This document shows positions 1 to 64,000 of a stretch of 64,000 nucleotides of DNA, in pieces. Within the stretch, counting starts at the first letter, position 1, and every line of letters begins with the position of its first letter. The stretch lies in contig NZ_CP036289.1 of NCBI RefSeq assembly GCF_007748115.1, positions 1,426,001 to 1,490,000 of the forward strand, in the 5' to 3' direction. The notes beneath the pieces were generated by a model. That model searched no databases. It was given only the letters and a program-made list of their open reading frames with translations, and was not told the origin of the DNA. The stretch is from Bremerella volcania (GTDB lineage Bacteria > Planctomycetota > Planctomycetia > Pirellulales > Pirellulaceae). The translations under genes and the position numbers were made by a program.

Positions 1-696
<696 letters not shown>

Positions 697-1476
697 ATGA
701 AGAAGACACAACTTGGATTGATGCTGTTAGCAGTGATCGGCATTTGTGCCCAAAGTGCCGTCGCTCAGGAATGGGGTACCGTCAAAGGGCGTTTTGTGGT
801 TGATGGCGACGTTGCCGCTCTGCCAGCGATGAACGTCACCAAAGATGCCGAATTCTGCGGTCCTAGTCTGCCGGATCCGTCGATCCTCGTCGGCGAAAAG
901 AATGGCCTGCAGAACGTGGCGATCTGGCTGTATCTCGATCGTGGCGACAAGGCCCCAGCCGTTCACCCCGATTACGCTGCCGCCGCCAAGACGCCGGTCG
1001 TGGTCGACAACAAGGCCTGTCTGTATGCCCCGCACGTGGCGACGATCATGGTTGGCCAGCCAGTCGAATTCAAGAACTCGGACCCAATCCCGCATAACTT
1101 CAAGGTCGAAGGTTTCGCTAACGCCGGTATGAACAACCTGGTTCCCGTGGGTGGCGTTTACGAACACAAGTTCGACAGCGAAGAACGTTACCCCATGAAC
1201 GCCAGCTGCTCGATCCACCCTTGGATGTCGGCCAAGCTCGTCGTTCGTGAACTGCCTTACATGGCCGTCACCGGTGAAGATGGTTCGTTCGAGATCAAGA
1301 ACCTGCCTGTCGGCGAGCACAAGCTGCAAATCTGGCACGAAGTGCCTGGTACGATCAAGGAAATGACCGTGGGTGGTAAGAAGGTCAAAGATCGTAAAGG
1401 GCTGCTGGAGATCACCGTCAAACCAGGCGACAACGACCTGGGTGACATCGCCATCGATGCCGGCGACCTGAAGTAA
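697..1476 (+). CDS. Amicyanin-like cupredoxin with C-terminal regulatory-like beta domain (copy 1)
   Basis: A 259-aa exported protein with a signal peptide over about residues 1-23, ending in AVAQ. Residues about 115-185 form a cupredoxin: PHN with H133, and CSIHPWM with C171, H174 and M177. This ligand spacing (Cys-x2-His-x2-Met) and the HPWM sequence match the type-1 copper site of amicyanin. Residues about 190-250 resemble a carboxypeptidase-regulatory-like beta-sandwich (DGSFEIKNLPVG). The likely role is a periplasmic one-electron carrier, and the position heading a cytochrome oxidase operon suggests it feeds that oxidase; this is inference. AAGGAG precedes the ATG. It is a close paralogue of the next gene. 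Such proteins are often annotated as methylamine-utilisation-like. Confidence 0.8.
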   Translation: MKKTQLGLMLLAVIGICAQSAVAQEWGTVKGRFVVDGDVAALPAMNVTKDAEFCGPSLPDPSILVGEKNGLQNVAIWLYLDRGDKAPAVHPDYAAAAKTPVVVDNKACLYAPHVATIMVGQPVEFKNSDPIPHNFKVEGFANAGMNNLVPVGGVYEHKFDSEERYPMNASCSIHPWMSAKLVVRELPYMAVTGEDGSFEIKNLPVGEHKLQIWHEVPGTIKEMTVGGKKVKDRKGLLEITVKPGDNDLGDIAIDAGDLK

Positions 1477-1501
1477 CCTGGACCTTCTCGGAGCTGATCC
1501 G

Positions 1502-2284
1502 ATGAGACTGACGAATATCCTCATGTTGACGCTGATTGTCTTGGGCATCTTTGCCCAGGACTTGTTTGCGCAGCAGTGGGGAACGATCACTGGCCGTTTC
1601 GTGGTCAAAGGAGTTGCGGCTAAACCACCGGCGATGAACATGCCCGCCGCAGTGGCAGGCGTCTGTCCCGGCCCGCTGGCTAACCCGCAGCTTCGCGTCG
1701 GTCCGAAGAATGAATTGCAGGACGTCGCCGTGTGGTTGTACTTGGATCGTGGCGAGGATGCTCCCGAGCCACACCCAATGTACGCTCCCCTGAGAAACAT
1801 GCCGGTGCAGATATCGAACAAGGTATGTCTCTATGAACCTCATGTCGCCACGATCCAACCAGGACAAACGGTCCAGTTCGTGAATGCCGATCCCATTCCA
1901 CATAATTTCAAAGTGGAAGGATTCGCGAATGCGGGGATCAATTTCCTGGTTCCGGTAAACGGCATGCAGCCTCATATATTCCAAGCCGAAGAGCGCTATC
2001 CGATGAACGCCAGCTGTGCGATTCACCCCTGGATGAACGCGAAGATCGTCATCAGGGAATCACCCTACATGGCGGTCTCCGACAAGAATGGAAAGTTCAC
2101 AATCGAGAATCTGCCGGTGGGAACGCACAAGTTCCAAATCTGGCACGAGATACCGGGCAATATTAAGGAAGTCACCCTGGGTGGCAAGGTTTTGAAGGAC
2201 CGCAAAGGCGTGGTCGAAATCGAAGTGAAACCAGGCCAGAACGACCTGGGGGATATCGTGATCGACGCTGGCCTTTTGAAGTAA
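1502..2284 (+). CDS. Amicyanin-like cupredoxin with C-terminal regulatory-like beta domain (copy 2)
   Basis: A 260-aa paralogue of the preceding protein, 25 bases downstream on the same strand. It has a signal peptide over residues 1-24 (ending LFAQ) and the same architecture: cupredoxin ligands H134, C172, H175 and M178 (PHN and CAIHPWM), then a C-terminal regulatory-like beta domain. Both copies keep every copper ligand, so neither looks decayed. The N-terminal 60 residues and the loop before the copper site are the most divergent parts, as expected if the two have different partners or expression. Probably a soluble or membrane-associated periplasmic electron carrier. The partner is not shown by sequence. 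Confidence 0.8.
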   Translation: MRLTNILMLTLIVLGIFAQDLFAQQWGTITGRFVVKGVAAKPPAMNMPAAVAGVCPGPLANPQLRVGPKNELQDVAVWLYLDRGEDAPEPHPMYAPLRNMPVQISNKVCLYEPHVATIQPGQTVQFVNADPIPHNFKVEGFANAGINFLVPVNGMQPHIFQAEERYPMNASCAIHPWMNAKIVIRESPYMAVSDKNGKFTIENLPVGTHKFQIWHEIPGNIKEVTLGGKVLKDRKGVVEIEVKPGQNDLGDIVIDAGLLK

Positions 2285-2473
2285 CGCCGAATCAAATCAA
2301 CCTTGAGCGTGGCGTCATCACTGACCCGCGCTTGTTTATTTTGAGACCGAGTCATCGGTTCTCCTGGTGGAAGACGGAGTATTGGTTCTCCTGATGGGAG
2401 AAGGCGGGAAGTAACCGTTTTCCTCAATCGTTTCCGTAGGCAGCAGACCGTCACCTATGAGGGTGCCGGCAAA
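2285..2473 (+). repeat. Intergenic spacer with an imperfect tandem repeat
   Basis: The spacer between the second cupredoxin and the cytochrome c gene holds two adjacent, imperfect copies of a roughly 28-30 base unit (about 2349-2376 and 2377-2406). They share GGTTCTCCTG in the middle and begin with GAGT. No rho-independent terminator with a T-tract is visible, so the upstream genes may be co-transcribed with the cox genes. Confidence 0.4.
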
Positions 2474-3784
2474 GTGGAACACACAATGCGAATCAGCCAG
2501 GCCCCTGAGTTTGGCGGGCGACACTGGGCGGGAGGCCTGGTCTTGGCCGCTCTGGTGGGGTTAATCGTCGGATGCTCTTCGGAGCCCGCCCAATTCGAGT
2601 TAAACCGGATCGCGATGCACAAGTCCGAAGTTTCGCTGGGTGCGAACTTGGATCAGACGTATCAGATCGATCCGATCGCCAAGATCCTCGACGAAACGTT
2701 CGGCACGCCCGACAATCCCATCGTCCCGGAAGTTGCCGACATCGAAGAGGTGATGGACATCGAACACCTGAAGATGGCCGCTGGCCCCTATGGCAGCGAC
2801 GAAGACGGCAGCCCGCGTGGTCTCTATCGCCAACACTGCGTCCATTGCCACGGCATCACCGGCAACGGAGCCGGTCCCACGGCTGCTTTTTTAAACCCCT
2901 ACCCGCGCAACTTCCTGACCGGCAAGTTTAAGTGGAAGTCGACCAGGACCGGTTCGCCTCCCACGCATGACGACCTGAAACGCGTCCTGGTTAACGGCGT
3001 CCCTGGCACCGCGATGCCCAGCTTCGCCCTGCTGCCGGAAGACGAAGTCGAAGCGTTGGTGCAGTACGTAAAATACCTTTCGCTGCGAGGCGAACTCGAA
3101 CGCAATTTGCTGTTGGAATTTTCCGATCTCGATACCTCGGTCGTGAAGCCGGCCGAGAAGCGAAGCCAGGAAGAAGAGGAATATGTGGCCAGTCTCTCGC
3201 CGGAAGATCTTCAAGAAGAGAAGGAAGATCTCGACGCCGCGATTGAAGAGTTGACCGACCCGGAAGTCGTGCTGGAAGAATTTCTCGCCCCGATCGTCGA
3301 GGGTTGGGCATTCGCCGAAGAGAACGTGACCGAAGTCCCCGAGAAGCCGGAAGCGGAACTTGCCGAGTCGATCGCCGCTGGTCGAGACCTGTTCTTCAAT
3401 AAAGGTGGCTGTGCGACCTGCCACGGTCAATCGGGCATCGGTGATGGTCAGACGGCCGAGATGTTCTACGACGACTGGACCGAAGAGTATTACGACCCGA
3501 AAGCTCCAGAGCACCTGGAAGAGTTTTTGGCGCTGGGTGCTTTACCCCCTAGAAAGCTCGATCCGCGTAACTTGCGGCTAGGTAATTTCCGCGGCGGCCG
3601 CCGACCGGTGGATGTGTACTGGCGGATTCGTAACGGGATTGAAGGGGCCAAGATGCCGGCGGCTCAGCAGCTTTCCGAGGAAGAGATCTGGCACGTCGTC
3701 GACTACGTCCGCAAAGGCCTGCCGTACGATACGTTGAGTCAACCGCCGGAGCACGAGCAAGAGAACGTCCGCGTCCGAAATTAG
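2474..3784 (+). CDS. Dihaem cytochrome c lipoprotein
   Basis: A 436-aa protein with two class I c-type haem sites: CVHCH (C122, C125, H126) and CATCH (C313, C316, H317). A hydrophobic stretch ending in VGC (C34) is a lipoprotein signal, so it probably sits on the periplasmic side of the inner membrane or in the outer membrane. The two haem domains are separated by a Glu-rich linker (about residues 215-290). As the gene directly before coxB it is likely the electron donor to, or a fused cytochrome subunit of, the oxidase. The start is GTG at 2474 with GAGGG about 11 bases upstream; ATG at 2486 would give a protein four residues shorter. Confidence 0.85.
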   Translation: MEHTMRISQAPEFGGRHWAGGLVLAALVGLIVGCSSEPAQFELNRIAMHKSEVSLGANLDQTYQIDPIAKILDETFGTPDNPIVPEVADIEEVMDIEHLKMAAGPYGSDEDGSPRGLYRQHCVHCHGITGNGAGPTAAFLNPYPRNFLTGKFKWKSTRTGSPPTHDDLKRVLVNGVPGTAMPSFALLPEDEVEALVQYVKYLSLRGELERNLLLEFSDLDTSVVKPAEKRSQEEEEYVASLSPEDLQEEKEDLDAAIEELTDPEVVLEEFLAPIVEGWAFAEENVTEVPEKPEAELAESIAAGRDLFFNKGGCATCHGQSGIGDGQTAEMFYDDWTEEYYDPKAPEHLEEFLALGALPPRKLDPRNLRLGNFRGGRRPVDVYWRIRNGIEGAKMPAAQQLSEEEIWHVVDYVRKGLPYDTLSQPPEHEQENVRVRN

Positions 3785-3871
3785 TCGATCGCAAACACCG
3801 TCATAAGAACCAGGCAGCAACCGTTTGCCTGATCAGTAGAACAGCCAAGGCTGGAAGTAGGAGAGTCCCTG

Positions 3872-4672
<801 letters not shown>

Positions 4673-4678
4673 GAAACG

Positions 4679-6493
<1,815 letters not shown>

Positions 6494-6496
6494 AGT

Positions 6497-7519
6497 ATGG
6501 ATAACCCAGGAAAGTCCGAATCCCCTTGGCCACATCGCTTGGCGATGCTACTGGTCTGCGCGACCTTTCCGCTGATCTGGATCGGCGGCCTGGTGACCAC
6601 GACCAAGAGCGGCATGGCCGTGCCGGACTGGCCGTCGACCTATGGATACAACATGTTTTTGTATCCCTGGCAGACATGGGTGTTCGGGCCATACGACCTC
6701 TTTCTGGAGCATGGGCACCGGTTGTTGGCTTCGACGGTCGGCTTGCTGTGCATTGCCTTTTTAGTGCTGGCGATCTGGCGAAAAGATAAGTCGTTGATCC
6801 TGCTCGGCGTGATTGCCCTGGTGCTGGTCCTTTCCCAGGGCGTGCTGGGGGGCCTGCGTGTGGTGTGGGACAAGACCACCATTGCCCGGGTGCATGGCTG
6901 CGTGGGTCCCCTCTTTTTCGGCTTCCTGGTTTACCTGGAATGCTTCACCTCGCAGCGGCTGCAGGCCATGTCCCCGATCCACTCGATACGCGGCGGCAGT
7001 TACTTGCGTCTGTCGATCAGTTTCATGATCGTCGCGTTCCTGCAGATCGTGCTTGGTTCGTTGATCCGGCACGTGCCCCTGTCGATGACCCACGGTGCGT
7101 TTCGCGAGGCGCTCTTGTTTCATGTGATTACGGCATTTCTGGTGGTGATGAGTGCCATCGCGATTTGCTTCACGGCCTGGCGTGATTCGCAAGGTCAACG
7201 CAGTATTCGTTTCACGTCGACATTCGCTGTATTGTTGATTGTCGGGCAAATCGTGCTCGGCATCGCCGCTTACACGGTCAAATACGGCTGGCCAACCTTC
7301 CTGCCAGGCGGGGACTACTTTGGTAGCTTCGTCGTGCAGTGGGAAAGTGCGATGCAGTCCGTGATCGTGACGGGGCATGTTGCGGTTGGATCATTAATTC
7401 TGGCCTCCAGTGTGATGCTGGTGGCCTATTGTCTGCGGTGTTATCCGATCGCTTCTTCGCAAGCGAATTCCTCCCCCGCCAAGCTCACGGGAACCGCCGG
7501 TAAAGAGGTGATGGCATGA
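6497..7519 (+). CDS. ctaA: Haem A synthase (COX15/CtaA family)
   Basis: A 340-aa membrane protein with about eight helices that oxidises the C8 methyl of haem O to make haem A for the oxidase. The family hallmarks are the N-terminal GGLVTTTKSGMAVPDWP block, LEHGHRLLAS (haem-binding His) after helix 1, and RVHGCVGP further on. The start ATG is 3 bases after the coxA stop. Its 3' end overlaps ctaB by ATGA, indicating translational coupling. Length and motif order are ordinary for the family. Confidence 0.93.
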   Translation: MDNPGKSESPWPHRLAMLLVCATFPLIWIGGLVTTTKSGMAVPDWPSTYGYNMFLYPWQTWVFGPYDLFLEHGHRLLASTVGLLCIAFLVLAIWRKDKSLILLGVIALVLVLSQGVLGGLRVVWDKTTIARVHGCVGPLFFGFLVYLECFTSQRLQAMSPIHSIRGGSYLRLSISFMIVAFLQIVLGSLIRHVPLSMTHGAFREALLFHVITAFLVVMSAIAICFTAWRDSQGQRSIRFTSTFAVLLIVGQIVLGIAAYTVKYGWPTFLPGGDYFGSFVVQWESAMQSVIVTGHVAVGSLILASSVMLVAYCLRCYPIASSQANSSPAKLTGTAGKEVMA

Positions 7520-8427
7520 GTAGTGGTCCTGCCACGTTGACCGATCGCAAGGCACGCGTTAAGCAGCAGCTAAGCGATTATCTGGAGCTAACCAAGCCCA
7601 AGATCGCCGTGCTGCTGTTGGTATGCGTGGCGATCGCCGCCTACTGCGCAAGTAACGGCCAGCCAGACGTGGCTCGGCTGATTCACGTGATCGTGGGCAC
7701 GGCCCTGGTGGCCGCCAGTAGCTGTGTGTGGAACCAATGCCTGGAAGTTCACGTCGATCGCCGCATGAACCGCACCGCCCAGCGTCCCATTCCCAGTGGC
7801 CGTTTGTCGCGGTATGCGAGCGCCCTGTTTGGCACCCTGCTGGGATCGGTTGGAATTTCTTACTTGCTGGCGACGGTCGGTGTCATGCCGGCACTGATTG
7901 GGGCGCTGACCTGGATTTTATATGTGTTCATTTACACCCCCATGAAGCAGGTCACGCCGTGGAACACAACGGTCGGTGCGATCGCTGGGGCTTTGCCGAT
8001 GTTGATGGGCTGGTTGGCCGTGAACCCGGTGCTCGACCTGAAGGCGGTCGCGCTGTTTGCGATCTTGTTCTTCTGGCAGTTCCCGCACTTCATGGCCATC
8101 GCCTGGCTATATCGTGAAGACTACGCCCAAGGGGGCATGAAGATGTGGTCCGTGGTCGACGGCAGCGGCACCAAGGCCGGCATCCAAGCCGTCTCGGGAG
8201 CGATGGCCTTGCTGCTGGTCAGCGTGGTCCCAGGCATCGGTCAGGTCGCCATGCCCAATGTCTTTTACATGCTGCTTTCGCTCTTGGGCGGCGTGTTCAT
8301 GCTGGTCGCCTCGTGGCGTTTTTTCACTTCGCGCGACGACAGAACGGCCCGGCAGTTGTTGTTTGCCTCGTTGATCTATTTGCCCTGCCAACTGGCCTTG
8401 CTGGTCATTTTGCCCAGCAGCGTCTAA
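7516..8427 (+). CDS. ctaB: Protohaem IX farnesyltransferase (haem O synthase)
   Basis: A 303-aa UbiA-superfamily prenyltransferase that adds a farnesyl group to protohaem, the step before CtaA. The Asp-rich motif is NQCLEVHVDRRMNRTAQRP, and the second conserved block around YTPMKQVTPWN and WQFPHFMAIAW is present. It has eight or nine membrane helices. The ATG at 7516 overlaps the ctaA stop codon. The pathway partners CtaA and CtaB being adjacent inside the oxidase operon supports the assignment. Confidence 0.94.
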   Translation: MSSGPATLTDRKARVKQQLSDYLELTKPKIAVLLLVCVAIAAYCASNGQPDVARLIHVIVGTALVAASSCVWNQCLEVHVDRRMNRTAQRPIPSGRLSRYASALFGTLLGSVGISYLLATVGVMPALIGALTWILYVFIYTPMKQVTPWNTTVGAIAGALPMLMGWLAVNPVLDLKAVALFAILFFWQFPHFMAIAWLYREDYAQGGMKMWSVVDGSGTKAGIQAVSGAMALLLVSVVPGIGQVAMPNVFYMLLSLLGGVFMLVASWRFFTSRDDRTARQLLFASLIYLPCQLALLVILPSSV

Positions 8428-8460
8428 CGGAACAAAGAACCTCAAGTAGACTGACCCCGC

Positions 8461-9678
<1,218 letters not shown>

Positions 9679-9690
9679 AGAAGTCCGTCC

Positions 9691-10134
9691 GTGAGCGATC
9701 CCAATACCCATCCGCCGGCGCACGACCAGCACTTGCACAACGACGAAGAACTGCACGCCACCACCGGCAACACCAAGTATTGGGTGGTCTTCGTGGCGCT
9801 GTGCGTGCTGACGATGTGCTCGTTTTTGACCTACTTCGAGTGGTGGGATACGGCCATCCCGCCTCATGTGAGCATGGCCTTCATGATGGCCGTCTCGTGC
9901 GGCAAGGCCCTTTTGGTCATGCTGTTCTTCATGCACCTTTTGTGGGAAGCCAACTGGAAGTGGGTGCTGACCGTTCCCGCCGGCATGATGGCTATCTTCC
10001 TGGCTTGTATGTTGATCCCGGATATCGGCATGCGAACCGAAAAGTACTCGCAAAGTCGCTGGCTGCATGCCCCGGTGCCGCATGTCCACGTCGACGATGC
10101 CGCCGCGTTGGACCATGCTCCGGCCGCCCACTAA
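9691..10134 (+). CDS. Cytochrome c oxidase subunit IV-like membrane protein
   Basis: A 147-aa protein with three predicted membrane helices (about residues 30-47, 60-82 and 90-110) and a His-rich N-terminus and C-terminus. The motif GKALLVMLFFMHL is typical of the prokaryotic COX4/CyoD-like subunit IV family, which stabilises the oxidase. It starts with GTG at 9691, 12 bases after coxC. The His-rich tails (for example PHVHVDD) could bind metal, but this is only suggestive. Confidence 0.85.
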   Translation: MSDPNTHPPAHDQHLHNDEELHATTGNTKYWVVFVALCVLTMCSFLTYFEWWDTAIPPHVSMAFMMAVSCGKALLVMLFFMHLLWEANWKWVLTVPAGMMAIFLACMLIPDIGMRTEKYSQSRWLHAPVPHVHVDDAAALDHAPAAH

Positions 10135-10146
10135 GTTGAACTGCGA

Positions 10147-11085
10147 ATGATCTCCCCGCGTGCGGTATCCATCGAAAGCGTTTCCCATTTCTATGGAAAG
10201 CGGCAAGCGCTAACCGGGGTTACGCTGTCGATCGATCCCGGCGAGATCTTCGTCTTTCTCGGCCCCAACGGAGGCGGCAAGTCGACGTTGTTTCGCCTGC
10301 TTTCCACGTTGATGTCACTTTCGCACGGCGACATCAGCATTCTGGGACGAAGCGTTCGCACGCATCAGCACGAAGTTCGTCAGCAGATTGGAGTCGTCTT
10401 TCAGATGCCCAGTCTCGATAAGAAGCTGACCGTGCTGGAGAACATCCATCAGCAGGCCGCCCTGTACGGGATCACCGGTGCGTTGCTGCAAGAACGCACG
10501 GCTTTGCTGCTGGATAAGCTAGAACTGGAGGATCGCAAGAAAGACATCGTCGAAGACCTGTCAGGCGGTCTGCGGCGACGCGTCGAACTGGCCAAGGGAA
10601 TGTTGCATTCGCCGAAGGTCCTTCTGCTGGACGAACCCAGTACCGGACTCGATCCGGCTGCCCGACAAGCGATGTGGCGTTATCTTGAGTCCCTGCGAAC
10701 CGACCAAGGGGTGACGGTGATCCTTACCTCGCACCTCCTGGAAGAAGCCGAGAAGGCCGACCGGATTGCTATTCTCGATCAAGGCAAGCTCGTCGCGCTC
10801 GATACGCCGGATGCTTTGAAGGACAAAATCGGCGGCGATACGATCACGATTCGCTCGCGTCAGCCCCAAGCACTTATTCAGAAGCTGCGCGACGAGTTGA
10901 ACTTGAACGCCAGCGAGGTCAGCGAACTGGTGCGTTTGGAAACGGAAGATGGCCCCGCCGCGATTCGCCTGATCATGCAAGCGGCCAGCGAACTGGTCGA
11001 CGCAATCACGCTCGCCAAGCCGTCGCTGGAAGACGTTTTCATCGCCATGACCGGCCGGCAGTTTACCGAGGAGGTAACTCCATGA
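10147..11085 (+). CDS. ABC transporter ATP-binding protein
   Basis: A 312-aa ATPase of the ABC-2/NodI-CcmA type. Walker A is GPNGGGKST (residues about 40-48), the signature is LSGGLRRR, Walker B is VLLLDEPSTGLD, and the switch His is in LTSHLLEE. A C-terminal extension of about 80 residues is typical of drug/antibiotic or NosF-like exporters. It overlaps the permease gene by 4 bases. Location between oxidase subunits and the SCO chaperone suggests a role in oxidase assembly or copper handling, but the substrate cannot be read from sequence. Confidence 0.88.
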   Translation: MISPRAVSIESVSHFYGKRQALTGVTLSIDPGEIFVFLGPNGGGKSTLFRLLSTLMSLSHGDISILGRSVRTHQHEVRQQIGVVFQMPSLDKKLTVLENIHQQAALYGITGALLQERTALLLDKLELEDRKKDIVEDLSGGLRRRVELAKGMLHSPKVLLLDEPSTGLDPAARQAMWRYLESLRTDQGVTVILTSHLLEEAEKADRIAILDQGKLVALDTPDALKDKIGGDTITIRSRQPQALIQKLRDELNLNASEVSELVRLETEDGPAAIRLIMQAASELVDAITLAKPSLEDVFIAMTGRQFTEEVTP

Positions 11086-11939
11086 CCTCCGAAGCGATTG
11101 CCAGCCCCAACCCGTTTGCCGCTGCCTGGTCGCTGTGTCGCCGCGAGATCGTGCGGTTCCTGCGGCAGCGCAACCGCATTGTCGGAGCGATTGGCCAGCC
11201 GATTATTTTCTGGCTACTGTTTGGCACCGGGCTGACCGGCGTCTTTCGCACGTCAGGGCAGGGGGGCGCCGACGAAAGCTTCACCGTCTACTTCTTTCCC
11301 GGCACGCTGCTGTTGATTGTGCTGTTCACGGCGATCTTCGCGACGATTTCGATCATCGAAGACCGCAACGAAGGCTTCCTGCAATCGGTGCTCGTTTCGC
11401 CGATCCCGCGGTGGTCGATGGTGCTGGGGAAGGTGCTGGGCGGAACGATTCTCGCGGTCGGTCAGGCCATGATCTTTCTGCTGCTGGGCTACTTCGTCGG
11501 CATCCATATGAATGCCGTGCAGTTGGCTTCCATCTTTGGAATTCTCGTGGTCGTCGGCATCGGGCTGACGTCGCTGGGGTTCTGGCTGGCATGGCGGATG
11601 GACTCGACGCAGGGATTTCACGCGGTGATGAACTTGCTGCTGATGCCGATGTGGCTGTTGTCCGGGGCGTTCTTTCCCATTCCCACCAACACCTCTTCGT
11701 TCGGACAATGGGTTTTGAGCTGGGTGATGACGCTCAATCCGGTTACCTATGCCCTGGGTGCCATCCGACAGATTCTGCATGCGGAAACCGCACCAAGCTT
11801 TTTGGGTGGGGAAACGACCGGCGATTTTTGGTTGCCCGGCGTGGGGCTTGGCGTAACGATTACCATACTTTTTGCCATCGTCATGTTCGCCTTGGCCTGT
11901 CGCGCGGCAGGAAAAACGAGGCGGGGAGATTGGATATGA
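11082..11939 (+). CDS. ABC-2 type transporter permease
   Basis: A 285-aa membrane protein with six predicted helices and the ABC-2 core pattern (N-terminal RREIVRFLRQRNR, then GTLLLIVLFTAIFATISIIEDRNEGFLQSVLVSP-like block at about residues 70-110, and MPMWLLSGAFFP near 190). It partners the ATPase gene directly upstream, with ATGA overlap on both sides (start at 11082, stop shared with the next gene). Substrate unknown; a NosY-like accessory exporter for copper-enzyme maturation is one possibility. Confidence 0.87.
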   Translation: MTSEAIASPNPFAAAWSLCRREIVRFLRQRNRIVGAIGQPIIFWLLFGTGLTGVFRTSGQGGADESFTVYFFPGTLLLIVLFTAIFATISIIEDRNEGFLQSVLVSPIPRWSMVLGKVLGGTILAVGQAMIFLLLGYFVGIHMNAVQLASIFGILVVVGIGLTSLGFWLAWRMDSTQGFHAVMNLLLMPMWLLSGAFFPIPTNTSSFGQWVLSWVMTLNPVTYALGAIRQILHAETAPSFLGGETTGDFWLPGVGLGVTITILFAIVMFALACRAAGKTRRGDWI

Positions 11940-13105
11940 AACCCACCACCGGAATCTTTATTTCTGCCGTGCTGTTGATCCTGTTGGGGCTGACCATGTT
12001 CTGGGCAGCGCTCAACCGGAAGCCTACCGGCGATATTCCCGACGATGGTCACTCGTCGGTGGGGATGACCGTGAAGCTGGACCGCGAGATCCCTCCATTT
12101 CAGTTAATGTCGGCCCAGGAAGAAACGTTCGATACGGCATCGCTGGAAGGGGACGTCTGGATTGCCAGCTTCTTCTTCACCGCGTGTCCTTCGATCTGCA
12201 AGATGCAGAACCAGCAGATCGCGATCTTGCAGGAAGAGTTCGCCGACGATGGCGTCAAATTCGTCAGCATCACGTGCGACCCCGATAACGACACGCCGGC
12301 CGTCCTGCGTCAATATGCCGAATCGTTCCAGGCCGAGCCTGGCGTGTGGACCTTTCTGACCGGCGACATGGAGCAGTTGAAAGAGATTACCGAAAAGTCG
12401 TTTCAAGTCGGGTTCGAGACACAAACCCATAGTGACCGCCTGATGGTGATCGACAAAGAGGGGAAGCTTCGCGGTACCTTTCGAGCGACCGATTCCACCG
12501 AATTCCTCCGCGCTAAAAAGATGCTGAAGGAACTACTGGCCGAGCCTTACACGCCTAAAGCCCAAGAAGAAGTCGCCGCGAAGGAAGAAGTACGCAAGCA
12601 GACGATGGATCGCTTTCAGCTGACTGACAGCCTGGATCAGCCGTTTGATAGCAAATCGCTGGAAGGGGACATCTGGCTGGGCAGCTTCTTTTACACGTCG
12701 TGCCCTGGCAGCTGCATTATGCAGAACATGGAGAAGGCGAAGCTGCGAAACGAGTTCCAGGATCGTGGTTTGAAGTTGGTCAGCATCACATGCGATCCCG
12801 ATAACGACACGCCTGCGGCTCTGGCCGGCTATGCCGAACGTTTTCAGGCCGATCCCGACTGCTGGTATTTCTGCACCGGCAAGTTTGATTACATCCAGAA
12901 GATCGGCAGCGACTTCTTCGATATCAAAGTCGAACCGCAGTATCACAGCGACCGTGTATTCCTCGTAGGTCGCGACGGCAAAGTGATCGACTCGTTCCGT
13001 ACCAGTCAGAAAGATCAGATGGAGTCGCTGCACAAGATACTGGAAGAAATGCTGCCGCCGACCCAGGCAGAAGCTGCCCCCAGTGAAACCGAGAAGAAGG
13101 ACTAA
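11936..13105 (+). CDS. Tandem-domain SCO1/SenC copper chaperone
   Basis: A 389-aa membrane-anchored protein (helix about residues 7-26) with two full SCO thioredoxin-fold domains in one chain. Domain 1 has CPSIC (C84, C88) and H165; domain 2 has CPGSC (C256, C260) and H337. These are the CxxxC and His copper ligands of SCO proteins, which deliver copper to CuA of subunit II. A Glu/Lys-rich linker (about 200-225) joins them. Domain 2 carries an extra Cys pair (C309, C313). The start is ATG at 11936, overlapping the permease stop. Most family members have a single domain of about 200 aa, so the fusion is notable. Confidence 0.9.
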   Translation: MKPTTGIFISAVLLILLGLTMFWAALNRKPTGDIPDDGHSSVGMTVKLDREIPPFQLMSAQEETFDTASLEGDVWIASFFFTACPSICKMQNQQIAILQEEFADDGVKFVSITCDPDNDTPAVLRQYAESFQAEPGVWTFLTGDMEQLKEITEKSFQVGFETQTHSDRLMVIDKEGKLRGTFRATDSTEFLRAKKMLKELLAEPYTPKAQEEVAAKEEVRKQTMDRFQLTDSLDQPFDSKSLEGDIWLGSFFYTSCPGSCIMQNMEKAKLRNEFQDRGLKLVSITCDPDNDTPAALAGYAERFQADPDCWYFCTGKFDYIQKIGSDFFDIKVEPQYHSDRVFLVGRDGKVIDSFRTSQKDQMESLHKILEEMLPPTQAEAAPSETEKKD

Positions 13106-13108
13106 CGC

Positions 13109-13558
13109 GTGGATTTGGTAACGCTTCTGCCCCATGTGAATGCGTCGCTCAACGGCCTGGCGACACTCCTGTTGGTGGTCGGCTTCGTGCTGATCAAGAT
13201 GGGAAAAATCAACGCGCACAAGTGGACCATGCTGGGCTGCTTCGGCGTGTCGGTCGTGTTTCTGGTGTGCTACTTGACGTATCACGCGCTGATGGAAGGG
13301 CACAGCAAAACGTTTCCCGAGTATCCGGCCAGCTGGATTCGGTACAGTTACTACATCATGCTGCTGACCCATGTGATACTGGCGGCGGTCGTCCCGGTGT
13401 TGGCGGTCATCACCATTTATCTGGGCCTCAAAGATCGGCGGGAAGCCCACCGCAAGATTGCCAAATGGACCTTTCCGATCTGGCTTTATGTTTCCATTAC
13501 TGGCGTCTTGGTATATCTTTGTTTGTATCAGTTCTTTCCTCCCCAAGTGGCATCCTAG
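13109..13558 (+). CDS. DUF420 membrane protein
   Basis: A 149-aa protein with four predicted helices matching the DUF420 pattern: HVNASLNGLA at the N-terminus, INAHKWTM, YLTYHALMEG, and HRKIAKWTFPIWLYVSITG near the C-terminus. DUF420 proteins occur in cytochrome oxidase operons of Bacillus (CtaM) and others, where they are needed for oxidase maturation; that role is inferred here from context. It starts with GTG 3 bases after the SCO stop. A second DUF420 protein is encoded at 35179-35673. Confidence 0.85.
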   Translation: MDLVTLLPHVNASLNGLATLLLVVGFVLIKMGKINAHKWTMLGCFGVSVVFLVCYLTYHALMEGHSKTFPEYPASWIRYSYYIMLLTHVILAAVVPVLAVITIYLGLKDRREAHRKIAKWTFPIWLYVSITGVLVYLCLYQFFPPQVAS

Positions 13559-13562
13559 GAAC

Positions 13563-13886
13563 ATGAACGCCCTGAAAGCTATTTTCCCGAAGCCGATCCA
13601 CGCCGCAGCACTTTTACTGATGCTGGGAGCCCCTTCGTGGGCTTGGGCGTGTCCGACGTGTAAAGATGGCTTGAGCGACAATTACGTCAGCGCCTATGCG
13701 TTCAGCATCCTGTTCATGATGATCGTTCCCTACGTGCTGCTGGGCGGCTTTTTCGGATACATCGTGGTCAGCTATCTCCGCCGGCCAGCCGCCGAGCGAA
13801 AAGAACTGTCCGCCGACGAATTGACCCAGATCGCGCTGGAAAAAGCGAAGCAGGGAATTCCGACCCAGCCTCCGGCGTTTGACTAG
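13563..13886 (+). CDS. Small membrane protein at the end of the cox operon
   Basis: A 107-aa protein of unknown function. It has a signal-like N-terminus ending around WAWA, then CPTCKDG (a CxxC pair just after the predicted cleavage site), one strong membrane helix (about residues 48-72) and a charged cytoplasmic tail. The start chosen is ATG at 13563, 4 bases after the DUF420 stop. The exported CxxC suggests a metal- or redox-related role in oxidase assembly, but I do not recognise a named family. Confidence 0.75.
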   Translation: MNALKAIFPKPIHAAALLLMLGAPSWAWACPTCKDGLSDNYVSAYAFSILFMMIVPYVLLGGFFGYIVVSYLRRPAAERKELSADELTQIALEKAKQGIPTQPPAFD

Positions 13887-14056
13887 TTGAGCCGGTTTCT
13901 TCGCGTCTTTTCTGAAGAAAGCAGGCATCCTAATCGCACCCTTTCCCCCAATAGTTGGTGGAATCGCAAGTTCTAGGCTGACGCTTTGCTTTTCCAGGGC
14001 AGTGGCGGCTTCTATACTGTATGCGGAAGGCAATTTTCGTCAGGAATAGCGAGTGC

Positions 14057-16534
14057 ATGAGATCTAGGCCAACGCTGACATCGCGATCTGCAGGACTTGT
14101 TTGGGTCCTTCCCCTCTTGCTCCTGGGCGCGACGCAAGTCTTGGGTCAGGCCCAGGATGTATTCGCCCGGGCCGAATTCTCGTTGACGGTCGAGCTTCCT
14201 GAGACCAAAAACGACACCAAGAACCTGCTGGCCCAGGTCGATCAGCAACTGCAGCAGCAAAAGTGGCAGGATGCGATCGACACCCTCGAGCGTCTCATTA
14301 GCGGCCACGGTAACGAACTCATCGTCCAGGGGAGCGACCAGGTCGATCTGGGAAGTCAGTATGTTTATTACGTCGAACTGAAGACGTACCTGCGTCGCCG
14401 CATCTCGGAGTATGCGCGGCAGATGCCTGAGTTCCTGGAGGTCTACCGCACGCGAATCGATTCGTTGGCCAGGCAAGAACTGGACGCCGCGATCGCTTCT
14501 CGCGATCCGGCTCAGCTTTCCGAAGCGATCAATACCTACTTTCTGAGCCGTCATGCCGACGAGGCGCTTTTGCATTTGGGAGATCTGCTGCTCGAGCAAG
14601 GCCGCTTCAATGAAGCTCGTACGGCCTGGGAACGTATCTCTCCCCGCTATCGAACCCCGGAAGACCCGCAAGGCGTTTTGCTGGCCATGGCAGGGCAGCC
14701 GATCTGGGTCGCCGTCGATGGCGTCGATTGGGGAAAGCATCGCGACACCATCCGAAGCTTGCTGGACGACAACCAGGCCTCCAGTTCCCTGGCCACCACG
14801 GCCGATAGTGACGTCGACCCGGCCGCCGTGTGGGCTCGGCTTTGCCTGGCGTCGTGGCTGGAAGGAAGCAGCGATCGCGCCGCGGTCGAACTGGAATTGC
14901 TGCGGCAACTGCATCCCGGCGCCCAAGGGTACCTGGGGGGGCGTAATGTGAATTACGCCGAGTTCCTCACCAAGCTGGTGGCGTCGTCCCCCGGCGAGCA
15001 TGACTCGCGACATGCCGGCACCTGGCCGACATTCGCAGGCTCGTACGCTCGCACCGCCCAAGCCGACCTGCCAGAGCGAGCCAAGACGTATAAACCGAAC
15101 TGGAGCGTTTCCCTCGAGACGCAATCGTTGTCGCGTGCCGGAGGGCGAAACGGCTTTGGGGAAGAACGAGAGTTGCAACGTATCCCGTTGGTTGCCGAAT
15201 CGTCCGATGCCCTACTCAGTACGTTCCCTGTCGTTTTGGATGGCAATGTCATCGTGGCGGATCAAGAACGGGTGCGTGCTTTTCAAATTGATAGCGGTCT
15301 GCCGGCGTTTCCCACCGAAGGCTCCGAATTCTTCGACCGGGACGAACTCGACTATGGAGCGTTCCATACCAGCGGCCGACGACTAGACTTCGATTTCAAC
15401 ATGCGAGGGCGTCGGCGCGGCTCGCCGCTGTCGGCCATGTCGCTGAAACTGATTCATGCCCTCGGCCCCGATCGTTTCACGCTGGCATCGGACGATACCA
15501 AGCTCGTTGCCCGGATCGGGACGACGGCGATCGGCGTTCCTTATGTGCAGTCCCAATTTCAAGACCCGGCCGACATGGTCGTGTTCGACATGCGGAAGGA
15601 AGGGAAGCTCGAAGCGCGGATCCCTCCGGTGACCGAGCTTTCCGGACCATGGTCGTTCGAAGGCACGGCGATCATCCAAGGGAATCGACTCTACTGCGGC
15701 ATGATCAAGTCAGGCGTCCGCGACGAGTCGGCAATCGCATGTTTCGATTGGACGACCTCGCAGATGCTGTGGCGGCGGACCATTTGTCTGACGCAGCCCT
15801 ACGGCAGCGGCCTGGTGGCGGACGGCGAGTATGGCTTTCGCTCGCACAACTTGCTGACCCTCAAAGATGGCATCCTGTATTACAACACCAATCACGGCGT
15901 GATCGCCGCCTTGGAAGCGGATCGCGGTGATATGCTGTGGCTCACGCGTTATCCGCGTCGGGGGCTCATTCCCGATAAGCTGGAAAAGGCGCACGCGCTG
16001 GTGCAGCGCAACGTCAACCCATGCATCGTGACGCGCGGCCTGGTGATCACCATGCCGCTTGACTGCGAACGCCTGTTGGCACTGGACGCGGCCACGGGGC
16101 AATTGGTCTGGCAAACGGTGCCAGGCGGTCTCGAACCGCTGCATCTTTTGGGCACGACGAAGGACGACGTGCTGGTCAGCGGCGAACAGCTCTTCTGGGT
16201 GCACTTGCACTCCGGTAAGATCCGCGCCGAGTTCCCCAGCGTTCATCAAATGTTTCGCGATCGAGGATACGGCCGCGGTGCCCTGGTGGGGGATCAGGTT
16301 TACTGGCCGACACGCGACAAGATCTTCCGCCTGGCAGCGAAGCTCGATTCCAACGGAAGCGTGAAAGAAGCCGCCTTGCCGGTCGACCTGGTGCAGTACG
16401 GCGAAGAAGGTGGCAACATCGTCGTGGCTGGTGGACAGATGATCGTGGCCTCCCCCAGCCGTTTGACGGTTTACTCCCCATCGCCGCTGCTCGAACCAGA
16501 GGATAATTCCTCCGCGAACGATACCAACCAATAG
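14057..16534 (+). CDS. Exported TPR and PQQ-like beta-propeller protein
   Basis: An 825-aa protein with a signal peptide (about residues 1-32, ending VLGQA). Residues about 50-300 are helical and resemble TPR-type repeats; from about 340 to the end are WD/PQQ-like blades with repeats such as LLALDAATGQLVWQ, IAALEADRGDMLWL and IACFDWTTSQMLW, as in PQQ_2/BamB-like propellers. No quinoprotein catalytic residues are evident, so it is probably a scaffold or binding protein in the periplasm. The start is ATG at 14057; an upstream ATG at 14021 would place 12 extra residues before the signal peptide. It is followed by moxR after 63 bases, on the same strand. Confidence 0.8.
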   Translation: MRSRPTLTSRSAGLVWVLPLLLLGATQVLGQAQDVFARAEFSLTVELPETKNDTKNLLAQVDQQLQQQKWQDAIDTLERLISGHGNELIVQGSDQVDLGSQYVYYVELKTYLRRRISEYARQMPEFLEVYRTRIDSLARQELDAAIASRDPAQLSEAINTYFLSRHADEALLHLGDLLLEQGRFNEARTAWERISPRYRTPEDPQGVLLAMAGQPIWVAVDGVDWGKHRDTIRSLLDDNQASSSLATTADSDVDPAAVWARLCLASWLEGSSDRAAVELELLRQLHPGAQGYLGGRNVNYAEFLTKLVASSPGEHDSRHAGTWPTFAGSYARTAQADLPERAKTYKPNWSVSLETQSLSRAGGRNGFGEERELQRIPLVAESSDALLSTFPVVLDGNVIVADQERVRAFQIDSGLPAFPTEGSEFFDRDELDYGAFHTSGRRLDFDFNMRGRRRGSPLSAMSLKLIHALGPDRFTLASDDTKLVARIGTTAIGVPYVQSQFQDPADMVVFDMRKEGKLEARIPPVTELSGPWSFEGTAIIQGNRLYCGMIKSGVRDESAIACFDWTTSQMLWRRTICLTQPYGSGLVADGEYGFRSHNLLTLKDGILYYNTNHGVIAALEADRGDMLWLTRYPRRGLIPDKLEKAHALVQRNVNPCIVTRGLVITMPLDCERLLALDAATGQLVWQTVPGGLEPLHLLGTTKDDVLVSGEQLFWVHLHSGKIRAEFPSVHQMFRDRGYGRGALVGDQVYWPTRDKIFRLAAKLDSNGSVKEAALPVDLVQYGEEGGNIVVAGGQMIVASPSRLTVYSPSPLLEPEDNSSANDTNQ

Positions 16535-16597
16535 CGACGACGAAACCTAGCGTTCCCTAATCCATTTCGCAATTGACTTCCCACGGACAACAATCGA

Positions 16598-17638
16598 ATG
16601 ACGAGCGAAAATGATGCCGCCGCGGCCGCCAGATTGGCCGAAGCGTATGAACTTCTGCAACGCGAAATCGGCCGCGTGATTGTCGGTCAGGAAGAAGTGG
16701 TCGAGCAGCTTCTCATTGCCCTGTTCGCCGGCGGTCACTGTCTGCTGGAAGGGGTGCCGGGGCTGGCGAAGACGTTGATGGTCCGCTCTTTGGCCAGCGC
16801 GTTGCACTTGGAGTTCAATCGGATTCAGTTCACGCCCGACCTGATGCCGTCGGACATTACCGGTACGGAAATCATTCAAGAGAACCGCAGCACCGGTGAG
16901 CGAGCCTACCGCTTCGTGCCTGGTCCGATCTTCAGCAACGTGATCCTGGCCGATGAAATCAACCGAACGCCCCCCAAGACCCAGGCCGCTCTACTCGAGT
17001 CGATGCAGGAAAAGCAGGTCACCGCCGGTGGCTCGAAGCACGCGTTGCCCAAGCCGTTCTTCGTGCTGGCTACCCAGAACCCGATCGAGCAGGAAGGAAC
17101 GTATCCCCTGCCGGAAGCTCAACTCGACCGGTTTATGTTCAACGTACGAATCGACTACCCTTCGGAACTGGAAGAGTTGGAGATCGTCAAACGGACGACC
17201 GCCGACGTCAACACCGAGATTTCGCCTCTTTTGACCGGGGAAGAGATCATTCAACTCTCCCAGGTCGTGCGGCGCGTGCCGGTGGCTGATCCCGTTGCTC
17301 AGTATGCAATTCGCCTGGTTCGCATGACTCGCCGCGGCAATGACATTCCCTCAAAGATGGAGCCGTACATCCAGTGGGGTGCCGGTCCGCGGGCCAGCCA
17401 GTTCCTGGTGCTCGGCGCCAAAGCACGAGCCATTTTGCAAGGTCGCGAGTTCGCCACCACCGACGACGTGAAAGCGGTCGCGCTGCCGGTTCTGCGGCAC
17501 CGCATTCGGACCAGCTTCAACGCCGACGCCGAAGGCATTACCACCGATCACGTCGTGCAGCAGCTTTTGGAAACCATTCCCACCACGGTAGAGGACCAGC
17601 AATTTGTCGACGCTTTTAGATCCTCAGACGCTGGCTAA
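16598..17638 (+). CDS. MoxR-family AAA+ ATPase
   Basis: A 346-aa AAA+ ATPase. Walker A is EGVPGLAKT (about residues 51-59), Walker B is ILADEINR (about 114-121), and sensor 1 is [25 protein letters not shown]-like at about 150-175. MoxR ATPases act with vWA-domain proteins as chaperones or assembly factors. Here four partners follow directly: DUF58, BatA-like and a second vWA protein, then the long coiled-coil protein. Its 3' end overlaps the DUF58 gene by 35 bases. Confidence 0.93.
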
Positions 17639-18497
17639 GGTCCAGGGGCTGCGGCTTCGGGCCAAGCACATCGTCGAAGGGCTGATCGCCGGCTCGCATC
17701 GTAGCCCGCACCGGGGGTTCTCGATCGAATTCGCCGAGCATCGCGATTACGCGCCCGGGGACGATCTGCGCTACCTCGACTGGAAAGTCCTCGGCCGCAC
17801 TGACAAGTACTACATCAAGCAGTTCGAAGACGAAACGAATTTGATCTGCAACCTGGTGGTCGACGTCAGCGAGAGCATGCGCTACAAGAGTGCCGATGTC
17901 GCGCTGAGCAAGCTGGAGTACGCCCAGTGCATTGGGGCGACGCTCGCCTGGCTGATTTTGCAGCAGCAAGACGCCGTCGGGCTGGTTACCTTCGACGAGC
18001 AGGTCCGTTCGCTCGTGCCACCCAGCGGCAGCCCCGTTCAGCTGCAGCAAGTCATCGACGTGCTGCAAACGGTCGAGTCGAAAGAGAAAACGCAGATCGG
18101 TCCGCTTTTGCACGAACTATCAGGCCGCCTGAATCGTCGAGGCTTGGTGATCGTGCTGAGTGACTTCTTCGATGAAGTCGACTCGATCATGGCCGGGCTG
18201 AAACATCTGCGGTTTCGCAAACACGACATTATCTTGATGCAGGTACTTGATCCGGCCGAACTCGACTTCCCTTTCGACCGCCCCACCATGTTCAACGGCT
18301 TGGAAGCATTTCCCGAACTTTTGGCCGATCCGATCTCGGTTCGCAAAGCGTATCGCGAAGAGATCGAGGCCTTCGTCAACGATCTTCGCAGCCAATCGTT
18401 GGCCAACCAGATGGACTTCGTCCAGATCCGTACCGACCAACCTTTCGACGCCGTGCTTCGTAACTTTTTCAACCACCGCAATGCCCGGCTCGTGTAG
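17604..18497 (+). CDS. DUF58 protein
   Basis: A 297-aa protein with the DUF58 signature ([19 protein letters not shown], then [22 protein letters not shown]-like block near residues 50-75) followed by a vWA-like domain with VVDVSESM (D-x-S-x-S type metal site). DUF58 proteins accompany MoxR ATPases. The TTG start at 17604 lies inside the end of moxR; the long overlap is unusual but the N-terminal sequence ([18 protein letters not shown]) is family-typical, so translation must begin near here. A more internal start is unlikely because conserved residues begin early. Confidence 0.88.
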
Positions 18498-18526
18498 CCC
18501 ACTTCCACGAAACGTTTGTTAACCCA

Positions 18527-20746
18527 GTGAACCCTTTCGCTTTTTCCAGTGCGACGATGCTGTTGTGGGGATTGGCCGCCGTAGCGCCGATTCTCATTCA
18601 TCTGTGGAATCGTCGTCGCTATCGCGAAACAGACTGGGCTGCGATGAAGTTTCTGTTGGCCGCGATGAAGAAGAATCGCCGCCGCATTCAGGTCGAACAG
18701 CTTCTGCTATTGTTGGTCCGCTGCGCGATCCTATTGTTCTTCGCCATTGCCCTGGCCGATATCTCTTGCACCGGCGGTTCCGGTATTAGCGGATTCGGCG
18801 GCCCTGGCTCGGCCACACATACCGTTTTAGTGATCGATCATTCGTACAGCATGGCTTACGGCGAACAGGGTCAGACGCGTCTCGATCAGGCCAAGGAACT
18901 TGCCCGCCGGATCGTCAACGAAGCGGGCGAAGGGGATGGCTTCACGCTGTTGGCGATGGGACGCACCGCCAAGGGAATCATTTCCGAGCCCGCGTTCGAT
19001 CCGAACGACGTGCTGCGGGAACTCGACCAGATCGAGATCGACCCAGGCGTCGCCGCGCTCGATCTTTCCCTGTCCGAGATTGAGGGGACGCTACGGATGG
19101 CTGCCCGTGATTTTCCTCGCCTTCGACGTGCCCAGGTATGCATTCTGACCGACTACGGCGATGTGACCTGGAAGGAGGCCGCTTCGCAAACCAACGAGCA
19201 ACTCCTGGGGAAGATCGAGGAACTGGCGGTCGTCAAGACGTTCGACGTCGGCCAGCCGCAAACGACCAACAGTGCGATCATCGGAGCGACGCAGCTGACG
19301 CCTTACTTAACGCCCGATCAGTCGGCCCGGTTTCGAGTCGAACTTTCCTGCGACAATGCCTCGGAACTTCCCAGCCAGGTCGTGCAGATGCTGGTCGATG
19401 GGCGACTCGTTTCGCAGAAGGTCGTACCGTTTGTCGATAACCAGGTCGTCTCGGTCGAGATGAATACCGTCTTCAGCCTGCCTGGGACCCACGCGGTGGA
19501 GTTTCGTTTGGATGACGACCTGCTGGCTACCGATAACCGCCGCTACATCGCCGTGGAAGTGAAACCGCAGCTTCGTATTTTGTGCCTGGCCGATGACGTT
19601 CCTTCGCTGAAGTTTTTGAAGCTGGCTCTCGATCCGTCCGATTCGATCCAGTCGCCGGTCAAGGTCGAGACGATGAGTGCGTCGGCCCTGATGGATATCG
19701 ACCTGTTGTCGTATGACGCGGTCTATCTGTCGAACGTGTCCCAGATCGCGCCCGATGAAGCGGCCATTTTGCGCACGTTCGTCGAGCGAGGCGGCGGCCT
19801 GGTGCTGTTCCTGGGAGACCGCGTGCAGGCCGCCAGCTACAACGCGGCCCTGGCCAAGGGGAAGGAAGCGACCGCGCCGCTGATCGACCTCAAGTTCGAC
19901 GGTCCCACCCCGCGCGGCGAGTACTTTCTAGATCCACGGCAATACGAGAGCCCCCTGCTCGAGCCCTTTCGTGGGCAGCAAGCCGGCGGTCTGTTGACGA
20001 CGCCGGTGTGGAATTACTTCAAGGTCACCCCTGCGGAGGATTCCACCTCCCAGACGGCCCTCTGGTTTGGCAGCGGCGACCCGGCCATTGTGACCTCGCG
20101 TTATCAAACTTTATCGCCAGAAAAAGAAGACGCCGTCGCAACGCGGCTGGGGGGCAACGTGATTGTGTTTTGCCTGCCGGCCAGTACCGATTCGGTCGAT
20201 CGTTCGCTCGATCCGCCAGCGGCGTGGACGGTCTTCCCGACGTGGCCAAGCTTTCCTCCACTGGTGCAAGAGTCCCTCTCGCTCGCCGTCGCCTCGCAGT
20301 TCGATCGCCGTAATCGAGAACTCGGCGACGTGTTTGAAGGGGTGATCGAAGGGGACCCCGGCGCGAACCTGATCGAGGTGATTTTGCCGGATGCCCAGAC
20401 AAGCCGCATCGAAGCGGTGGCCCGGGACGACCGTTTGTTCTGGGCGTTTGATGGAACTGATCAGATTGGCATCTATCGCTCGAAGTCCCTTTCGGATGGG
20501 GCGAACGAACAGGTCGAGTTCGCCGTGAATGCCGATACCCGCGAAAGTGACTTGAGCCGCGTGGCGATGGAGAACGTCCCGTCGTCGCTGCAACCGGGCG
20601 ACCGCGGCTTCGATCCGGCCGGTGGAGGTCAAATGGCCGCGGTACCGGCAGCGGTCGAACTGTTCCGCTATGCGTTGGTGCTGGTGATGGGCTTGTTGTT
20701 TTTGGAGAGTTTTTTGGCCTTTCGCTTTGGGGCCGCCGCACGATGA
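18527..20746 (+). CDS. BatA-like membrane protein with vWA domain
   Basis: A 739-aa protein. The N-terminus matches the BatA double-helix module (FAFSSATMLLWGLAAVAPILIHL, shortened to residues 4-20 here, then NRRRYRETDWAAMKFL and a second helix at about 58-80). A vWA domain starts at about residue 98 with the metal site DHSYSM (D104). The middle part (about 340-560) contains a GATase-like Rossmann pattern, and a last helix lies at 715-735. GTG start at 18527. It is in the MoxR/DUF58 cluster and overlaps the next gene by ATGA. Bat proteins were first linked to aerotolerance in Bacteroides; the function here is not known. Confidence 0.85.
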   Translation: MNPFAFSSATMLLWGLAAVAPILIHLWNRRRYRETDWAAMKFLLAAMKKNRRRIQVEQLLLLLVRCAILLFFAIALADISCTGGSGISGFGGPGSATHTVLVIDHSYSMAYGEQGQTRLDQAKELARRIVNEAGEGDGFTLLAMGRTAKGIISEPAFDPNDVLRELDQIEIDPGVAALDLSLSEIEGTLRMAARDFPRLRRAQVCILTDYGDVTWKEAASQTNEQLLGKIEELAVVKTFDVGQPQTTNSAIIGATQLTPYLTPDQSARFRVELSCDNASELPSQVVQMLVDGRLVSQKVVPFVDNQVVSVEMNTVFSLPGTHAVEFRLDDDLLATDNRRYIAVEVKPQLRILCLADDVPSLKFLKLALDPSDSIQSPVKVETMSASALMDIDLLSYDAVYLSNVSQIAPDEAAILRTFVERGGGLVLFLGDRVQAASYNAALAKGKEATAPLIDLKFDGPTPRGEYFLDPRQYESPLLEPFRGQQAGGLLTTPVWNYFKVTPAEDSTSQTALWFGSGDPAIVTSRYQTLSPEKEDAVATRLGGNVIVFCLPASTDSVDRSLDPPAAWTVFPTWPSFPPLVQESLSLAVASQFDRRNRELGDVFEGVIEGDPGANLIEVILPDAQTSRIEAVARDDRLFWAFDGTDQIGIYRSKSLSDGANEQVEFAVNADTRESDLSRVAMENVPSSLQPGDRGFDPAGGGQMAAVPAAVELFRYALVLVMGLLFLESFLAFRFGAAAR

Positions 20747-23145
20747 ACGACGCATGGCGACAACTCGTTCGGTGGACCTTGGCGGATGAAAGCCCGGCAA
20801 CCGATTCCACCATGGAAGTGACCCTGCAGTGGGCACCCCCGTGGGCGGCTTGGGTCACGCTGCTGCTGGTCATTGCGGCCGTTCTTTTCTTCGGCTGGAT
20901 CTACCGCAAAGAGAACCTCCAGCGGGCGATTCCCAAGTGGGCCGTGCTACTCGCGGCCCGGCTGACGCTGGTTGGCATTGTACTGTTCATGCTGTATGGG
21001 CTTCAGCAGCAGCCGTTTCAGACCGACGCCCCGGACCTGGTAATTGCGGTCGACGATACCGAGAGCATGTCGCATCTCGATACGTTCGCGCCGGGCGATG
21101 AATCCCTCATTCGTTCGCGCGTGGAAGCGGCCAACCTGGGTGAGCCGACCCGCTGGAATCAGGCCCGTACGCTTCTCCTGGAAAACAACGAAGCGCTGAT
21201 GGTCAAGCTGCGCGATCGCTATAACGTGCGAACGTACTGGATGGGGGAATCGGGCCGGGCACTGACCGTCCCGGACGAACAGTTCACCGATCTGCTGCGC
21301 TCGGCAACGCCGGATGGCCAGGTCAGTCGGCTGGGAACCAGCTTGTCGCAGATTCTGGAACAACAACGAGGCCGGCCTACGGCGGCTATCGTGCTATTAA
21401 GTGACGGGGTGACGATCGAGGGGCCGAACCTTTCCGAAGGGGCCCAGCAAGCCGCGCTGCGGGGAGTACCGATCTTCCCGATCGGAATCGGCAGCCAGCA
21501 ACTTTCGCGTGACCTGCGGATTGAAGAAGTCGTGGTCGATCCGATCGCGTTCGTGGGGGATACCCTCACGTTCGTCGTGCGTCTGTCGGCCCAGGGGATG
21601 TCCGGCGAAGCGGTTCGGCTTTCGGTTGCCGATCGCGAAAACCCCAGCCTGACGCTCGACGAAAAGAACGTGACCCTTCCGGCCGAACGCGTCACGCGCG
21701 AGATTCGTTTGCAGTTTCGCCCGGAAGAAGTGGGCGAGTTCAACTACGTGGTCCAAGCCGAACTCGAAGGGGGGAGTTCGCCTGAGGACACTATTTCCGT
21801 ATCGCGGAAAGTGAAAGTGCTCGACGCGACCATTCGCGTGCTGTACGTCCAGGCCTACCCTAGGTTTCAATTCCGCTTCCTGAAGATGCTGCTCGAGCGG
21901 CAACTGAAACGCAGCCCCTTATCGGGTGCCGACGAAAAGGCGTTCGAGCTGACCACCATTTTGCAAGACGCCGACCAGTCGTACGCCGATCAGGACGAAA
22001 CCGCCCAGGTAGCGTTTCCCGGCACGCGCGAAGAACTGTTCGATTACGACGTCGTCATCATGGGGGACGTCAATCCGGCGTTTCTCAGCCGCGAGCAACT
22101 GCAGAACCTGCAAGACTTCGTGCAGGTCAAAGGGGGCGGTTTGATCTTCGTCGGTGGACAGTACTACTTACCATGGGACTACCGCTCGACGCCGCTGGCC
22201 GCGCTATTGCCGTTTTCGCTGGATGACGTCCGGCGGTCCGATCCCGATCAGGCATACGTCCAGCCCATTCCGGTCGAACTGTCGGACCTGGGGCTGAACA
22301 CGCTGCCGCTGCAGGTTACCGAGATGCCAGCCGACACCATCGCCGCCTGGCGGGGCATGAACCAGGTTTACTGGCACGGGCCGATCGAGCACCTCAAGCC
22401 AGGTGCTCAAACGCTGGCCACGGCGACGCGTGCCGATGGATCGAAGCAGCCATTTTTGACGCAGCAGTTCATCGGCCGCGGCAAGGTGATGTTCCTAGGC
22501 AGTGACGATCTGTGGCGGTGGGACTACCACGACGAATTCTGGATGCAGACGATCCGTTACCTGGCGCGATCCAGTTTGCTCGATTCCGATGGCTCGGTTG
22601 AAATCACGGTCGATCGTGCCAACTACCGCACCGGCGAATCGGCCACGGCCCGGGTTCGTTTCTTCGATGAAAGCGAAGCACCACCCGAAGATGACGGCGT
22701 GCAGCTAACGCTCGAAAAGCCTGACGGAAGAACGCGGACGATTACCATGTCGCGCGTCGCCGGCAACCGAGATTTGTTCGAGGCGACCATCCCAGGGCTG
22801 ACGGCCGGCGATCACCGGCTGTGGATCGTACAACCACTGCTGCGAGGTGATTCTGGCGAGACCGAACCCCCGTCGACGCAGTTCACCGTCGAGCCGGTTG
22901 CCGGTGAAATGACCCGCTTGGACATGGATTTGGGGGAACTCCGCCAGACGGCTTCCTCGACCCGGGGGCAGTATTTTTCATTTTTGGAAGCGGACTCGTT
23001 GTTAGAAGCCCTACCACGAGGACGACAGGTAAGAATTCAGACCTTGCCCCCCGAGCCGCTGTGGAATTCCTGGAAACTTGCCCTGTTGTTCGTCACACTA
23101 TTAATTGGTGAGTGGGTTTTGCGAAAACGCATGGGCCTGGTTTAG
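20743..23145 (+). CDS. vWA and glutamine-amidotransferase-like membrane protein
   Basis: An 800-aa protein with two N-terminal helices (about 34-53 and 68-87), a vWA domain from about residue 97 (VAVDDTESM-like site, D104/D105, with Thr in place of the usual first Ser), an Ig-like segment (about 255-355) and a class I glutamine-amidotransferase-like domain (about 360-510; FVQVKGGGLIFVGG) without an obvious catalytic Cys. A final helix is at about 775-795. This layout is common in planctomycete MoxR clusters. ATG at 20743 overlaps the BatA stop, so the two are probably made together. Confidence 0.82.
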   Translation: MNDAWRQLVRWTLADESPATDSTMEVTLQWAPPWAAWVTLLLVIAAVLFFGWIYRKENLQRAIPKWAVLLAARLTLVGIVLFMLYGLQQQPFQTDAPDLVIAVDDTESMSHLDTFAPGDESLIRSRVEAANLGEPTRWNQARTLLLENNEALMVKLRDRYNVRTYWMGESGRALTVPDEQFTDLLRSATPDGQVSRLGTSLSQILEQQRGRPTAAIVLLSDGVTIEGPNLSEGAQQAALRGVPIFPIGIGSQQLSRDLRIEEVVVDPIAFVGDTLTFVVRLSAQGMSGEAVRLSVADRENPSLTLDEKNVTLPAERVTREIRLQFRPEEVGEFNYVVQAELEGGSSPEDTISVSRKVKVLDATIRVLYVQAYPRFQFRFLKMLLERQLKRSPLSGADEKAFELTTILQDADQSYADQDETAQVAFPGTREELFDYDVVIMGDVNPAFLSREQLQNLQDFVQVKGGGLIFVGGQYYLPWDYRSTPLAALLPFSLDDVRRSDPDQAYVQPIPVELSDLGLNTLPLQVTEMPADTIAAWRGMNQVYWHGPIEHLKPGAQTLATATRADGSKQPFLTQQFIGRGKVMFLGSDDLWRWDYHDEFWMQTIRYLARSSLLDSDGSVEITVDRANYRTGESATARVRFFDESEAPPEDDGVQLTLEKPDGRTRTITMSRVAGNRDLFEATIPGLTAGDHRLWIVQPLLRGDSGETEPPSTQFTVEPVAGEMTRLDMDLGELRQTASSTRGQYFSFLEADSLLEALPRGRQVRIQTLPPEPLWNSWKLALLFVTLLIGEWVLRKRMGLV

Positions 23146-23166
23146 TTTTTCCCGAGGATAGTACGG

Positions 23167-26100
23167 ATGGCATCCGACGCACATAAATCGAACAAACGCC
23201 CCGTGCATCACTTGGTGGTGCAGCGGGTCGAAGAAGCACGTCGCGGTGCGATGCGGCGGGTTCGTCTGCGCGGAACGGCCTGGGGGCTGGCTGCGGGGAT
23301 GCTGCTGCTTTTAGGCATGGCCCTGTTTGACTATCTCTTGCGGCAGGACGACCTCGGAACGCGGTGGTTTCTGTCGCTGTTGACACTGGGTGGGATGGTG
23401 TTCGCGGCCATCTGGTGGATTGTGCCGGCCTGGAAGTGGTCGCCGTCGCTACAGCAGATTGCCCAGCGGATCGAACAGTTCTTCCCCGAACTGCGCGACA
23501 AGATATCGAGCGCGCTGTTCTTCCTGGAACAGGACGAAGAAGACGCCGCGGGAAGTTCGATCTACTTCCGCCGGAAGCATGTCAGTGAAATGGCGGATAC
23601 GCTGACCTACACCGATCTGTCGGTCGCACTCAATCGTCACTTAGCCACCAAGGCCGTGTATGCCTTGTGCGGCATTACTTTCGTCATGCTGTCGGTGTTG
23701 CTCTTCTCGCCACAGCAGTTTGGGACGGCCGTGTCGCGTCTGGCGATGCCCTGGCGGTCGATCGAGTGGCCCCGGCAAAACAACCTGGCTCTGATCGACC
23801 CACCCAAAGTGGTTCCGCTGGGAGGCCGTGCGGTGATCGAGGTGGAAGACCTCAATCGTAACCTGCCTGAGATGGTCGAACTGCAAGTTCGCTACGAAGC
23901 GGATGGCCGGCCGGTAACCCACCCGATGCAATTCGACCTGGAAGCCAACCGCATGGTTTACCAGTTGGACGGCATTCAGCGAGCTTTCGAGTTTCGCGTG
24001 GAAGGGGGGGACGACGATACGATGACCTGGCACGCGGTCGAAGTGGTCAAGCCGCCGAAGTTCTCGGACATCCAGGTCACGTTGGTTCCGCCCGAATATA
24101 CACGCTGGTTACCTAGCCAGTCGCCTCGTTCGATCATCGCCCTGGCCGGGACGACCGCACTGCTGTATGGCCAGGTCGATCAGAAGATCACCAAGGCCCA
24201 GTTCGTTTTCGAGGCCGCCGGCAAGTCGGAAAGTTTTCCGCTGGTGATCGGCGAAGACGGCCATAGCTTCTCCACGCCGTCGCAAGGTGCCGAGAACGAA
24301 CCAGCCAAGGGGCCGGTACTCGCCGCCAGCGGTAGTTACTGGATTGAAGTGACGGTCGAGTCCGGTCTGAAGAAGGCCGAAGGGCGACGCTACCCGGTAC
24401 GGGTCATTCCCGATAAGGCCCCGATCGTCTCCTGGGTTCAGCCTGACCGTAATATGTCGCTCACGCCGTCGGCCTTGCTGGAACTTTCCGCCGTGGTTCG
24501 CGATGACCTGCAGACGCAAGACGTGAAGCTGATCGTCAAGAAGCAAACCGACGATTCGGTGCTGGTCGAGCAGTCACTCTTTACCGGTTCGGAAGACCGC
24601 CCCTTCGAGTCAGCACCGAGTAACCTGGCGATGGGGCTTTCCGAAGACTTGGAGATCACTCACGCGCTCGATTTTTCCGAGCTGGAAGGTTTGACGCCAG
24701 GAACCATTTTGGAACTGACCATCGCCGCGAATGACTATCGCCCGCAAACCGGGACCAGCTTGCCGCGGATTATTACGATCATCTCGGAAGAACAGCTCGA
24801 TCAACGCGTGAACCGTCAACAGCGCGAGATTATTTCCAAGATCGCCGAAGCTCGCCGTTTGCAGCAAGATGCCCGGCAGCAGACCCGCAGCGTGGAAATC
24901 AAGTTGGAAGAAGGCTCGCAGCTGGGACCGGCCGAACTGGCCAATCTGCAGAACGGCGAACAAAACCAAAAGAACGTTCGCGAGAAGCTGTCCACCGGCC
25001 GAGACAGCGCCGCCAAGTTGATCGACGAGCTATTGGAAGAGCTGAAGCAAAACCGCCAGACCGATCACGATGCTTCGGAGATCTTGCAAGACCTGAAGGA
25101 AAAGATCGAGTCGCTCGCCGACTCGGAATTGACCCCGATCGAATCCGAGATCACGCAGCTTCGCCGTCAGACGCCGCGCGGGGGCGAGTCTTCCGAAAAG
25201 CCGAGCGACAACAGTCCACCGTCGAAAACCACGATGGGTGAGCCGGCTGGCGAGAGCAATACCGGTGAAAGCGCAGAGGAAAATCCTGAAGGTTCCCCGG
25301 CAAGCGAAAAGCCAGCCGAAGGTAAGCCAGAGCAAGTCGACGGTAAACCGGAGAGTGGCCGGCCCGAAGATAGTGAGAAGAACCCTGCTCCTGGCGAAGA
25401 AACGTCGGACCAGCCGATGGAGTCGACACCGTCGGCCGAGGCTGCCGCCGAAGCAGAAAAACAGAATGCCCAGCGTACCCGGCAGCAGCTCGATGAGATT
25501 GGCAAGCGGCAAGAGAAGGTCGCCGGTCAACTGCAGGACTGGCAAAACGATCTGAACAAGTGGGATACGTTCCGCCGCTTCGCCATGGATGTGCGTGACC
25601 TGGCCAATCGCCAGAAAGATCTTGAGAAGCGAACCGAAGCGAAGCAGACCGAAACGCTCGGCCAAGATGTCGAGCGGATGTCGCCGGAAGATCGTGCTGA
25701 CCTCAAGCAAATGGCCGAAGAGCAATCGAACCTGGCGGGCGAACTCGATCGTATCCAGTCGCGCATGCGGGATATGATGCAGAACGATCCGGAGAGTGAA
25801 GAGGTTGCCAACACGCTCAAGGATGCCATTGCCGAAAACCGGGACTCGGCCGTCTCGCAGCGGATGCGGCAAGCAGGCCAACGCATCGAACAGAACCAGC
25901 TCTCTTCGGCCAAAGAGTCGCAGCAGCAGGTCGAAAAGTCGCTCGAAGACGTGCTCGACACGCTGCAGAACCGACGCGAGACCGACAAGAAAGAACTGAA
26001 GCGAAAGCTGGACGAGGCTCAGCAGGAACTTGAAGAGCTGCAAGATCGCCAGAAAGAGCTGAAACGCAAAGCGGATGAAGCCCAGATGCAGTCCGGCGAT

Positions 26101-27126
26101 ATGGGCAGTCAGCAGTCACGACAATCGCAGCAGCGAAAGCTCGAGAGCCTCAAGCAACAGGCCCAGCAACTCCAGGAACAAGCCGAACGTTTGGCTCGTA
26201 AGCTGGAACGGCTGACCGCGAACAAAGCTGCCCAGAAGGTGCGCGATGCGGCTGAGCGATTGGAAGAAGCCGCCAAGAACGCCCAGAACATGGACACGCA
26301 GCAGCTTCAGGACGAAATCGATCAAGCCCAGAAGGACCTGGAGGAAGCCCAACAGGAGCTAGAAGAACGTCAAGAGCAGGTCGAGCAGGACCTGGCCCAG
26401 GAACAAGCCGCCAAGCTGAAGCAGTCGATCGAGCAACTGATCATTCGTCAAACTCGCATTCGGGATGAACTGGTTCGCCTGGACGAACTGAACAAGAAGA
26501 ATGGCCAGCTCACCCAAGCCCAAAAGCAAACGCTCGCCGGGATCTCGCTGGAACAAGCGACCCTGACCGATGAGATCCGCTCGTTCGCCGAGTCGATCGC
26601 CAAGGCCGAGGTGTACCATCTGTCGCTGCAACTCACCGCGGAAGTAACGACCGATCTTTCCCGTTTGCTGGACACCAGCGAGATCGACGCAAGAATGCTT
26701 TCGCTGGCCGATGAAGCCGTGCAGCGGCTCAAGCAGTTGATCGCCGCGATGGAAGAGGAAGAAAAACAGCAAGACTCCCAAAACCAGCAGCAAGACGACC
26801 AACAGCAACAAAACCAGGATCAGCAGCAACAGCAGCAAGGGAGCCAGGATGGAATCAGTCAAACGGCTCAACTGCGGCTGCTGAAAATGATGCAAGAGTC
26901 CCTCAAGGCGCGCACGCAGACGTTGGGCGAAAAGATCGAGAAAGATCCGAACGACGCCGACCAGGCCGAACTTGCCCGGCTGGCCGCCGAACAGGGCCGG
27001 CTTTCGGAGATGACGTTGAACCTGATCAAGAACACTGAAGAAGAAATCTTCGATCCCGAGAACTTGCCGGATATCGAACCGACCGAGCCTGCCGCTGCCG
27101 ATCAGGAGGAGCAGAACGATGTCTAA
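23167..27126 (+). CDS. Giant membrane coiled-coil protein (DUF4175-like)
   Basis: A 1319-aa protein. Three hydrophobic helices lie in the first 195 residues (about 38-58, 66-86 and 165-185). Residues about 200-560 are beta-rich, Ig-like extracytoplasmic domains. From about 540 on, the chain is almost wholly charged helix and coiled coil, interrupted by a Glu/Pro/Ser-rich linker (about 675-760) and a glutamine-rich patch near 1200. The architecture resembles DUF4175 proteins found with MoxR clusters. It follows the vWA gene by 21 bases and overlaps the next gene by 8 bases. Likely a long periplasmic tether or scaffold; function unknown. Confidence 0.8.
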   Translation: MASDAHKSNKRPVHHLVVQRVEEARRGAMRRVRLRGTAWGLAAGMLLLLGMALFDYLLRQDDLGTRWFLSLLTLGGMVFAAIWWIVPAWKWSPSLQQIAQRIEQFFPELRDKISSALFFLEQDEEDAAGSSIYFRRKHVSEMADTLTYTDLSVALNRHLATKAVYALCGITFVMLSVLLFSPQQFGTAVSRLAMPWRSIEWPRQNNLALIDPPKVVPLGGRAVIEVEDLNRNLPEMVELQVRYEADGRPVTHPMQFDLEANRMVYQLDGIQRAFEFRVEGGDDDTMTWHAVEVVKPPKFSDIQVTLVPPEYTRWLPSQSPRSIIALAGTTALLYGQVDQKITKAQFVFEAAGKSESFPLVIGEDGHSFSTPSQGAENEPAKGPVLAASGSYWIEVTVESGLKKAEGRRYPVRVIPDKAPIVSWVQPDRNMSLTPSALLELSAVVRDDLQTQDVKLIVKKQTDDSVLVEQSLFTGSEDRPFESAPSNLAMGLSEDLEITHALDFSELEGLTPGTILELTIAANDYRPQTGTSLPRIITIISEEQLDQRVNRQQREIISKIAEARRLQQDARQQTRSVEIKLEEGSQLGPAELANLQNGEQNQKNVREKLSTGRDSAAKLIDELLEELKQNRQTDHDASEILQDLKEKIESLADSELTPIESEITQLRRQTPRGGESSEKPSDNSPPSKTTMGEPAGESNTGESAEENPEGSPASEKPAEGKPEQVDGKPESGRPEDSEKNPAPGEETSDQPMESTPSAEAAAEAEKQNAQRTRQQLDEIGKRQEKVAGQLQDWQNDLNKWDTFRRFAMDVRDLANRQKDLEKRTEAKQTETLGQDVERMSPEDRADLKQMAEEQSNLAGELDRIQSRMRDMMQNDPESEEVANTLKDAIAENRDSAVSQRMRQAGQRIEQNQLSSAKESQQQVEKSLEDVLDTLQNRRETDKKELKRKLDEAQQELEELQDRQKELKRKADEAQMQSGDMGSQQSRQSQQRKLESLKQQAQQLQEQAERLARKLERLTANKAAQKVRDAAERLEEAAKNAQNMDTQQLQDEIDQAQKDLEEAQQELEERQEQVEQDLAQEQAAKLKQSIEQLIIRQTRIRDELVRLDELNKKNGQLTQAQKQTLAGISLEQATLTDEIRSFAESIAKAEVYHLSLQLTAEVTTDLSRLLDTSEIDARMLSLADEAVQRLKQLIAAMEEEEKQQDSQNQQQDDQQQQNQDQQQQQQGSQDGISQTAQLRLLKMMQESLKARTQTLGEKIEKDPNDADQAELARLAAEQGRLSEMTLNLIKNTEEEIFDPENLPDIEPTEPAAADQEEQNDV

Positions 27127-28063
27127 ACGATGGTTGATAGCAAGTTGGATGATCGCCAGCCTGTTGTTCGCGGTAATGACCACCCCGATGCTGGCCCAGG
27201 ATGCCGCCGAAGAGGGTGCCGGAATGTCGTCGCTGGACGAAGAACTGTTCAATGACCTGGGGAGCGATCTGTTCGACGACATCGATCTTCCCGCCGAAGC
27301 CAAAGCGGCACCTGATGACGCCAAACCGCCGGCAGACGCGGGCATGCAGACCGATGGAGAAGACGTCGGCGCGGAAGGTTCCCGAGACGAAGCAGGGGAG
27401 CCGCGCGGTTTCGGGGCCGATCAGACCAATCAGATGCAAGGAGAGGATCCCCTGACCAAGATCGGAGGACTGATGCGAGAAGTGCAAAAGCGGATCGCCG
27501 TCGGTCAGGCCGAATCGCAAACCGTGGCCATGCAGCAGGAGATCATCGAAGAGATCGAGAAACTATTGGAGCAGCAAAACAACCAAAACCAAAATCAATC
27601 CAACAGCAACTCGCAAAATCAAAACCAGCAGCAGAACCAACAACAGCAACAGCAGCAAAACCAATCGCAAAGTCAGCAGCAACAGAACCAACAACAGAAT
27701 CAGCAGCAAGGGGGACAGCAGCAACCGCAACAAGCTGGACAGCAGCAGTCCCAACAACAGCAACAAGGACAAAGCCAGACGCAACCCCAACAGCAGCAAG
27801 GGGGCGACTCGCAACCAAGCCAGGCCCAGATGCAACCAGGGGAAAAGAGCGACGATGCCCAGGACAGCAGCGATAAACTTCGTGATGGCAAGGTGCTGGC
27901 GATCTCGCCTGAGGAACAAGATGCATTAGTCAAAAAGGCCTGGGGAAACTTGCCGCCGCACTTGCGAAAGCAGATCTCCAACAGTTCGATGGAACGTTTC
28001 CTGCCCAAGTACGAGCGGTTAACTCAAGAGTACTTCCGCAAGCTGGCTGAAATCGAAGAATAA
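27119..28063 (+). CDS. Exported glutamine/asparagine-rich low-complexity protein
   Basis: A 314-aa protein with a signal peptide (about residues 1-24, ending MLAQ), an acidic N-terminal third, a Gln/Asn/Ser-rich tract (about residues 150-245, built from CAG/CAA/AAC codons) and a folded-looking C-terminal 70 residues (ISPEEQDALVKKAWGNLPPHLR). The C-terminal block, with LPPHLR and YFRKLAEIEE, resembles the ends of other planctomycete MoxR-cluster proteins. The frame is open through the repeats, so it is probably a real gene. It overlaps the previous gene by 8 bases. Confidence 0.75.
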   Translation: MSKRWLIASWMIASLLFAVMTTPMLAQDAAEEGAGMSSLDEELFNDLGSDLFDDIDLPAEAKAAPDDAKPPADAGMQTDGEDVGAEGSRDEAGEPRGFGADQTNQMQGEDPLTKIGGLMREVQKRIAVGQAESQTVAMQQEIIEEIEKLLEQQNNQNQNQSNSNSQNQNQQQNQQQQQQQNQSQSQQQQNQQQNQQQGGQQQPQQAGQQQSQQQQQGQSQTQPQQQQGGDSQPSQAQMQPGEKSDDAQDSSDKLRDGKVLAISPEEQDALVKKAWGNLPPHLRKQISNSSMERFLPKYERLTQEYFRKLAEIEE

Positions 28064-28075
28064 GCAGCGAACCGT

Positions 28076-29143
28076 ATGAGTCATTATTCTCGCCGAACTC
28101 TGTTGAAATCTGCCTTGGCCGCCGCCGGAAGCTGCGGTGTCGGGTCGCTGCTGCCGGCACAAGAATGGCGCGGCACGTCCCGCCGCAACTCGCGCGGGCT
28201 GATCACGCGCGAAGTTCAATCGAGTATTGATCAAGGGCTGCAGTACCTGGTCCAGCGGCAAACGATGAACGGTAGTCAGCGCGGCGCGTTTGGTACCGAC
28301 GGCTATCGAGCCAACACGGCGGTCGTGGGGCTGGCAGGCCTCGCGTTCATGGCCGCTGGCAGTTCGCCGAACCGCGGCCCCTACGGAGCGAACATCTCGG
28401 CTTGCCTCGACTACCTCTTGGCCAACACGCAAAGTGGTGGGTTCGTTGCGCTGCCCAATGCTCGCACGCATGGTCCCATGTACGGACATGGCTTCGCGAC
28501 GTTGTTTCTGGCGGAAGTGTACGGGATGACCAGCGCTCCGGAACTTCGCGATACGGTCCGCGCGGCCGTGAAATTGATCGTCGATACGCAGAATGCCGAC
28601 GGCGGTTGGCGTTATCAACCGGTACGCAGCGAGGCCGATATCTCGGTGACCGTCTGCCAGATGATGGCCTTGCGGGCGGCCAGGAACGCCGGCATCTTCG
28701 TCCCTAACGAAACGGTCGATCGCTGTATCGATTACGTAACCCGCAGTCAGAACGCCGATGGCGGGTTCAGCTACATGCTTAGCGGCGGTCCCAGCGCGTT
28801 TCCGCGTTCGGCTGCTGGCGTGGTCGCGCTGTATAGTGCCGGCATGTATGAAGGGGAAGTGATCGAGCGAGCCCTGAAATATCTCGACGACAACCTTCCC
28901 CAGGAAAGCACGTTCCGCGGCAACAATCATTTCTTCTACGGCCAATACTACGCGGCCCAGGCGTTTTGGCATGTCGGCACGCAGCGGTGGGATCGTTATT
29001 ACCGCATGATTCGCGAAGTCCTGACCGAACGCCAAACGGCACAAGGCTTCTGGACCGACTTCATCTGCCCCGAGTACGGCACGGCGATGGCTTGCATCGT
29101 GCTGCAACTTCCCAATAACTATCTCCCCATCTTCCAGAAGTGA
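28076..29143 (+). CDS. Tat-exported prenyltransferase/squalene-oxidase-repeat protein
   Basis: A 355-aa protein with a twin-arginine signal (SRRTLLKSALAAAGS, residues about 5-19). The rest is an alpha/alpha-barrel with repeats typical of the terpene-cyclase/protein-prenyltransferase fold, such as TQNADGGWRYQP and SQNADGGFSYML, and a final QTAQGFW. I see no squalene-hopene cyclase DxDD acid motif, so a terpene cyclase activity is doubtful; a thioester-domain-like or binding role is equally possible. It sits between the Q-rich protein and the NPCBM protein, with a 4-base overlap with the latter. Confidence 0.8.
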   Translation: MSHYSRRTLLKSALAAAGSCGVGSLLPAQEWRGTSRRNSRGLITREVQSSIDQGLQYLVQRQTMNGSQRGAFGTDGYRANTAVVGLAGLAFMAAGSSPNRGPYGANISACLDYLLANTQSGGFVALPNARTHGPMYGHGFATLFLAEVYGMTSAPELRDTVRAAVKLIVDTQNADGGWRYQPVRSEADISVTVCQMMALRAARNAGIFVPNETVDRCIDYVTRSQNADGGFSYMLSGGPSAFPRSAAGVVALYSAGMYEGEVIERALKYLDDNLPQESTFRGNNHFFYGQYYAAQAFWHVGTQRWDRYYRMIREVLTERQTAQGFWTDFICPEYGTAMACIVLQLPNNYLPIFQK

Positions 29144-30351
29144 TCACCTTGCTTGCCCGTAGTTTCGTCTTTGCGTGGATCTCGCTGGCTTCGACCATCG
29201 CCTATGGTCAGACGCGTCTCAACGGACCGCTGGTTACCATAGGCAGGCCGGATGCCAACGTCGCGATCACCTCGATCCCGTCGATCGACAAATGGGTGAC
29301 CAGTGACGGGGCGATCAACCCGGCGAGCGTCGTCCGATTTGGTAATCCGCAGTTGATTCGCGACGATGGCGTAGTCGTGTTCGAGGATGGTTCCCACATC
29401 GTGGCCAAGGAGCTTCGCACCGAAGGAACGCAACTGCACGCTTACAACCGTTTGTGGGACGAAATGAAGTTCCCGCTGCGTCCACTGCGTGGCATCCTGC
29501 TGCGTTCCTATTTGGATCCTGACAAGACGCAGGTCTCGCTCGATCGCATTCACGCTTACCAGGGGACACGCGATCGGTTGCTGTTGGCCAACGGCGACTA
29601 CATCGATGGAACGCTCCGTCGGCTGACTCCGTTATCGGTTGAATTTCAGATCGGAGACAAAGCTCTGAAACTCGATCGCAAGCGAATCGCCGAAATTCAT
29701 TTCGCTCGCTCCGCAGGCATCCTGCCAACCGCGGAGCAGGGTGTTTGGGTGGGACTGAACGACGGTTCGATGATTCTGGCCTCGGAACTTTCCCTGTCAG
29801 ACGACATCCTTCAGGTTCGTCTCAGTCCAGGGATCTCGATGCGATCTTCCACTCTGGAGAATGCGTTTGCCTACGTGACTTACTTACGTCCGGTCGCTAG
29901 TGACGTGCAGTACTTGAGCGACCTGGATGCGATCGGTTTCAAGAGCCTTGGCTTTTTGAACGCGAACTGGGATTACCGCAAGGATCGCAACGTTCAAGGG
30001 GGGACGCTCAAGTCCAGCGGCTACGTCAGTCAGAAGGGGCTCGGTTTGCACGCGACCTCGCGGCTGGCTTACAAGGTCGAGAACAAAGCGGTACGGTTGC
30101 GAGCGAAGGTCGGGATCGACGACGATACCGACGGCGCCGGCAGCGTGATCTTCAAAGTCTTCGCCAGCGAAACGGGCAAGTCGTGGGAGACGATCTACGA
30201 GAGTCCGATCGTCCGCGGTGGTGAGACTCCGCTGGACGTCGATGTTTCGGTGCAGGGGATGAAAGGGCTGGCCCTCGTCGTGGAGTATGCCGACGGAGCC
30301 GACGTCCTGGACCATGCGAACTGGATGGATGCCCGGTTCGAGATGGAGTGA
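29140..30351 (+). CDS. Exported NPCBM-domain protein
   Basis: A 403-aa protein with a signal peptide (about residues 1-23, ending AYGQ). The C-terminal 140 residues match the NPCBM/NEW2 carbohydrate-binding-like domain (KGLGLHATSRLAYKV, IDDDTDGAGSVIFKVFA, VVEYADGADVLDHANW). The N-terminal part (about 30-240) is beta-rich with a repeated pattern of a short strand and LANGDYIDG-type turns and has no named family. GTG at 29140 overlaps the preceding stop (GTGA), showing coupling. Likely periplasmic or surface-associated; ligand unknown. Confidence 0.82.
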   Translation: MITLLARSFVFAWISLASTIAYGQTRLNGPLVTIGRPDANVAITSIPSIDKWVTSDGAINPASVVRFGNPQLIRDDGVVVFEDGSHIVAKELRTEGTQLHAYNRLWDEMKFPLRPLRGILLRSYLDPDKTQVSLDRIHAYQGTRDRLLLANGDYIDGTLRRLTPLSVEFQIGDKALKLDRKRIAEIHFARSAGILPTAEQGVWVGLNDGSMILASELSLSDDILQVRLSPGISMRSSTLENAFAYVTYLRPVASDVQYLSDLDAIGFKSLGFLNANWDYRKDRNVQGGTLKSSGYVSQKGLGLHATSRLAYKVENKAVRLRAKVGIDDDTDGAGSVIFKVFASETGKSWETIYESPIVRGGETPLDVDVSVQGMKGLALVVEYADGADVLDHANWMDARFEME

Positions 30352-30371
30352 TTCACGGCAAGGCATCCACG

Positions 30372-30668
30372 ATGAAGCTTACCCATATCATCATGCACGA
30401 TGGATCGCGTGACTTTGGTGCTCTGCCAGAGTGCTTTCCCCATGAGCTACTACGTGATCACGTTGCCACGCTACCCGAAGCGAAGGTCACCAGCTTCGTG
30501 TCCGATGGCGTCACCGAGGCGTGGCTCCACTTCCAATTTCGCGGCCACCAGTTCGCCGCCAATACGCAGTATGGCGAGTGGTGGTTCTTTGTTGACGATC
30601 CGCAGTGTCCCGACGAGTTTCTGCTTGAAGTTCTGACCCACTGCGCAAAAAAGTTGGGACAAGGATAA
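30372..30668 (+). CDS. Small hypothetical protein at the end of the MoxR array
   Basis: A 98-aa protein with no recognised domain; it has a mixed alpha/beta appearance with several aromatic residues (YGEWWFFVDDPQCP) and three Cys. The ATG at 30372 is preferred; a GTG at 30348 that overlaps the previous stop would add eight residues. The stop codon lies in the loop of a strong hairpin (30651-30682). Its spacing (20 bases after the NPCBM gene) is consistent with co-transcription. Confidence 0.65.
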   Translation: MKLTHIIMHDGSRDFGALPECFPHELLRDHVATLPEAKVTSFVSDGVTEAWLHFQFRGHQFAANTQYGEWWFFVDDPQCPDEFLLEVLTHCAKKLGQG

Positions 30669-30682
30669 CCTTGCCCCAACTT
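30651..30682. terminator. Bidirectional rho-independent terminator
   Basis: A 14-base-pair stem with one mismatch: left arm 30651-30664, loop ATAA 30665-30668, right arm 30669-30682. On the minus strand it is followed by a run of T (complement of 30645-30652), giving a strong terminator for apgM. On the plus strand the T-tract is weaker. The loop is made of the last bases of the small upstream gene, including its TAA stop. Confidence 0.8.
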
Positions 30683-30707
30683 CATTTGGCTTTGCATTCG
30701 TATACGC

Positions 30708-31916
30708 TTAGGCCCCATACTTTTGCAGTCGGCCGGCATTGGCCATGGCCAGGGTCATCAGGTACTGGGCCTCGAACAAACCCAAGCCACCGCGGCAGGC
30801 CGTTGCTTCGCCAAAGGTGGTGTGACCGTCCGGTCGGCAGCAATTCGAGTACAGCAAGGTCGGAACCGGGTGCCAACTGTGGCTGGCCAGGAACGATGGG
30901 GTGCTGTGGTCGCCGGTGACGATCAGCACGTCCGGATTCAGGGCCAGGATCTTGGGGATCTGAGCATCGAACTCTTCGGTCCGCTTCACCTTGGCATCGA
31001 AATCACCGTCTTCACCGCTCGAGTCGGTGTACTTGAAGTGGATGAAGAAGAAGTCGTAATCTTCCCAGTGCTGCTTGAGGACTTCCAATTCTTCGTCCAG
31101 CGATTGAGCTTCCCCCAGAATGTCCATGCCGACCAGGCTCGCCAGGCCCTTGTACATCGGGTACACGGCGATCGCACCGGCCTTCAGTCCGTAGACGTCT
31201 TCGTAAGAAGGAATCGAGGGCTTGGCCGAGAAACCACGCATGGTCAGGCAGTTGGCCTTCTTCTCGTCCTTGAGCATCTTCTTCGCTTGTTCGACAAACT
31301 GCTTGGCGATCGCAGCCGTCTTGTTGCTCGCTTCATCGGCACCGACTGGGTCCAACGGCAGAACGCCGGTGGCTTGCGGGTCGGTGTCGGCAACGTTGCC
31401 GCCCAGGCCATCGCCGCCACGGAAGACCACCACGAAGCGGTGTTCCTTCACAGGCTTGACGATCACTTCCACGCCAGGGATCTTGATCGCGTTCAGGCTC
31501 TCGGCCAGCGGAGCGCTCTCTTCGGTCGGGATACGGCCGGCGCGGCGATCGGTGATCTTGCCGTCGGCATCGATCGTGCAGAAGTTACAGCGAACAGCGA
31601 CGTCCCCTTCCTGAAGTGGAAGACCGATACCGGTCGCTTCCAAGGCTCCGCGCCCGATCAGGAATTTCAGTGGATCGTAGCCAAACAGCCCCAAGTGCCC
31701 CGGGCCGCTCCCTGGGCTGATGCCTGGCTTTACGGGGATGCTTCCCCCTTGCACGCTCTTGGCCGCCAAGGCATCCAGGTTAGGTGTCTTGGCGGCTTCC
31801 AGTTCGGTCTTGCCGCCTGGTTCGTGCGGCAGCCCACCCAGGCCGTCGCCGACAAACATGACGATCTTCGTATTGTTCTTGGTCTTCAGGCTGCGCACCA
31901 GGTCGATTTGGTCCAT
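30708..31916 (-). CDS. apgM: 2,3-bisphosphoglycerate-independent phosphoglycerate mutase, archaeal type
   Basis: A 402-aa alkaline-phosphatase-superfamily enzyme interconverting 3- and 2-phosphoglycerate in glycolysis and gluconeogenesis. Metal and active-site motifs include FVGDGLGG near the N-terminus, PGSGPGHLGLFGYDP with the phosphorylated Ser, HFKYTDSSGEDGD, and VTGDHSTPS followed by SHSWHPVP. Length and order fit the ApgM class and not the longer GpmI class. ATG is the complement of 31914-31916 with AGAGAG upstream. Terminated by the hairpin at 30651-30682. Confidence 0.93.
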   Translation of the reverse strand: MDQIDLVRSLKTKNNTKIVMFVGDGLGGLPHEPGGKTELEAAKTPNLDALAAKSVQGGSIPVKPGISPGSGPGHLGLFGYDPLKFLIGRGALEATGIGLPLQEGDVAVRCNFCTIDADGKITDRRAGRIPTEESAPLAESLNAIKIPGVEVIVKPVKEHRFVVVFRGGDGLGGNVADTDPQATGVLPLDPVGADEASNKTAAIAKQFVEQAKKMLKDEKKANCLTMRGFSAKPSIPSYEDVYGLKAGAIAVYPMYKGLASLVGMDILGEAQSLDEELEVLKQHWEDYDFFFIHFKYTDSSGEDGDFDAKVKRTEEFDAQIPKILALNPDVLIVTGDHSTPSFLASHSWHPVPTLLYSNCCRPDGHTTFGEATACRGGLGLFEAQYLMTLAMANAGRLQKYGA

Positions 31917-32166
31917 GGCGTTGCTCTCTTTACGATCTAACAAGTGGATGGGTGGGTAATTTGCATCAGGGGCACAGCGCTTAATTATCGGGTTTTTCGG
32001 CCTTCTCACAACCATGCCTGATTGGCAGGGAAAACACCCTAAACCTTCATCTAGGCGGTACTTGGCAGTGATCGCCGACGTCCGCTATGGTGGTGGATGT
32101 GAATTGACGAAGATGATCACCGGCGAGACACCACTCTGCCTCAACTATCCCAGGGAGAAACCTTCC

Positions 32167-32874
32167 ATGGCGCTCAAGCTCATTTGGCACGGACACGGCA
32201 CCTGGTCGCTTCATACCGCAGACCACAAAATCTTGATTGACCCGTTCTTCTCCGGCAATCCAGCAGCTGATATCGCGGCCGATGCGGTCGAGGCCGATAC
32301 CATCTTGCTGACGCATGGTCACGGCGATCACGTAGGCGCGAAGGGGGACGGTACGTACGACATTGTCGATATCGCCAAGCGAACCCAAGCGCAAGTTGTC
32401 GCCATCTACGAAACGGCCAATTGGCTGTCGGCCCATGGTATCGAACAAGTCACCGGCATGAACCTGGGGGGAACGCTCAAGTTGCCGTTTGGCTCGGTCC
32501 AAATGACGTTGGCCCTGCACAGCAACAGCCTTCCTGATGGTACCTACGGCGGCATGCCGGCAGGGTTTGTTGTCGAGGCCGCAGGCCGCAAGATTTACTT
32601 CGCTGGCGATACGGCCTTGTTCAGCGACATGAAGTTGATCGGCGACCTGGTTCTCGATGCTGCCGTGCTGCCTATCGGTGATCTCTACACGATGGGGATC
32701 GAGGATTCGATTCGCGCGGTGAAATTGCTGCAGCCGAAGCAAGTCGTTCCTGGGCATTACAACACGTGGCCGCCGATCGAGCAGGATGCGACGTTCTGGG
32801 CCAGCAAAGTTCGCCACGAAACCAACGCAACGCCCCACGTACTCGAACCGGGGCAGACGTTAGAGATCAATTAA
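32167..32874 (+). CDS. UPF0173-like metal-dependent hydrolase (MBL fold)
   Basis: A 235-aa metallo-beta-lactamase-fold protein. The metal-binding motif is LTHGHGDHVG (HxHxDH), with further ligands in FAGDTALFSDM and VPGHYNTWPP near the C-terminus. Length and the WHGHGTWSL start match the UPF0173 (YtkL-like) family; substrate is not known. ATG at 32167 is chosen because the family begins here; the frame stays open upstream to 32014 but that extension has no family similarity. Convergent with lpxB; 53 bases separate them. Confidence 0.88.
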   Translation: MALKLIWHGHGTWSLHTADHKILIDPFFSGNPAADIAADAVEADTILLTHGHGDHVGAKGDGTYDIVDIAKRTQAQVVAIYETANWLSAHGIEQVTGMNLGGTLKLPFGSVQMTLALHSNSLPDGTYGGMPAGFVVEAAGRKIYFAGDTALFSDMKLIGDLVLDAAVLPIGDLYTMGIEDSIRAVKLLQPKQVVPGHYNTWPPIEQDATFWASKVRHETNATPHVLEPGQTLEIN

Positions 32875-32927
32875 GGAATGATGCCCCAAGGCCATCCGAC
32901 GCCCTTTCAGGGCTTAGGATTCAATCG

Positions 32928-34145
32928 CTAGGCGGCCTTAGCATTCTGATCGATACTCTTCCCTTCCAGATGCGACAGGATATAGTCCGCACCTCGGTTG
33001 GAAGCCCCTTGGCCGACGACACGTTGCTTCAAAATACGCAGTTGCTCGACCGTCTTGCGCGTCGAGCCTGGCTCTTTCAGCCAGGCCGCGATGCGGCGGG
33101 CCATGTCGTCGCTGCGATTGCGGTAAGTCAGGTACTCAGGGAAGACCACTTCGTCGGCACCCTGGGCATCGGGATCGTAAGTGAAGTAGCCGTTCTCGTA
33201 GAACAATTCGTTCTTGGAGAGTAGGTTCACCAGCGTGATGTACTTCACCTTGCGGAAGTGACTTTGCACCCAGTGGGCAAACGGGCTGATCTTGTAGTGC
33301 ACCACCGAAGGTTTTTCGTGGTACAAGAGTTCCAGCGAAACCGAGCCACTGCAAGCCAGGCAGCAGGTCGCGCTGTGAATCAGTTCCGGCGTCAGGTCGA
33401 CGTGCACTTCGGCTTCCACGCCGGATGCCAACACGTGCTCGAAGGCGAGCGCTGCGTGTTTGTCGTTGAATGCGGCAATCGCAAAGCGAACATTGGAGAC
33501 TTCCGCTTTGATCTTTTTCGCCGTTTCCAAAAAGACCGGCAGATTCGAGCTGACTTCCTGGCTTCGCGAGCCGGGAAGCAGCGTGACCAGCGGCGTGCTG
33601 TTCTCGTTTTGCTGGCGGACGAAGTCGGTGTCGAGCACCTGGTTTTCCAGTTCGTCGAAGTAAGGATGTCCGACGTACGTGGCGTTGCAGTCGCGCTCTT
33701 GATACCAGTCTTCCTCAAACGGAAGCTTGCACAGCGCGTGATCGACCAGCCGCCGCATCTTGCTAACACGCCACTCGGCCCAGGCCCACAGCTGAGGCGT
33801 CCCGTAATAAAAGACCGGGATGCCGTGCGCTTTGGCGCGTCCGGCGATCCACCAGTTGAAGCCCGGGTAGTCGATCAGGACGACTGCATCCGGTTTGTGT
33901 TCGCGAAAGTATCGATTGGCCCGCAGCATGAGGCCAATGAAGTTGTGTAGATTGAGGATTGCGCGCAGGAACCACATGATGGCCCAACGCGTCAGGTCCT
34001 CGTGAAGTTGGCAACCGGCTTCGGCCATCTTAGGCCCGCCGTAGCCAACGCATTTGATGTCTGGTCGGCGCGACTTGAGGGCACGAATTAAATTCGCACC
34101 ATGCAGGTCGCCGCTCGGTTCGCCGACGCTGAAAAAAATCTCCAT
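32928..34145 (-). CDS. lpxB: Lipid-A-disaccharide synthase
   Basis: A 405-aa GT19 enzyme that joins two acylated glucosamines to form the lipid A disaccharide at the inner membrane. The N-terminal block SVGEPSGDLHGANLIRAL and GVGGPKM-like YGGPKMAEAG are diagnostic, as are IDYPGFNWW, LPGSRSQEV and ACSGSVSLELL. The start is ATG at 34143-34145; the frame is open for 74 codons further upstream but that stretch has no similarity. Its presence supports a lipopolysaccharide-type outer membrane. The C-terminal 40 residues are less conserved. Confidence 0.94.
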   Translation of the reverse strand: MEIFFSVGEPSGDLHGANLIRALKSRRPDIKCVGYGGPKMAEAGCQLHEDLTRWAIMWFLRAILNLHNFIGLMLRANRYFREHKPDAVVLIDYPGFNWWIAGRAKAHGIPVFYYGTPQLWAWAEWRVSKMRRLVDHALCKLPFEEDWYQERDCNATYVGHPYFDELENQVLDTDFVRQQNENSTPLVTLLPGSRSQEVSSNLPVFLETAKKIKAEVSNVRFAIAAFNDKHAALAFEHVLASGVEAEVHVDLTPELIHSATCCLACSGSVSLELLYHEKPSVVHYKISPFAHWVQSHFRKVKYITLVNLLSKNELFYENGYFTYDPDAQGADEVVFPEYLTYRNRSDDMARRIAAWLKEPGSTRKTVEQLRILKQRVVGQGASNRGADYILSHLEGKSIDQNAKAA

Positions 34146-34162
34146 CGGTTCCGTCAACCTTT

Positions 34163-34912
34163 TTAGCCCGCCTTGCGTCTTGATTCGTCTTCGAAGAACG
34201 CGACTCGCAGATTCGGATGGATATCTGCAGGCCCGTTTGCTTCGCTGAAATCGACTTGGGTCCAACGCTGCTGTAACCAGCGGTGCCCGGCCCAATCTTT
34301 CCAGGACCAACAATCGGGAAGTGGGGAGGAGTCTGTCGGCTGGCCACCGATCGTATGAGACGGACAAACAGCGACTCGGTACCCTTGCATGCCAACCAAC
34401 AAGGGTAAGCCGCGGCTAAGCCCTTGAATCTGTGGCAAGCGAACCAAGGCTTCACGGCGTGCTCCCCACACCAGCCGCGAAACGTCCCATCGTGTGTTAC
34501 CTCCCATGCGCCGCGATAGCCAACCGGGTACGATTCGCAACCCTGGCACATGTTCTTTGCTTGCCGAAACAAGCACTAAATCCTGCTGGATCAACTGCTG
34601 CAACAATCCGTGAAGCACGCCACGCGGAATGCTGGTCTCGGCCGGCAAGTGGACGATCAGTTCTCCTTCGGCTACCTGAGTCCCGCAAAACAGGGCCGAA
34701 GAATATGTCCGAGGCCGATGGATCTCTACGCGTCTGATGCCCTCCCGCTGGTCAAATACCTTTGGGGTGTCCTGGCTATCGGCCGAGAGAGATAGCAGAA
34801 TCACTTCGCTGGTCAGGTCACTTGCGCGCAAAACGTCCACCATCGTTTCCACCTGCTGACGGATCGATTCGTTCCAATCGGCGTAGGGAATGAACAGGGA
34901 CAATTCGCGCAT
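34163..34912 (-). CDS. Glycosyltransferase-like protein, unassigned
   Basis: A 249-aa protein whose N-terminal part (LSLFIPYADWNESIRQQVET, then VEIHRPRTYSS and EGELIVHLPAET) resembles the nucleotide-binding half of GT2/GT-A glycosyltransferases, but I see no clear DxD motif. It ends 17 bases before lpxB on the same strand, so it is probably co-transcribed and may act on the same envelope pathway. The start used is ATG at 34910-34912; GTG at 34924 would add four residues. Confidence in the gene is good, in the family moderate. Confidence 0.6.
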   Translation of the reverse strand: MRELSLFIPYADWNESIRQQVETMVDVLRASDLTSEVILLSLSADSQDTPKVFDQREGIRRVEIHRPRTYSSALFCGTQVAEGELIVHLPAETSIPRGVLHGLLQQLIQQDLVLVSASKEHVPGLRIVPGWLSRRMGGNTRWDVSRLVWGARREALVRLPQIQGLSRGLPLLVGMQGYRVAVCPSHTIGGQPTDSSPLPDCWSWKDWAGHRWLQQRWTQVDFSEANGPADIHPNLRVAFFEDESRRKAG

Positions 34913-35178
34913 ACAAGGGCTCACTACGAAGCGAATCCAGGGAAATAATCGGGCGAGAGTATGTCAAAACGAGCCAATCGCCGACAGGTCAGTTTCCAAA
35001 GAGGTGTCGACACTGCTAGCATCTGCCCCAAGCAGTCGCCGTAACTCCCCAAGAAACACATACTTCAAGCCGTCTGGGAAAGATTTCTATCGGTGATATC
35101 ATCGAGAGGTGACGATAGTAAAACAGAGCGAGCACTCTTGTTGAAAATCCATCTGACAGCTCGCTATGGGGCCCATTG

Positions 35179-35673
35179 ATGAACGCTTTATCGCTGATTG
35201 CACAGAACGCCGGCTTCCTGCCTACCCGCGGCTCGATCATGATCGACTTCGTCGCTGCGGCGATGTTCGGCATCATTTTGGTGCTGGCTGTCAGTATCTA
35301 CCTGGTGCGGTATCGCCGTATGTATCAGGTGCACAAATGGATTCAGATTATCACCGGCGTGGTGCTGCTCGTCGCGGTGACGGCCTTTGAAGTGGACGTT
35401 CGGTTCTTTACCGACTGGGAAGCACTGGCCCAGCCCTCGAGCTTCAGCTCTGGCACGGTCCACGGACTACTGTATTTTCACCTGCTGTTTGCCATCCCAA
35501 CGCCCCTTCTGTGGATCTATGTCATCTGGCACGGCATAACGAAGTTCCCTAACCCGGCCCAGCCCAGCCCGTACAGCCAAACGCATATCTTCTGGGCGCG
35601 ACTGGCCGCGATCGGCATGCTGCTGACGGCGATCACCGGTTGGGTGTTTTACTATGCGGCGTTCGTGGCTTAA
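35179..35673 (+). CDS. DUF420 membrane protein (second copy)
   Basis: A 164-aa protein with four or five helices and DUF420-like features: RRMYQVHKWIQIITG, VHGLLYFHLLFAIPTPLLW, and ARLAAIGMLLTAITGWVFYY, shortened here as ITGWVFYY. It is distantly related to the DUF420 protein in the cox operon (13109-13558). It stands alone between the lpxB cluster and the sulfatase, so a role in oxidase maturation is only possible by family. Start ATG at 35179 (a TTG lies one codon earlier). Confidence 0.7.
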   Translation: MNALSLIAQNAGFLPTRGSIMIDFVAAAMFGIILVLAVSIYLVRYRRMYQVHKWIQIITGVVLLVAVTAFEVDVRFFTDWEALAQPSSFSSGTVHGLLYFHLLFAIPTPLLWIYVIWHGITKFPNPAQPSPYSQTHIFWARLAAIGMLLTAITGWVFYYAAFVA

Positions 35674-35791
35674 GTCGATGGAAAAGACCACTTCGCCTCG
35701 CGTCCTCGGAAACGTTGGCTGTGAGGCGTTCCCCGGTTTAGAATAAGGCTCTCGCCACTGATAGGACATTTCCTTCCTAGAGAGCCTTTCG

Positions 35792-37246
35792 ATGAAAACC
35801 CCACTCTTCGCGATCCTGTTCACGATTCTGGCCAGCCCGCTCCTCGCTGCCGACCGTCCCAATATTCTGCTCTTCACCGCCGACGATTTGCACGCCGAGT
35901 CGCTTGGTGTTTACGGTGGCAAGCCTGAAGGTCTCACGCCGAATCTTGATGCTTTTGCAGCTCAGAGCATGAAATTCAACCGGGCTCATGTGAACGCCGC
36001 GATCTGTGCCCCGTGCCGAGCGATCATCGCGACGGGACGATACAGCCATCGCTCTGGGGCGATGGGCTTCATGCCGGCTCGCGAAGACGTGCCGGACATC
36101 GTCACCACGCTTCAGGCGGCAGGGTATCATGCAGGCATCCTCGGCAAGGTAGGGCACTCGACGCCGAAGAAGTCGATGAAGTGGGATTACGCGTTTGACC
36201 AGCAAGACCTGGGCAATGGCCGCAATCCGCAGATTTACTACGAGCGCGCGAAGACCTTTCTGAAAGAATGTCAGGACGCCGGCAAGCCGTTCTACTTCAT
36301 GGTGAACTCACACGATCCGCATCGTCCGTATTGCAATCCCGAGAAACTTACCAAGGGGGCCGCGATGCCGTCGAAGGTCTACACGGCGGAAGACGTCGAC
36401 GTCCCAGGCTTTCTGCCTGACCTGCCCGGCGTGCGCGCGGAATTGGCGACCTACATGAACTCGACGCGCCGCCTTGACGATACGTTCGGCAAAGTGATGC
36501 AGGCCCTCGAAGAGTCAGGCCAGGCCGACAATACGTTGGTGCTGTTCATCACCGACAACGGCATTGCCGTTCCTTTCGCCAAGTGCAATGCCTGGTTCCA
36601 CAGCACTCGCAGCCCGCTCTTGGTGCGCTGGCCTGGTCACATCCAGCCAGGCTCGGTGGACGATCAGAACTTCGTTTCGGTCGTCGACTTCTTTCCGACC
36701 TTCCTCGACGTGACGAAGGCCGCTGTCCCAGAAGGGCTCGACGGGCGTTCGTTCCTGCCGCTGCTCAAAGGGGAAAAACAAAAGGGACGCGAGTACGTCT
36801 TCACGCAGATCGACTCCAAGGCTGGCGGAGCCGCCGTGCCGATGCGCTGCGTGCAGAACGAGAACTACGGCTACATCTACAACCCGTTCAGCAACGGCCA
36901 GTACTACTATCGCAACAACAACGAAGGGAAGACGATGGCCGCGATGAACGAGGCCGCCAAGAGCGACCCTGCCATTCAAGCCCGCGTTGATCTGTTCCGC
37001 TACCGCGTGCCGGAAGAGTTTTATGATTTGAAGAATGACCCGAACTGTTTACATAACCTGATCGACAACCCCGAGTACGCCGCTAAGATCAAAGAGCTGC
37101 AAGGGCAACTGGTCGCGCATATGAAAGCGACCGAAGATCCCATGCTGGCGGCGTTTGCCAGTCGCGATGATCGCACGAAGGTGGATGAGGTGCTGACCGC
37201 GACCTACGGCAATTGGAAAGCCAAGGGAAAGAAACCTAAAAAGTAA
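35792..37246 (+). CDS. Exported sulfatase
   Basis: A 484-aa formylglycine-dependent sulfatase with a signal peptide (residues 1-20, ending LLAA). The active-site signature is CAPCRAIIATGR, where C72 is the residue converted to formylglycine; the fourth position is Cys instead of the usual Ser. Metal ligands D31/D32 (TADDLH) and D/N in VLFITDNG are present, and the substrate-side His is in VNSHDPHRPY. Overall it resembles heparan N-sulfatase-like S1 enzymes, which planctomycetes hold in large numbers for degrading sulfated algal polysaccharides. Followed after 7 bases by the dehydrogenase gene. Confidence 0.9.
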   Translation: MKTPLFAILFTILASPLLAADRPNILLFTADDLHAESLGVYGGKPEGLTPNLDAFAAQSMKFNRAHVNAAICAPCRAIIATGRYSHRSGAMGFMPAREDVPDIVTTLQAAGYHAGILGKVGHSTPKKSMKWDYAFDQQDLGNGRNPQIYYERAKTFLKECQDAGKPFYFMVNSHDPHRPYCNPEKLTKGAAMPSKVYTAEDVDVPGFLPDLPGVRAELATYMNSTRRLDDTFGKVMQALEESGQADNTLVLFITDNGIAVPFAKCNAWFHSTRSPLLVRWPGHIQPGSVDDQNFVSVVDFFPTFLDVTKAAVPEGLDGRSFLPLLKGEKQKGREYVFTQIDSKAGGAAVPMRCVQNENYGYIYNPFSNGQYYYRNNNEGKTMAAMNEAAKSDPAIQARVDLFRYRVPEEFYDLKNDPNCLHNLIDNPEYAAKIKELQGQLVAHMKATEDPMLAAFASRDDRTKVDEVLTATYGNWKAKGKKPKK

Positions 37247-37253
37247 GATTTCG

Positions 37254-38180
37254 ATGAAAATCACCATCGTCGGCACCGGTCGGGTCGGAGCCGCCATCGC
37301 GTTCGCGGCCACAATCAATCCCATGGCCAGCGAGTTGCTGCTACTAAATCGTACCCGCGACACGGCCGAAGGGGAGGCAATCGATCTTTCGCATGCGACG
37401 GCCACGCAGAACAGCAGCATGCGAATTCGGGCTGGCGATATCACCGATTCGGCTGGATCGGATGTGATCATCTTCACGGCGTCGGTTCCTTACGGTGATC
37501 CCCACCGAAAACGATCGGAACTGGCCGGCGATAACCTGGCGATTCTCAAGCACTGGATCCCCTTGCTGGCCGAGGTTAGTCCCGACGCGATCATCATCAT
37601 GGTCAGCAACCCGGTCGATGCGATGACCTACGCGGCGCTGAAGCTCTCCGGCTTTCCGCCTCATCGGGTGCTGGGGACGGGGACACTGCTCGATAGCGTT
37701 CGCTACCGCGCGATGCTGTCGACCGAATTGGAAATCCACGCCGATGATATCCGGGCCTATATCTTGGGCGAACATGGCGACACGCAATTTGCCGCGCATT
37801 CGTTATCGATGACCGGCGGCGAGCGTTTCTACCCCAGCGATATGTCACGCCGCTTGTTCGAGAAAACCGTGAAGATCGGCTACGAAGTTTCGCAGCTCAA
37901 AGGGCACACCAGCTATGGCATTGCGCTGGGGACGATGATGATCCTGGATAGTATCGTTTACGACCTGCGTCATACGATGCCGGTGAGCGTGCTGATTGAA
38001 GACACCTTCGGCGTGAACGACGTTTGCTTGAGCCTGCCGGCCGTCATCGGTCGGCAAGGTGTGACGCGCGTGCTGCGGCCGCCACTTTCCGAAGACGAGC
38101 AAGCCGCGTTTCAGCGCAGCGGCGAAGCGGTTGGCAACTGCATTCGCGGTATGGGCGCGATCAGGGAAGATCAAAGATAA
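37254..38180 (+). CDS. Lactate/malate dehydrogenase family protein of unclear substrate
   Basis: A 308-aa NAD(P)-dependent 2-hydroxyacid dehydrogenase. The nucleotide motif is GTGRVG (residues 7-12), the catalytic pair is D147/R150 (LDSVRYR) and H174 (GEHGD), and loop Arg is R87. At the specificity position where LDH has Gln and MDH has Arg I see Tyr80/Gly81 in a loop one residue longer than usual, so the substrate is not clear. The acidic residue at the end of beta-strand 2 that selects NAD is replaced by Asn-Arg (N32, R33), which suggests NADP use. It overlaps the convergent porin gene by 20 bases. Confidence 0.85.
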   Translation: MKITIVGTGRVGAAIAFAATINPMASELLLLNRTRDTAEGEAIDLSHATATQNSSMRIRAGDITDSAGSDVIIFTASVPYGDPHRKRSELAGDNLAILKHWIPLLAEVSPDAIIIMVSNPVDAMTYAALKLSGFPPHRVLGTGTLLDSVRYRAMLSTELEIHADDIRAYILGEHGDTQFAAHSLSMTGGERFYPSDMSRRLFEKTVKIGYEVSQLKGHTSYGIALGTMMILDSIVYDLRHTMPVSVLIEDTFGVNDVCLSLPAVIGRQGVTRVLRPPLSEDEQAAFQRSGEAVGNCIRGMGAIREDQR

Positions 38181-39648
38181 ACGACGTTTGCAAGCGATTG
38201 GCGGCTCCGACGTCGCCGTTGATGTTCTCACGGATACCATACAGGTATTCCGTACCGATGCGAACGCGATCGGAGGGTTGCCAAATCAAGTTGATGGCCA
38301 GGTAGGTCGTCTCATGGACTTCGGTGCCTGCTTGTCCCGGCAGGTTATCCAGCGTGTTTTCGGCATAGGTGAAGTTGGAACTCCACTCGTCATTCCATTC
38401 GTGCGTCATCCCCACCATCCAGCCCATCATGCTCAGCAGGTCACTCTGGGTAACCGATATGGGAGCAGCATCCGGCAAGCCGCGATAACTGCCGATCCCG
38501 TCGCCGAAGACGATCTGGTAGTACGCTTTGGTGCGGGGTCGCACGAGCATCGCTCCCGTGAAATTGAAGCCCCAGGCATAACGCGTAATGACCTCTTCCC
38601 CGTCAGGCTGAAAGCCACCGATGCGATGCAGCGACGCGACTTGGAATTGCCCCCACTCCTTGTCCAGTCGCAGGTGCCCGACGAAGTCCGGGGAAGGGGA
38701 CCGCGACTCGCCCATGACCCCCATCGGCACATCGATGATGAAGCGGGTATCTTCCACCGCCACGGCGAGCTCAAGGTCTTCTCGAAAGAAGAGAGTCGTC
38801 CAACGTGCCTGGGCCTGGCGGCGATTCACGGCAGAGACCGAGCCTTCAAAGTCAAGCGTGGCAGGAGCAGCCGACGTATCGGTGAACGTGGTAAAGGTTC
38901 GCCCAACCAGCAAGTGGCCAGACTCGCCATACGCGTGTCGCAGGCGAAACTGATCGTCATCACTGAAAAAGTCACCTTCAACATAAATACGAACGACATG
39001 GCTGTCTGCCGCCAGCCAGCGTGTGTCGAAACTCATACGCGTTTGCCGAGCATGAAACCGCGAGTTCGTCCGCGGCGGCGCTCCGACCGGAATATCGGTC
39101 GTCACGAACGAGTCGGTCGAGTCGATCGGATTGAAGTCGTAGATGAAGTCGGCTTTTACGTACCCGCCAATTTTCATCGCGACATTATCACCGTAGATAA
39201 TCAGCCCATCGTCGAAGGCAGGAGCCGAATAAAAGTCGAAGCCAATATCGAGCCGGCGCGACTCGCTCATGAACTGCTGGCCGGTGAAGTTCTGCAAGAC
39301 GGGATCTTCCACCATGGCTTCGGGTTGGTAGAACCTCGCGGAGACCGGCAGCAGGTTCGGCGGCTCAGGGGGCGTTAAATCGGTCGGTTGGAGGTTCGCC
39401 GCTGAAATCACGACCGGCTGAACATGCGAAGCCAACATCACCTCGCCTGGCTGCGAGGGGATAGTCCGTGGATGGTTCAACTGCTGTCCGAAATCAGAGG
39501 TAACGCTAGGGTAGGCCTCGCCCGCATCGCGGAACCAATCGTCGGCCGGAAGATCGCTCGCCAATAACCAAACGACCCCCATGACCAGGCAACGAGCCCA
39601 GCCGTTGCCGGAGCCGGCAGGACGCGACGTTTGGAAGTGGTGAAACAT
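38161..39648 (-). CDS. Outer-membrane porin, DcaP/OprP-like
   Basis: A 495-aa exported protein with a signal peptide (about residues 1-35, ending LPAD). From about residue 140 the sequence alternates beta-strand-like segments typical of a 16- or 18-strand barrel: IGGYVKADFIYDF, RFHARQTRMSFDTRW, LLVGRTFTTFTD, and the C-terminal RVGIEY-like RIGTEYLYGIREN. This matches the DcaP-like/phosphate-porin families. Its C-terminus ends in Phe-Asp-Leu-Pro instead of the classical terminal Phe. ATG at 39646-39648. Substrate unknown. Its last 20 bases overlap the end of the dehydrogenase gene. Confidence 0.8.
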   Translation of the reverse strand: MFHHFQTSRPAGSGNGWARCLVMGVVWLLASDLPADDWFRDAGEAYPSVTSDFGQQLNHPRTIPSQPGEVMLASHVQPVVISAANLQPTDLTPPEPPNLLPVSARFYQPEAMVEDPVLQNFTGQQFMSESRRLDIGFDFYSAPAFDDGLIIYGDNVAMKIGGYVKADFIYDFNPIDSTDSFVTTDIPVGAPPRTNSRFHARQTRMSFDTRWLAADSHVVRIYVEGDFFSDDDQFRLRHAYGESGHLLVGRTFTTFTDTSAAPATLDFEGSVSAVNRRQAQARWTTLFFREDLELAVAVEDTRFIIDVPMGVMGESRSPSPDFVGHLRLDKEWGQFQVASLHRIGGFQPDGEEVITRYAWGFNFTGAMLVRPRTKAYYQIVFGDGIGSYRGLPDAAPISVTQSDLLSMMGWMVGMTHEWNDEWSSNFTYAENTLDNLPGQAGTEVHETTYLAINLIWQPSDRVRIGTEYLYGIRENINGDVGAANRLQTSFIFDLP

Positions 39649-40166
39649 TGTCTTTGGTTAGACCGTGTTGGCGAGCCGGTTCAGGTGCCGAAGTCCCAGG
39701 TCATTTGCTGGCACTGATAGCATGGGCGAACGTGAGGTGACGGACCACGTCCCTTTCGATATCGCAATGCCCCGCTGGTAATCTTTAACGACTTTGCGGA
39801 CTGCGAAAGAGATTCGCCCAACTGGTCGATCCGCTGGCGCCAGTGATTGCATTGTGTTTAGGTCCCCGTGGGTAAGGGGCCCAGGGTATCGCGAGAGGTC
39901 CATGCTCAGCATGAGAGAGGCTTCGTTTTCGTTGGACCATTTTTCCCGAAAGCTGCGACATTGCGCCTTAAGAGCGTCCATCAATTGAGCCTATGTAAGG
40001 TTGTTATATGAGGTATGCCGTGACATGCCTACAAGAATATCACCAACCTTCATCATGATATTGCTTCAATACGGTCTCTCGATCTGATACAAAACGTATC
40101 CATTGGGTGAACTCGGCGTGCGTTTGCCCTCGTGTGTGTCGGGGCGTTGGTCTGTGAGAGAATCGA
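39649..40166. other. Intergenic region upstream of the porin and a membrane protein
   Basis: This 518-base stretch separates two divergent genes and must carry both promoters. An open frame on the minus strand (39658-39984, 108 codons) ends 9 bases before the porin start, but it has no recognisable domain, no good ribosome-binding site and no signal sequence, so I do not call it a gene. The segment around 40000-40110 is AT-richer than its surroundings, as expected of a promoter region. Confidence 0.45.
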
Positions 40167-40577
40167 ATGAGTGGGAATTTGCCATTGGCAATTGTCGGTG
40201 GCGCCATCGCGGCGATCGTGGGGGCTGCCATTTGGGCCGTGGTTACTTTAATGACTGGCTATCAGATTGGCTTCATGGCGATTGGCGTTGGCTTTCTGGT
40301 TGGCATTGCCGTTCGCGTGGCAGGCCAAGGAGGTTCCCCGGCGTTTGGCGTAGTGGGCGCGCTGTTCTCGCTTTTCGGGTGTATGCTCGGAAATTTCCTG
40401 ACCGTGATCGGCGTGATCGCGGACGGGTCCGGGATGGGCTTTTTTGAGGCTTTGATCAGCTTCAACTACGCTCATACCTTCGAGGTCATGTACGCCACCT
40501 TTTCTCCGATGGACCTCTTGTTCTACGGCATTGCGATCTACGAAGGCTTCAAGTTCGGAACCATGGAAGAGGAGTAG
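40167..40577 (+). CDS. Hypothetical membrane protein
   Basis: A 136-aa protein with three or four predicted membrane helices (about residues 5-27, 32-50, 60-83 and 110-122) and small-residue-rich helices (IVGGAIAAIVGAAIW). No family is recognised with confidence. The ATG at 40167 follows AGAGAATCG, a weak ribosome-binding site. An inverted repeat immediately follows the stop. A single gene with no clear operon partners. Confidence 0.65.
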   Translation: MSGNLPLAIVGGAIAAIVGAAIWAVVTLMTGYQIGFMAIGVGFLVGIAVRVAGQGGSPAFGVVGALFSLFGCMLGNFLTVIGVIADGSGMGFFEALISFNYAHTFEVMYATFSPMDLLFYGIAIYEGFKFGTMEEE

Positions 40578-40619
40578 CCATTAGCCTGGGGCCAGTGTTC
40601 CGGCTAGTCAGGCTAATGG
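40578..40619 (+). terminator. Possible terminator hairpin
   Basis: An 11-base perfect inverted repeat (40578-40588 and 40609-40619) starts just after the stop codon of the membrane protein gene. The loop is about 20 bases and no T-tract follows, so this could be a terminator that works poorly or an mRNA-stability hairpin. Confidence 0.4.
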
Positions 40620-40707
40620 GCGTCTCTAAAGTGTCGTTATCAACCGGTAGCGTTTGCGGTAGACCAAAGTGGCGTCAGTTTTCTTCACTTTGACAGGAGC
40701 CGACTAA

Positions 40708-41325
40708 ATGTCTGCCAAGAGTGCTCTCTGCTTGCTTGCGATCGCGATATCGTGGACCGTCCCAATCACGATCCAAGCGGAAGACAAACCGCCAGCGGCG
40801 AAACTCGATGCGCCACTTCCTGATGGCTGGCCCGAACCCTCCGCCCCGGGAGAGATCTCGGTGAAAGAATACCCCGCGTACCGCAGTGCCGTGGCCAAGA
40901 GCGGTATGACGATGGACCGTGCTGATAATGTTCTATTCTGGCAATTGTTTGCTCACATCCAGGCTAACGAAATCGCGATGACCGCACCGGTCGTCAATAC
41001 GTATAAGAAGTCGAATGATGGGCAGCAAGTTGAAATGGAATTCCTGTATCGCACCACGAAACAAGGAGAGGCGGGCAAGGGGCTGGGGCAAGTTAAAGTC
41101 GAAGACCACCCTCGGCAAACCTTCGCCGCGTTGGGGGTGCAAGGTAAGATGAATGCCGAAGTATACCAAGATTCGCTGAAGCAGTTGGACGCCTGGCTTC
41201 AAAAGAATCCCCAGTGGAAGCAAAACGGAGATCCTCGCCGCCTCGGCTACCATGGCCCGATGACGCCTCAGGCTAAACGGCTTTGGGAGGTTCAAATACC
41301 GGTCAAAGCGGTCGACCCGGATTAA
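40708..41325 (+). CDS. Exported SOUL haem-binding family protein
   Basis: A 205-aa protein with a signal peptide (about residues 1-24, ending IQA). The mature part has the SOUL-family features VKEYPAYRSAVAK and NEIAMTAPVVNTY; the AMTAPV motif is a hallmark of the family. SOUL proteins bind haem or related hydrophobic ligands in other organisms, but a haem-ligand residue is not certain here. ATG at 40708 with AGGAG at 40696-40700. It ends with a 4-base overlap with the convergent gene. Confidence 0.82.
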   Translation: MSAKSALCLLAIAISWTVPITIQAEDKPPAAKLDAPLPDGWPEPSAPGEISVKEYPAYRSAVAKSGMTMDRADNVLFWQLFAHIQANEIAMTAPVVNTYKKSNDGQQVEMEFLYRTTKQGEAGKGLGQVKVEDHPRQTFAALGVQGKMNAEVYQDSLKQLDAWLQKNPQWKQNGDPRRLGYHGPMTPQAKRLWEVQIPVKAVDPD

Positions 41326-41918
41326 GAACCTGCCAAAGGGTTCTTCCCGTCGCTCAATCGGCAGATGATCGCCGTATCATTCATTGAGCGAAGCAGGATC
41401 GAAATGCGGAACTGCTTCCCGCATACGGCCGATTCAAACTCGGGGCACTCTCGCATGAGTAAGTCGAAGACCGACTGTGCATGCTGGGTAATCTCGTCCG
41501 CCTCGCTATCGGTAAGCTCGGCATTGTAGGTGTACAGGCCACAGGCAATCTCGTTGACCGGCTGCATGCGAAACGCGGCCCCGTCCAGCATTAAGGTCGC
41601 TCCATCCAGAAAGTGCAGCATCGTTTGCCGATAGTCCTCCCCTCGCGTCTTGAGCATGCGCGAATCGAGGACGACAAACTCTTCCGGCCGCTTACCGGCC
41701 AGTCGCGGCACCAGGTAGTTGCCGCCGTAGGCGAACACGAGCATGGCGATCCCCACGCCGCCGGCCGCGTGCGCGACCATTTCAAACCAACTGAATATCA
41801 GCAGGGTTAGTCCCAAGTACCAGACTGGTCCATAGAGTCGGTAGAATAGAAGATACCACCAGGGAGATGGTGACGTCTCTTGTCGCGACTCGAGCGGCGA
41901 TTGATATGGGTTATTCAT
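41322..41918 (-). CDS. Hypothetical membrane-anchored protein
   Basis: A 198-aa protein beginning NNPYQSP, the N-terminal pattern of many small planctomycete membrane proteins, then two hydrophobic helices (about residues 22-42 and 50-70) and a soluble C-terminal domain of about 120 residues. No family is assigned. ATG is at 41916-41918. It diverges from the next gene with only 19 bases between start codons, so a shared promoter region is compact. Confidence 0.65.
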   Translation of the reverse strand: MNNPYQSPLESRQETSPSPWWYLLFYRLYGPVWYLGLTLLIFSWFEMVAHAAGGVGIAMLVFAYGGNYLVPRLAGKRPEEFVVLDSRMLKTRGEDYRQTMLHFLDGATLMLDGAAFRMQPVNEIACGLYTYNAELTDSEADEITQHAQSVFDLLMRECPEFESAVCGKQFRISILLRSMNDTAIICRLSDGKNPLAGS

Positions 41919-41937
41919 AGATCCGCTGAGAGTTATC

Positions 41938-42351
41938 GTGAACGAAGAACACACCGCAAACTCAAACCAACCGCCAGCAAGCCAACGGCGCTGGTTGCGT
42001 GTGCGATACGCGATCTATGCCGTGGTGATTTTGGCAATCGTGCTCGGGGTGATCGACTACCAAAGGTACCATGCCCAACTCGATCGGGCGATGGCGGTGG
42101 TCTATCAACTGGAAGGACGGGCTGGTTCCATTCTCGATTGGCCCTTCGGTCGAGAAATGGTCGTAACATTCGAACGTTCATTAACCAGTGAAGAACTCGA
42201 GCGGCTCGGCATCTTGAATTCTCTGCAAGGCCGTCACGTTATTTCGGTATGGTTTCGCTGCCAGATGACGCCGCAGCAACTCGCAGCCGCCCAGGCGGCA
42301 CTGCCTGATCTCAATGTTCGACAGGTCGACGATCAAAGTCCCGACGGGTGA
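41938..42351 (+). CDS. Hypothetical protein with one membrane helix
   Basis: A 137-aa protein with a single strong helix (about residues 22-42) and a soluble domain predicted outside. GTG start at 41938, 19 bases from the divergent start of the previous gene. No family recognised. Its 3' end overlaps the convergent cupin gene by 19 bases. Confidence 0.55.
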   Translation: MNEEHTANSNQPPASQRRWLRVRYAIYAVVILAIVLGVIDYQRYHAQLDRAMAVVYQLEGRAGSILDWPFGREMVVTFERSLTSEELERLGILNSLQGRHVISVWFRCQMTPQQLAAAQAALPDLNVRQVDDQSPDG

Positions 42352-42794
42352 TCGTGGTTTTCCAATTCGCGGGTCACTTTCTCCCCTTGGATGCCGGCGT
42401 AGAAGACGATGATCTCGGCGTCGGCCTTGCCGTTGTTCTCGCCCCAGTGCGGCTTCTCGACTACTTCAATCAGCGAGTCCCCCGCTTTGAGCTTCTTCAC
42501 CTGGCCGTTCTCCATGTGCACGTCAAGTTCCCCCTGAAGCAAAACGCCGGCGTTAATCACCGTGTGCAAGTGTAGGGGCGTCTTCGATCCGGCGGGAATG
42601 ACGATCCGCAGGATGGTGATCTCCGGTTGTCCTTCCGGGTACGCCGGTAGCGGCTTGCCATCCCAGGCATCGATCGACTTGGCCAGCACGGTTACTTTCA
42701 AAGGCCCGCCTGGATCGTGAGCCCAGGCCATGCTCAGCCCGCCAATGACCAACAGTCCGAGAGAAATCATCCAGGGGCGTGTGAACCAATTCAT
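42333..42794 (-). CDS. Exported cupin-domain protein
   Basis: A 153-aa protein with a signal peptide (about residues 1-25, ending MAWA) and one cupin barrel. The first cupin motif reads TPLHLHTVINAGVLLQGELDV (given in part: PLHLHTV and GVLLQGEL), with His ligands, and the second has DSLIEVVEKPHWGEN. The ATG is at 42792-42794; a TTG five codons earlier is in frame. Function unknown; such single-domain periplasmic cupins often bind a metal. Confidence 0.78.
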   Translation of the reverse strand: MNWFTRPWMISLGLLVIGGLSMAWAHDPGGPLKVTVLAKSIDAWDGKPLPAYPEGQPEITILRIVIPAGSKTPLHLHTVINAGVLLQGELDVHMENGQVKKLKAGDSLIEVVEKPHWGENNGKADAEIIVFYAGIQGEKVTRELENHDHPSGL

Positions 42795-43076
42795 CGGAAA
42801 CCTTTTCAAGTCCTGCGGCCAAGGGGATTGAAGTCGATCGCGGTACGCTGCGAGTGTAGCATTTTTTGGGTGACATGCCTGTTAAAAATATTCCCACCCA
42901 GCCATCTGCTTGCCTGGGAGAGCCGGTGGAAAAAGATATCACGATCTATTTCATGTGAAAACGTCCCATGAAACTTGCCGAATTGCCGACGTCAGGGCTC
43001 GACTTGGCCGATTTTGCTCGACTATGCTGAAGGGAGTTCGTCCGCACAACAATCCCACCCTTCGAGAATTCCCCCA

Positions 43077-44024
43077 ATGCTCATTTCACCGCGAAACGGC
43101 CTCCTTCTTGGGGCTGCTCTGTTGACGTTGGCCTTACTAACTCCTGGCATCGCCCAGGCTCAATCGCCTGACGCTGCCGAGGCCGATGCTGGCAAAAAGC
43201 TTCGCATCATCTGTTTTGGCGCCCATCCGGACGATGCCGAATACAAGAGCGGCGGTTGTGCGATCAAGTGGGCCAAGCAAGGGCACCACGTGAAGTTGGT
43301 TTCGGTCACCAATGGGGACATCGGCCACTGGCAGATGTCTGGTGGCGAATTGGCCCGGCGCCGCGCCGCCGAATCGGCCGAAGTTGCCAGGCGGATGGGA
43401 GTGGTGTCGGAAGTGCTCGACATTCACGATGGCGAACTGATGCCGACGCTGGAGAACCGCCGCAAGATCACGCGTCTCATTCGCGACTGGAAAGCGGACA
43501 TCGTCATCAGTCATCGTCCCTGGGACTATCATCCTGATCATCGCAACGTCGGGGTTCTCGTACAGGATGCGGCATTCATGGTGATGGTGCCGTACTTCTG
43601 TCCCGATACGCCGGCGTTGAAAGCCAACCCGGTGTTTCTTTACTCGAGCGATCGTTTTCAAAAGCCCTATCCCTTCCGCCCCGATGTCGCCGTCTCGCTG
43701 GACGATGTGTTCGAGAAAAAGGTCGGCGCCCTGATGGCGTTAGAATCGCAAATCTTTGAAGGGGGCGCGCTGGGCAGCCCCGAGTTCGTCGCCAGCGTTC
43801 CGCCTGCTTCTCAGCCGGAACTACGCCGCAAGTACCTTCACGATCGCTGGGTCAACCGCCAAGGTGGCGAAGCCAAACAGTACCGCGGCCTGTTGCAGCA
43901 GTGGTACGGAGAGGAACTCGGCAACAAGATTCAATACGCCGAGACCTTTGAAGTGTGCGAATACGGTCGCCAGCCAACCCCGGAAGAACTGCGCGAGTTA
44001 TTTCCGTTCTTTCCCGAGCGGTGA
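43077..44024 (+). CDS. Exported PIG-L family deacetylase
   Basis: A 315-aa protein with a signal peptide (about residues 1-26, ending IAQA) and a PIG-L/LmbE zinc deacetylase domain: GAHPDDAEYKSGG supplies His-Asp-Asp and YHPDHRNVG the third His. The family removes N-acetyl groups from GlcNAc derivatives; planctomycetes have many exported members probably acting on polysaccharides. ATG at 43077 matches the signal peptide; the frame is open to 42975 without supporting features. Its end overlaps the convergent hydrolase gene by 27 bases. Confidence 0.88.
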   Translation: MLISPRNGLLLGAALLTLALLTPGIAQAQSPDAAEADAGKKLRIICFGAHPDDAEYKSGGCAIKWAKQGHHVKLVSVTNGDIGHWQMSGGELARRRAAESAEVARRMGVVSEVLDIHDGELMPTLENRRKITRLIRDWKADIVISHRPWDYHPDHRNVGVLVQDAAFMVMVPYFCPDTPALKANPVFLYSSDRFQKPYPFRPDVAVSLDDVFEKKVGALMALESQIFEGGALGSPEFVASVPPASQPELRRKYLHDRWVNRQGGEAKQYRGLLQQWYGEELGNKIQYAETFEVCEYGRQPTPEELRELFPFFPER

Positions 44025-44939
44025 GTGATTCGCCGCTTCATTCATCCAACCCCAGGCATCCGCGCGGTAGTGACTTGGCACCAGCGGCCAGCGGTCGTTG
44101 TGCGCGTGCTTGGCATACTGGTTGGGGAACTCTCCAAAGATCATGCGGGTATCGATCGGCAGGAAGGTGAACGCATGCTGGTCGCCTAAGACCGATTGAA
44201 TGAACGCTCGCGTAGGTTCGATGTTGCCGTTCTCGCACACCAGATAGGGGCGGCCAGCCACGCGTTTGAGCCGTTGGCTTGCCTTTTCGCGGTAAGCTTC
44301 CAGTGGGCTTCCCCATTCGGTCCCGCGCCACGAGCGGACGCCGTCGAAGTGATCGTGCGTGATGAAGGCCGTCCAAAGCTTCGCCACTTCGTCGTCGTGT
44401 AGGCCCAGGAAGTTCACGCCGATTGCCCCGCGCGAGAAGCCGCACAAGAACACGGCATCGGGATTGGCGTGAAACTGCTCGATGATCCGCGGCACGTTCG
44501 TCTTCGCGTAGGCAACCGTCGCATCGACGTCCCCCCACCAGGTAATTGCGTTTGACTTGCCATCGGCAGAAATCATCGGAAGCACGACCCAAATGAACTG
44601 GCCGCCTGAAAGCCCATAGCCGAGCCCGGCGTCTTCAACCTTGCCGGTTGATCCAGCAGCCGGGTAATAGTTGCCGGTATATTCGAAAATGATGGGCAAC
44701 CGTTCTCCCTCGGCCGACCAGTGCTTGGGCAAGAAGACCATATGATGTACGTCGGTGCCAACGTACTCTTTCGCTTGCTGACGGGTGCAAACGCCCGCGG
44801 AAGGCGGAGCTTGCACGACTTCCGGAAGGGCCAGCGCTTGCGTCGATTCCACGTCAAGTTCAACCGCCGTCGCTATCGCCGCAAAGCAGAACAGGCAGCA
44901 ACATGCGGCGGTAATCGACGGCAACGCAATTCGTTTCAT
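43998..44939 (-). CDS. Exported alpha/beta-hydrolase-fold protein
   Basis: A 313-aa protein with a signal peptide (about residues 1-26) and an alpha/beta-hydrolase-like fold. The nucleophile elbow is probably GFSRGAIG (FLCGFSRG), and a late His in the KHAHNDRWP segment could complete a triad. It resembles poly(3-hydroxybutyrate)-depolymerase/feruloyl-esterase-type proteins common in planctomycetes, but the substrate is unknown. ATG is at 44937-44939; GTG at 44945 would add two residues. Confidence 0.75.
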   Translation of the reverse strand: MKRIALPSITAACCCLFCFAAIATAVELDVESTQALALPEVVQAPPSAGVCTRQQAKEYVGTDVHHMVFLPKHWSAEGERLPIIFEYTGNYYPAAGSTGKVEDAGLGYGLSGGQFIWVVLPMISADGKSNAITWWGDVDATVAYAKTNVPRIIEQFHANPDAVFLCGFSRGAIGVNFLGLHDDEVAKLWTAFITHDHFDGVRSWRGTEWGSPLEAYREKASQRLKRVAGRPYLVCENGNIEPTRAFIQSVLGDQHAFTFLPIDTRMIFGEFPNQYAKHAHNDRWPLVPSHYRADAWGWMNEAANHSPLGKERK

Positions 44940-44952
44940 GGTCACCCCACGG

Positions 44953-45384
44953 CTACTCAGCGTGCTCTTTCCAATCGGCCAGACGCTGGTCGAGGACCGG
45001 TTTCAATTGGTCGTAGTTGGCCCAGCTATCTTCGATCTCGTAGATGCTGTCGACGTCCTCGGTGAAAAGTTCTTCGTAGTCCTCGATGTATTCGCCCCCT
45101 TCCATGTCGAAGTAGTCTTCAGTGAACTCCTGCCCGGTCTCACCGAGTTCTTCGTCGGTAAACTTCCCATCGCAGGCCGCCATGAAGAATTCGCCGGGCG
45201 CGATCGCGCGAGCGTTCAGCTTTTCCACGAGTTCCGCCCAGTCCTCCTGAAACTGGGAACTGGCTAAGCCGGAAAGTACTGCCCAAGCCACATACATGCC
45301 AATATGCGTTCCGCCCGCCGCGTCGGGTAGGTCTTTGGGGAAGTTGTCCGAACCATAATGCCACGAGGCGTCGTCGTACTTCAT
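44953..45384 (-). CDS. DUF7832-like small acidic protein
   Basis: A 143-aa cytosolic acidic protein. The start MKYDDASWHYGSDNFPKD and THIGMYVAWAVLSGL resemble a family I know as DUF7832, which is often found among immunity or accessory genes. No catalytic residues can be named. ATG is at 45382-45384. The function is unknown; the context (an Imm11-like gene next door) makes a toxin-immunity role possible, though not shown. Confidence 0.6.
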   Translation of the reverse strand: MKYDDASWHYGSDNFPKDLPDAAGGTHIGMYVAWAVLSGLASSQFQEDWAELVEKLNARAIAPGEFFMAACDGKFTDEELGETGQEFTEDYFDMEGGEYIEDYEELFTEDVDSIYEIEDSWANYDQLKPVLDQRLADWKEHAE

Positions 45385-45551
45385 GTTTGCATTCTCTGGG
45401 GAAGGTTGTTAACCTCGCATCGCCGCAGGCGACCATGCGGGATAGGACGTGTTGGCGTCAGGGAATGTTTTACCTACTCCGGCGATCCGGTACCAGCAAT
45501 TTCTTTCGGCCCCGACGGCAGGACATGCGGGGCAGTCGTAAAGGGGGCGGA

Positions 45552-46097
45552 ATGCTTTACAAACTCGAGGACGACGTCGACACGTACTACGGATTCTTTT
45601 GGGAAGACAAGTCCCATTACATGGCTTACATTTCGTCCGATCCGCTGGGCGCCAGTTGGAAGCCGCCGACCATCCATTCGCCAGGTTTACCGAGAAAGAT
45701 TCTGAAGCTAGGTCCCCCCGACTTCGCTAATGTGAGTCCTGGCATGTACTTGATGAAGCCGCATGTTTACGAAGCATTGCGGCCACTTATTGAAGATGCC
45801 GGAGAACTCTTCCAGGCCGAGACCAGTCGAGGACCCTACCTGCTGTTTCATGTCACCAGCGAAATCGATTGCCTTGATCGAGGTCAATCGAAGGTCTCCT
45901 ACTCGGACGACGAGCAAACCCAAGTCAGGTCCGTAAGCCGGTACAAGTTTCGGGAAGATGCGATTCAAGGAAGCCACCTCTTTCGGATCCCTGAAACGTA
46001 CAAGCTTGAGTCGTTTGTGTCTCAGCAAGTGAAAGATGTTGCCCAGGCAGAAGGCTTTACTGGCTTCTTCTTTGAAAAGCTACGTTTCGCGGACTAG
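45552..46097 (+). CDS. Imm11-like immunity protein
   Basis: A 181-aa protein matching the general pattern of the Imm11/DUF1629 family: an aromatic-rich start, a mid segment PYLLFHVTSEIDCLDRGQSK, and a C-terminal FRIPETYKLE ... FTGFFFEKL. Imm11 proteins are predicted immunity partners of polymorphic and type VI secretion toxins. ATG at 45552 is preceded by AAGGGGGCGG, which serves as a ribosome-binding site; an earlier in-frame start at 45387 is less convincing. No toxin gene is adjacent, so it may be an orphan. Confidence 0.55.
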   Translation: MLYKLEDDVDTYYGFFWEDKSHYMAYISSDPLGASWKPPTIHSPGLPRKILKLGPPDFANVSPGMYLMKPHVYEALRPLIEDAGELFQAETSRGPYLLFHVTSEIDCLDRGQSKVSYSDDEQTQVRSVSRYKFREDAIQGSHLFRIPETYKLESFVSQQVKDVAQAEGFTGFFFEKLRFAD

Positions 46098-46426
46098 AGC
46101 AGCGGTGCGCGATGATCGAATGATCTGACTGGCGACGCTCCGTCTTGCCTGCTTCTGGGTAAGAAAAAACCGGAAGAATCTACGGAATTTCTCTCGTTGA
46201 ATCCCTCTGTATGGTGGTATTGCGGTAAGTCGCACCGTAAAACGGCTTTTGTAGAGGGTCCTTTCCCTTTAAAAGCCGACCATTCTTGTATATTATTCAC
46301 TGCTCGCCGAGATGATAGCACGGCCACCTTGAGGGCAGGTGCGATTCCGACCGCGAGCTGACTGGGGCAAGTTTTACCTACCTCTGCATCCATAACCTAT
46401 CCTTCCCCGAATCGAGGAGGTCGCAC
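46098..46426. other. Intergenic leader region of the glucanase-like gene
   Basis: A 329-base spacer, AT-richer than its flanks. A hairpin with an 8-base outer stem (46243-46250 with 46271-46278, plus an AGGG/CCCT inner stem) is followed by TATATTATT at about 46289-46297, a possible -10 region. No gene is evident. A good ribosome-binding site, GAGGAGG, lies at 46413-46419 before the GTG at 46427. Confidence 0.4.
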
Positions 46427-47779
46427 GTGAAGCGTCGTACTTTCCTCGCGGCCGGCCTCTCGCTTCCCCTGGTGATGAGTGGAGTGCTGCCGCGCAGGGT
46501 ACATTCCGAAACCATCTCCGATTCGCCCACTTACGATCTGCGGGGGGAAGCACTCGTCCGTGATATGCAGCGGCGCTGCTACCGGTACTTCCTGGAGGCG
46601 GTCGATCCCAAGACTCAACTGGTTGCCGACCGAGCGGCAGCCGATGGAAGCAATTACAGTCGCCACGCCAGTAGTGCGGCTTGCGGCTTCGGCCTGGCCT
46701 CGCATGCGATCGCTGCCCAGTACGGTTGGGCTCCCCGTGAAGAGATCCAAGGCCGCGTGCGAACGATGCTCCGTTCGCTCAGTGGTATCGTCGCGCACGA
46801 AAAGGGATTCGTCTATCACTTCTTCGACATCAAAACCGGCAAACGGGCACTTCGCTCGGAGGCCTCTTCGGTCGATACGGCCTTGATGCTCGCCGGAGCG
46901 ATGTCCGCTACGGTCGCTTTCGAGGATGACTCCGAAATCGGACGGCTTACGGATCAGCTTTACAACCGAGTCGAATGGTCGTGGCTGCTCGGTGAGAACG
47001 GCTGTTTGCACATGGGCTACCTGCCTGAGATCGGCATCTTGCCGCATCAGTGGGATCAGTTCAGCGAGCATCTGATTCTGTCGCTGTTGGCAATCGGCGC
47101 GCCGTCGCACCCGATTCCGCCGTCGAGCTGGGATGCCTGGCGACGCGAGCCGGTGCTCAGTTTCAACGGGCAAGAGTTCCTCAGCTATCCGCCGCTGTTC
47201 GTGCATCAGTACCCGCTGGCGTTCTTCGATTTTCAGAACTACCGCGCACCGAGCGGTCGTAGCTTCTATCGCAACGCCCAGATCGCTCACCACGCGCACA
47301 TCGACTTCCTGACCAGGCTCGGACAGAAGTATCCCGAGCAGATGGGGCACTACGGCGCCGACTTGTGGGGCATCACCAGCAGCGACAGCCAGTTCGGCTA
47401 CCGCGACTGGGGCGGGCCTTACAAGAACGACCGCGTCGAGCCTGATCGAGAGATCGACGGAACGATCGTCCCCAGTGCCGCCGCCGGCGCGCTGGCCGTG
47501 ATGCCACAGGAAGCGCTGCGCACGCTCGAGTTCCAAAAGGCACACTTCGGCGAGAAGATCTACGGCCACTACGGCTTCGTCAACGCATTCAATCCGGCCA
47601 ACGGCTGGGTCAACCCCGACGTCATCGGCATCGACACCGGTATCTCGCTAATGATGGCCGAAAACATGCTGACTGGCGGCCTGTGGAATCTCTTCATGCA
47701 GCACCCAGCCGCTCAGCGCGGCTTGAAGCTGGCGGGCTTTACACCGACAGGGACGACGGTTTTGACGAGTAGTCCCTGA
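46427..47779 (+). CDS. Tat-exported glucoamylase-like/GH144-type hydrolase
   Basis: A 450-aa protein with a twin-arginine signal (KRRTFLAAGLSLPLVMSG). The mature part matches the glycoamylase-like (PF10091) family that includes GH144 endo-beta-1,2-glucanases: VDTALMLAGAM, a YHPEQWDQYSE-like LPHQWDQFSEHLIL, GADLWGITSSDSQFGY and GIDTGISLMMAEN. It should be an alpha/alpha-barrel acting on a beta-glucan or related polysaccharide outside the cytoplasm. GTG start behind GAGGAGG. Confidence 0.82.
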   Translation: MKRRTFLAAGLSLPLVMSGVLPRRVHSETISDSPTYDLRGEALVRDMQRRCYRYFLEAVDPKTQLVADRAAADGSNYSRHASSAACGFGLASHAIAAQYGWAPREEIQGRVRTMLRSLSGIVAHEKGFVYHFFDIKTGKRALRSEASSVDTALMLAGAMSATVAFEDDSEIGRLTDQLYNRVEWSWLLGENGCLHMGYLPEIGILPHQWDQFSEHLILSLLAIGAPSHPIPPSSWDAWRREPVLSFNGQEFLSYPPLFVHQYPLAFFDFQNYRAPSGRSFYRNAQIAHHAHIDFLTRLGQKYPEQMGHYGADLWGITSSDSQFGYRDWGGPYKNDRVEPDREIDGTIVPSAAAGALAVMPQEALRTLEFQKAHFGEKIYGHYGFVNAFNPANGWVNPDVIGIDTGISLMMAENMLTGGLWNLFMQHPAAQRGLKLAGFTPTGTTVLTSSP

Positions 47780-47819
47780 CTCGAAGGGCAGGGCAACGAA
47801 GGCCCTGTCTGAGCTACGA

Positions 47820-48329
47820 TCAGGAAAGGCTCTTGGTAACCGAGGGACGATCGAACATCAATTGAAACGTGTATCGATCTCTGTCCTGCTGCTTGTAAAT
47901 CGTCATCGCAAACGTATCTTCCTGGATCAATCCTCCAAAGCTCCAGGGAGGTGACTTCCTGGGAGTCTTGGACTTGGCAAGCGTCTCGATGAGTTCCTCG
48001 AATTCCGCTTTTTGCGAGGGACGAATGAATCCGCCATGTGCTTTGAGGAGTTCGAGCGTTTCGTTTTGGACTTTGGAAAGGTCTTCGCGCGTTAGTGCGT
48101 AAAGGTGAGGATTGACGCGAACGAATAGCAGGATGCGTTGCTCAAACGAGAGGGTTAGGAGTCCGGCGTTGTCAAATCGAACGACTCCTTCGGTGAGAAG
48201 ATAGTGGACGTTCACCGGCCCGGTAATCGCCCCGCTTTGTTTTGGGCGATTCGGGTCTAGTTTCAGAGGTTCGGAGGCACGATTGGCGACCTCTTGAATG
48301 CTCATACCTGGGCTGCAGAATACTTCCAT
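47820..48329 (-). CDS. Hypothetical protein, last gene of PAAR cassette
   Basis: A 169-aa protein without a recognised family. It is the most distal gene of a minus-strand series that starts with the PAAR gene, and lies 30 bases after the DUF2515-like gene, which suggests it belongs to the same unit. Its position after the candidate effector is where an immunity or accessory protein would be expected. ATG is at 48327-48329; an internal ATG eight codons later is possible. Confidence 0.6.
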   Translation of the reverse strand: MEVFCSPGMSIQEVANRASEPLKLDPNRPKQSGAITGPVNVHYLLTEGVVRFDNAGLLTLSFEQRILLFVRVNPHLYALTREDLSKVQNETLELLKAHGGFIRPSQKAEFEELIETLAKSKTPRKSPPWSFGGLIQEDTFAMTIYKQQDRDRYTFQLMFDRPSVTKSLS

Positions 48330-48359
48330 GGCGATGCTTTGCGAATGTTGGACGGCGAG

Positions 48360-49295
48360 CTAGTTGACTTCAGGGTAGTTCGGCAGATCGTTCTTTCCAA
48401 AGTTTTCGCCGATCGTGGAAATGCTTTCTTGCATTTTCTCTGGATGCTCGTTCATAAGTTTGTGATAGTATTCAAGCGTCGGAACGGCCACATCGTTAAA
48501 TCGAGAATCTCGGTCCGTAAACTTAGAAGGTGGAGCTTTATAGTAGAACTCATTCTTGGCAACGCAACTCGGATCGAATGAGGCTTGCTCTTCTTGGCCC
48601 AGTCCGATTAATTGAGCTCTCTTATTGAGTGTTTGTGCGGCTTCAAAGCCTTCTTTTGCCTCTTGGTTTTCCTCTTTCTCGAATGCCTGTTGGAGCACGA
48701 TGTTCTGTTCGTAATCGGCATGATCATACATGGCGTCGAATTTAAGAGCTTCCTTCTTTACGGGATCCGTTTCCTTTTCTGCTTGATCGTATTTTGCAAA
48801 TCCTCGTGCCAGTGTTTTGTCGAGCTTGCCATTCTTCGCTAACAACTGAACGCAGCAGGGGCTCTTTTCATACAGGTCATAGGTAGGATAAATGTCTTCG
48901 AAAATGGCCTTATTTCCCACCATCAAAAGTTGCTTGCTATCGTCTGACTTATTCGATGTGTCAACCAGCTTTTCGCCAAGCCAAGTCAATGCTTTATCAG
49001 CCCAGGAATAGCCCGAGTTAACAGAGTTCTTTTTGAGATGGTCAGCATACCTCATGTTGCATCCCATCTGCTTCGATACGAACACCGCTGCGCCCATCCA
49101 GTGGAACTTGCCGTTGCTGCGTTGATACGCATCGGCGTAGGTCTTGGTGATTCGTCGATTTACTTCGCTGGCATCGTTCAATTCTTGCCCGTTTTCCGAC
49201 AAGACCTGCTTGGCGGATTCCTTCGCTTCTTCGTACTTCTTCTCGCACTCTTCCAGGTTGCAATCCGTGCAGTTTTCCGCGACGCCACCAGTCAT
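48360..49295 (-). CDS. DUF2515-like protein, candidate effector or effector partner
   Basis: A 311-aa protein. The stretch RITKTYADAYQR followed by GKFHWMGAAVFVSKQMGCNM resembles the core of DUF2515 (Bacillus YppC-like) proteins. Members occur near PAAR genes in type VI secretion clusters, so a secreted-effector role is plausible but not proven. It has two N-terminal Cys (NCTDCNLEEC) and no signal peptide. Codon use is more AT-rich than in the core genes of the window. ATG at 49293-49295. Confidence 0.6.
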   Translation of the reverse strand: MTGGVAENCTDCNLEECEKKYEEAKESAKQVLSENGQELNDASEVNRRITKTYADAYQRSNGKFHWMGAAVFVSKQMGCNMRYADHLKKNSVNSGYSWADKALTWLGEKLVDTSNKSDDSKQLLMVGNKAIFEDIYPTYDLYEKSPCCVQLLAKNGKLDKTLARGFAKYDQAEKETDPVKKEALKFDAMYDHADYEQNIVLQQAFEKEENQEAKEGFEAAQTLNKRAQLIGLGQEEQASFDPSCVAKNEFYYKAPPSKFTDRDSRFNDVAVPTLEYYHKLMNEHPEKMQESISTIGENFGKNDLPNYPEVN

Positions 49296-49324
49296 TTCGA
49301 TCGATTCCTGAACAGCAAGAAGGG

Positions 49325-49624
49325 TTAGTAGCCAAGTCGATCGGCAACTTCCGGATAGAGGGGGACGAGTTCTCGCAGCTTCTCCAGGTCCGATAAGAGA
49401 TTGCTCTTCAATAGCTCATGGTCCACTTCGCCACGAGCCGGATAGCCGATGCCGGTTTCTTCGACAATCGCAACGATCAGGCGAATCAGCTTCAGGTCAA
49501 CGAGTTGATACGTGTGGACGATCATTTCCACGCGAGCACGAACCTCTTGATCGGAATTTCGCAGCAGCTCTTCGCGCTGTGACGCGTAAAGATGTTGGAT
49601 CGTGTTTTTGCTGATGCGTAGCAT
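49325..49624 (-). CDS. Small protein of the PAAR cassette
   Basis: A 99-aa helical protein with no family I recognise. It lies 26 bases after the DUF4123 gene and 29 bases before the DUF2515-like gene, so it is likely co-transcribed. It could be an adaptor. ATG is at 49622-49624, followed by a short polar helix and a leucine-rich segment. Confidence 0.55.
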   Translation of the reverse strand: MLRISKNTIQHLYASQREELLRNSDQEVRARVEMIVHTYQLVDLKLIRLIVAIVEETGIGYPARGEVDHELLKSNLLSDLEKLRELVPLYPEVADRLGY

Positions 49625-49650
49625 AGGTGTCGCCAGAATCTCTTATGGGA

Positions 49651-50313
49651 TTAATCGGGAAGATTGGGATAGGCTCGGCGCGATGGAGTCGCAGGTGACC
49701 GAGTTTGAAAATGTGGACTTGGCAATGAGCCGTGCGGATGGCTCGGCGCGGCTAGTTCGTAATAGCGAGTGGATTGATGAACGCTTCGCGGGACATGCAG
49801 GATGCGTGACGTTCCCGCAAGCTCGCACAAGACGCAGTGGCAATCGCCAAAGAACTGCTTTCGCTCGACGTGGGTACAGCCTTGTAGAAACGGCCAAACC
49901 ACGCGCGGATCATAAAACCGAAAGAAATACTCCTGCCCGCTTTCATCCTCTGCCAGGAAGATGCTTCGCGCGTGTTTCCGCATGGCCGTTTCGTCGGCGC
50001 TGGAGATCAAGAAGATGCCCAGGTTCTTTCCCCAACGCTGGCTCCACTGTTCGACGAATTCGGTCGACGCGTCAAACTGGATCAGGTACGGGGCGACCAT
50101 CATCATCGCGTCGGCTGCCCGGCCTTCGAAGAGCATCTGGGGGTTCAGCTTGAACTTCTGCCGGCAAAGCACGACGAATTCCCAGTCTTGGGCCGCATCG
50201 ACGATGGCATAGGTGTGCAGGTTCTCGTTGCCTCGCTCCGGCTGGGCGGCGAACTGAAGCATTTGACGCAGCAGCTGAGGGTCGACCGAATCGCTCACTA
50301 CATTTGCCCGCAT
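49651..50313 (-). CDS. DUF4123 protein (type VI effector chaperone-like)
   Basis: A 220-aa protein matching DUF4123: YAIVDAAQDWEF near the N-terminus and YFFRFYDPRVVWPFL in the second half. DUF4123 (Tap-1/TEC) proteins load specific effectors onto VgrG or PAAR. The ATG at 50311-50313 overlaps the end of the PAAR gene by 16 bases; GTG at 50296-50298, overlapping its TAG by one base, is an alternative. The last 45 residues look Pro/Ser/Arg-rich and unlike the family, so the C-terminus may be degenerate. Confidence 0.72.
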   Translation of the reverse strand: MRANVVSDSVDPQLLRQMLQFAAQPERGNENLHTYAIVDAAQDWEFVVLCRQKFKLNPQMLFEGRAADAMMMVAPYLIQFDASTEFVEQWSQRWGKNLGIFLISSADETAMRKHARSIFLAEDESGQEYFFRFYDPRVVWPFLQGCTHVERKQFFGDCHCVLCELAGTSRILHVPRSVHQSTRYYELAAPSHPHGSLPSPHFQTRSPATPSRRAYPNLPD

Positions 50314-50681
50314 TCTGGACACGGCCCGCGACAGACCAGGGGCGTTCCGTTGGCCGCCGCGGCATTGAACGAAGCCGGACCGGGACCGCCACCCATGTCC
50401 CCGATAATCACCGTGGGAAAGCCCATCACCACCGAGCCTCCATGGACCGTCATGTCTCCCATCCGCGCGGCCGGCATGCCTGCGATAAAGACAGTGAGGG
50501 AACCCTTGGCGATCGCATCCGGCGGGCCGACGCACACGGCCATGTCGCCGACGCGTGCCGCCGGCATGCCCCCGATCAAAACGGTGGGGGCACCGATGCT
50601 GATCGGGCCACCAACATGAGGCTTCGGGCCGTCCGACAACGGGCAGACGTGCGGATCACTAATACGTGCTGCGGGTGGCAT
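50298..50681 (-). CDS. PAAR-domain protein
   Basis: A 127-aa PAAR protein. Several copies of the repeat unit are visible: PPAARISD at the start, GGMPAARVGDMAV, AGMPAARMGDMTV and GFPTVIIGDMGG. PAAR proteins form the sharp tip on the VgrG spike of type VI secretion systems. The C-terminus has CRGPCPECGQM, which may bind a metal. No C-terminal toxin domain is fused, so the effector is expected as a separate gene. First gene of the minus-strand cassette. Confidence 0.88.
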   Translation of the reverse strand: MPPAARISDPHVCPLSDGPKPHVGGPISIGAPTVLIGGMPAARVGDMAVCVGPPDAIAKGSLTVFIAGMPAARMGDMTVHGGSVVMGFPTVIIGDMGGGPGPASFNAAAANGTPLVCRGPCPECGQM

Positions 50682-50945
50682 CGGTAGCGTTCTAACAAAT
50701 GGTCAGGTTCTCGGTTCGTCATGATGTCACCCCAAGTTGGAGTGGTCTAGTTAAGATAGTAGTCATCATTGCGTAAATCAAATAAAAAAAGGCCATGAAG
50801 CAAACGAGTTTTTTGTTAAGCAAAACCTATGCAATAACAGGATAAAGATCGATGCAAACCAGGGATGTGCGTGGTTGGAAAATATCACCTTGGCCGTCCA
50901 CTTACCCGAAAAGACCTTCCCCTCAACTAAGCTGAAAGTCACCGC

Positions 50946-51383
50946 ATGTCGAACCCGTACGAAATCCCCAACCCTTCGCCGCAATCCCCAGGTTTAATAT
51001 CGGAGGTGGCCGCTCCGGCGATTGCCCTGATGGTGATCTCGGCCCTGGCCGTCGTGGTTGGCATCCTCGGGCTGATGGGCGATGCCTTCCTGCTATTGTC
51101 CGGCGCCGTGGAACAACTGGAAGAAATGAATGACGGCCCGGTCTCCAAATACCAGAGCATCACCGTCCGCATCCTCTGGGGCATCGCCCTGGTTCTGGCC
51201 TCCGCCTACATCTTCTACGGCGCGCTGCAAATGAAACAACTCACAGGCTACACCGCCGCCAGAACCGCCGCGATGATTTCGGTGATTCCCTGTCTAGGCC
51301 CGTGCTGCTTTCTGGGGATCCCGTTCGGGATCTGGGCGCTGGTGGTGTTGGCTAAGCCTGAGGTGAGGGATGGGTTTCGTTAA
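50946..51383 (+). CDS. Small hypothetical membrane protein
   Basis: A 145-aa protein with the NPYEIPNPSPQ start seen in many planctomycete membrane proteins and three or four helices (about residues 22-52, 76-96 and 106-134). No function is assigned. ATG at 50946. The sequence CLGPCCFLGIPFGIWAL near the C-terminus is typical of this group. It follows an AT-rich spacer (50682-50945), which probably holds the divergent promoters of this gene and of the PAAR cassette. Confidence 0.65.
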   Translation: MSNPYEIPNPSPQSPGLISEVAAPAIALMVISALAVVVGILGLMGDAFLLLSGAVEQLEEMNDGPVSKYQSITVRILWGIALVLASAYIFYGALQMKQLTGYTAARTAAMISVIPCLGPCCFLGIPFGIWALVVLAKPEVRDGFR

Positions 51384-51469
51384 GGGGCGTGGTTGAAATG
51401 TGGGTAACATTGAGGTCTCGACCCAGCCTACGGCACTAACACTACATTTCCTCGTGATTGGTACCACTT

Positions 51470-52495
51470 ATGACTAACTCAACAAACGTACCATCAGATT
51501 CGATTTTTAATAGTATGAACTTGGGGGATGATGCTTGCTTTCTATGTGGTCAAAGAGCACCGCAAGTAAAGATGACTAGAGAGCATGTTTTTCCGCGTTG
51601 GCTTCAAAATAGGCATGATTTGTGGGATCAGGAATTATTTCTTCTTAACCACACGACAATCAAATACTCTAAGCTAACAGTACCCTGTTGCGAGAATTGC
51701 AATAGTTCCCATCTGAGCAAGCTAGAAGCGAAGATTGGTAGTGCGGTTCAGTCGGGATATTCGGAAGCCGTAAAGCTCTCATCTCTGGATGTCTACCAGT
51801 GGCTTGGGAAGATCTTTTACGGTGTCCTTCGAAAAGAACTTACTTTGCGACTTGACCGACAAAAACCTGATAAAGGCACGATAGCTGACCAGGAATTGCT
51901 CGAGGGGTTCTCGTCACTTCACTTGTTCATGCAATCAATACGACGACCATTTGAATTTCCAGATGGCGAGCCATTCTCTGTCCTAGTCGTAAACCTACAC
52001 GATCTGGATAGTGTAGACTATTCATTCCAAGATAGCTTGCAGACCATGGTTTGCTCGATGCGAACAAAGGATGTTGGGTTCATTGTCACGCTGCAAGATT
52101 CGGGGATCATTAGAAATTCCTATGCTCGTTATGTAGCAGAGGTAGCCGGAAGAAAACTTCTACCGATTCAGTTTGATGAACTCTACGCTAGATGTCTCTA
52201 TCAAGTTTCATTGATTAACCGGATACCAAAATTCATTACATCAGAATCGCAGGATCCAGATGGCTCGGTGACCGTCAATATGCTTCCTCTTCAGGGGCTG
52301 AGTTCTCGTCCTATTGTTGATGAATGGGATCAGACCGCTTTCGCGCACATTTTATCTGCCGTCTTAAGCAGATCGCATGATGACATTAAAGCCGAAAGCC
52401 TGTTTTCTCCACCAAACCTGGTGATGACATGGATGAGTGACGAGGAGGGCAAACTGAAACTAGTTGATGAAAATGGTAAGGCAATTGATGTCTAA
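51470..52495 (+). CDS. HNH-type zinc-finger protein, AT-rich
   Basis: A 341-aa protein. The N-terminal 65 residues have a zinc treble-clef pattern, CFLCGQ ... TREHVFPRWLQ ... CCENCNSSHLSKLE, as in HNH nucleases. The remaining 270 residues are not recognised. The DNA is much richer in A/T than the rest of the window and codon use differs, which suggests recent acquisition. No methylase or toxin partner is adjacent. ATG at 51470; a TTG four codons earlier is also in frame. A hairpin that may act as terminator for both directions follows. Confidence 0.7.
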   Translation: MTNSTNVPSDSIFNSMNLGDDACFLCGQRAPQVKMTREHVFPRWLQNRHDLWDQELFLLNHTTIKYSKLTVPCCENCNSSHLSKLEAKIGSAVQSGYSEAVKLSSLDVYQWLGKIFYGVLRKELTLRLDRQKPDKGTIADQELLEGFSSLHLFMQSIRRPFEFPDGEPFSVLVVNLHDLDSVDYSFQDSLQTMVCSMRTKDVGFIVTLQDSGIIRNSYARYVAEVAGRKLLPIQFDELYARCLYQVSLINRIPKFITSESQDPDGSVTVNMLPLQGLSSRPIVDEWDQTAFAHILSAVLSRSHDDIKAESLFSPPNLVMTWMSDEEGKLKLVDENGKAIDV

Positions 52496-52523
52496 TTGTT
52501 TCATTAAATGGCATTAGAAAGCT

Positions 52524-52556
52524 AAGAGCCCAAAGCAACGCATCGCCTGGGCTCTT
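52524..52556. terminator. Bidirectional terminator between HNH gene and leuA
   Basis: A perfect 9-base inverted repeat (52524-52532 and 52548-52556) lies in the 91-base gap between the convergent HNH gene and leuA. A pyrimidine-rich stretch (CTTCATTTC) follows on the plus strand; the minus-strand tail is poorer in T. It is the only candidate for ending both transcripts. Confidence 0.6.
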
Positions 52557-52586
52557 CTTCATTTCAAATTGCAACAGCCAATCCTA

Positions 52587-54098
52587 TCAGCCACCAATCC
52601 GGTTCACCGCATCCAAAATTGCATGAACCGTCGCCTCCACCGTATCGGTCGAACTCCCGCGCCCGCGGGCAGTCTTCTTGCCGGACTCGATCTCCACGGT
52701 GACTTCCCCTAGGGCATCTCGGCCCAAGGTGGCGCTGTGGACCTGGAAGTCTTTGCAGGTGATGGGGACGCTGGTGATGCGTTCGATGGCCCAGAAGGCG
52801 GCGTCGATGGGGCCGTCTCCTTCCGAGATCTCGGCGGTCTCGGTTTCGTCGCCGCGACGCAGGGTCATCTTCACGTGGGGGGGCTTGCCGGTGCCGTGGG
52901 AGACCTCCAGGCTATCGAGCGTCCAGCCTTGGCGGACTTCGCCGCGGATCTGCTGGTCGCAAAGCGAGGCGATGTCGCCGTCGTAGATGTCCTTCTTTTT
53001 GTCGGCCAGCTTCTTGAACTCGTCGAACACTTCTTGCAGCTGTTCGGCGGTCAGGTGATAGCCGAGGGCCTTCGCGCGGTCGGACAACGCTGCCCGGCCG
53101 CTGTGCTTGCCGAGAACCAGGTCGGTCTTTTCGAGCCCGACGTCTTCGGGACGCATGATCTCGTAGGTGGTCGGCTCTTTGAGCATGCCGTCCTGGTGAA
53201 TGCCAGACTCGTGGGCGAACGCGTTCCGGCCGACGATCGCCTTGTTGCGCTGCACCTGAAGTCCGGTGATGTTGGAAAGCAGCCGGCTGGTCGGCACCAG
53301 GCGCTTCGTGTTGATGTTGGTGCCGACGTTGTAGTAGTCGTGCCGCGTGCGCAGGGCCATGACCACTTCTTCCAGCGACGCGTTCCCGGCACGCTCGCCG
53401 ATGCCGTTGATGGTGCACTCGATCTGACCGGCACCTGCTTCGACGCCTGCCAGGCTGTTGGCGACCGCCATGCCCAGGTCGTCGTGGCAGTGGACGCTGA
53501 TGACCGCCTTGTCGATGTTGGGGACCCGGTTCTTCAGGTCGGCGATGACCTTGTACATGTGGTTGGGGGTGGCGTAGCCGACGGTGTCGGGGATGTTGAC
53601 CGTCGTGGCCCCGGCGTCGATCGCCGCTTCCACCACGCGGCACAGGAAGTCCGGCTCGGTACGGGAAGCATCTTCCGGCGAGAACTCGACGTCGTCGCAG
53701 AAGCTCGCGGCCAGTTTCACGCCGTCGACGCCGCGCGAAACGATCTCCTCAGGCGTCATCCGCAACTTGAACTCGCGATGGATCGCGCTGGTAGCCAGAA
53801 AGACGTGAATCCGCGGCTGCTCGGAATGTTTTAATGCCTCCCATGCGCGCTCGATGTCTTTCGGGTTACAGCGAGCCAGGCCGCAGATCGAAGCGCCCTT
53901 GATGTTGGCGGCGATCTCTTTGACCGATTCAAAGTCGCCTGGCGAAGCGATGGGGAAACCGGCCTCGATGACGTCAACGCCGAGGTCGACCAGGGCCTGG
54001 GCGATCTCCATTTTCTCGGCGCGGTTCATGCTGGCCCCTGGCGATTGTTCGCCGTCGCGGAGCGTGGTGTCGAAGATTTTTACAGTCGGGGTACTCAT
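52587..54098 (-). CDS. leuA: 2-isopropylmalate synthase
   Basis: A 503-aa enzyme that condenses acetyl-CoA with 2-oxoisovalerate, the first committed step of leucine synthesis. The N-terminal FDTTLRDGEQSPG, and metal-binding HCHDDLGMA, are diagnostic; NGIGERAGNASLEEV and HESGIHQDG are further conserved blocks. The C-terminal 120 residues form the LeuA allosteric (leucine-binding) domain. ATG is at 54096-54098. Upstream lies a leucine-rich leader peptide and terminator, indicating transcription attenuation in addition to feedback inhibition. Confidence 0.96.
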   Translation of the reverse strand: MSTPTVKIFDTTLRDGEQSPGASMNRAEKMEIAQALVDLGVDVIEAGFPIASPGDFESVKEIAANIKGASICGLARCNPKDIERAWEALKHSEQPRIHVFLATSAIHREFKLRMTPEEIVSRGVDGVKLAASFCDDVEFSPEDASRTEPDFLCRVVEAAIDAGATTVNIPDTVGYATPNHMYKVIADLKNRVPNIDKAVISVHCHDDLGMAVANSLAGVEAGAGQIECTINGIGERAGNASLEEVVMALRTRHDYYNVGTNINTKRLVPTSRLLSNITGLQVQRNKAIVGRNAFAHESGIHQDGMLKEPTTYEIMRPEDVGLEKTDLVLGKHSGRAALSDRAKALGYHLTAEQLQEVFDEFKKLADKKKDIYDGDIASLCDQQIRGEVRQGWTLDSLEVSHGTGKPPHVKMTLRRGDETETAEISEGDGPIDAAFWAIERITSVPITCKDFQVHSATLGRDALGEVTVEIESGKKTARGRGSSTDTVEATVHAILDAVNRIGG

Positions 54099-54267
54099 AA
54101 TTGTTTCGTAAGTAGTTAGGAGTGATTGTGGGTTGTGTGCCAGTTGAAATATCTCACCGCCGGCCGCAAGCCGGCCCGGCTAGGAGGAGGATCGACACAC
54201 TGGCCACTCCGTCGAATTTGTGGAAAGCGGGGATCGCCATGATTTTATCAGGGGAACTTACGTCAAC

Positions 54268-54303
54268 AAAAAAAGCCCTAAGGTATTGGGCCTTAGGGCT
54301 TTT
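54268..54303 (-). terminator. leuA attenuator terminator hairpin
   Basis: A 13-base perfect stem (54271-54283 and 54291-54303), 7-base loop, followed on the minus strand by seven U (complement of 54268-54274). It lies between the leader peptide and leuA. The left arm in transcription order contains CCCUAA, which can instead pair with UUAGGG (complement of 54336-54341) just upstream, the expected antiterminator. Confidence 0.85.
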
Positions 54304-54337
54304 GGTGATCTCGTTTTGTGCGAACGTGAAACCTTCC

Positions 54338-54391
54338 CTAACACCCGGAGGTGATCAGCAGCAGTTGCAGCAGCAGGAGGTTTTGGTTCAT
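54338..54391 (-). CDS. Leucine-rich leader peptide of leuA
   Basis: A 17-codon reading frame on the minus strand encoding MNQNLLLLQLLLITSGC and a TAG stop. Seven of 17 residues are Leu, in a run of four and a run of three (mostly CTG), followed by Ile and Thr. It is placed between a good promoter (54433-54461) and the terminator hairpin, the classical arrangement in which ribosome stalling at Leu codons prevents termination. The upstream ribosome-binding site is weak (GAG about 15 bases before the ATG). Confidence 0.85.
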   Translation of the reverse strand: MNQNLLLLQLLLITSGC

Positions 54392-54432
54392 GGTTAAATC
54401 TTGCTCGGGTTCGAGTGGATTTGCTATGAATG

Positions 54433-54461
54433 ACTCTACTTCCGCTTGCAGGTTCGGTCAA
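54433..54461 (-). promoter_or_regulatory. Putative sigma-70-type promoter of the leuA leader
   Basis: On the minus strand, TTGACC (complement of 54456-54461) and TAGAGT (complement of 54433-54438) are separated by exactly 17 bases. Five of six and four of six bases match the -35 and -10 consensus. A start about 7 bases further on would give a leader of about 35 bases before the leader-peptide ATG at 54391. Confidence 0.6.
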
Positions 54462-54595
54462 CCGGGCGTTTTTTCGTAAACCGCGATTTCCTCGGACCTT
54501 AACGGCAATTTGGGCAAAATCGGCGGGGCATCTGTCCGATATTTCAAGCAGTCAGACTTCTAACCAATAGGCGGTCAGGAGAAGGGTACCAAGCC

Positions 54596-54838
54596 ATGAC
54601 GGATCGCTTGGACGTCACCAACGAACCAGAATACGGTCAGCCAAAGCCGAAAGCCGAGGACGAGCGCAAGCCGCGCCCGTTTCTGGGGGTGAAGTTTGAT
54701 TGCTGCAGCATCTACTCGCGGATCTATCAGAACAAAGACCGCACGCACTACGTCGGCAACTGCCCCAAGTGTGCCAAGCAGATCCGCATTCGCATCGGCC
54801 ACGGCGGCAGCAGCAACCGCTTCTTTACCGCGTATTAG
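54596..54838 (+). CDS. Small Cys-containing hypothetical protein
   Basis: An 80-aa protein with an acidic/basic N-terminal half and Cys residues in FDCCSIYSR and NCPKCAKQIR. The C-terminal CPKC with the earlier CC could form a zinc-ribbon-like site. No named family is recognised. ATG at 54596. It is followed at 125 bases by another small gene on the same strand. Confidence 0.6.
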   Translation: MTDRLDVTNEPEYGQPKPKAEDERKPRPFLGVKFDCCSIYSRIYQNKDRTHYVGNCPKCAKQIRIRIGHGGSSNRFFTAY

Positions 54839-54962
54839 ACTGGGCCAACTTGGAAAGGTCTTCTCGCAGGTGCTATCGTGAAGTGATAGCACCCACGGCC
54901 GCGTCCATCTTGAGTCGCGGCATCAATTTCCGTACGATCTGCCGCCCCCAACTTTTTGGAAG

Positions 54963-55475
54963 ATGGCTGTCATGATCGACTTCGACATTCAACGCTGCAC
55001 GAAAAAGTGCCACGCCACCGAGCGCGAACTGCGCCCCGGCGACGAGTACTTTTCGGTCCTGGTCCCGGAAGGGGCCGAGGTGGTCCGGCAAGACTACAGC
55101 AAAGAGGCCTGGCAAGGCCCGCCCGAAAGCGCGATCTGTTGGTGGAAGGCCACCATCCCCGATCCTCAGTCGGCCAAGGTCAGTTGGGCCCCGCACGACA
55201 TCATGCTCGATTACTTCGAGCAACTGTTGCAAGATCCTAAACAGCAAGATGCCGCTTACGTCGTCGCGCTGCTGATGGTGCGCCGCAAGATCGTGCGGAT
55301 GGAAGAGACCGAGAAAGGAGAAGACGGCATCGAACGCATGGTGCTGGTTGGACTCAAACGCGAGGGGAACTACAAGATTCCTGTCGTCGAGCCAACCTCC
55401 CAGCGGATTGCCGAGATTCAAAACGAACTGACGTCGCTGCTTCAAACAGGCGACCAGCCAACGGACCAGCAGTAA
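54963..55475 (+). CDS. Hypothetical cytosolic protein
   Basis: A 170-aa protein with two Cys near the N-terminus (RCTKKCHATERELRPGDEYF) and one further Cys-Trp-Trp (ICWWKA). The N-terminal block resembles a small metal-binding or zinc-ribbon-like module found in conserved planctomycete proteins. No function is known. ATG at 54963. The lipoprotein gene follows after 24 bases, so the two are likely one transcript. Confidence 0.62.
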   Translation: MAVMIDFDIQRCTKKCHATERELRPGDEYFSVLVPEGAEVVRQDYSKEAWQGPPESAICWWKATIPDPQSAKVSWAPHDIMLDYFEQLLQDPKQQDAAYVVALLMVRRKIVRMEETEKGEDGIERMVLVGLKREGNYKIPVVEPTSQRIAEIQNELTSLLQTGDQPTDQQ

Positions 55476-55499
55476 CAAAGTGAACGCAAGGATGCGCCA

Positions 55500-56678
55500 G
55501 TGACACAATTCAAGCTGCAGGGGATCGTCGCGATCTTGTTGGTTGGTTTCGCTTGCGGTGCCGGTTGCCCGCAATTTACTCAGCAGGTCGACCCGATGTA
55601 TCAGCCCCCGGTCGTCTTCAATGCCCCGCCGACGATGGAGCAGTTGATGGCCCAGGTCAACATGAACACGCAGCGCGTGCAGTCGCTCGAATCAACCGGC
55701 GCGACGTTGGGCCTGCAGGGGTTTCCTTCGATCCGGGCTCAGATCTACATGATGCCCCCGACGAAGTTTCGCATGATTGGCGAAACGGCACTGACCGGTC
55801 AACTGTTGGACCTGGGCAGCAACGAGCAAGAGTTCTGGGTGTGGGGCCGCGGGTTCAACTCGCCAGGGCTGATGTATGCCCGGCACGACGAATTCAACCA
55901 GACGATGGCCAAAACGATGCTGCCGGTCGAACCAGGCTGGGTAGCCCAGGCCATGGGGCTGGCTCGCTTCGACCCCAACGACTTCCACCAGGGACCTTTC
56001 CCGACGGCATCCGGCAACTACGAGATCCGCACGACGATGAACTCTTCGGCCGGGCAGATCACCAAGGTTACCGTCATCGACAAGCAGTACGGCTACGTGC
56101 TCGAGCAGCACATGTACGACGCCGCGGGGCAGCCGATCGCTTCAGCGCTGGCCACCAATCACCGTTACGATCCCAGCTACGGCGTTTCGCTGCCGTACAA
56201 GGTCGACATTCGTCTGCCAAAGTCGGGGATGGACTTCTCGATCTCGGTGATCGGTTACCGCATCAATCAGCTGACCGAAGGGACCGGCACGTTCAGTCGA
56301 CCGCAACGTCCTGATGTGCCTGAGATCAACCTGGTACATAATGCTGGGCAGCCGCTGCCTGGCGGTCAGGCCTACTCCAGCGGACAACCACTCCCCAGTG
56401 GTCAGCCGTTGCCGGGGGCACCGTATGCTCCCACGAGCCAGCCCTATCCTAATAACGGTCAGATGCTTCCCTCGGGACAGCCGCTGCCAGCTAATAACTA
56501 CGCCCCTGTGCAGCAGGCACCAACCGGCTATCCGCAATCGAGCCCACCGTATCCGTCCGGAGGGGGCTTTCCGCTGGGAAGCAATACGCCCACCGGGGCC
56601 GTCAACGCGGTAAGGCCGGTGTACGAAACGGCCGCCCAGCAAGACTACCAGTCACCCCCGATCCGCGGACTGCATTAG
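55500..56678 (+). CDS. Probable lipoprotein with proline-rich repeat tail
   Basis: A 392-aa protein. The N-terminal hydrophobic stretch ends in FACGAGC (C19 and C23), a lipoprotein-like signal. Residues about 30-260 look like a beta-rich LolA-like fold. The C-terminal 120 residues are a Pro/Gln/Gly/Ser-rich low-complexity tail with repeated GQPLP-type units (about residues 280-330). GTG start at 55500. It could be an outer-membrane-associated lipoprotein; the partner is unknown. Confidence 0.7.
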   Translation: MTQFKLQGIVAILLVGFACGAGCPQFTQQVDPMYQPPVVFNAPPTMEQLMAQVNMNTQRVQSLESTGATLGLQGFPSIRAQIYMMPPTKFRMIGETALTGQLLDLGSNEQEFWVWGRGFNSPGLMYARHDEFNQTMAKTMLPVEPGWVAQAMGLARFDPNDFHQGPFPTASGNYEIRTTMNSSAGQITKVTVIDKQYGYVLEQHMYDAAGQPIASALATNHRYDPSYGVSLPYKVDIRLPKSGMDFSISVIGYRINQLTEGTGTFSRPQRPDVPEINLVHNAGQPLPGGQAYSSGQPLPSGQPLPGAPYAPTSQPYPNNGQMLPSGQPLPANNYAPVQQAPTGYPQSSPPYPSGGGFPLGSNTPTGAVNAVRPVYETAAQQDYQSPPIRGLH

Positions 56679-56800
56679 TCCTGCAAAGAGACGGGTGGCT
56701 CAGAGAGTTATCCCTGAGTGGCCACCGGCCACAAGCGGCTCATGTATCACCGGTGAGTTGGAGCGAACGTTCTCATTGGCAACATCCAATTCGCCGACCT

Positions 56801-56849
56801 TACCAGGGGCTCGCGCCCCTGGCTATTATCTGTCGCCCCGTTGGGGCTA
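56801..56849 (+). repeat. GC-rich double palindrome, REP-like
   Basis: Two hairpins in a row: CCAGGGGC TCGC GCCCCTGG (56803-56822) and GCCCC GTT GGGGC (56835-56847), separated by 12 bases. This form resembles intergenic repetitive palindromes I associate with planctomycete genomes. No second copy was seen in this window, so repetition is not shown here. It could also serve as a terminator for the upstream lipoprotein gene. Confidence 0.45.
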
Positions 56850-56875
56850 AGGAGACTTCGTCGATCGCTCGCGTG

Positions 56876-57253
56876 CTATGCCGCCGAGCCTGGGATCTGT
56901 AATCGCCGGGCGGAGTCATCTTTGAGCGCGGTTTGGATTCGCTGCTGGGCGACTCGGTCTTGGAGTTCCAGGATCACAATCCGCCGAGAGGCCACGGTCA
57001 GGAATGTCGTGAAGCTTCCGCTTGTGTCGAATCGGCGTAGAATCTCCAGATCGTTTTCCGCCAGTCGCTCGAAGGTGGCGACCACGACGGCGTCGGCTTC
57101 CTTCTGGGTGAGGGTCCATTTCTGGCTCTGCCGGGCATGCTGCACCACCTGAATGACGGTGCTGGTATAGCGATCGATAAACCGCCGCCAGTTCGCGGTA
57201 GGGGATGCGAAAAGGTCTTCCAACAGTTGAAGATCGGCGGAACTGGCTTTCAT
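56876..57253 (-). CDS. Sigma-70 region 2-like protein lacking region 4
   Basis: A 125-aa protein that aligns by eye to sigma factor region 2: FIDRYTSTVIQVVQH, then ADAVVVATFERLAENDLEILRRFDTSGSFTTFLTVASRRIV in the usual order (quoted in parts: ATFERLAEN and RFDTSGSFTTFL). Normal ECF factors are about 170-200 aa and have a DNA-binding region 4, which is absent here. The stop is followed by no in-frame or frameshifted region 4 in the neighbouring bases. It might be an anti-sigma-like or truncated factor. ATG is at 57251-57253. Confidence 0.6.
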   Translation of the reverse strand: MKASSADLQLLEDLFASPTANWRRFIDRYTSTVIQVVQHARQSQKWTLTQKEADAVVVATFERLAENDLEILRRFDTSGSFTTFLTVASRRIVILELQDRVAQQRIQTALKDDSARRLQIPGSAA

Positions 57254-57530
57254 GGCTACACTCTGGGCGATAAAACGACGCGAATTGAGACTGAGAGAAA
57301 GTAAATAACTTGAGACTTATGCTCAATACAGGTTTTCACTTGGGATATGGGGCCAAATGAGGCATGGCTGCCTTGACAACTTATTGAGACAGGAATAAAA
57401 AACGAGGAGAAGGTCGCGACTGAATACCTTTCATAGACGCGACTTGCGATTGGGGGCAAGATCAACTGTAGCTGCCCCGCTGACGAGAACATGTTTTCAA
57501 CACCGCTTTAGTGGTCAGGAGATACCTAGG

Positions 57531-57809
57531 ATGACTCACGTAGTCTGCGAACCGTGCTTTAACTGCAAGTACACGGATTGCGTCGTTGTTTGCCCCGTCG
57601 AGTGCTTCTACGAAGGGGACAAGATTCTCTACATTCATCCCGAAGAATGCATCGACTGCGAAGCGTGTGTGCCTGAGTGTCCCGTGGAAGCGATCTTCCA
57701 CGAAGACAACGTGCCTGAAGAATGGAACGGCTTCATCGAACTGAACGCCGAGATGGCACCACAGTGCGAAGTGATCACCGAAAAGAAAGAGCCACTGGCC
57801 GATCAATAG
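57531..57809 (+). CDS. fdxA: 7Fe ferredoxin
   Basis: A 92-aa ferredoxin with one [3Fe-4S] and one [4Fe-4S] centre, like Azotobacter FdI and FdxA. Cys ligands are in [18 protein letters not shown] and [12 protein letters not shown], and the C-terminal region [11 protein letters not shown] is family-typical. ATG at 57531 matches the family start; an upstream frame extension is not conserved. It is a cytosolic electron carrier. A terminator follows within 40 bases. The gene appears to be monocistronic. Confidence 0.95.
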
Positions 57810-58113
57810 TCGGCGTTCGGACTCCTGGCGTGAGTAAAATAGATCAAAGTCGCAACCCAAAGGTTGCGACTTTTTTCATGCGCGGATCGAACGAACGAGG
57901 CGAAAACGATACGCAAGTCCCTGCGACGCTCGAAGCTACTTTCACGAATGAAGTCAAGTCGATTTCACGCATATTTTCGCGGTAACTCGTCTGCTGCGTT
58001 TTATTCCACAGACTCGTATTGCTTCGCGATGTTTAACAAGGTTAGGATGAAAAACTGCTTACCTGCCGTGTTCTACACGGCCTTATCAAGTGCCAAAAGG
58101 AAGGACCTATCTG
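57810..58113. other. Intergenic region after fdxA
   Basis: A 304-base spacer. It contains the fdxA terminator (57846-57876) at its left end. The rest (about 57880-58110) is AT-richer and shows no convincing ORF or hairpin; it should carry the promoter of the next gene. Confidence 0.45.
57846..57876 (+). terminator. fdxA rho-independent terminator
   Basis: A 12-base stem (57846-57857 with 57862-57873), 4-base loop, and a run of six T (57871-57876). It lies 37 bases after the fdxA stop codon. Confidence 0.85.
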
Positions 58114-58428
58114 ATGAGTCAATTTACTTGCCAGTGTTGCCAGCAAGTTTTTGACAAAAGCTGTGATCCGTGCTTTGTAGTCCGTGTCACTGCGTTTCTG
58201 GAGATTGAGCCTTACTTCGACGAAACCGATTACGACGATACCGACCGAGATAATCTCTCGGTTCTCGCTGACACTCTCGAACAGGTTTACCCCATCGAAG
58301 ACCCCACGCTGCACGAGGATCAAACCCCGCAGGATTTCCGGCTCTGCCGTGATTGCTACCAGCAATACATGCGAGATCCTGTCGGTCGCGAGAATCAGGC
58401 CGCGCAGATCTCGTTCAGCGAGAATTAG
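58114..58428 (+). CDS. Small Cys-rich hypothetical protein
   Basis: A 104-aa protein with CQCCQQ, CDPC and CRDC motifs (residues about 6-10, 17-20 and 82-85), which could form one or two zinc sites. The central half is acidic. No named family is recognised. ATG at 58114; an in-frame ATG eight codons earlier is less likely because an AAGGA-type site (AAGGAAGGA at 58097-58105) lies well placed for 58114. Confidence 0.65.
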   Translation: MSQFTCQCCQQVFDKSCDPCFVVRVTAFLEIEPYFDETDYDDTDRDNLSVLADTLEQVYPIEDPTLHEDQTPQDFRLCRDCYQQYMRDPVGRENQAAQISFSEN

Positions 58429-58543
58429 CCGCACCGAGTCATCTCGGTGTGACCTTTGCTTGATGCCCACTGCGCACCGATGATCGTGCGCCAGAGGTGG
58501 ATCGTCTCGCGACATGGGCCAGCGCCGGCAGCCAGTCAGGTGC

Positions 58544-58981
58544 TTACTTCGTCAGATCCCACGCCAACTGATTGCCGCCGGCGGCATCGATCTCGACCGT
58601 GAGTTCGGAGTTTTGATTGTACTGGGCAGGGATGTACTGCACCGGCACGGTCCCCGCTCCGCCGACTTCCATGCTTCGCTTCATGTCGGCCGAAAGCTTC
58701 TTGGGATCTTCCAGGCGTGTCGCCGTGATGCGCACGATCTTCTTGCCTGGCGTGGCACTTAACTGAAACTTGCCGTCGTGGATCGAAGCGGCATAGGGAC
58801 GCTCGCCCGCTTGAACCGGTTCGAGAATCACTTTGCCGCTTTCCAACGGGCTGCCGTCAAAAGTCACCGTGCCGTAAACCAGCGTCGTGCCATCGCCATT
58901 GCCAGCCGAGCAACCGGCGGCGGCAATCAATAGACAGCACGAAAGCAGGCAAGCCAACCGAAAGGTCCATGAGATGTTCAT
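58544..58981 (-). CDS. Lipoprotein with carboxypeptidase-regulatory-like fold
   Basis: A 145-aa protein with a lipoprotein signal (LIAAAGC, C24) and a short beta-sandwich (TTLVYGTVTFDGSPLESGKV ... VRITATR, quoted in parts: VYGTVTFDG, GSPLESGKV). Proteins with this fold and length are commonly found immediately downstream of DUF1559 pseudopilins in planctomycetes. ATG is at 58979-58981. The pseudopilin gene ends 115 bases upstream on the same strand, consistent with one transcript. Confidence 0.82.
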   Translation of the reverse strand: MNISWTFRLACLLSCCLLIAAAGCSAGNGDGTTLVYGTVTFDGSPLESGKVILEPVQAGERPYAASIHDGKFQLSATPGKKIVRITATRLEDPKKLSADMKRSMEVGGAGTVPVQYIPAQYNQNSELTVEIDAAGGNQLAWDLTK

Positions 58982-59095
58982 TGCGATCACCAGGAAATGA
59001 ATAAGGACGTGGAATGAAGAAAAGACAAGCAGTACCGACGTGGCTTGCGCGAGCGTCGGGCACTGCCTGTCATGAGGCCGAATCAAAGAGCGAGA

Positions 59096-60091
59096 TCAAA
59101 AGTTGCCGAGAACTTCACCGTTGCCAGTCGTTCCCAGGGCTCGCCAGGTGGTGAGATCAATCGTCTCGGGAACGAACCGCACCGAAGCGTCCCCCAGCAC
59201 CGTATTCACGCCGCCAGCGTGGTAGCTGCGAGCCGAGTTGCGGTAACCGCCGCTCGAGTTGTTGTCGTCGTAGCCGACGTCTTCGCAGGGAGCGATGCGG
59301 TCCCAGTCGCCATTGGTGCATTCGTTGTTGTTGGTATCGCTACGAACGATCAGGTCCGGCAGCGAAGTGTTGGGGGATTGCTGCGTCGAAAAGAAGCCTT
59401 CGCCGTGGTTCGCTCCCTGCCAGTAGCCGCCGGCATCATAAATGTGTCCCGGGCGATTGGCGCCGCGAATGATCGCTTCGCTCCCCATCACCGTGTTCGA
59501 GCTACCGTCGGTGAGGTCGTTAAAGCCGGTGCTCGAATCGTAGTAGAACATCCCCTTGGTACTGTTCGACGGGTTGGCCGTCCGCTTGAAGAAGTCGGCA
59601 CCATTGCACAGCACGTAGTTGCCTACCTGGTTGCCTCGACAGTAAGCGGGGTTATTCGGCTCGGAAGGGCAGTTGAAGATGCTGATCACTGCGCCCCCCA
59701 GGAGGCTTCCCTTGAAGGTCGAGGGAACCGTGTAAACGTACGAGTAGCCGCCGCTCAGATTGCCACCGCTGGACTTGGGAGTGCGGATGCATTCTTCGTA
59801 AACCCCTTGCAGCGCGTCTTGCTCGACGAACGGCAGAATCCGCTGAAACCAGCAGTCGCGGTTGCCGATGTTGCCCAGGCGAAAGCCATACGGGAAATTG
59901 CCATGGGTGTCGTGATAGTTGTGAAGTGCCAGGCCAAGTTGCTTGAGGTGATTGGTGCACTGCATGCGGCGAGCCGCCTCTCGGGCTTGTTGAACTGCAG
60001 GCAACAAAAGAGCAATCAAGATGCCGATGATCGCGATGACCACCAGCAGTTCGACCAGCGTGAAACCAGGCTTGCGAGAGCGGACGTTCAT
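59096..60091 (-). CDS. DUF1559 type IV pseudopilin-like protein
   Basis: A 331-aa protein with a type III signal peptide and N-terminal helix: KPGFTLVELLVVIAIIGILI (cleavage after Gly, Glu at +5) followed by QQAREAARRMQC, the hallmark of planctomycete DUF1559 (SBP_bac_10) proteins. The C-terminal part has a typical YHAGGVNTVLGDASVRF end. It is probably processed by prepilin peptidase and assembled in a pseudopilus or sheath. ATG is at 60089-60091. Such genes are numerous in these genomes. Confidence 0.93.
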   Translation of the reverse strand: MNVRSRKPGFTLVELLVVIAIIGILIALLLPAVQQAREAARRMQCTNHLKQLGLALHNYHDTHGNFPYGFRLGNIGNRDCWFQRILPFVEQDALQGVYEECIRTPKSSGGNLSGGYSYVYTVPSTFKGSLLGGAVISIFNCPSEPNNPAYCRGNQVGNYVLCNGADFFKRTANPSNSTKGMFYYDSSTGFNDLTDGSSNTVMGSEAIIRGANRPGHIYDAGGYWQGANHGEGFFSTQQSPNTSLPDLIVRSDTNNNECTNGDWDRIAPCEDVGYDDNNSSGGYRNSARSYHAGGVNTVLGDASVRFVPETIDLTTWRALGTTGNGEVLGNF

Positions 60092-60628
60092 GAGATTCTC
60101 CAAAACTGAAAAAAATACGAAAGTTAGAATTATGCGAAGAAAACGGGTGTTTTTCAGGAAGGTCAAGCCATGCGACTTGCGACCGACACGCCGCTGGGGC
60201 ACTTTCAGGAGTGGCTCAATGCGACGCGATCTAGTTTAGAGGGGCCTGGATTTAATTTGCAACAAAGTTGACTGCCAGGAAACACTTAAATCATGCTTTC
60301 TTCACTCTCTCTTCATGTACTCAAACGTAACGGGGCCATTTCCGCGCGACTGCACAGTTGAGAGAAGGTGCCTTGCCGTCGGCCACTTTCGCGAGCTAAC
60401 CGACAGGAGCCTCCTCGTGGTGAAGATAAGTTGTGAGGATGACTCGGTTTACGAAGGAACTTTGACGCCGGCCGTTTGACGCCTGGCGAGGGCCTGGAGG
60501 GCCGTTGTTCCTCCTCCGAATGACGGATAAACTGAAGGTTTGACCGCATGTTGGCCTGATTGATTAGCGACTGGCCGCCAAGTGGCGGTCGTGATGAACA
60601 ACGAACTGCACCCCTACCTTCCAAAAAG
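60092..60628. other. Intergenic region between pseudopilin and leuB-like gene
   Basis: A 537-base divergent spacer without a convincing gene. Short frames occur, but none has protein-like features. It must hold the promoters for the minus-strand pseudopilin and the plus-strand dehydrogenase. I found no leader peptide like that of leuA in front of the leuB-like gene. Confidence 0.45.
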
Positions 60629-61702
60629 ATGTCGAACATGAAAATTGCCGTAATTGGTGGAGATGGAACTGGACCTGAAGTAACCGCGGAAGCCCTGAAA
60701 GTGATGGACGCAGCCGCGAAGTTGGAAGGTTTCACCATCGAAACGACCGAGTTCGGTTTTGGTGGGGATCATTACCTGAAGACAGGTGAAATCCTGCCGG
60801 AAGGTGCCGTAGACCAACTGCGTAAGTTCGACGCCATCTTCCTCGGAGCGATCGGTCACCCCGACGTCGCCCCTGGTATTCTGGAAAAAGGCTTGCTGCT
60901 GCAGCTTCGATTTCAGTTGGACCAATACATCAACTTGCGTCCGGTGAAGCTGTACCCAGGCGTCGATACTCCGCTGAAGGACAAGGGGCCGGAAGAAATC
61001 GATTTCGTCGTCGTGCGTGAAAACACGGAAGATCTTTACGCCGGTATCGGTGGTTTCCTGAAGAAGGGGACCGCGGACGAAGTCGCCACGCAGACCGCCA
61101 TATATACCCGCAAAGGTTGCGAGCGTTGGCTGCGTTGGGCTTTCGAGTACACCCAGAAGCGAAACAACCCGAAGGGTAAGAAACTGACCCTGGTCGCCAA
61201 GACCAACGTGCTGACCTACGGGCACGACCTGGTGTGGAGAACCTTCCAGGAAGTCGCCAAGGATTACCCCGACGTCGAGCCGGACTACAACCACGTCGAT
61301 GCCTGTTGCATGTGGATGGTCAAGAACCCCGAGTACTACGACGTGATCGCCACGACCAACATGTTCGGCGACATCATCACCGACTTGGCCGGCATCCTGC
61401 AGGGCGGCATGGGTGTGGCTGCCGGCGGCAACATCAACCCGGATGCAGGCGGTACCAGCATGTACGAACCCATGGGGGGAAGTGCTCCGAAGTACACCGG
61501 CAAGAACGTGATCAACCCGATCGCGGCAATCAGCGCCGGGGCCATGCTGCTGGAACACACCGGTCAGCCGGCTGCCGGGGCACGCGTTTTGAAGGCCATC
61601 CAAACCGTTACCGGTACCAAGATGAAGAGCCAAAGTGCCGGCAAGATGGGCTACGGAACGACGGAAGTGGGCGACCTGGTCGTCGAAGCACTCGGCGGCT
61701 AA
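60629..61702 (+). CDS. 3-isopropylmalate/isocitrate-type dehydrogenase, leuB-like
   Basis: A 357-aa beta-decarboxylating dehydrogenase. Motifs: GGDGTGPEVT at the N-terminus, LRFQLDQYINLRPVKLYPG with the substrate Arg, VVVRENTEDLYAGI, and the metal-binding Asp cluster in TNMFGDIITDLAG, and GSAPKYTGKNVINPIA. The residues fit the leuB/tartrate dehydrogenase branch more than isocitrate dehydrogenase, so it is likely the third step of leucine synthesis, though leuA is 6.5 kb away and separately controlled. ATG at 60629; 60638 is also possible. A strong terminator follows. Confidence 0.85.
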   Translation: MSNMKIAVIGGDGTGPEVTAEALKVMDAAAKLEGFTIETTEFGFGGDHYLKTGEILPEGAVDQLRKFDAIFLGAIGHPDVAPGILEKGLLLQLRFQLDQYINLRPVKLYPGVDTPLKDKGPEEIDFVVVRENTEDLYAGIGGFLKKGTADEVATQTAIYTRKGCERWLRWAFEYTQKRNNPKGKKLTLVAKTNVLTYGHDLVWRTFQEVAKDYPDVEPDYNHVDACCMWMVKNPEYYDVIATTNMFGDIITDLAGILQGGMGVAAGGNINPDAGGTSMYEPMGGSAPKYTGKNVINPIAAISAGAMLLEHTGQPAAGARVLKAIQTVTGTKMKSQSAGKMGYGTTEVGDLVVEALGG

Positions 61703-61739
61703 CTGCCACAATCCGAAACCCAACCATCAGAACAGACAG

Positions 61740-61779
61740 GGGGTCACGACCGAGAAACTCGGTCGAGGCCCCTTTTTTT
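61740..61779 (+). terminator. Strong terminator after leuB-like gene
   Basis: A stem of 8 base pairs (61747-61754 with 61758-61765) with a 3-base loop, extended by a second 6-base segment (61740-61745 with 61767-61772) after a mismatch, and followed by seven T (61773-61779). It lies 37 bases after the stop codon. Confidence 0.9.
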
Positions 61780-61819
61780 AAATGCACCTCAATTCGCGGG
61801 AGGCAAAAGGAAAACTGCC

Positions 61820-62596
61820 ATGAGCGTAAAAAGCCTCTTTGATCTGACAGGTCGCGCCGTTCTCGTTACCGGGGGAAGCAAGGGGATCGGTAAGACCGTT
61901 GCCCGAGCGTTCGCCGAATGTGGAGCGAATGTCTGCATCACGGCCCGTCATCAAGACGAATTGGAAGCCGCCGCTGACGAAATCGCCCAGGGGCTGAGTG
62001 TCCAGGTCGAGTACCGCGTCTGCGACATGGGGGACCGCCAAGAGGTGGGCGCGATGGCGGTCGATGTTTTGCAAACATTTGGGGGGATCGACGTGCTGGT
62101 GAACAACGCCGGAACAAACAAACCTCAAATCTTAACGGAAACTACCGACGAAGTTTGGGATGAAGTGTTAGAACTGAACTTCACCGCGTGCATGCGTTTA
62201 GCTCGTCATGTCGTCCCTAGCATGAAGGAAAAAGGTTGGGGGCGAATCATTCACCTTTCCAGTGTCATGGCGATGGCTTCCAATCCTGGTCGGGGGCTGT
62301 ATTCCGGAACGAAAGCAGCACTTATTGGGATGGCCAGGGCGCATGCGTTAGAATTGGGTCCATACGGCATTACCGTCAATTGCATATGCCCCGGCCCAAT
62401 CGCGACCGACCTCCCCATGAGCTTGTTAAACGACGAGCAAAAAAAACGTTTCGCCGAGCGGACCGCCGTGAAAAGGTGGGGGGAAACGATCGACATGGTG
62501 GGGCCTGCCTTGTTGCTAGGTAGCGATGCCGGTGCCTACATTACAGGGACGACCATCCTTGCTGATGGCGGATTGATTTGCCGAACGTTCGACTAA
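61820..62596 (+). CDS. Short-chain dehydrogenase/reductase
   Basis: A 258-aa classical SDR. The cofactor motif is TGGSKGIG (residues about 17-24), with NNAG at about 93-96, and the catalytic Ser/Tyr/Lys in SSVMAMASNPGRGLYSGTK (S at about 146, Y and K in YSGTK). C-terminal DGGLI is as usual for the family. It resembles gluconate 5-dehydrogenase/FabG-like enzymes, but the substrate cannot be fixed. ATG at 61820 with AAGGAAA upstream. It is an independent transcript, as a terminator lies before it. Confidence 0.88.
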   Translation: MSVKSLFDLTGRAVLVTGGSKGIGKTVARAFAECGANVCITARHQDELEAAADEIAQGLSVQVEYRVCDMGDRQEVGAMAVDVLQTFGGIDVLVNNAGTNKPQILTETTDEVWDEVLELNFTACMRLARHVVPSMKEKGWGRIIHLSSVMAMASNPGRGLYSGTKAALIGMARAHALELGPYGITVNCICPGPIATDLPMSLLNDEQKKRFAERTAVKRWGETIDMVGPALLLGSDAGAYITGTTILADGGLICRTFD

Positions 62597-62735
62597 AACT
62601 GCGCAGCTTGCTGGTTGCCCCAGGGTTATCCGGCAAGTCTTTTCCTGGTGCAGCGTGCGTTGAACGACGACTCGATGTGACTACTTAATAGATCAGCGCC
62701 TTCGCAACCGCGAGACGCGACGACTTGGCTTGCTC

Positions 62736-63095
62736 ATGAATCTACAGATCATCTCAACCAAAGACAGCCACGTTCATATCGCCGTATCTGGCAAAGTCAG
62801 CCAGGACGGCATCCCCCGCGACAAAGAGCCCATTTCGAGTCTATTGGGGCCAGATGCTTACACCCTGACGGTGCTGCTGGACCTCAAAGATACGGAAGTG
62901 ATTGACTCGAGCGGCATCGGCTGGCTTCTGGTTTGTCACAAACGTTTCGCCGAGAAGGGGGGGCGCATGATTTGTTATTCGGCACCTCCCGCGGTTGCCA
63001 ACGTCTTTAAATTGATGCGCATGGATCTTGTCTTTGATAACGCGGCCAACGCCGCGGAAGCGGAGAAACTAGCTGGTGTCAACGCAGAAACATAA
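62736..63095 (+). CDS. STAS-domain anti-sigma-factor antagonist
   Basis: A 119-aa STAS protein. The conserved phosphorylation-site loop is DSSGIGWLL (Ser in DSSG), preceded by the typical strand TVLLDLKD and followed by the strand GGRMICYSAP. Family members such as SpoIIAA bind anti-sigma kinases. ATG at 62736. Its 3' end overlaps the following secretion ATPase gene by 20 bases if that gene starts at 63076. Confidence 0.85.
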   Translation: MNLQIISTKDSHVHIAVSGKVSQDGIPRDKEPISSLLGPDAYTLTVLLDLKDTEVIDSSGIGWLLVCHKRFAEKGGRMICYSAPPAVANVFKLMRMDLVFDNAANAAEAEKLAGVNAET

Positions 63096-64000
63096 TTCGA
63101 ATGGGGTCGATTCGTCGCAAGAGATCGACCGTGGCCACAAGCACGATCGCTCGCAAGGCATCGACTTCACGCACGTCAAAATGAGCAATCTCGATACGGA
63201 AGCCCAGATGCGGCTTCTGATCGAGCATTCGTCGATGACCGGTGCCAGCGATCTGTTTATCTTCGCTGGCGAGCCTGAGTACCAGGTCGCGATGCGGTTA
63301 TGGGGTCGGATGCGGCCCATCACCAGTCTGCCGTCCGCTGAAGGGCGTCAACTGTTGAACTACGTCAAGGCGCTCGCCGGAATCGATATCACCGAGCGTC
63401 GCCGGCCACAGGATGGCCGTTGGATCTATCGCGACGACGAGAAAGTCATCGACCTCCGGTTGAACCTGATTCCGACCCGCGAAGGGGAAGACCTCACGGT
63501 TCGCTTGCTCGACCGTGAAAACAACCTGCTGTCGATCGACGAGATCGGTCTCGGTCGTCACGACCGCAACGCGTTGATGGAAATGCTGCAGTCGTCTTCC
63601 GGGCTTGTGCTGGTCACTGGCCCGACCGGCACCGGCAAAACCACCACGCTGTACGCTTGCCTGCAGCATCTCAACGACGGCAATCGCAAGATCAATACCC
63701 TCGAAGATCCGATCGAGTTCTCGCTACCTGGCATTCGTCAATCGCAAGTCAACTTGAAGGTCGGGCTTGACTTTTCGGACCTCCTGCGGGGCGTCATTCG
63801 TCAGCAGCCGGACGTGATCATGGTGGGCGAAATTCGCGACAAGGAAACGGCAGTCACCGCCGTGCGTGCCGCCAATAGTGGCCATCTTGTGTTCGCCACG
63901 CTACATGCTCCGGTCGCCACTGGTGCCGTGCAAAGCATGTTGTCCTTCGATATCCATCCTTACTTTCTGGCCAGTTGTTTGCGGGGTGTGATCGCCCAGC
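63076..64000 (+). CDS. Type II/IV secretion ATPase (GspE/PilB family), 5' part
   Basis: The gene is cut by the right edge. The visible 308 codons contain the N-terminal region and the ATPase core: Walker A GPTGTGKTTT, Asp box (LEDPIEFSLPGIRQ), Walker B MVGEIRDKE, and His box GHLVFATLHA. Such ATPases drive pilus assembly or type II secretion, and would be a natural partner for the DUF1559 pseudopilins. The start is GTG at 63076 (GGAG 11 bases upstream, overlapping the STAS gene); ATG at 63181 is the alternative, with no good ribosome-binding site. Confidence 0.85.
   Translation, partial: MSTQKHNSNGVDSSQEIDRGHKHDRSQGIDFTHVKMSNLDTEAQMRLLIEHSSMTGASDLFIFAGEPEYQVAMRLWGRMRPITSLPSAEGRQLLNYVKALAGIDITERRRPQDGRWIYRDDEKVIDLRLNLIPTREGEDLTVRLLDRENNLLSIDEIGLGRHDRNALMEMLQSSSGLVLVTGPTGTGKTTTLYACLQHLNDGNRKINTLEDPIEFSLPGIRQSQVNLKVGLDFSDLLRGVIRQQPDVIMVGEIRDKETAVTAVRAANSGHLVFATLHAPVATGAVQSMLSFDIHPYFLASCLRGVIAQ

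Follow-up and report, generated by a model that had tools for sequence, protein, structure and literature searches.

The window, by which we mean the whole stretch of 64,000 nt from Bremerella volcania that was analysed (contig NZ_CP036289.1, positions 1,426,001 to 1,490,000), codes for 2-isopropylmalate synthase (leuA) on its minus strand. Read in the direction of transcription, the region upstream of leuA contains a promoter-like site, a short reading frame rich in leucine codons (uORF1), an intrinsic terminator and a second short frame with leucine codons (uORF2), which has a hairpin near its end. All features are collected in Table 1. An earlier note on this DNA had described the elements up to the terminator as a complete transcription attenuator in front of leuA; uORF2 and its hairpin are absent from that account. 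Upstream of the leader, two ORFs overlap on opposite strands (54575-54892 on the minus strand, 105 codons; 54596-54838 on the plus strand, 80 codons), and neither has a Pfam match above its cut-off. Elsewhere in the window, an ORF with PAAR-like repeats was seen by eye (50298-50681, minus strand).

Table 1. Features of the leuA upstream region and a related attenuator of the same genome. Positions are those of the window unless stated otherwise.
Feature	Position	Strand	Basis
Promoter-like site TTGACC-17-TAGAGT	54433..54461	-	TTGACC 54461-54456, 17 bases, TAGAGT 54438-54433, read directly
uORF1, leader peptide MNQNLLLLQLLLITSGC, 17 codons; stop TAG, then GG	54338..54391	-	read directly
Region 1 (AAACCUCC), at the first Leu codons; predicted partner of region 2 if the leader is untranslated	54376..54383	-	MFE fold
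First Leu run, four codons CTC CTG CTG CTG	54368..54379	-	read directly
Second Leu run, three codons CTG CTG CTG	54356..54364	-	read directly
Small hairpin CACC(UCCG)GGUG in the last leader codons	54342..54353	-	predicted in 9/9 genus members
Region 2 (UUAGGGAAGGUUU), holds the leader stop codon; 5' strand of the antiterminator	54329..54341	-	predicted
CCCUAA, 3' strand of the antiterminator, within the 5' arm of the terminator	54293..54298	-	fold of 54366-54291
Intrinsic terminator, 13-bp stem and seven U	54268..54303	-	folds at -19.2 kcal/mol (z -4.45) and co-varies among relatives
uORF2, MAIPAFHKFDGVASVSILLLAGPACGRR, second Leu-coding ORF, between terminator and leuA	54154..54240	-	frame conservation in relatives
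uORF2 Leu codons CTC CTC CTA	54181..54189	-	sequence
Hairpin GCCGGCU(UGC)GGCCGGC, 5 nt 3' of the uORF2 Leu codons	54159..54175	-	co-variation in relatives
leuA, 2-isopropylmalate synthase	52587..54098	-	NCBIfam NF002086, 757.7 bits, cut-off 532; start at 54098
Ile/Val/Thr-rich attenuator before citramalate synthase-like gene	own genome G000:C1:3719537-3719605	-	also at L161, L015

uORF1 is indeed the 17-residue frame that the earlier note had described, with its seven Leu codons grouped as four and then three. Thus, seven of the 17 codons in front of leuA specify the end product of the pathway; none of them is CUA. A Shine-Dalgarno motif was looked for before uORF1 of the window, and none was found. 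The promoter-like site could be read directly where it had been claimed. The terminator, announced as a perfect 13-bp stem with seven U, is borne out both by the sequence (AAAAGCCCTAAGG(CCCAATA)CCTTAGGGCTTTT at 54303-54271 on the minus strand, without mismatch, and seven T at 54274-54268) and by the stability of its fold. The whole leader folds at -40.7 kcal/mol (z -3.16).

Loci from nine genomes of the genus and the best 80 loci from GTDB yielded 88 distinct leuA upstream regions. A first scan for a Leu-bearing ORF before a terminator was positive in 69 of 89 rows, of which 66 were retained after removal of a duplicate (L019, from the same contig as L007, excluded from all counts of 88 or fewer) and of two misplaced cases (L050 and L055, with the ORF-terminator pair far from the usual place, excluded from the pairing, spacing and codon counts on 66 loci). 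A strict scan required a Leu-rich ORF that ends 20-60 nt before a terminator. It was positive in 63 of the 88 regions, leaving 25 that fail, and in none of 1760 dinucleotide shuffles of these regions. Applied to both strands of the 64-kb window, it gave a single match, which is uORF1 with the terminator before leuA. The conservation in relatives on which the attenuator had been staked beforehand was therefore found, with a Leu-rich leader and a terminator at 63/88 leuA loci. The promoter-like motif recurs as well: TTGAC..TAnnnT with similar spacing is present close upstream of uORF1 in 37/66 loci (base-shuffled controls: mean 0.3, maximum 2/66). It should be noted that the 66 loci include close relatives, so that tests on them are not tests of independent rows.

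The arrangement extends beyond the order of the window. Seven leuA loci were sampled from one family of another order of the class, and each of them has a Leu leader, TAGG at its stop and a terminator. In other classes, two of 20 leuA loci were positive, one of them doubtful, and the other 18 showed nothing; these 20 are the loci with the best leuA match rather than a random sample. A further leuA attenuator was recognized by eye (L141). One more locus of the order of the window has no attenuator in a 600-nt scan, which may have been too short, as uORF2 lies 308 nt upstream there. Two records titled Alphaproteobacteria and Candidatus Kuenenia (L020 and L091) carry leuA genes that are 74% and 70% identical to that of the window; their bins or titles may be wrong.

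Across the 66 loci, uORF1 has 15-30 codons, 38% of which code for Leu. An ATG start was read for 64 of them by a scan that favours ATG, and a Shine-Dalgarno-like tetramer precedes the frame in 15 by a loose count. The leader stop is followed by the terminator at a distance of 27-54 nt (34 nt being the commonest), and TAGGG is found at the stop in 44 loci. Of the 462 Leu codons in the leaders, 21.6% are CTA; among the 2350 Leu codons of the leuA genes, the share is 2.4%. CTA and TTA taken together are commoner in the leader than in leuA at 52 loci. In 53 of 65 loci, the segment before the uORF1 stop has a lower folding energy than the mean of its codon shuffles.

The terminator co-varies in relatives, with 61 doubly changed cells compared with 18.0 after shuffling, a count reached by none of 500 shuffles. 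Alignment A2 holds 46 of 48 listed sequences (L025 and L076 are left out); 16 named loci and other stop contexts had been excluded beforehand. The complementarity of UUAGGG (54341-54336) to CCCUAA (54298-54293), proposed as the antiterminator, is present as described. When the leader is cut before the terminator loop, it folds into this antiterminator at -17.4 kcal/mol. The stability of the fold for the stalled-ribosome state does not exceed that of shuffles, either in the window itself (z -0.16) or in the genus, where all nine members gave z values from 0.0 to 1.0.

In the 66 loci, the stop region pairs with its own terminator arm at a mean of 14.8, compared with 13.5 for swapped partners, which is above all of 5000 permutations. 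Each locus may choose its own pairing register in this test, and the antiterminator helix of the genus loci is under-counted because the arm taken for them stopped inside CCCUAA. If a ribosome is modelled over the Leu codons, the predicted folds have 71% of the terminator 5' arm paired (49% in shuffles), and 62 of the 66 loci exceed their own shuffles. With the ribosome at the stop, competitors to the terminator are weak (mean -3.9 versus -19.5 kcal/mol). Counts of co-variation in a single register are mixed, because UAGGGG and UAGGGU sequences pair one base apart: one fixed alignment register is below shuffles, and the next is modestly above them (30 cells versus 20.6, reached by 3/500). A two-register count is reached by 29 of 5000 permutations. 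Co-variation of the antiterminator is thus clear only with locus-specific register choice. Folding predicts an alternative antiterminator that would be free under a stalled ribosome and covered by a ribosome at the stop codon.

The earlier note had assigned the 1:2 pairing to ACCUCC (54352-54347) and GGAAGGU. The complementarity exists, but it is not borne out as the 1:2 pairing. Seven of eight genus mates have a changed ACCUCC, and for each of the nine members a small hairpin is predicted within this stretch. When the full leader is folded, the partner of region 2 is AAACCUCC (54383-54376), at the first Leu codons. This duplex is predicted in 9/9 genus members (-8.9 to -11.7 kcal/mol, compared with -4.8 to -8.1 kcal/mol at 54347-54352). 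We thus reject 54347-54352 as the partner. According to the folds, the 1:2 partner lies on the first Leu run, which is the sole change needed to the earlier account of the elements it had seen. Textbook attenuators likewise have region 1 on their control codons.

The attenuator model has a second strong match in the same genome (E 3.5e-6). It lies upstream of a LeuA-like gene; in L016, a genus mate, the corresponding gene matches the citramalate synthase family TIGR00977 (654.7 bits against a cut-off of 450). Its leader (MLQPVTVITVVSTISIVGDPTTLA, followed by a stop codon) is rich in Val, Thr and Ile and has TAGGG and a terminator. Leaders of this Ile/Val/Thr type were seen by eye at citramalate synthase in all eight genus loci fetched. 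The gene for DAHP synthase has a Phe/Tyr/Trp leader and a strong terminator in 9/9 genus genomes. In B. volcania, this leader ends in SWQFTFGFYFPYFPSRAEDSV and a stop codon, and its start is uncertain. At the DAHP synthase loci (L193, L192-L200), the terminator is found about 275-320 nt before the profile match. The same scan detected no leader with terminator at ilvB (0/9), trpE (0/8, and 0/1 for a second trpE type) and hisG (0/8) of the genus. As read from the sequences, the codon identity of the leader follows the pathway within one genus: Leu for leuA, Ile/Val/Thr for citramalate synthase and Phe/Tyr/Trp for DAHP synthase. Attenuator model R2 also matched stretches without leuA elsewhere in the phylum. 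A Phe/Trp-rich leader precedes a DAHP synthase gene elsewhere in the phylum (L150). Upstream of a gene for prephenate dehydratase (L135), a stretch of Phe codons was recognized by visual inspection; the script called no complete leader at this locus.

The second frame, uORF2, has a characteristic layout in relatives: codons for Leu-x-Leu (LxL), five bases (in 27 of 34 listed sequences) and then a 7-bp hairpin with a 3-nt loop. Alignment A1, on which the uORF2 model is based, contains 32 of the 34 listed sequences (L032 and L068 are left out). In A1, 97.3% of the hairpin cells are paired, a share that is biased upward because 26 of the 34 sequences came from a script that requires the hairpin (the other eight were added by eye). 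Doubly changed cells number 15, compared with 3.8 after shuffling. Pairs with a change on both sides number four, which, unlike the cell count, is reached frequently by shuffles (80/500). Taken by itself, the hairpin stretch of the window is no more stable than its shuffles (z 0.35). In six loci (L021-L024, L028 and L029), uORF2 ends within the hairpin, and its stop codon (UAG or UAA) forms the 3-nt loop.

The uORF2 model is closely tied to leuA. At E 0.1, it matches 40 of the 88 leuA loci, 39 of which have E values below 0.001, and the 453 kb of these loci contain no other match. From the 66 loci with uORF1 and terminator, it matches 39 and misses 27. The genome of B. volcania has one strong match, at leuA (E 2.3e-7), and the next is at 0.69, so that a dispersed repeat is rejected. 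Within the order, the model matches 70 of 196 genomes at E 0.01, a count that includes false matches because five of 20 further regions, fetched for weak matches, have no leuA in the stretch (L173, L175, L176, L178 and L179). The other 15 have leuA downstream on the same strand (L182 mirrors L109). All 29 of the best matches fetched adjoin leuA (12 loci repeated, 17 new). In 294 genomes outside the order, only three matches were found, and these are marginal (near 1e-4). uORF2 was looked for at eight leuA loci of the other order and was not found; uORF1 and the terminator stand alone there. L109 and L182 (G012:C241:18420-18817) are two mirror copies of leuA and leader on one contig, facing apart, which is probably an assembly artefact.

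uORF2 is also conserved as a reading frame. An in-frame ATG is present within 30 codons at 56 of 62 uORF2 loci, compared with five and ten in the other frames. Arg occurs three codons before LxL in 43/62 loci (written by six codons) and Ala two codons before it in 36/62 (four codons). The second codon position is the least variable one upstream of LxL. Because these residues are written by many codons and the second position varies least, it is the peptide, residues rather than bases, that is conserved. The Arg-Ala pair is missing from seven listed genus members, including that of the window. The middle LxL codon is not Leu in 25/59 loci (Val, Ala, Pro), and Pro is found just into the hairpin in 55/62. 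L182 and two loci mistakenly anchored on uORF1 (L035 and L174) are left out of the 62-locus count; the 59-locus count also drops L105, L166 and L180; for the codon-position variability, the script set no anchor in L163, L171 and L177. In 28 further loci, Leu at both LxL ends and the hairpin were conditions of the anchoring, and neither feature is taken as evidence there. In four loci (L033, L084, L088 and L089), uORF2 is longer and its stop overlaps the leuA start (ATGA), which suggests translational coupling in some lineages.

Two roles of uORF2 with respect to leuA itself were rejected. It does not cover the leuA start, as there is no excess pairing between the two (1.28 expected pairs, compared with 1.78 after shuffling; 18 of 59 loci are above the control). 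It is not part of a frameshifted or fused LeuA, because its frame relative to leuA falls in all three (24, 18 and 17 of 59). The stretch from the hairpin to leuA has more C than G in 49/59 loci.

We conclude, with a probability of about 0.9, that a leucine-responsive, ribosome-mediated transcription attenuator controls leuA. The complete attenuator proposed by the earlier note is supported by conservation, by the co-variation of the terminator, by the pairing of the stop region and by the codon match at two other genes. The leader probably shuts the gene off when leucine is plentiful, as a switch read by the ribosome like that of E. coli. We infer the following course of events. Transcription would begin downstream of 54433, and a ribosome would trail RNA polymerase through uORF1. 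If Leu-tRNA is sufficient, the ribosome would reach the UAG and cover region 2, so that the terminator forms and RNA polymerase halts near 54268. If Leu-tRNA is scarce, the ribosome would stall at the Leu codons, and region 2 (the stop codon and the adjoining GGG) would pair with the 5' arm of the terminator, which allows read-through into leuA. In an untranslated leader, region 1 at the first Leu codons would capture region 2, and the terminator would form.

Read-through transcripts would carry uORF2, with its Leu codons about 5 nt before the conserved hairpin. By general ribosome dimensions, the hairpin would lie just outside the ribosome while the first of these Leu codons is decoded. If translated, uORF2 would most likely be a second leucine or ribosome checkpoint rather than a cover of the leuA start. 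With modest confidence, we favour a second pause point that acts via Rho, mRNA stability or ribosome traffic. It is tempting to speculate that leucine synthesis in one planctomycete order is gated twice on one RNA, by the terminator attenuator and then by the uORF2 peptide (xRAxLxLxxP) with its hairpin, which would time a pause at the Leu codons and thereby set the yield of leuA. We put this forward tentatively and would not bet on it at even odds.

uORF2 might instead encode an arrest peptide (xRAxLxLxxP), the nascent chain of which would stall the ribosome through its own sequence while the hairpin stands at the entrance of the ribosome; in this way it would sense leucine or an intermediate of the pathway. 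The conservation of Arg and Ala as residues rather than bases (43/62 by six codons and 36/62 by four), the non-Leu residues in the middle of LxL (25/59) and the Pro just into the hairpin (55/62) are consistent with this. However, the Arg-Ala pair is missing in seven listed genus members, among them that of the window, and conservation of the RNA may account for that of Pro, whose codon lies within the hairpin. We consider an arrest peptide unlikely on balance. It is more doubtful still that uORF2 and its hairpin are the main regulator, as a translational or Rho-dependent leucine switch, and that the terminator mainly sets a basal level. The conserved frame and co-varying hairpin, together with the adjacency of leuA at 29/29 of the best loci fetched in the scan of 196 genomes of the order, would fit such a role, as would the excess of C over G (49/59), which is expected of a loading stretch for Rho but is also seen in many leaders. 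However, uORF2 was not found at the eight leuA loci of the other order, where uORF1 and the terminator occur, its model misses 27/66 loci that have both, and there is no pairing between uORF2 and the start of leuA (1.28 versus 1.78).

The leucine-responsive attenuator itself faces two rivals, both of which we regard as very improbable. uORF1 and the terminator could be chance neighbours, or the terminator could belong to an upstream minus-strand gene, with a leader that regulates nothing. Short Leu-rich frames are indeed easily found, the leader of the window has no Shine-Dalgarno motif, and a minus-strand ORF of 105 codons lies upstream (54575-54892). However, chance does not account for the lack of matches in 1760 shuffles, for recurrence in two orders or for the different, pathway-matched residues at citramalate synthase and DAHP synthase, and the promoter-like site stands between that ORF and the leader. 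T-boxes, riboswitches and protein-binding leaders control amino acid genes in other phyla, but for such a leader in place of a translated one there is no Rfam family at gathering score in 53500-55500 (Thr_leader reached 21 bits versus 55), only tRNAs were matched in 17 related loci, the T-box model had no match there or at the leader of the window, and conservation lies in reading frames and simple hairpins.

Among the known systems closest to the proposed attenuator is the Leu_leader of enterobacterial leuABCD, which has a leader with Leu codons, including rare CUA codons, and a choice between antiterminator and terminator. These traits and the target gene are shared, with the CUA codons found here in relatives. 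In contrast to Leu_leader, the antiterminator strand starts at the leader stop codon, and uORF2 comes after. The Rfam covariance model of Leu_leader is absent among the matches up to E 5 in 53500-55500.

The actinobacterial LEU element upstream of leuA is described as a pseudoknot, the base stem of which joins a Leu run to the Shine-Dalgarno box of leuA (PMC1262725). As there, uORF2 is a small ORF with a Leu run before leuA; unlike the LEU element as described, it has no excess pairing to the leuA start, and it follows a terminator attenuator. This comparison covers nested folds. Branched-chain amino acid genes of Staphylococcus aureus, in another phylum, are described as having a leucine-rich attenuator peptide (PMC5794164), which is likened here by that description: it is a Leu-rich peptide that likewise controls branched-chain amino acid synthesis. 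The attenuator of Corynebacterium glutamicum ilvBNC is described as having a leader region with alternative hairpins (PMC11857589); alternative hairpins are likewise proposed here, in front of another gene and in another phylum, and none was found at ilvB of the genus (0/9). A survey from 2010 states that, ermC aside, no leader-peptide system had been demonstrated outside proteobacteria and actinobacteria before the case from Firmicutes that it reports (PMC2965389). A study that tallies the leader genes of planctomycetes according to how far away the following gene lies does not use the word leuA (PMC4833913). Among the literature matches listed on planctomycete attenuators, none describes one by title or opening of the abstract, with subscription papers mostly outside the scope of the search. 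The matches listed on structured RNAs and tandem leaders likewise contain no planctomycete attenuator.

The proposed mechanism is a known one; by the literature matches listed, the phylum is new for it, and so is the tandem variant. uORF2 is a conserved small ORF tied to one gene, and if its part in a double gating is true, it would represent a new kind of leader.

Planctomycetes have long been discussed for their unusual cell plan. If the attenuators of this genus act as proposed, with codons matched to each of three pathway enzymes, they imply that transcription and translation are coupled in these cells, and they may serve as simple reporters for testing this coupling.
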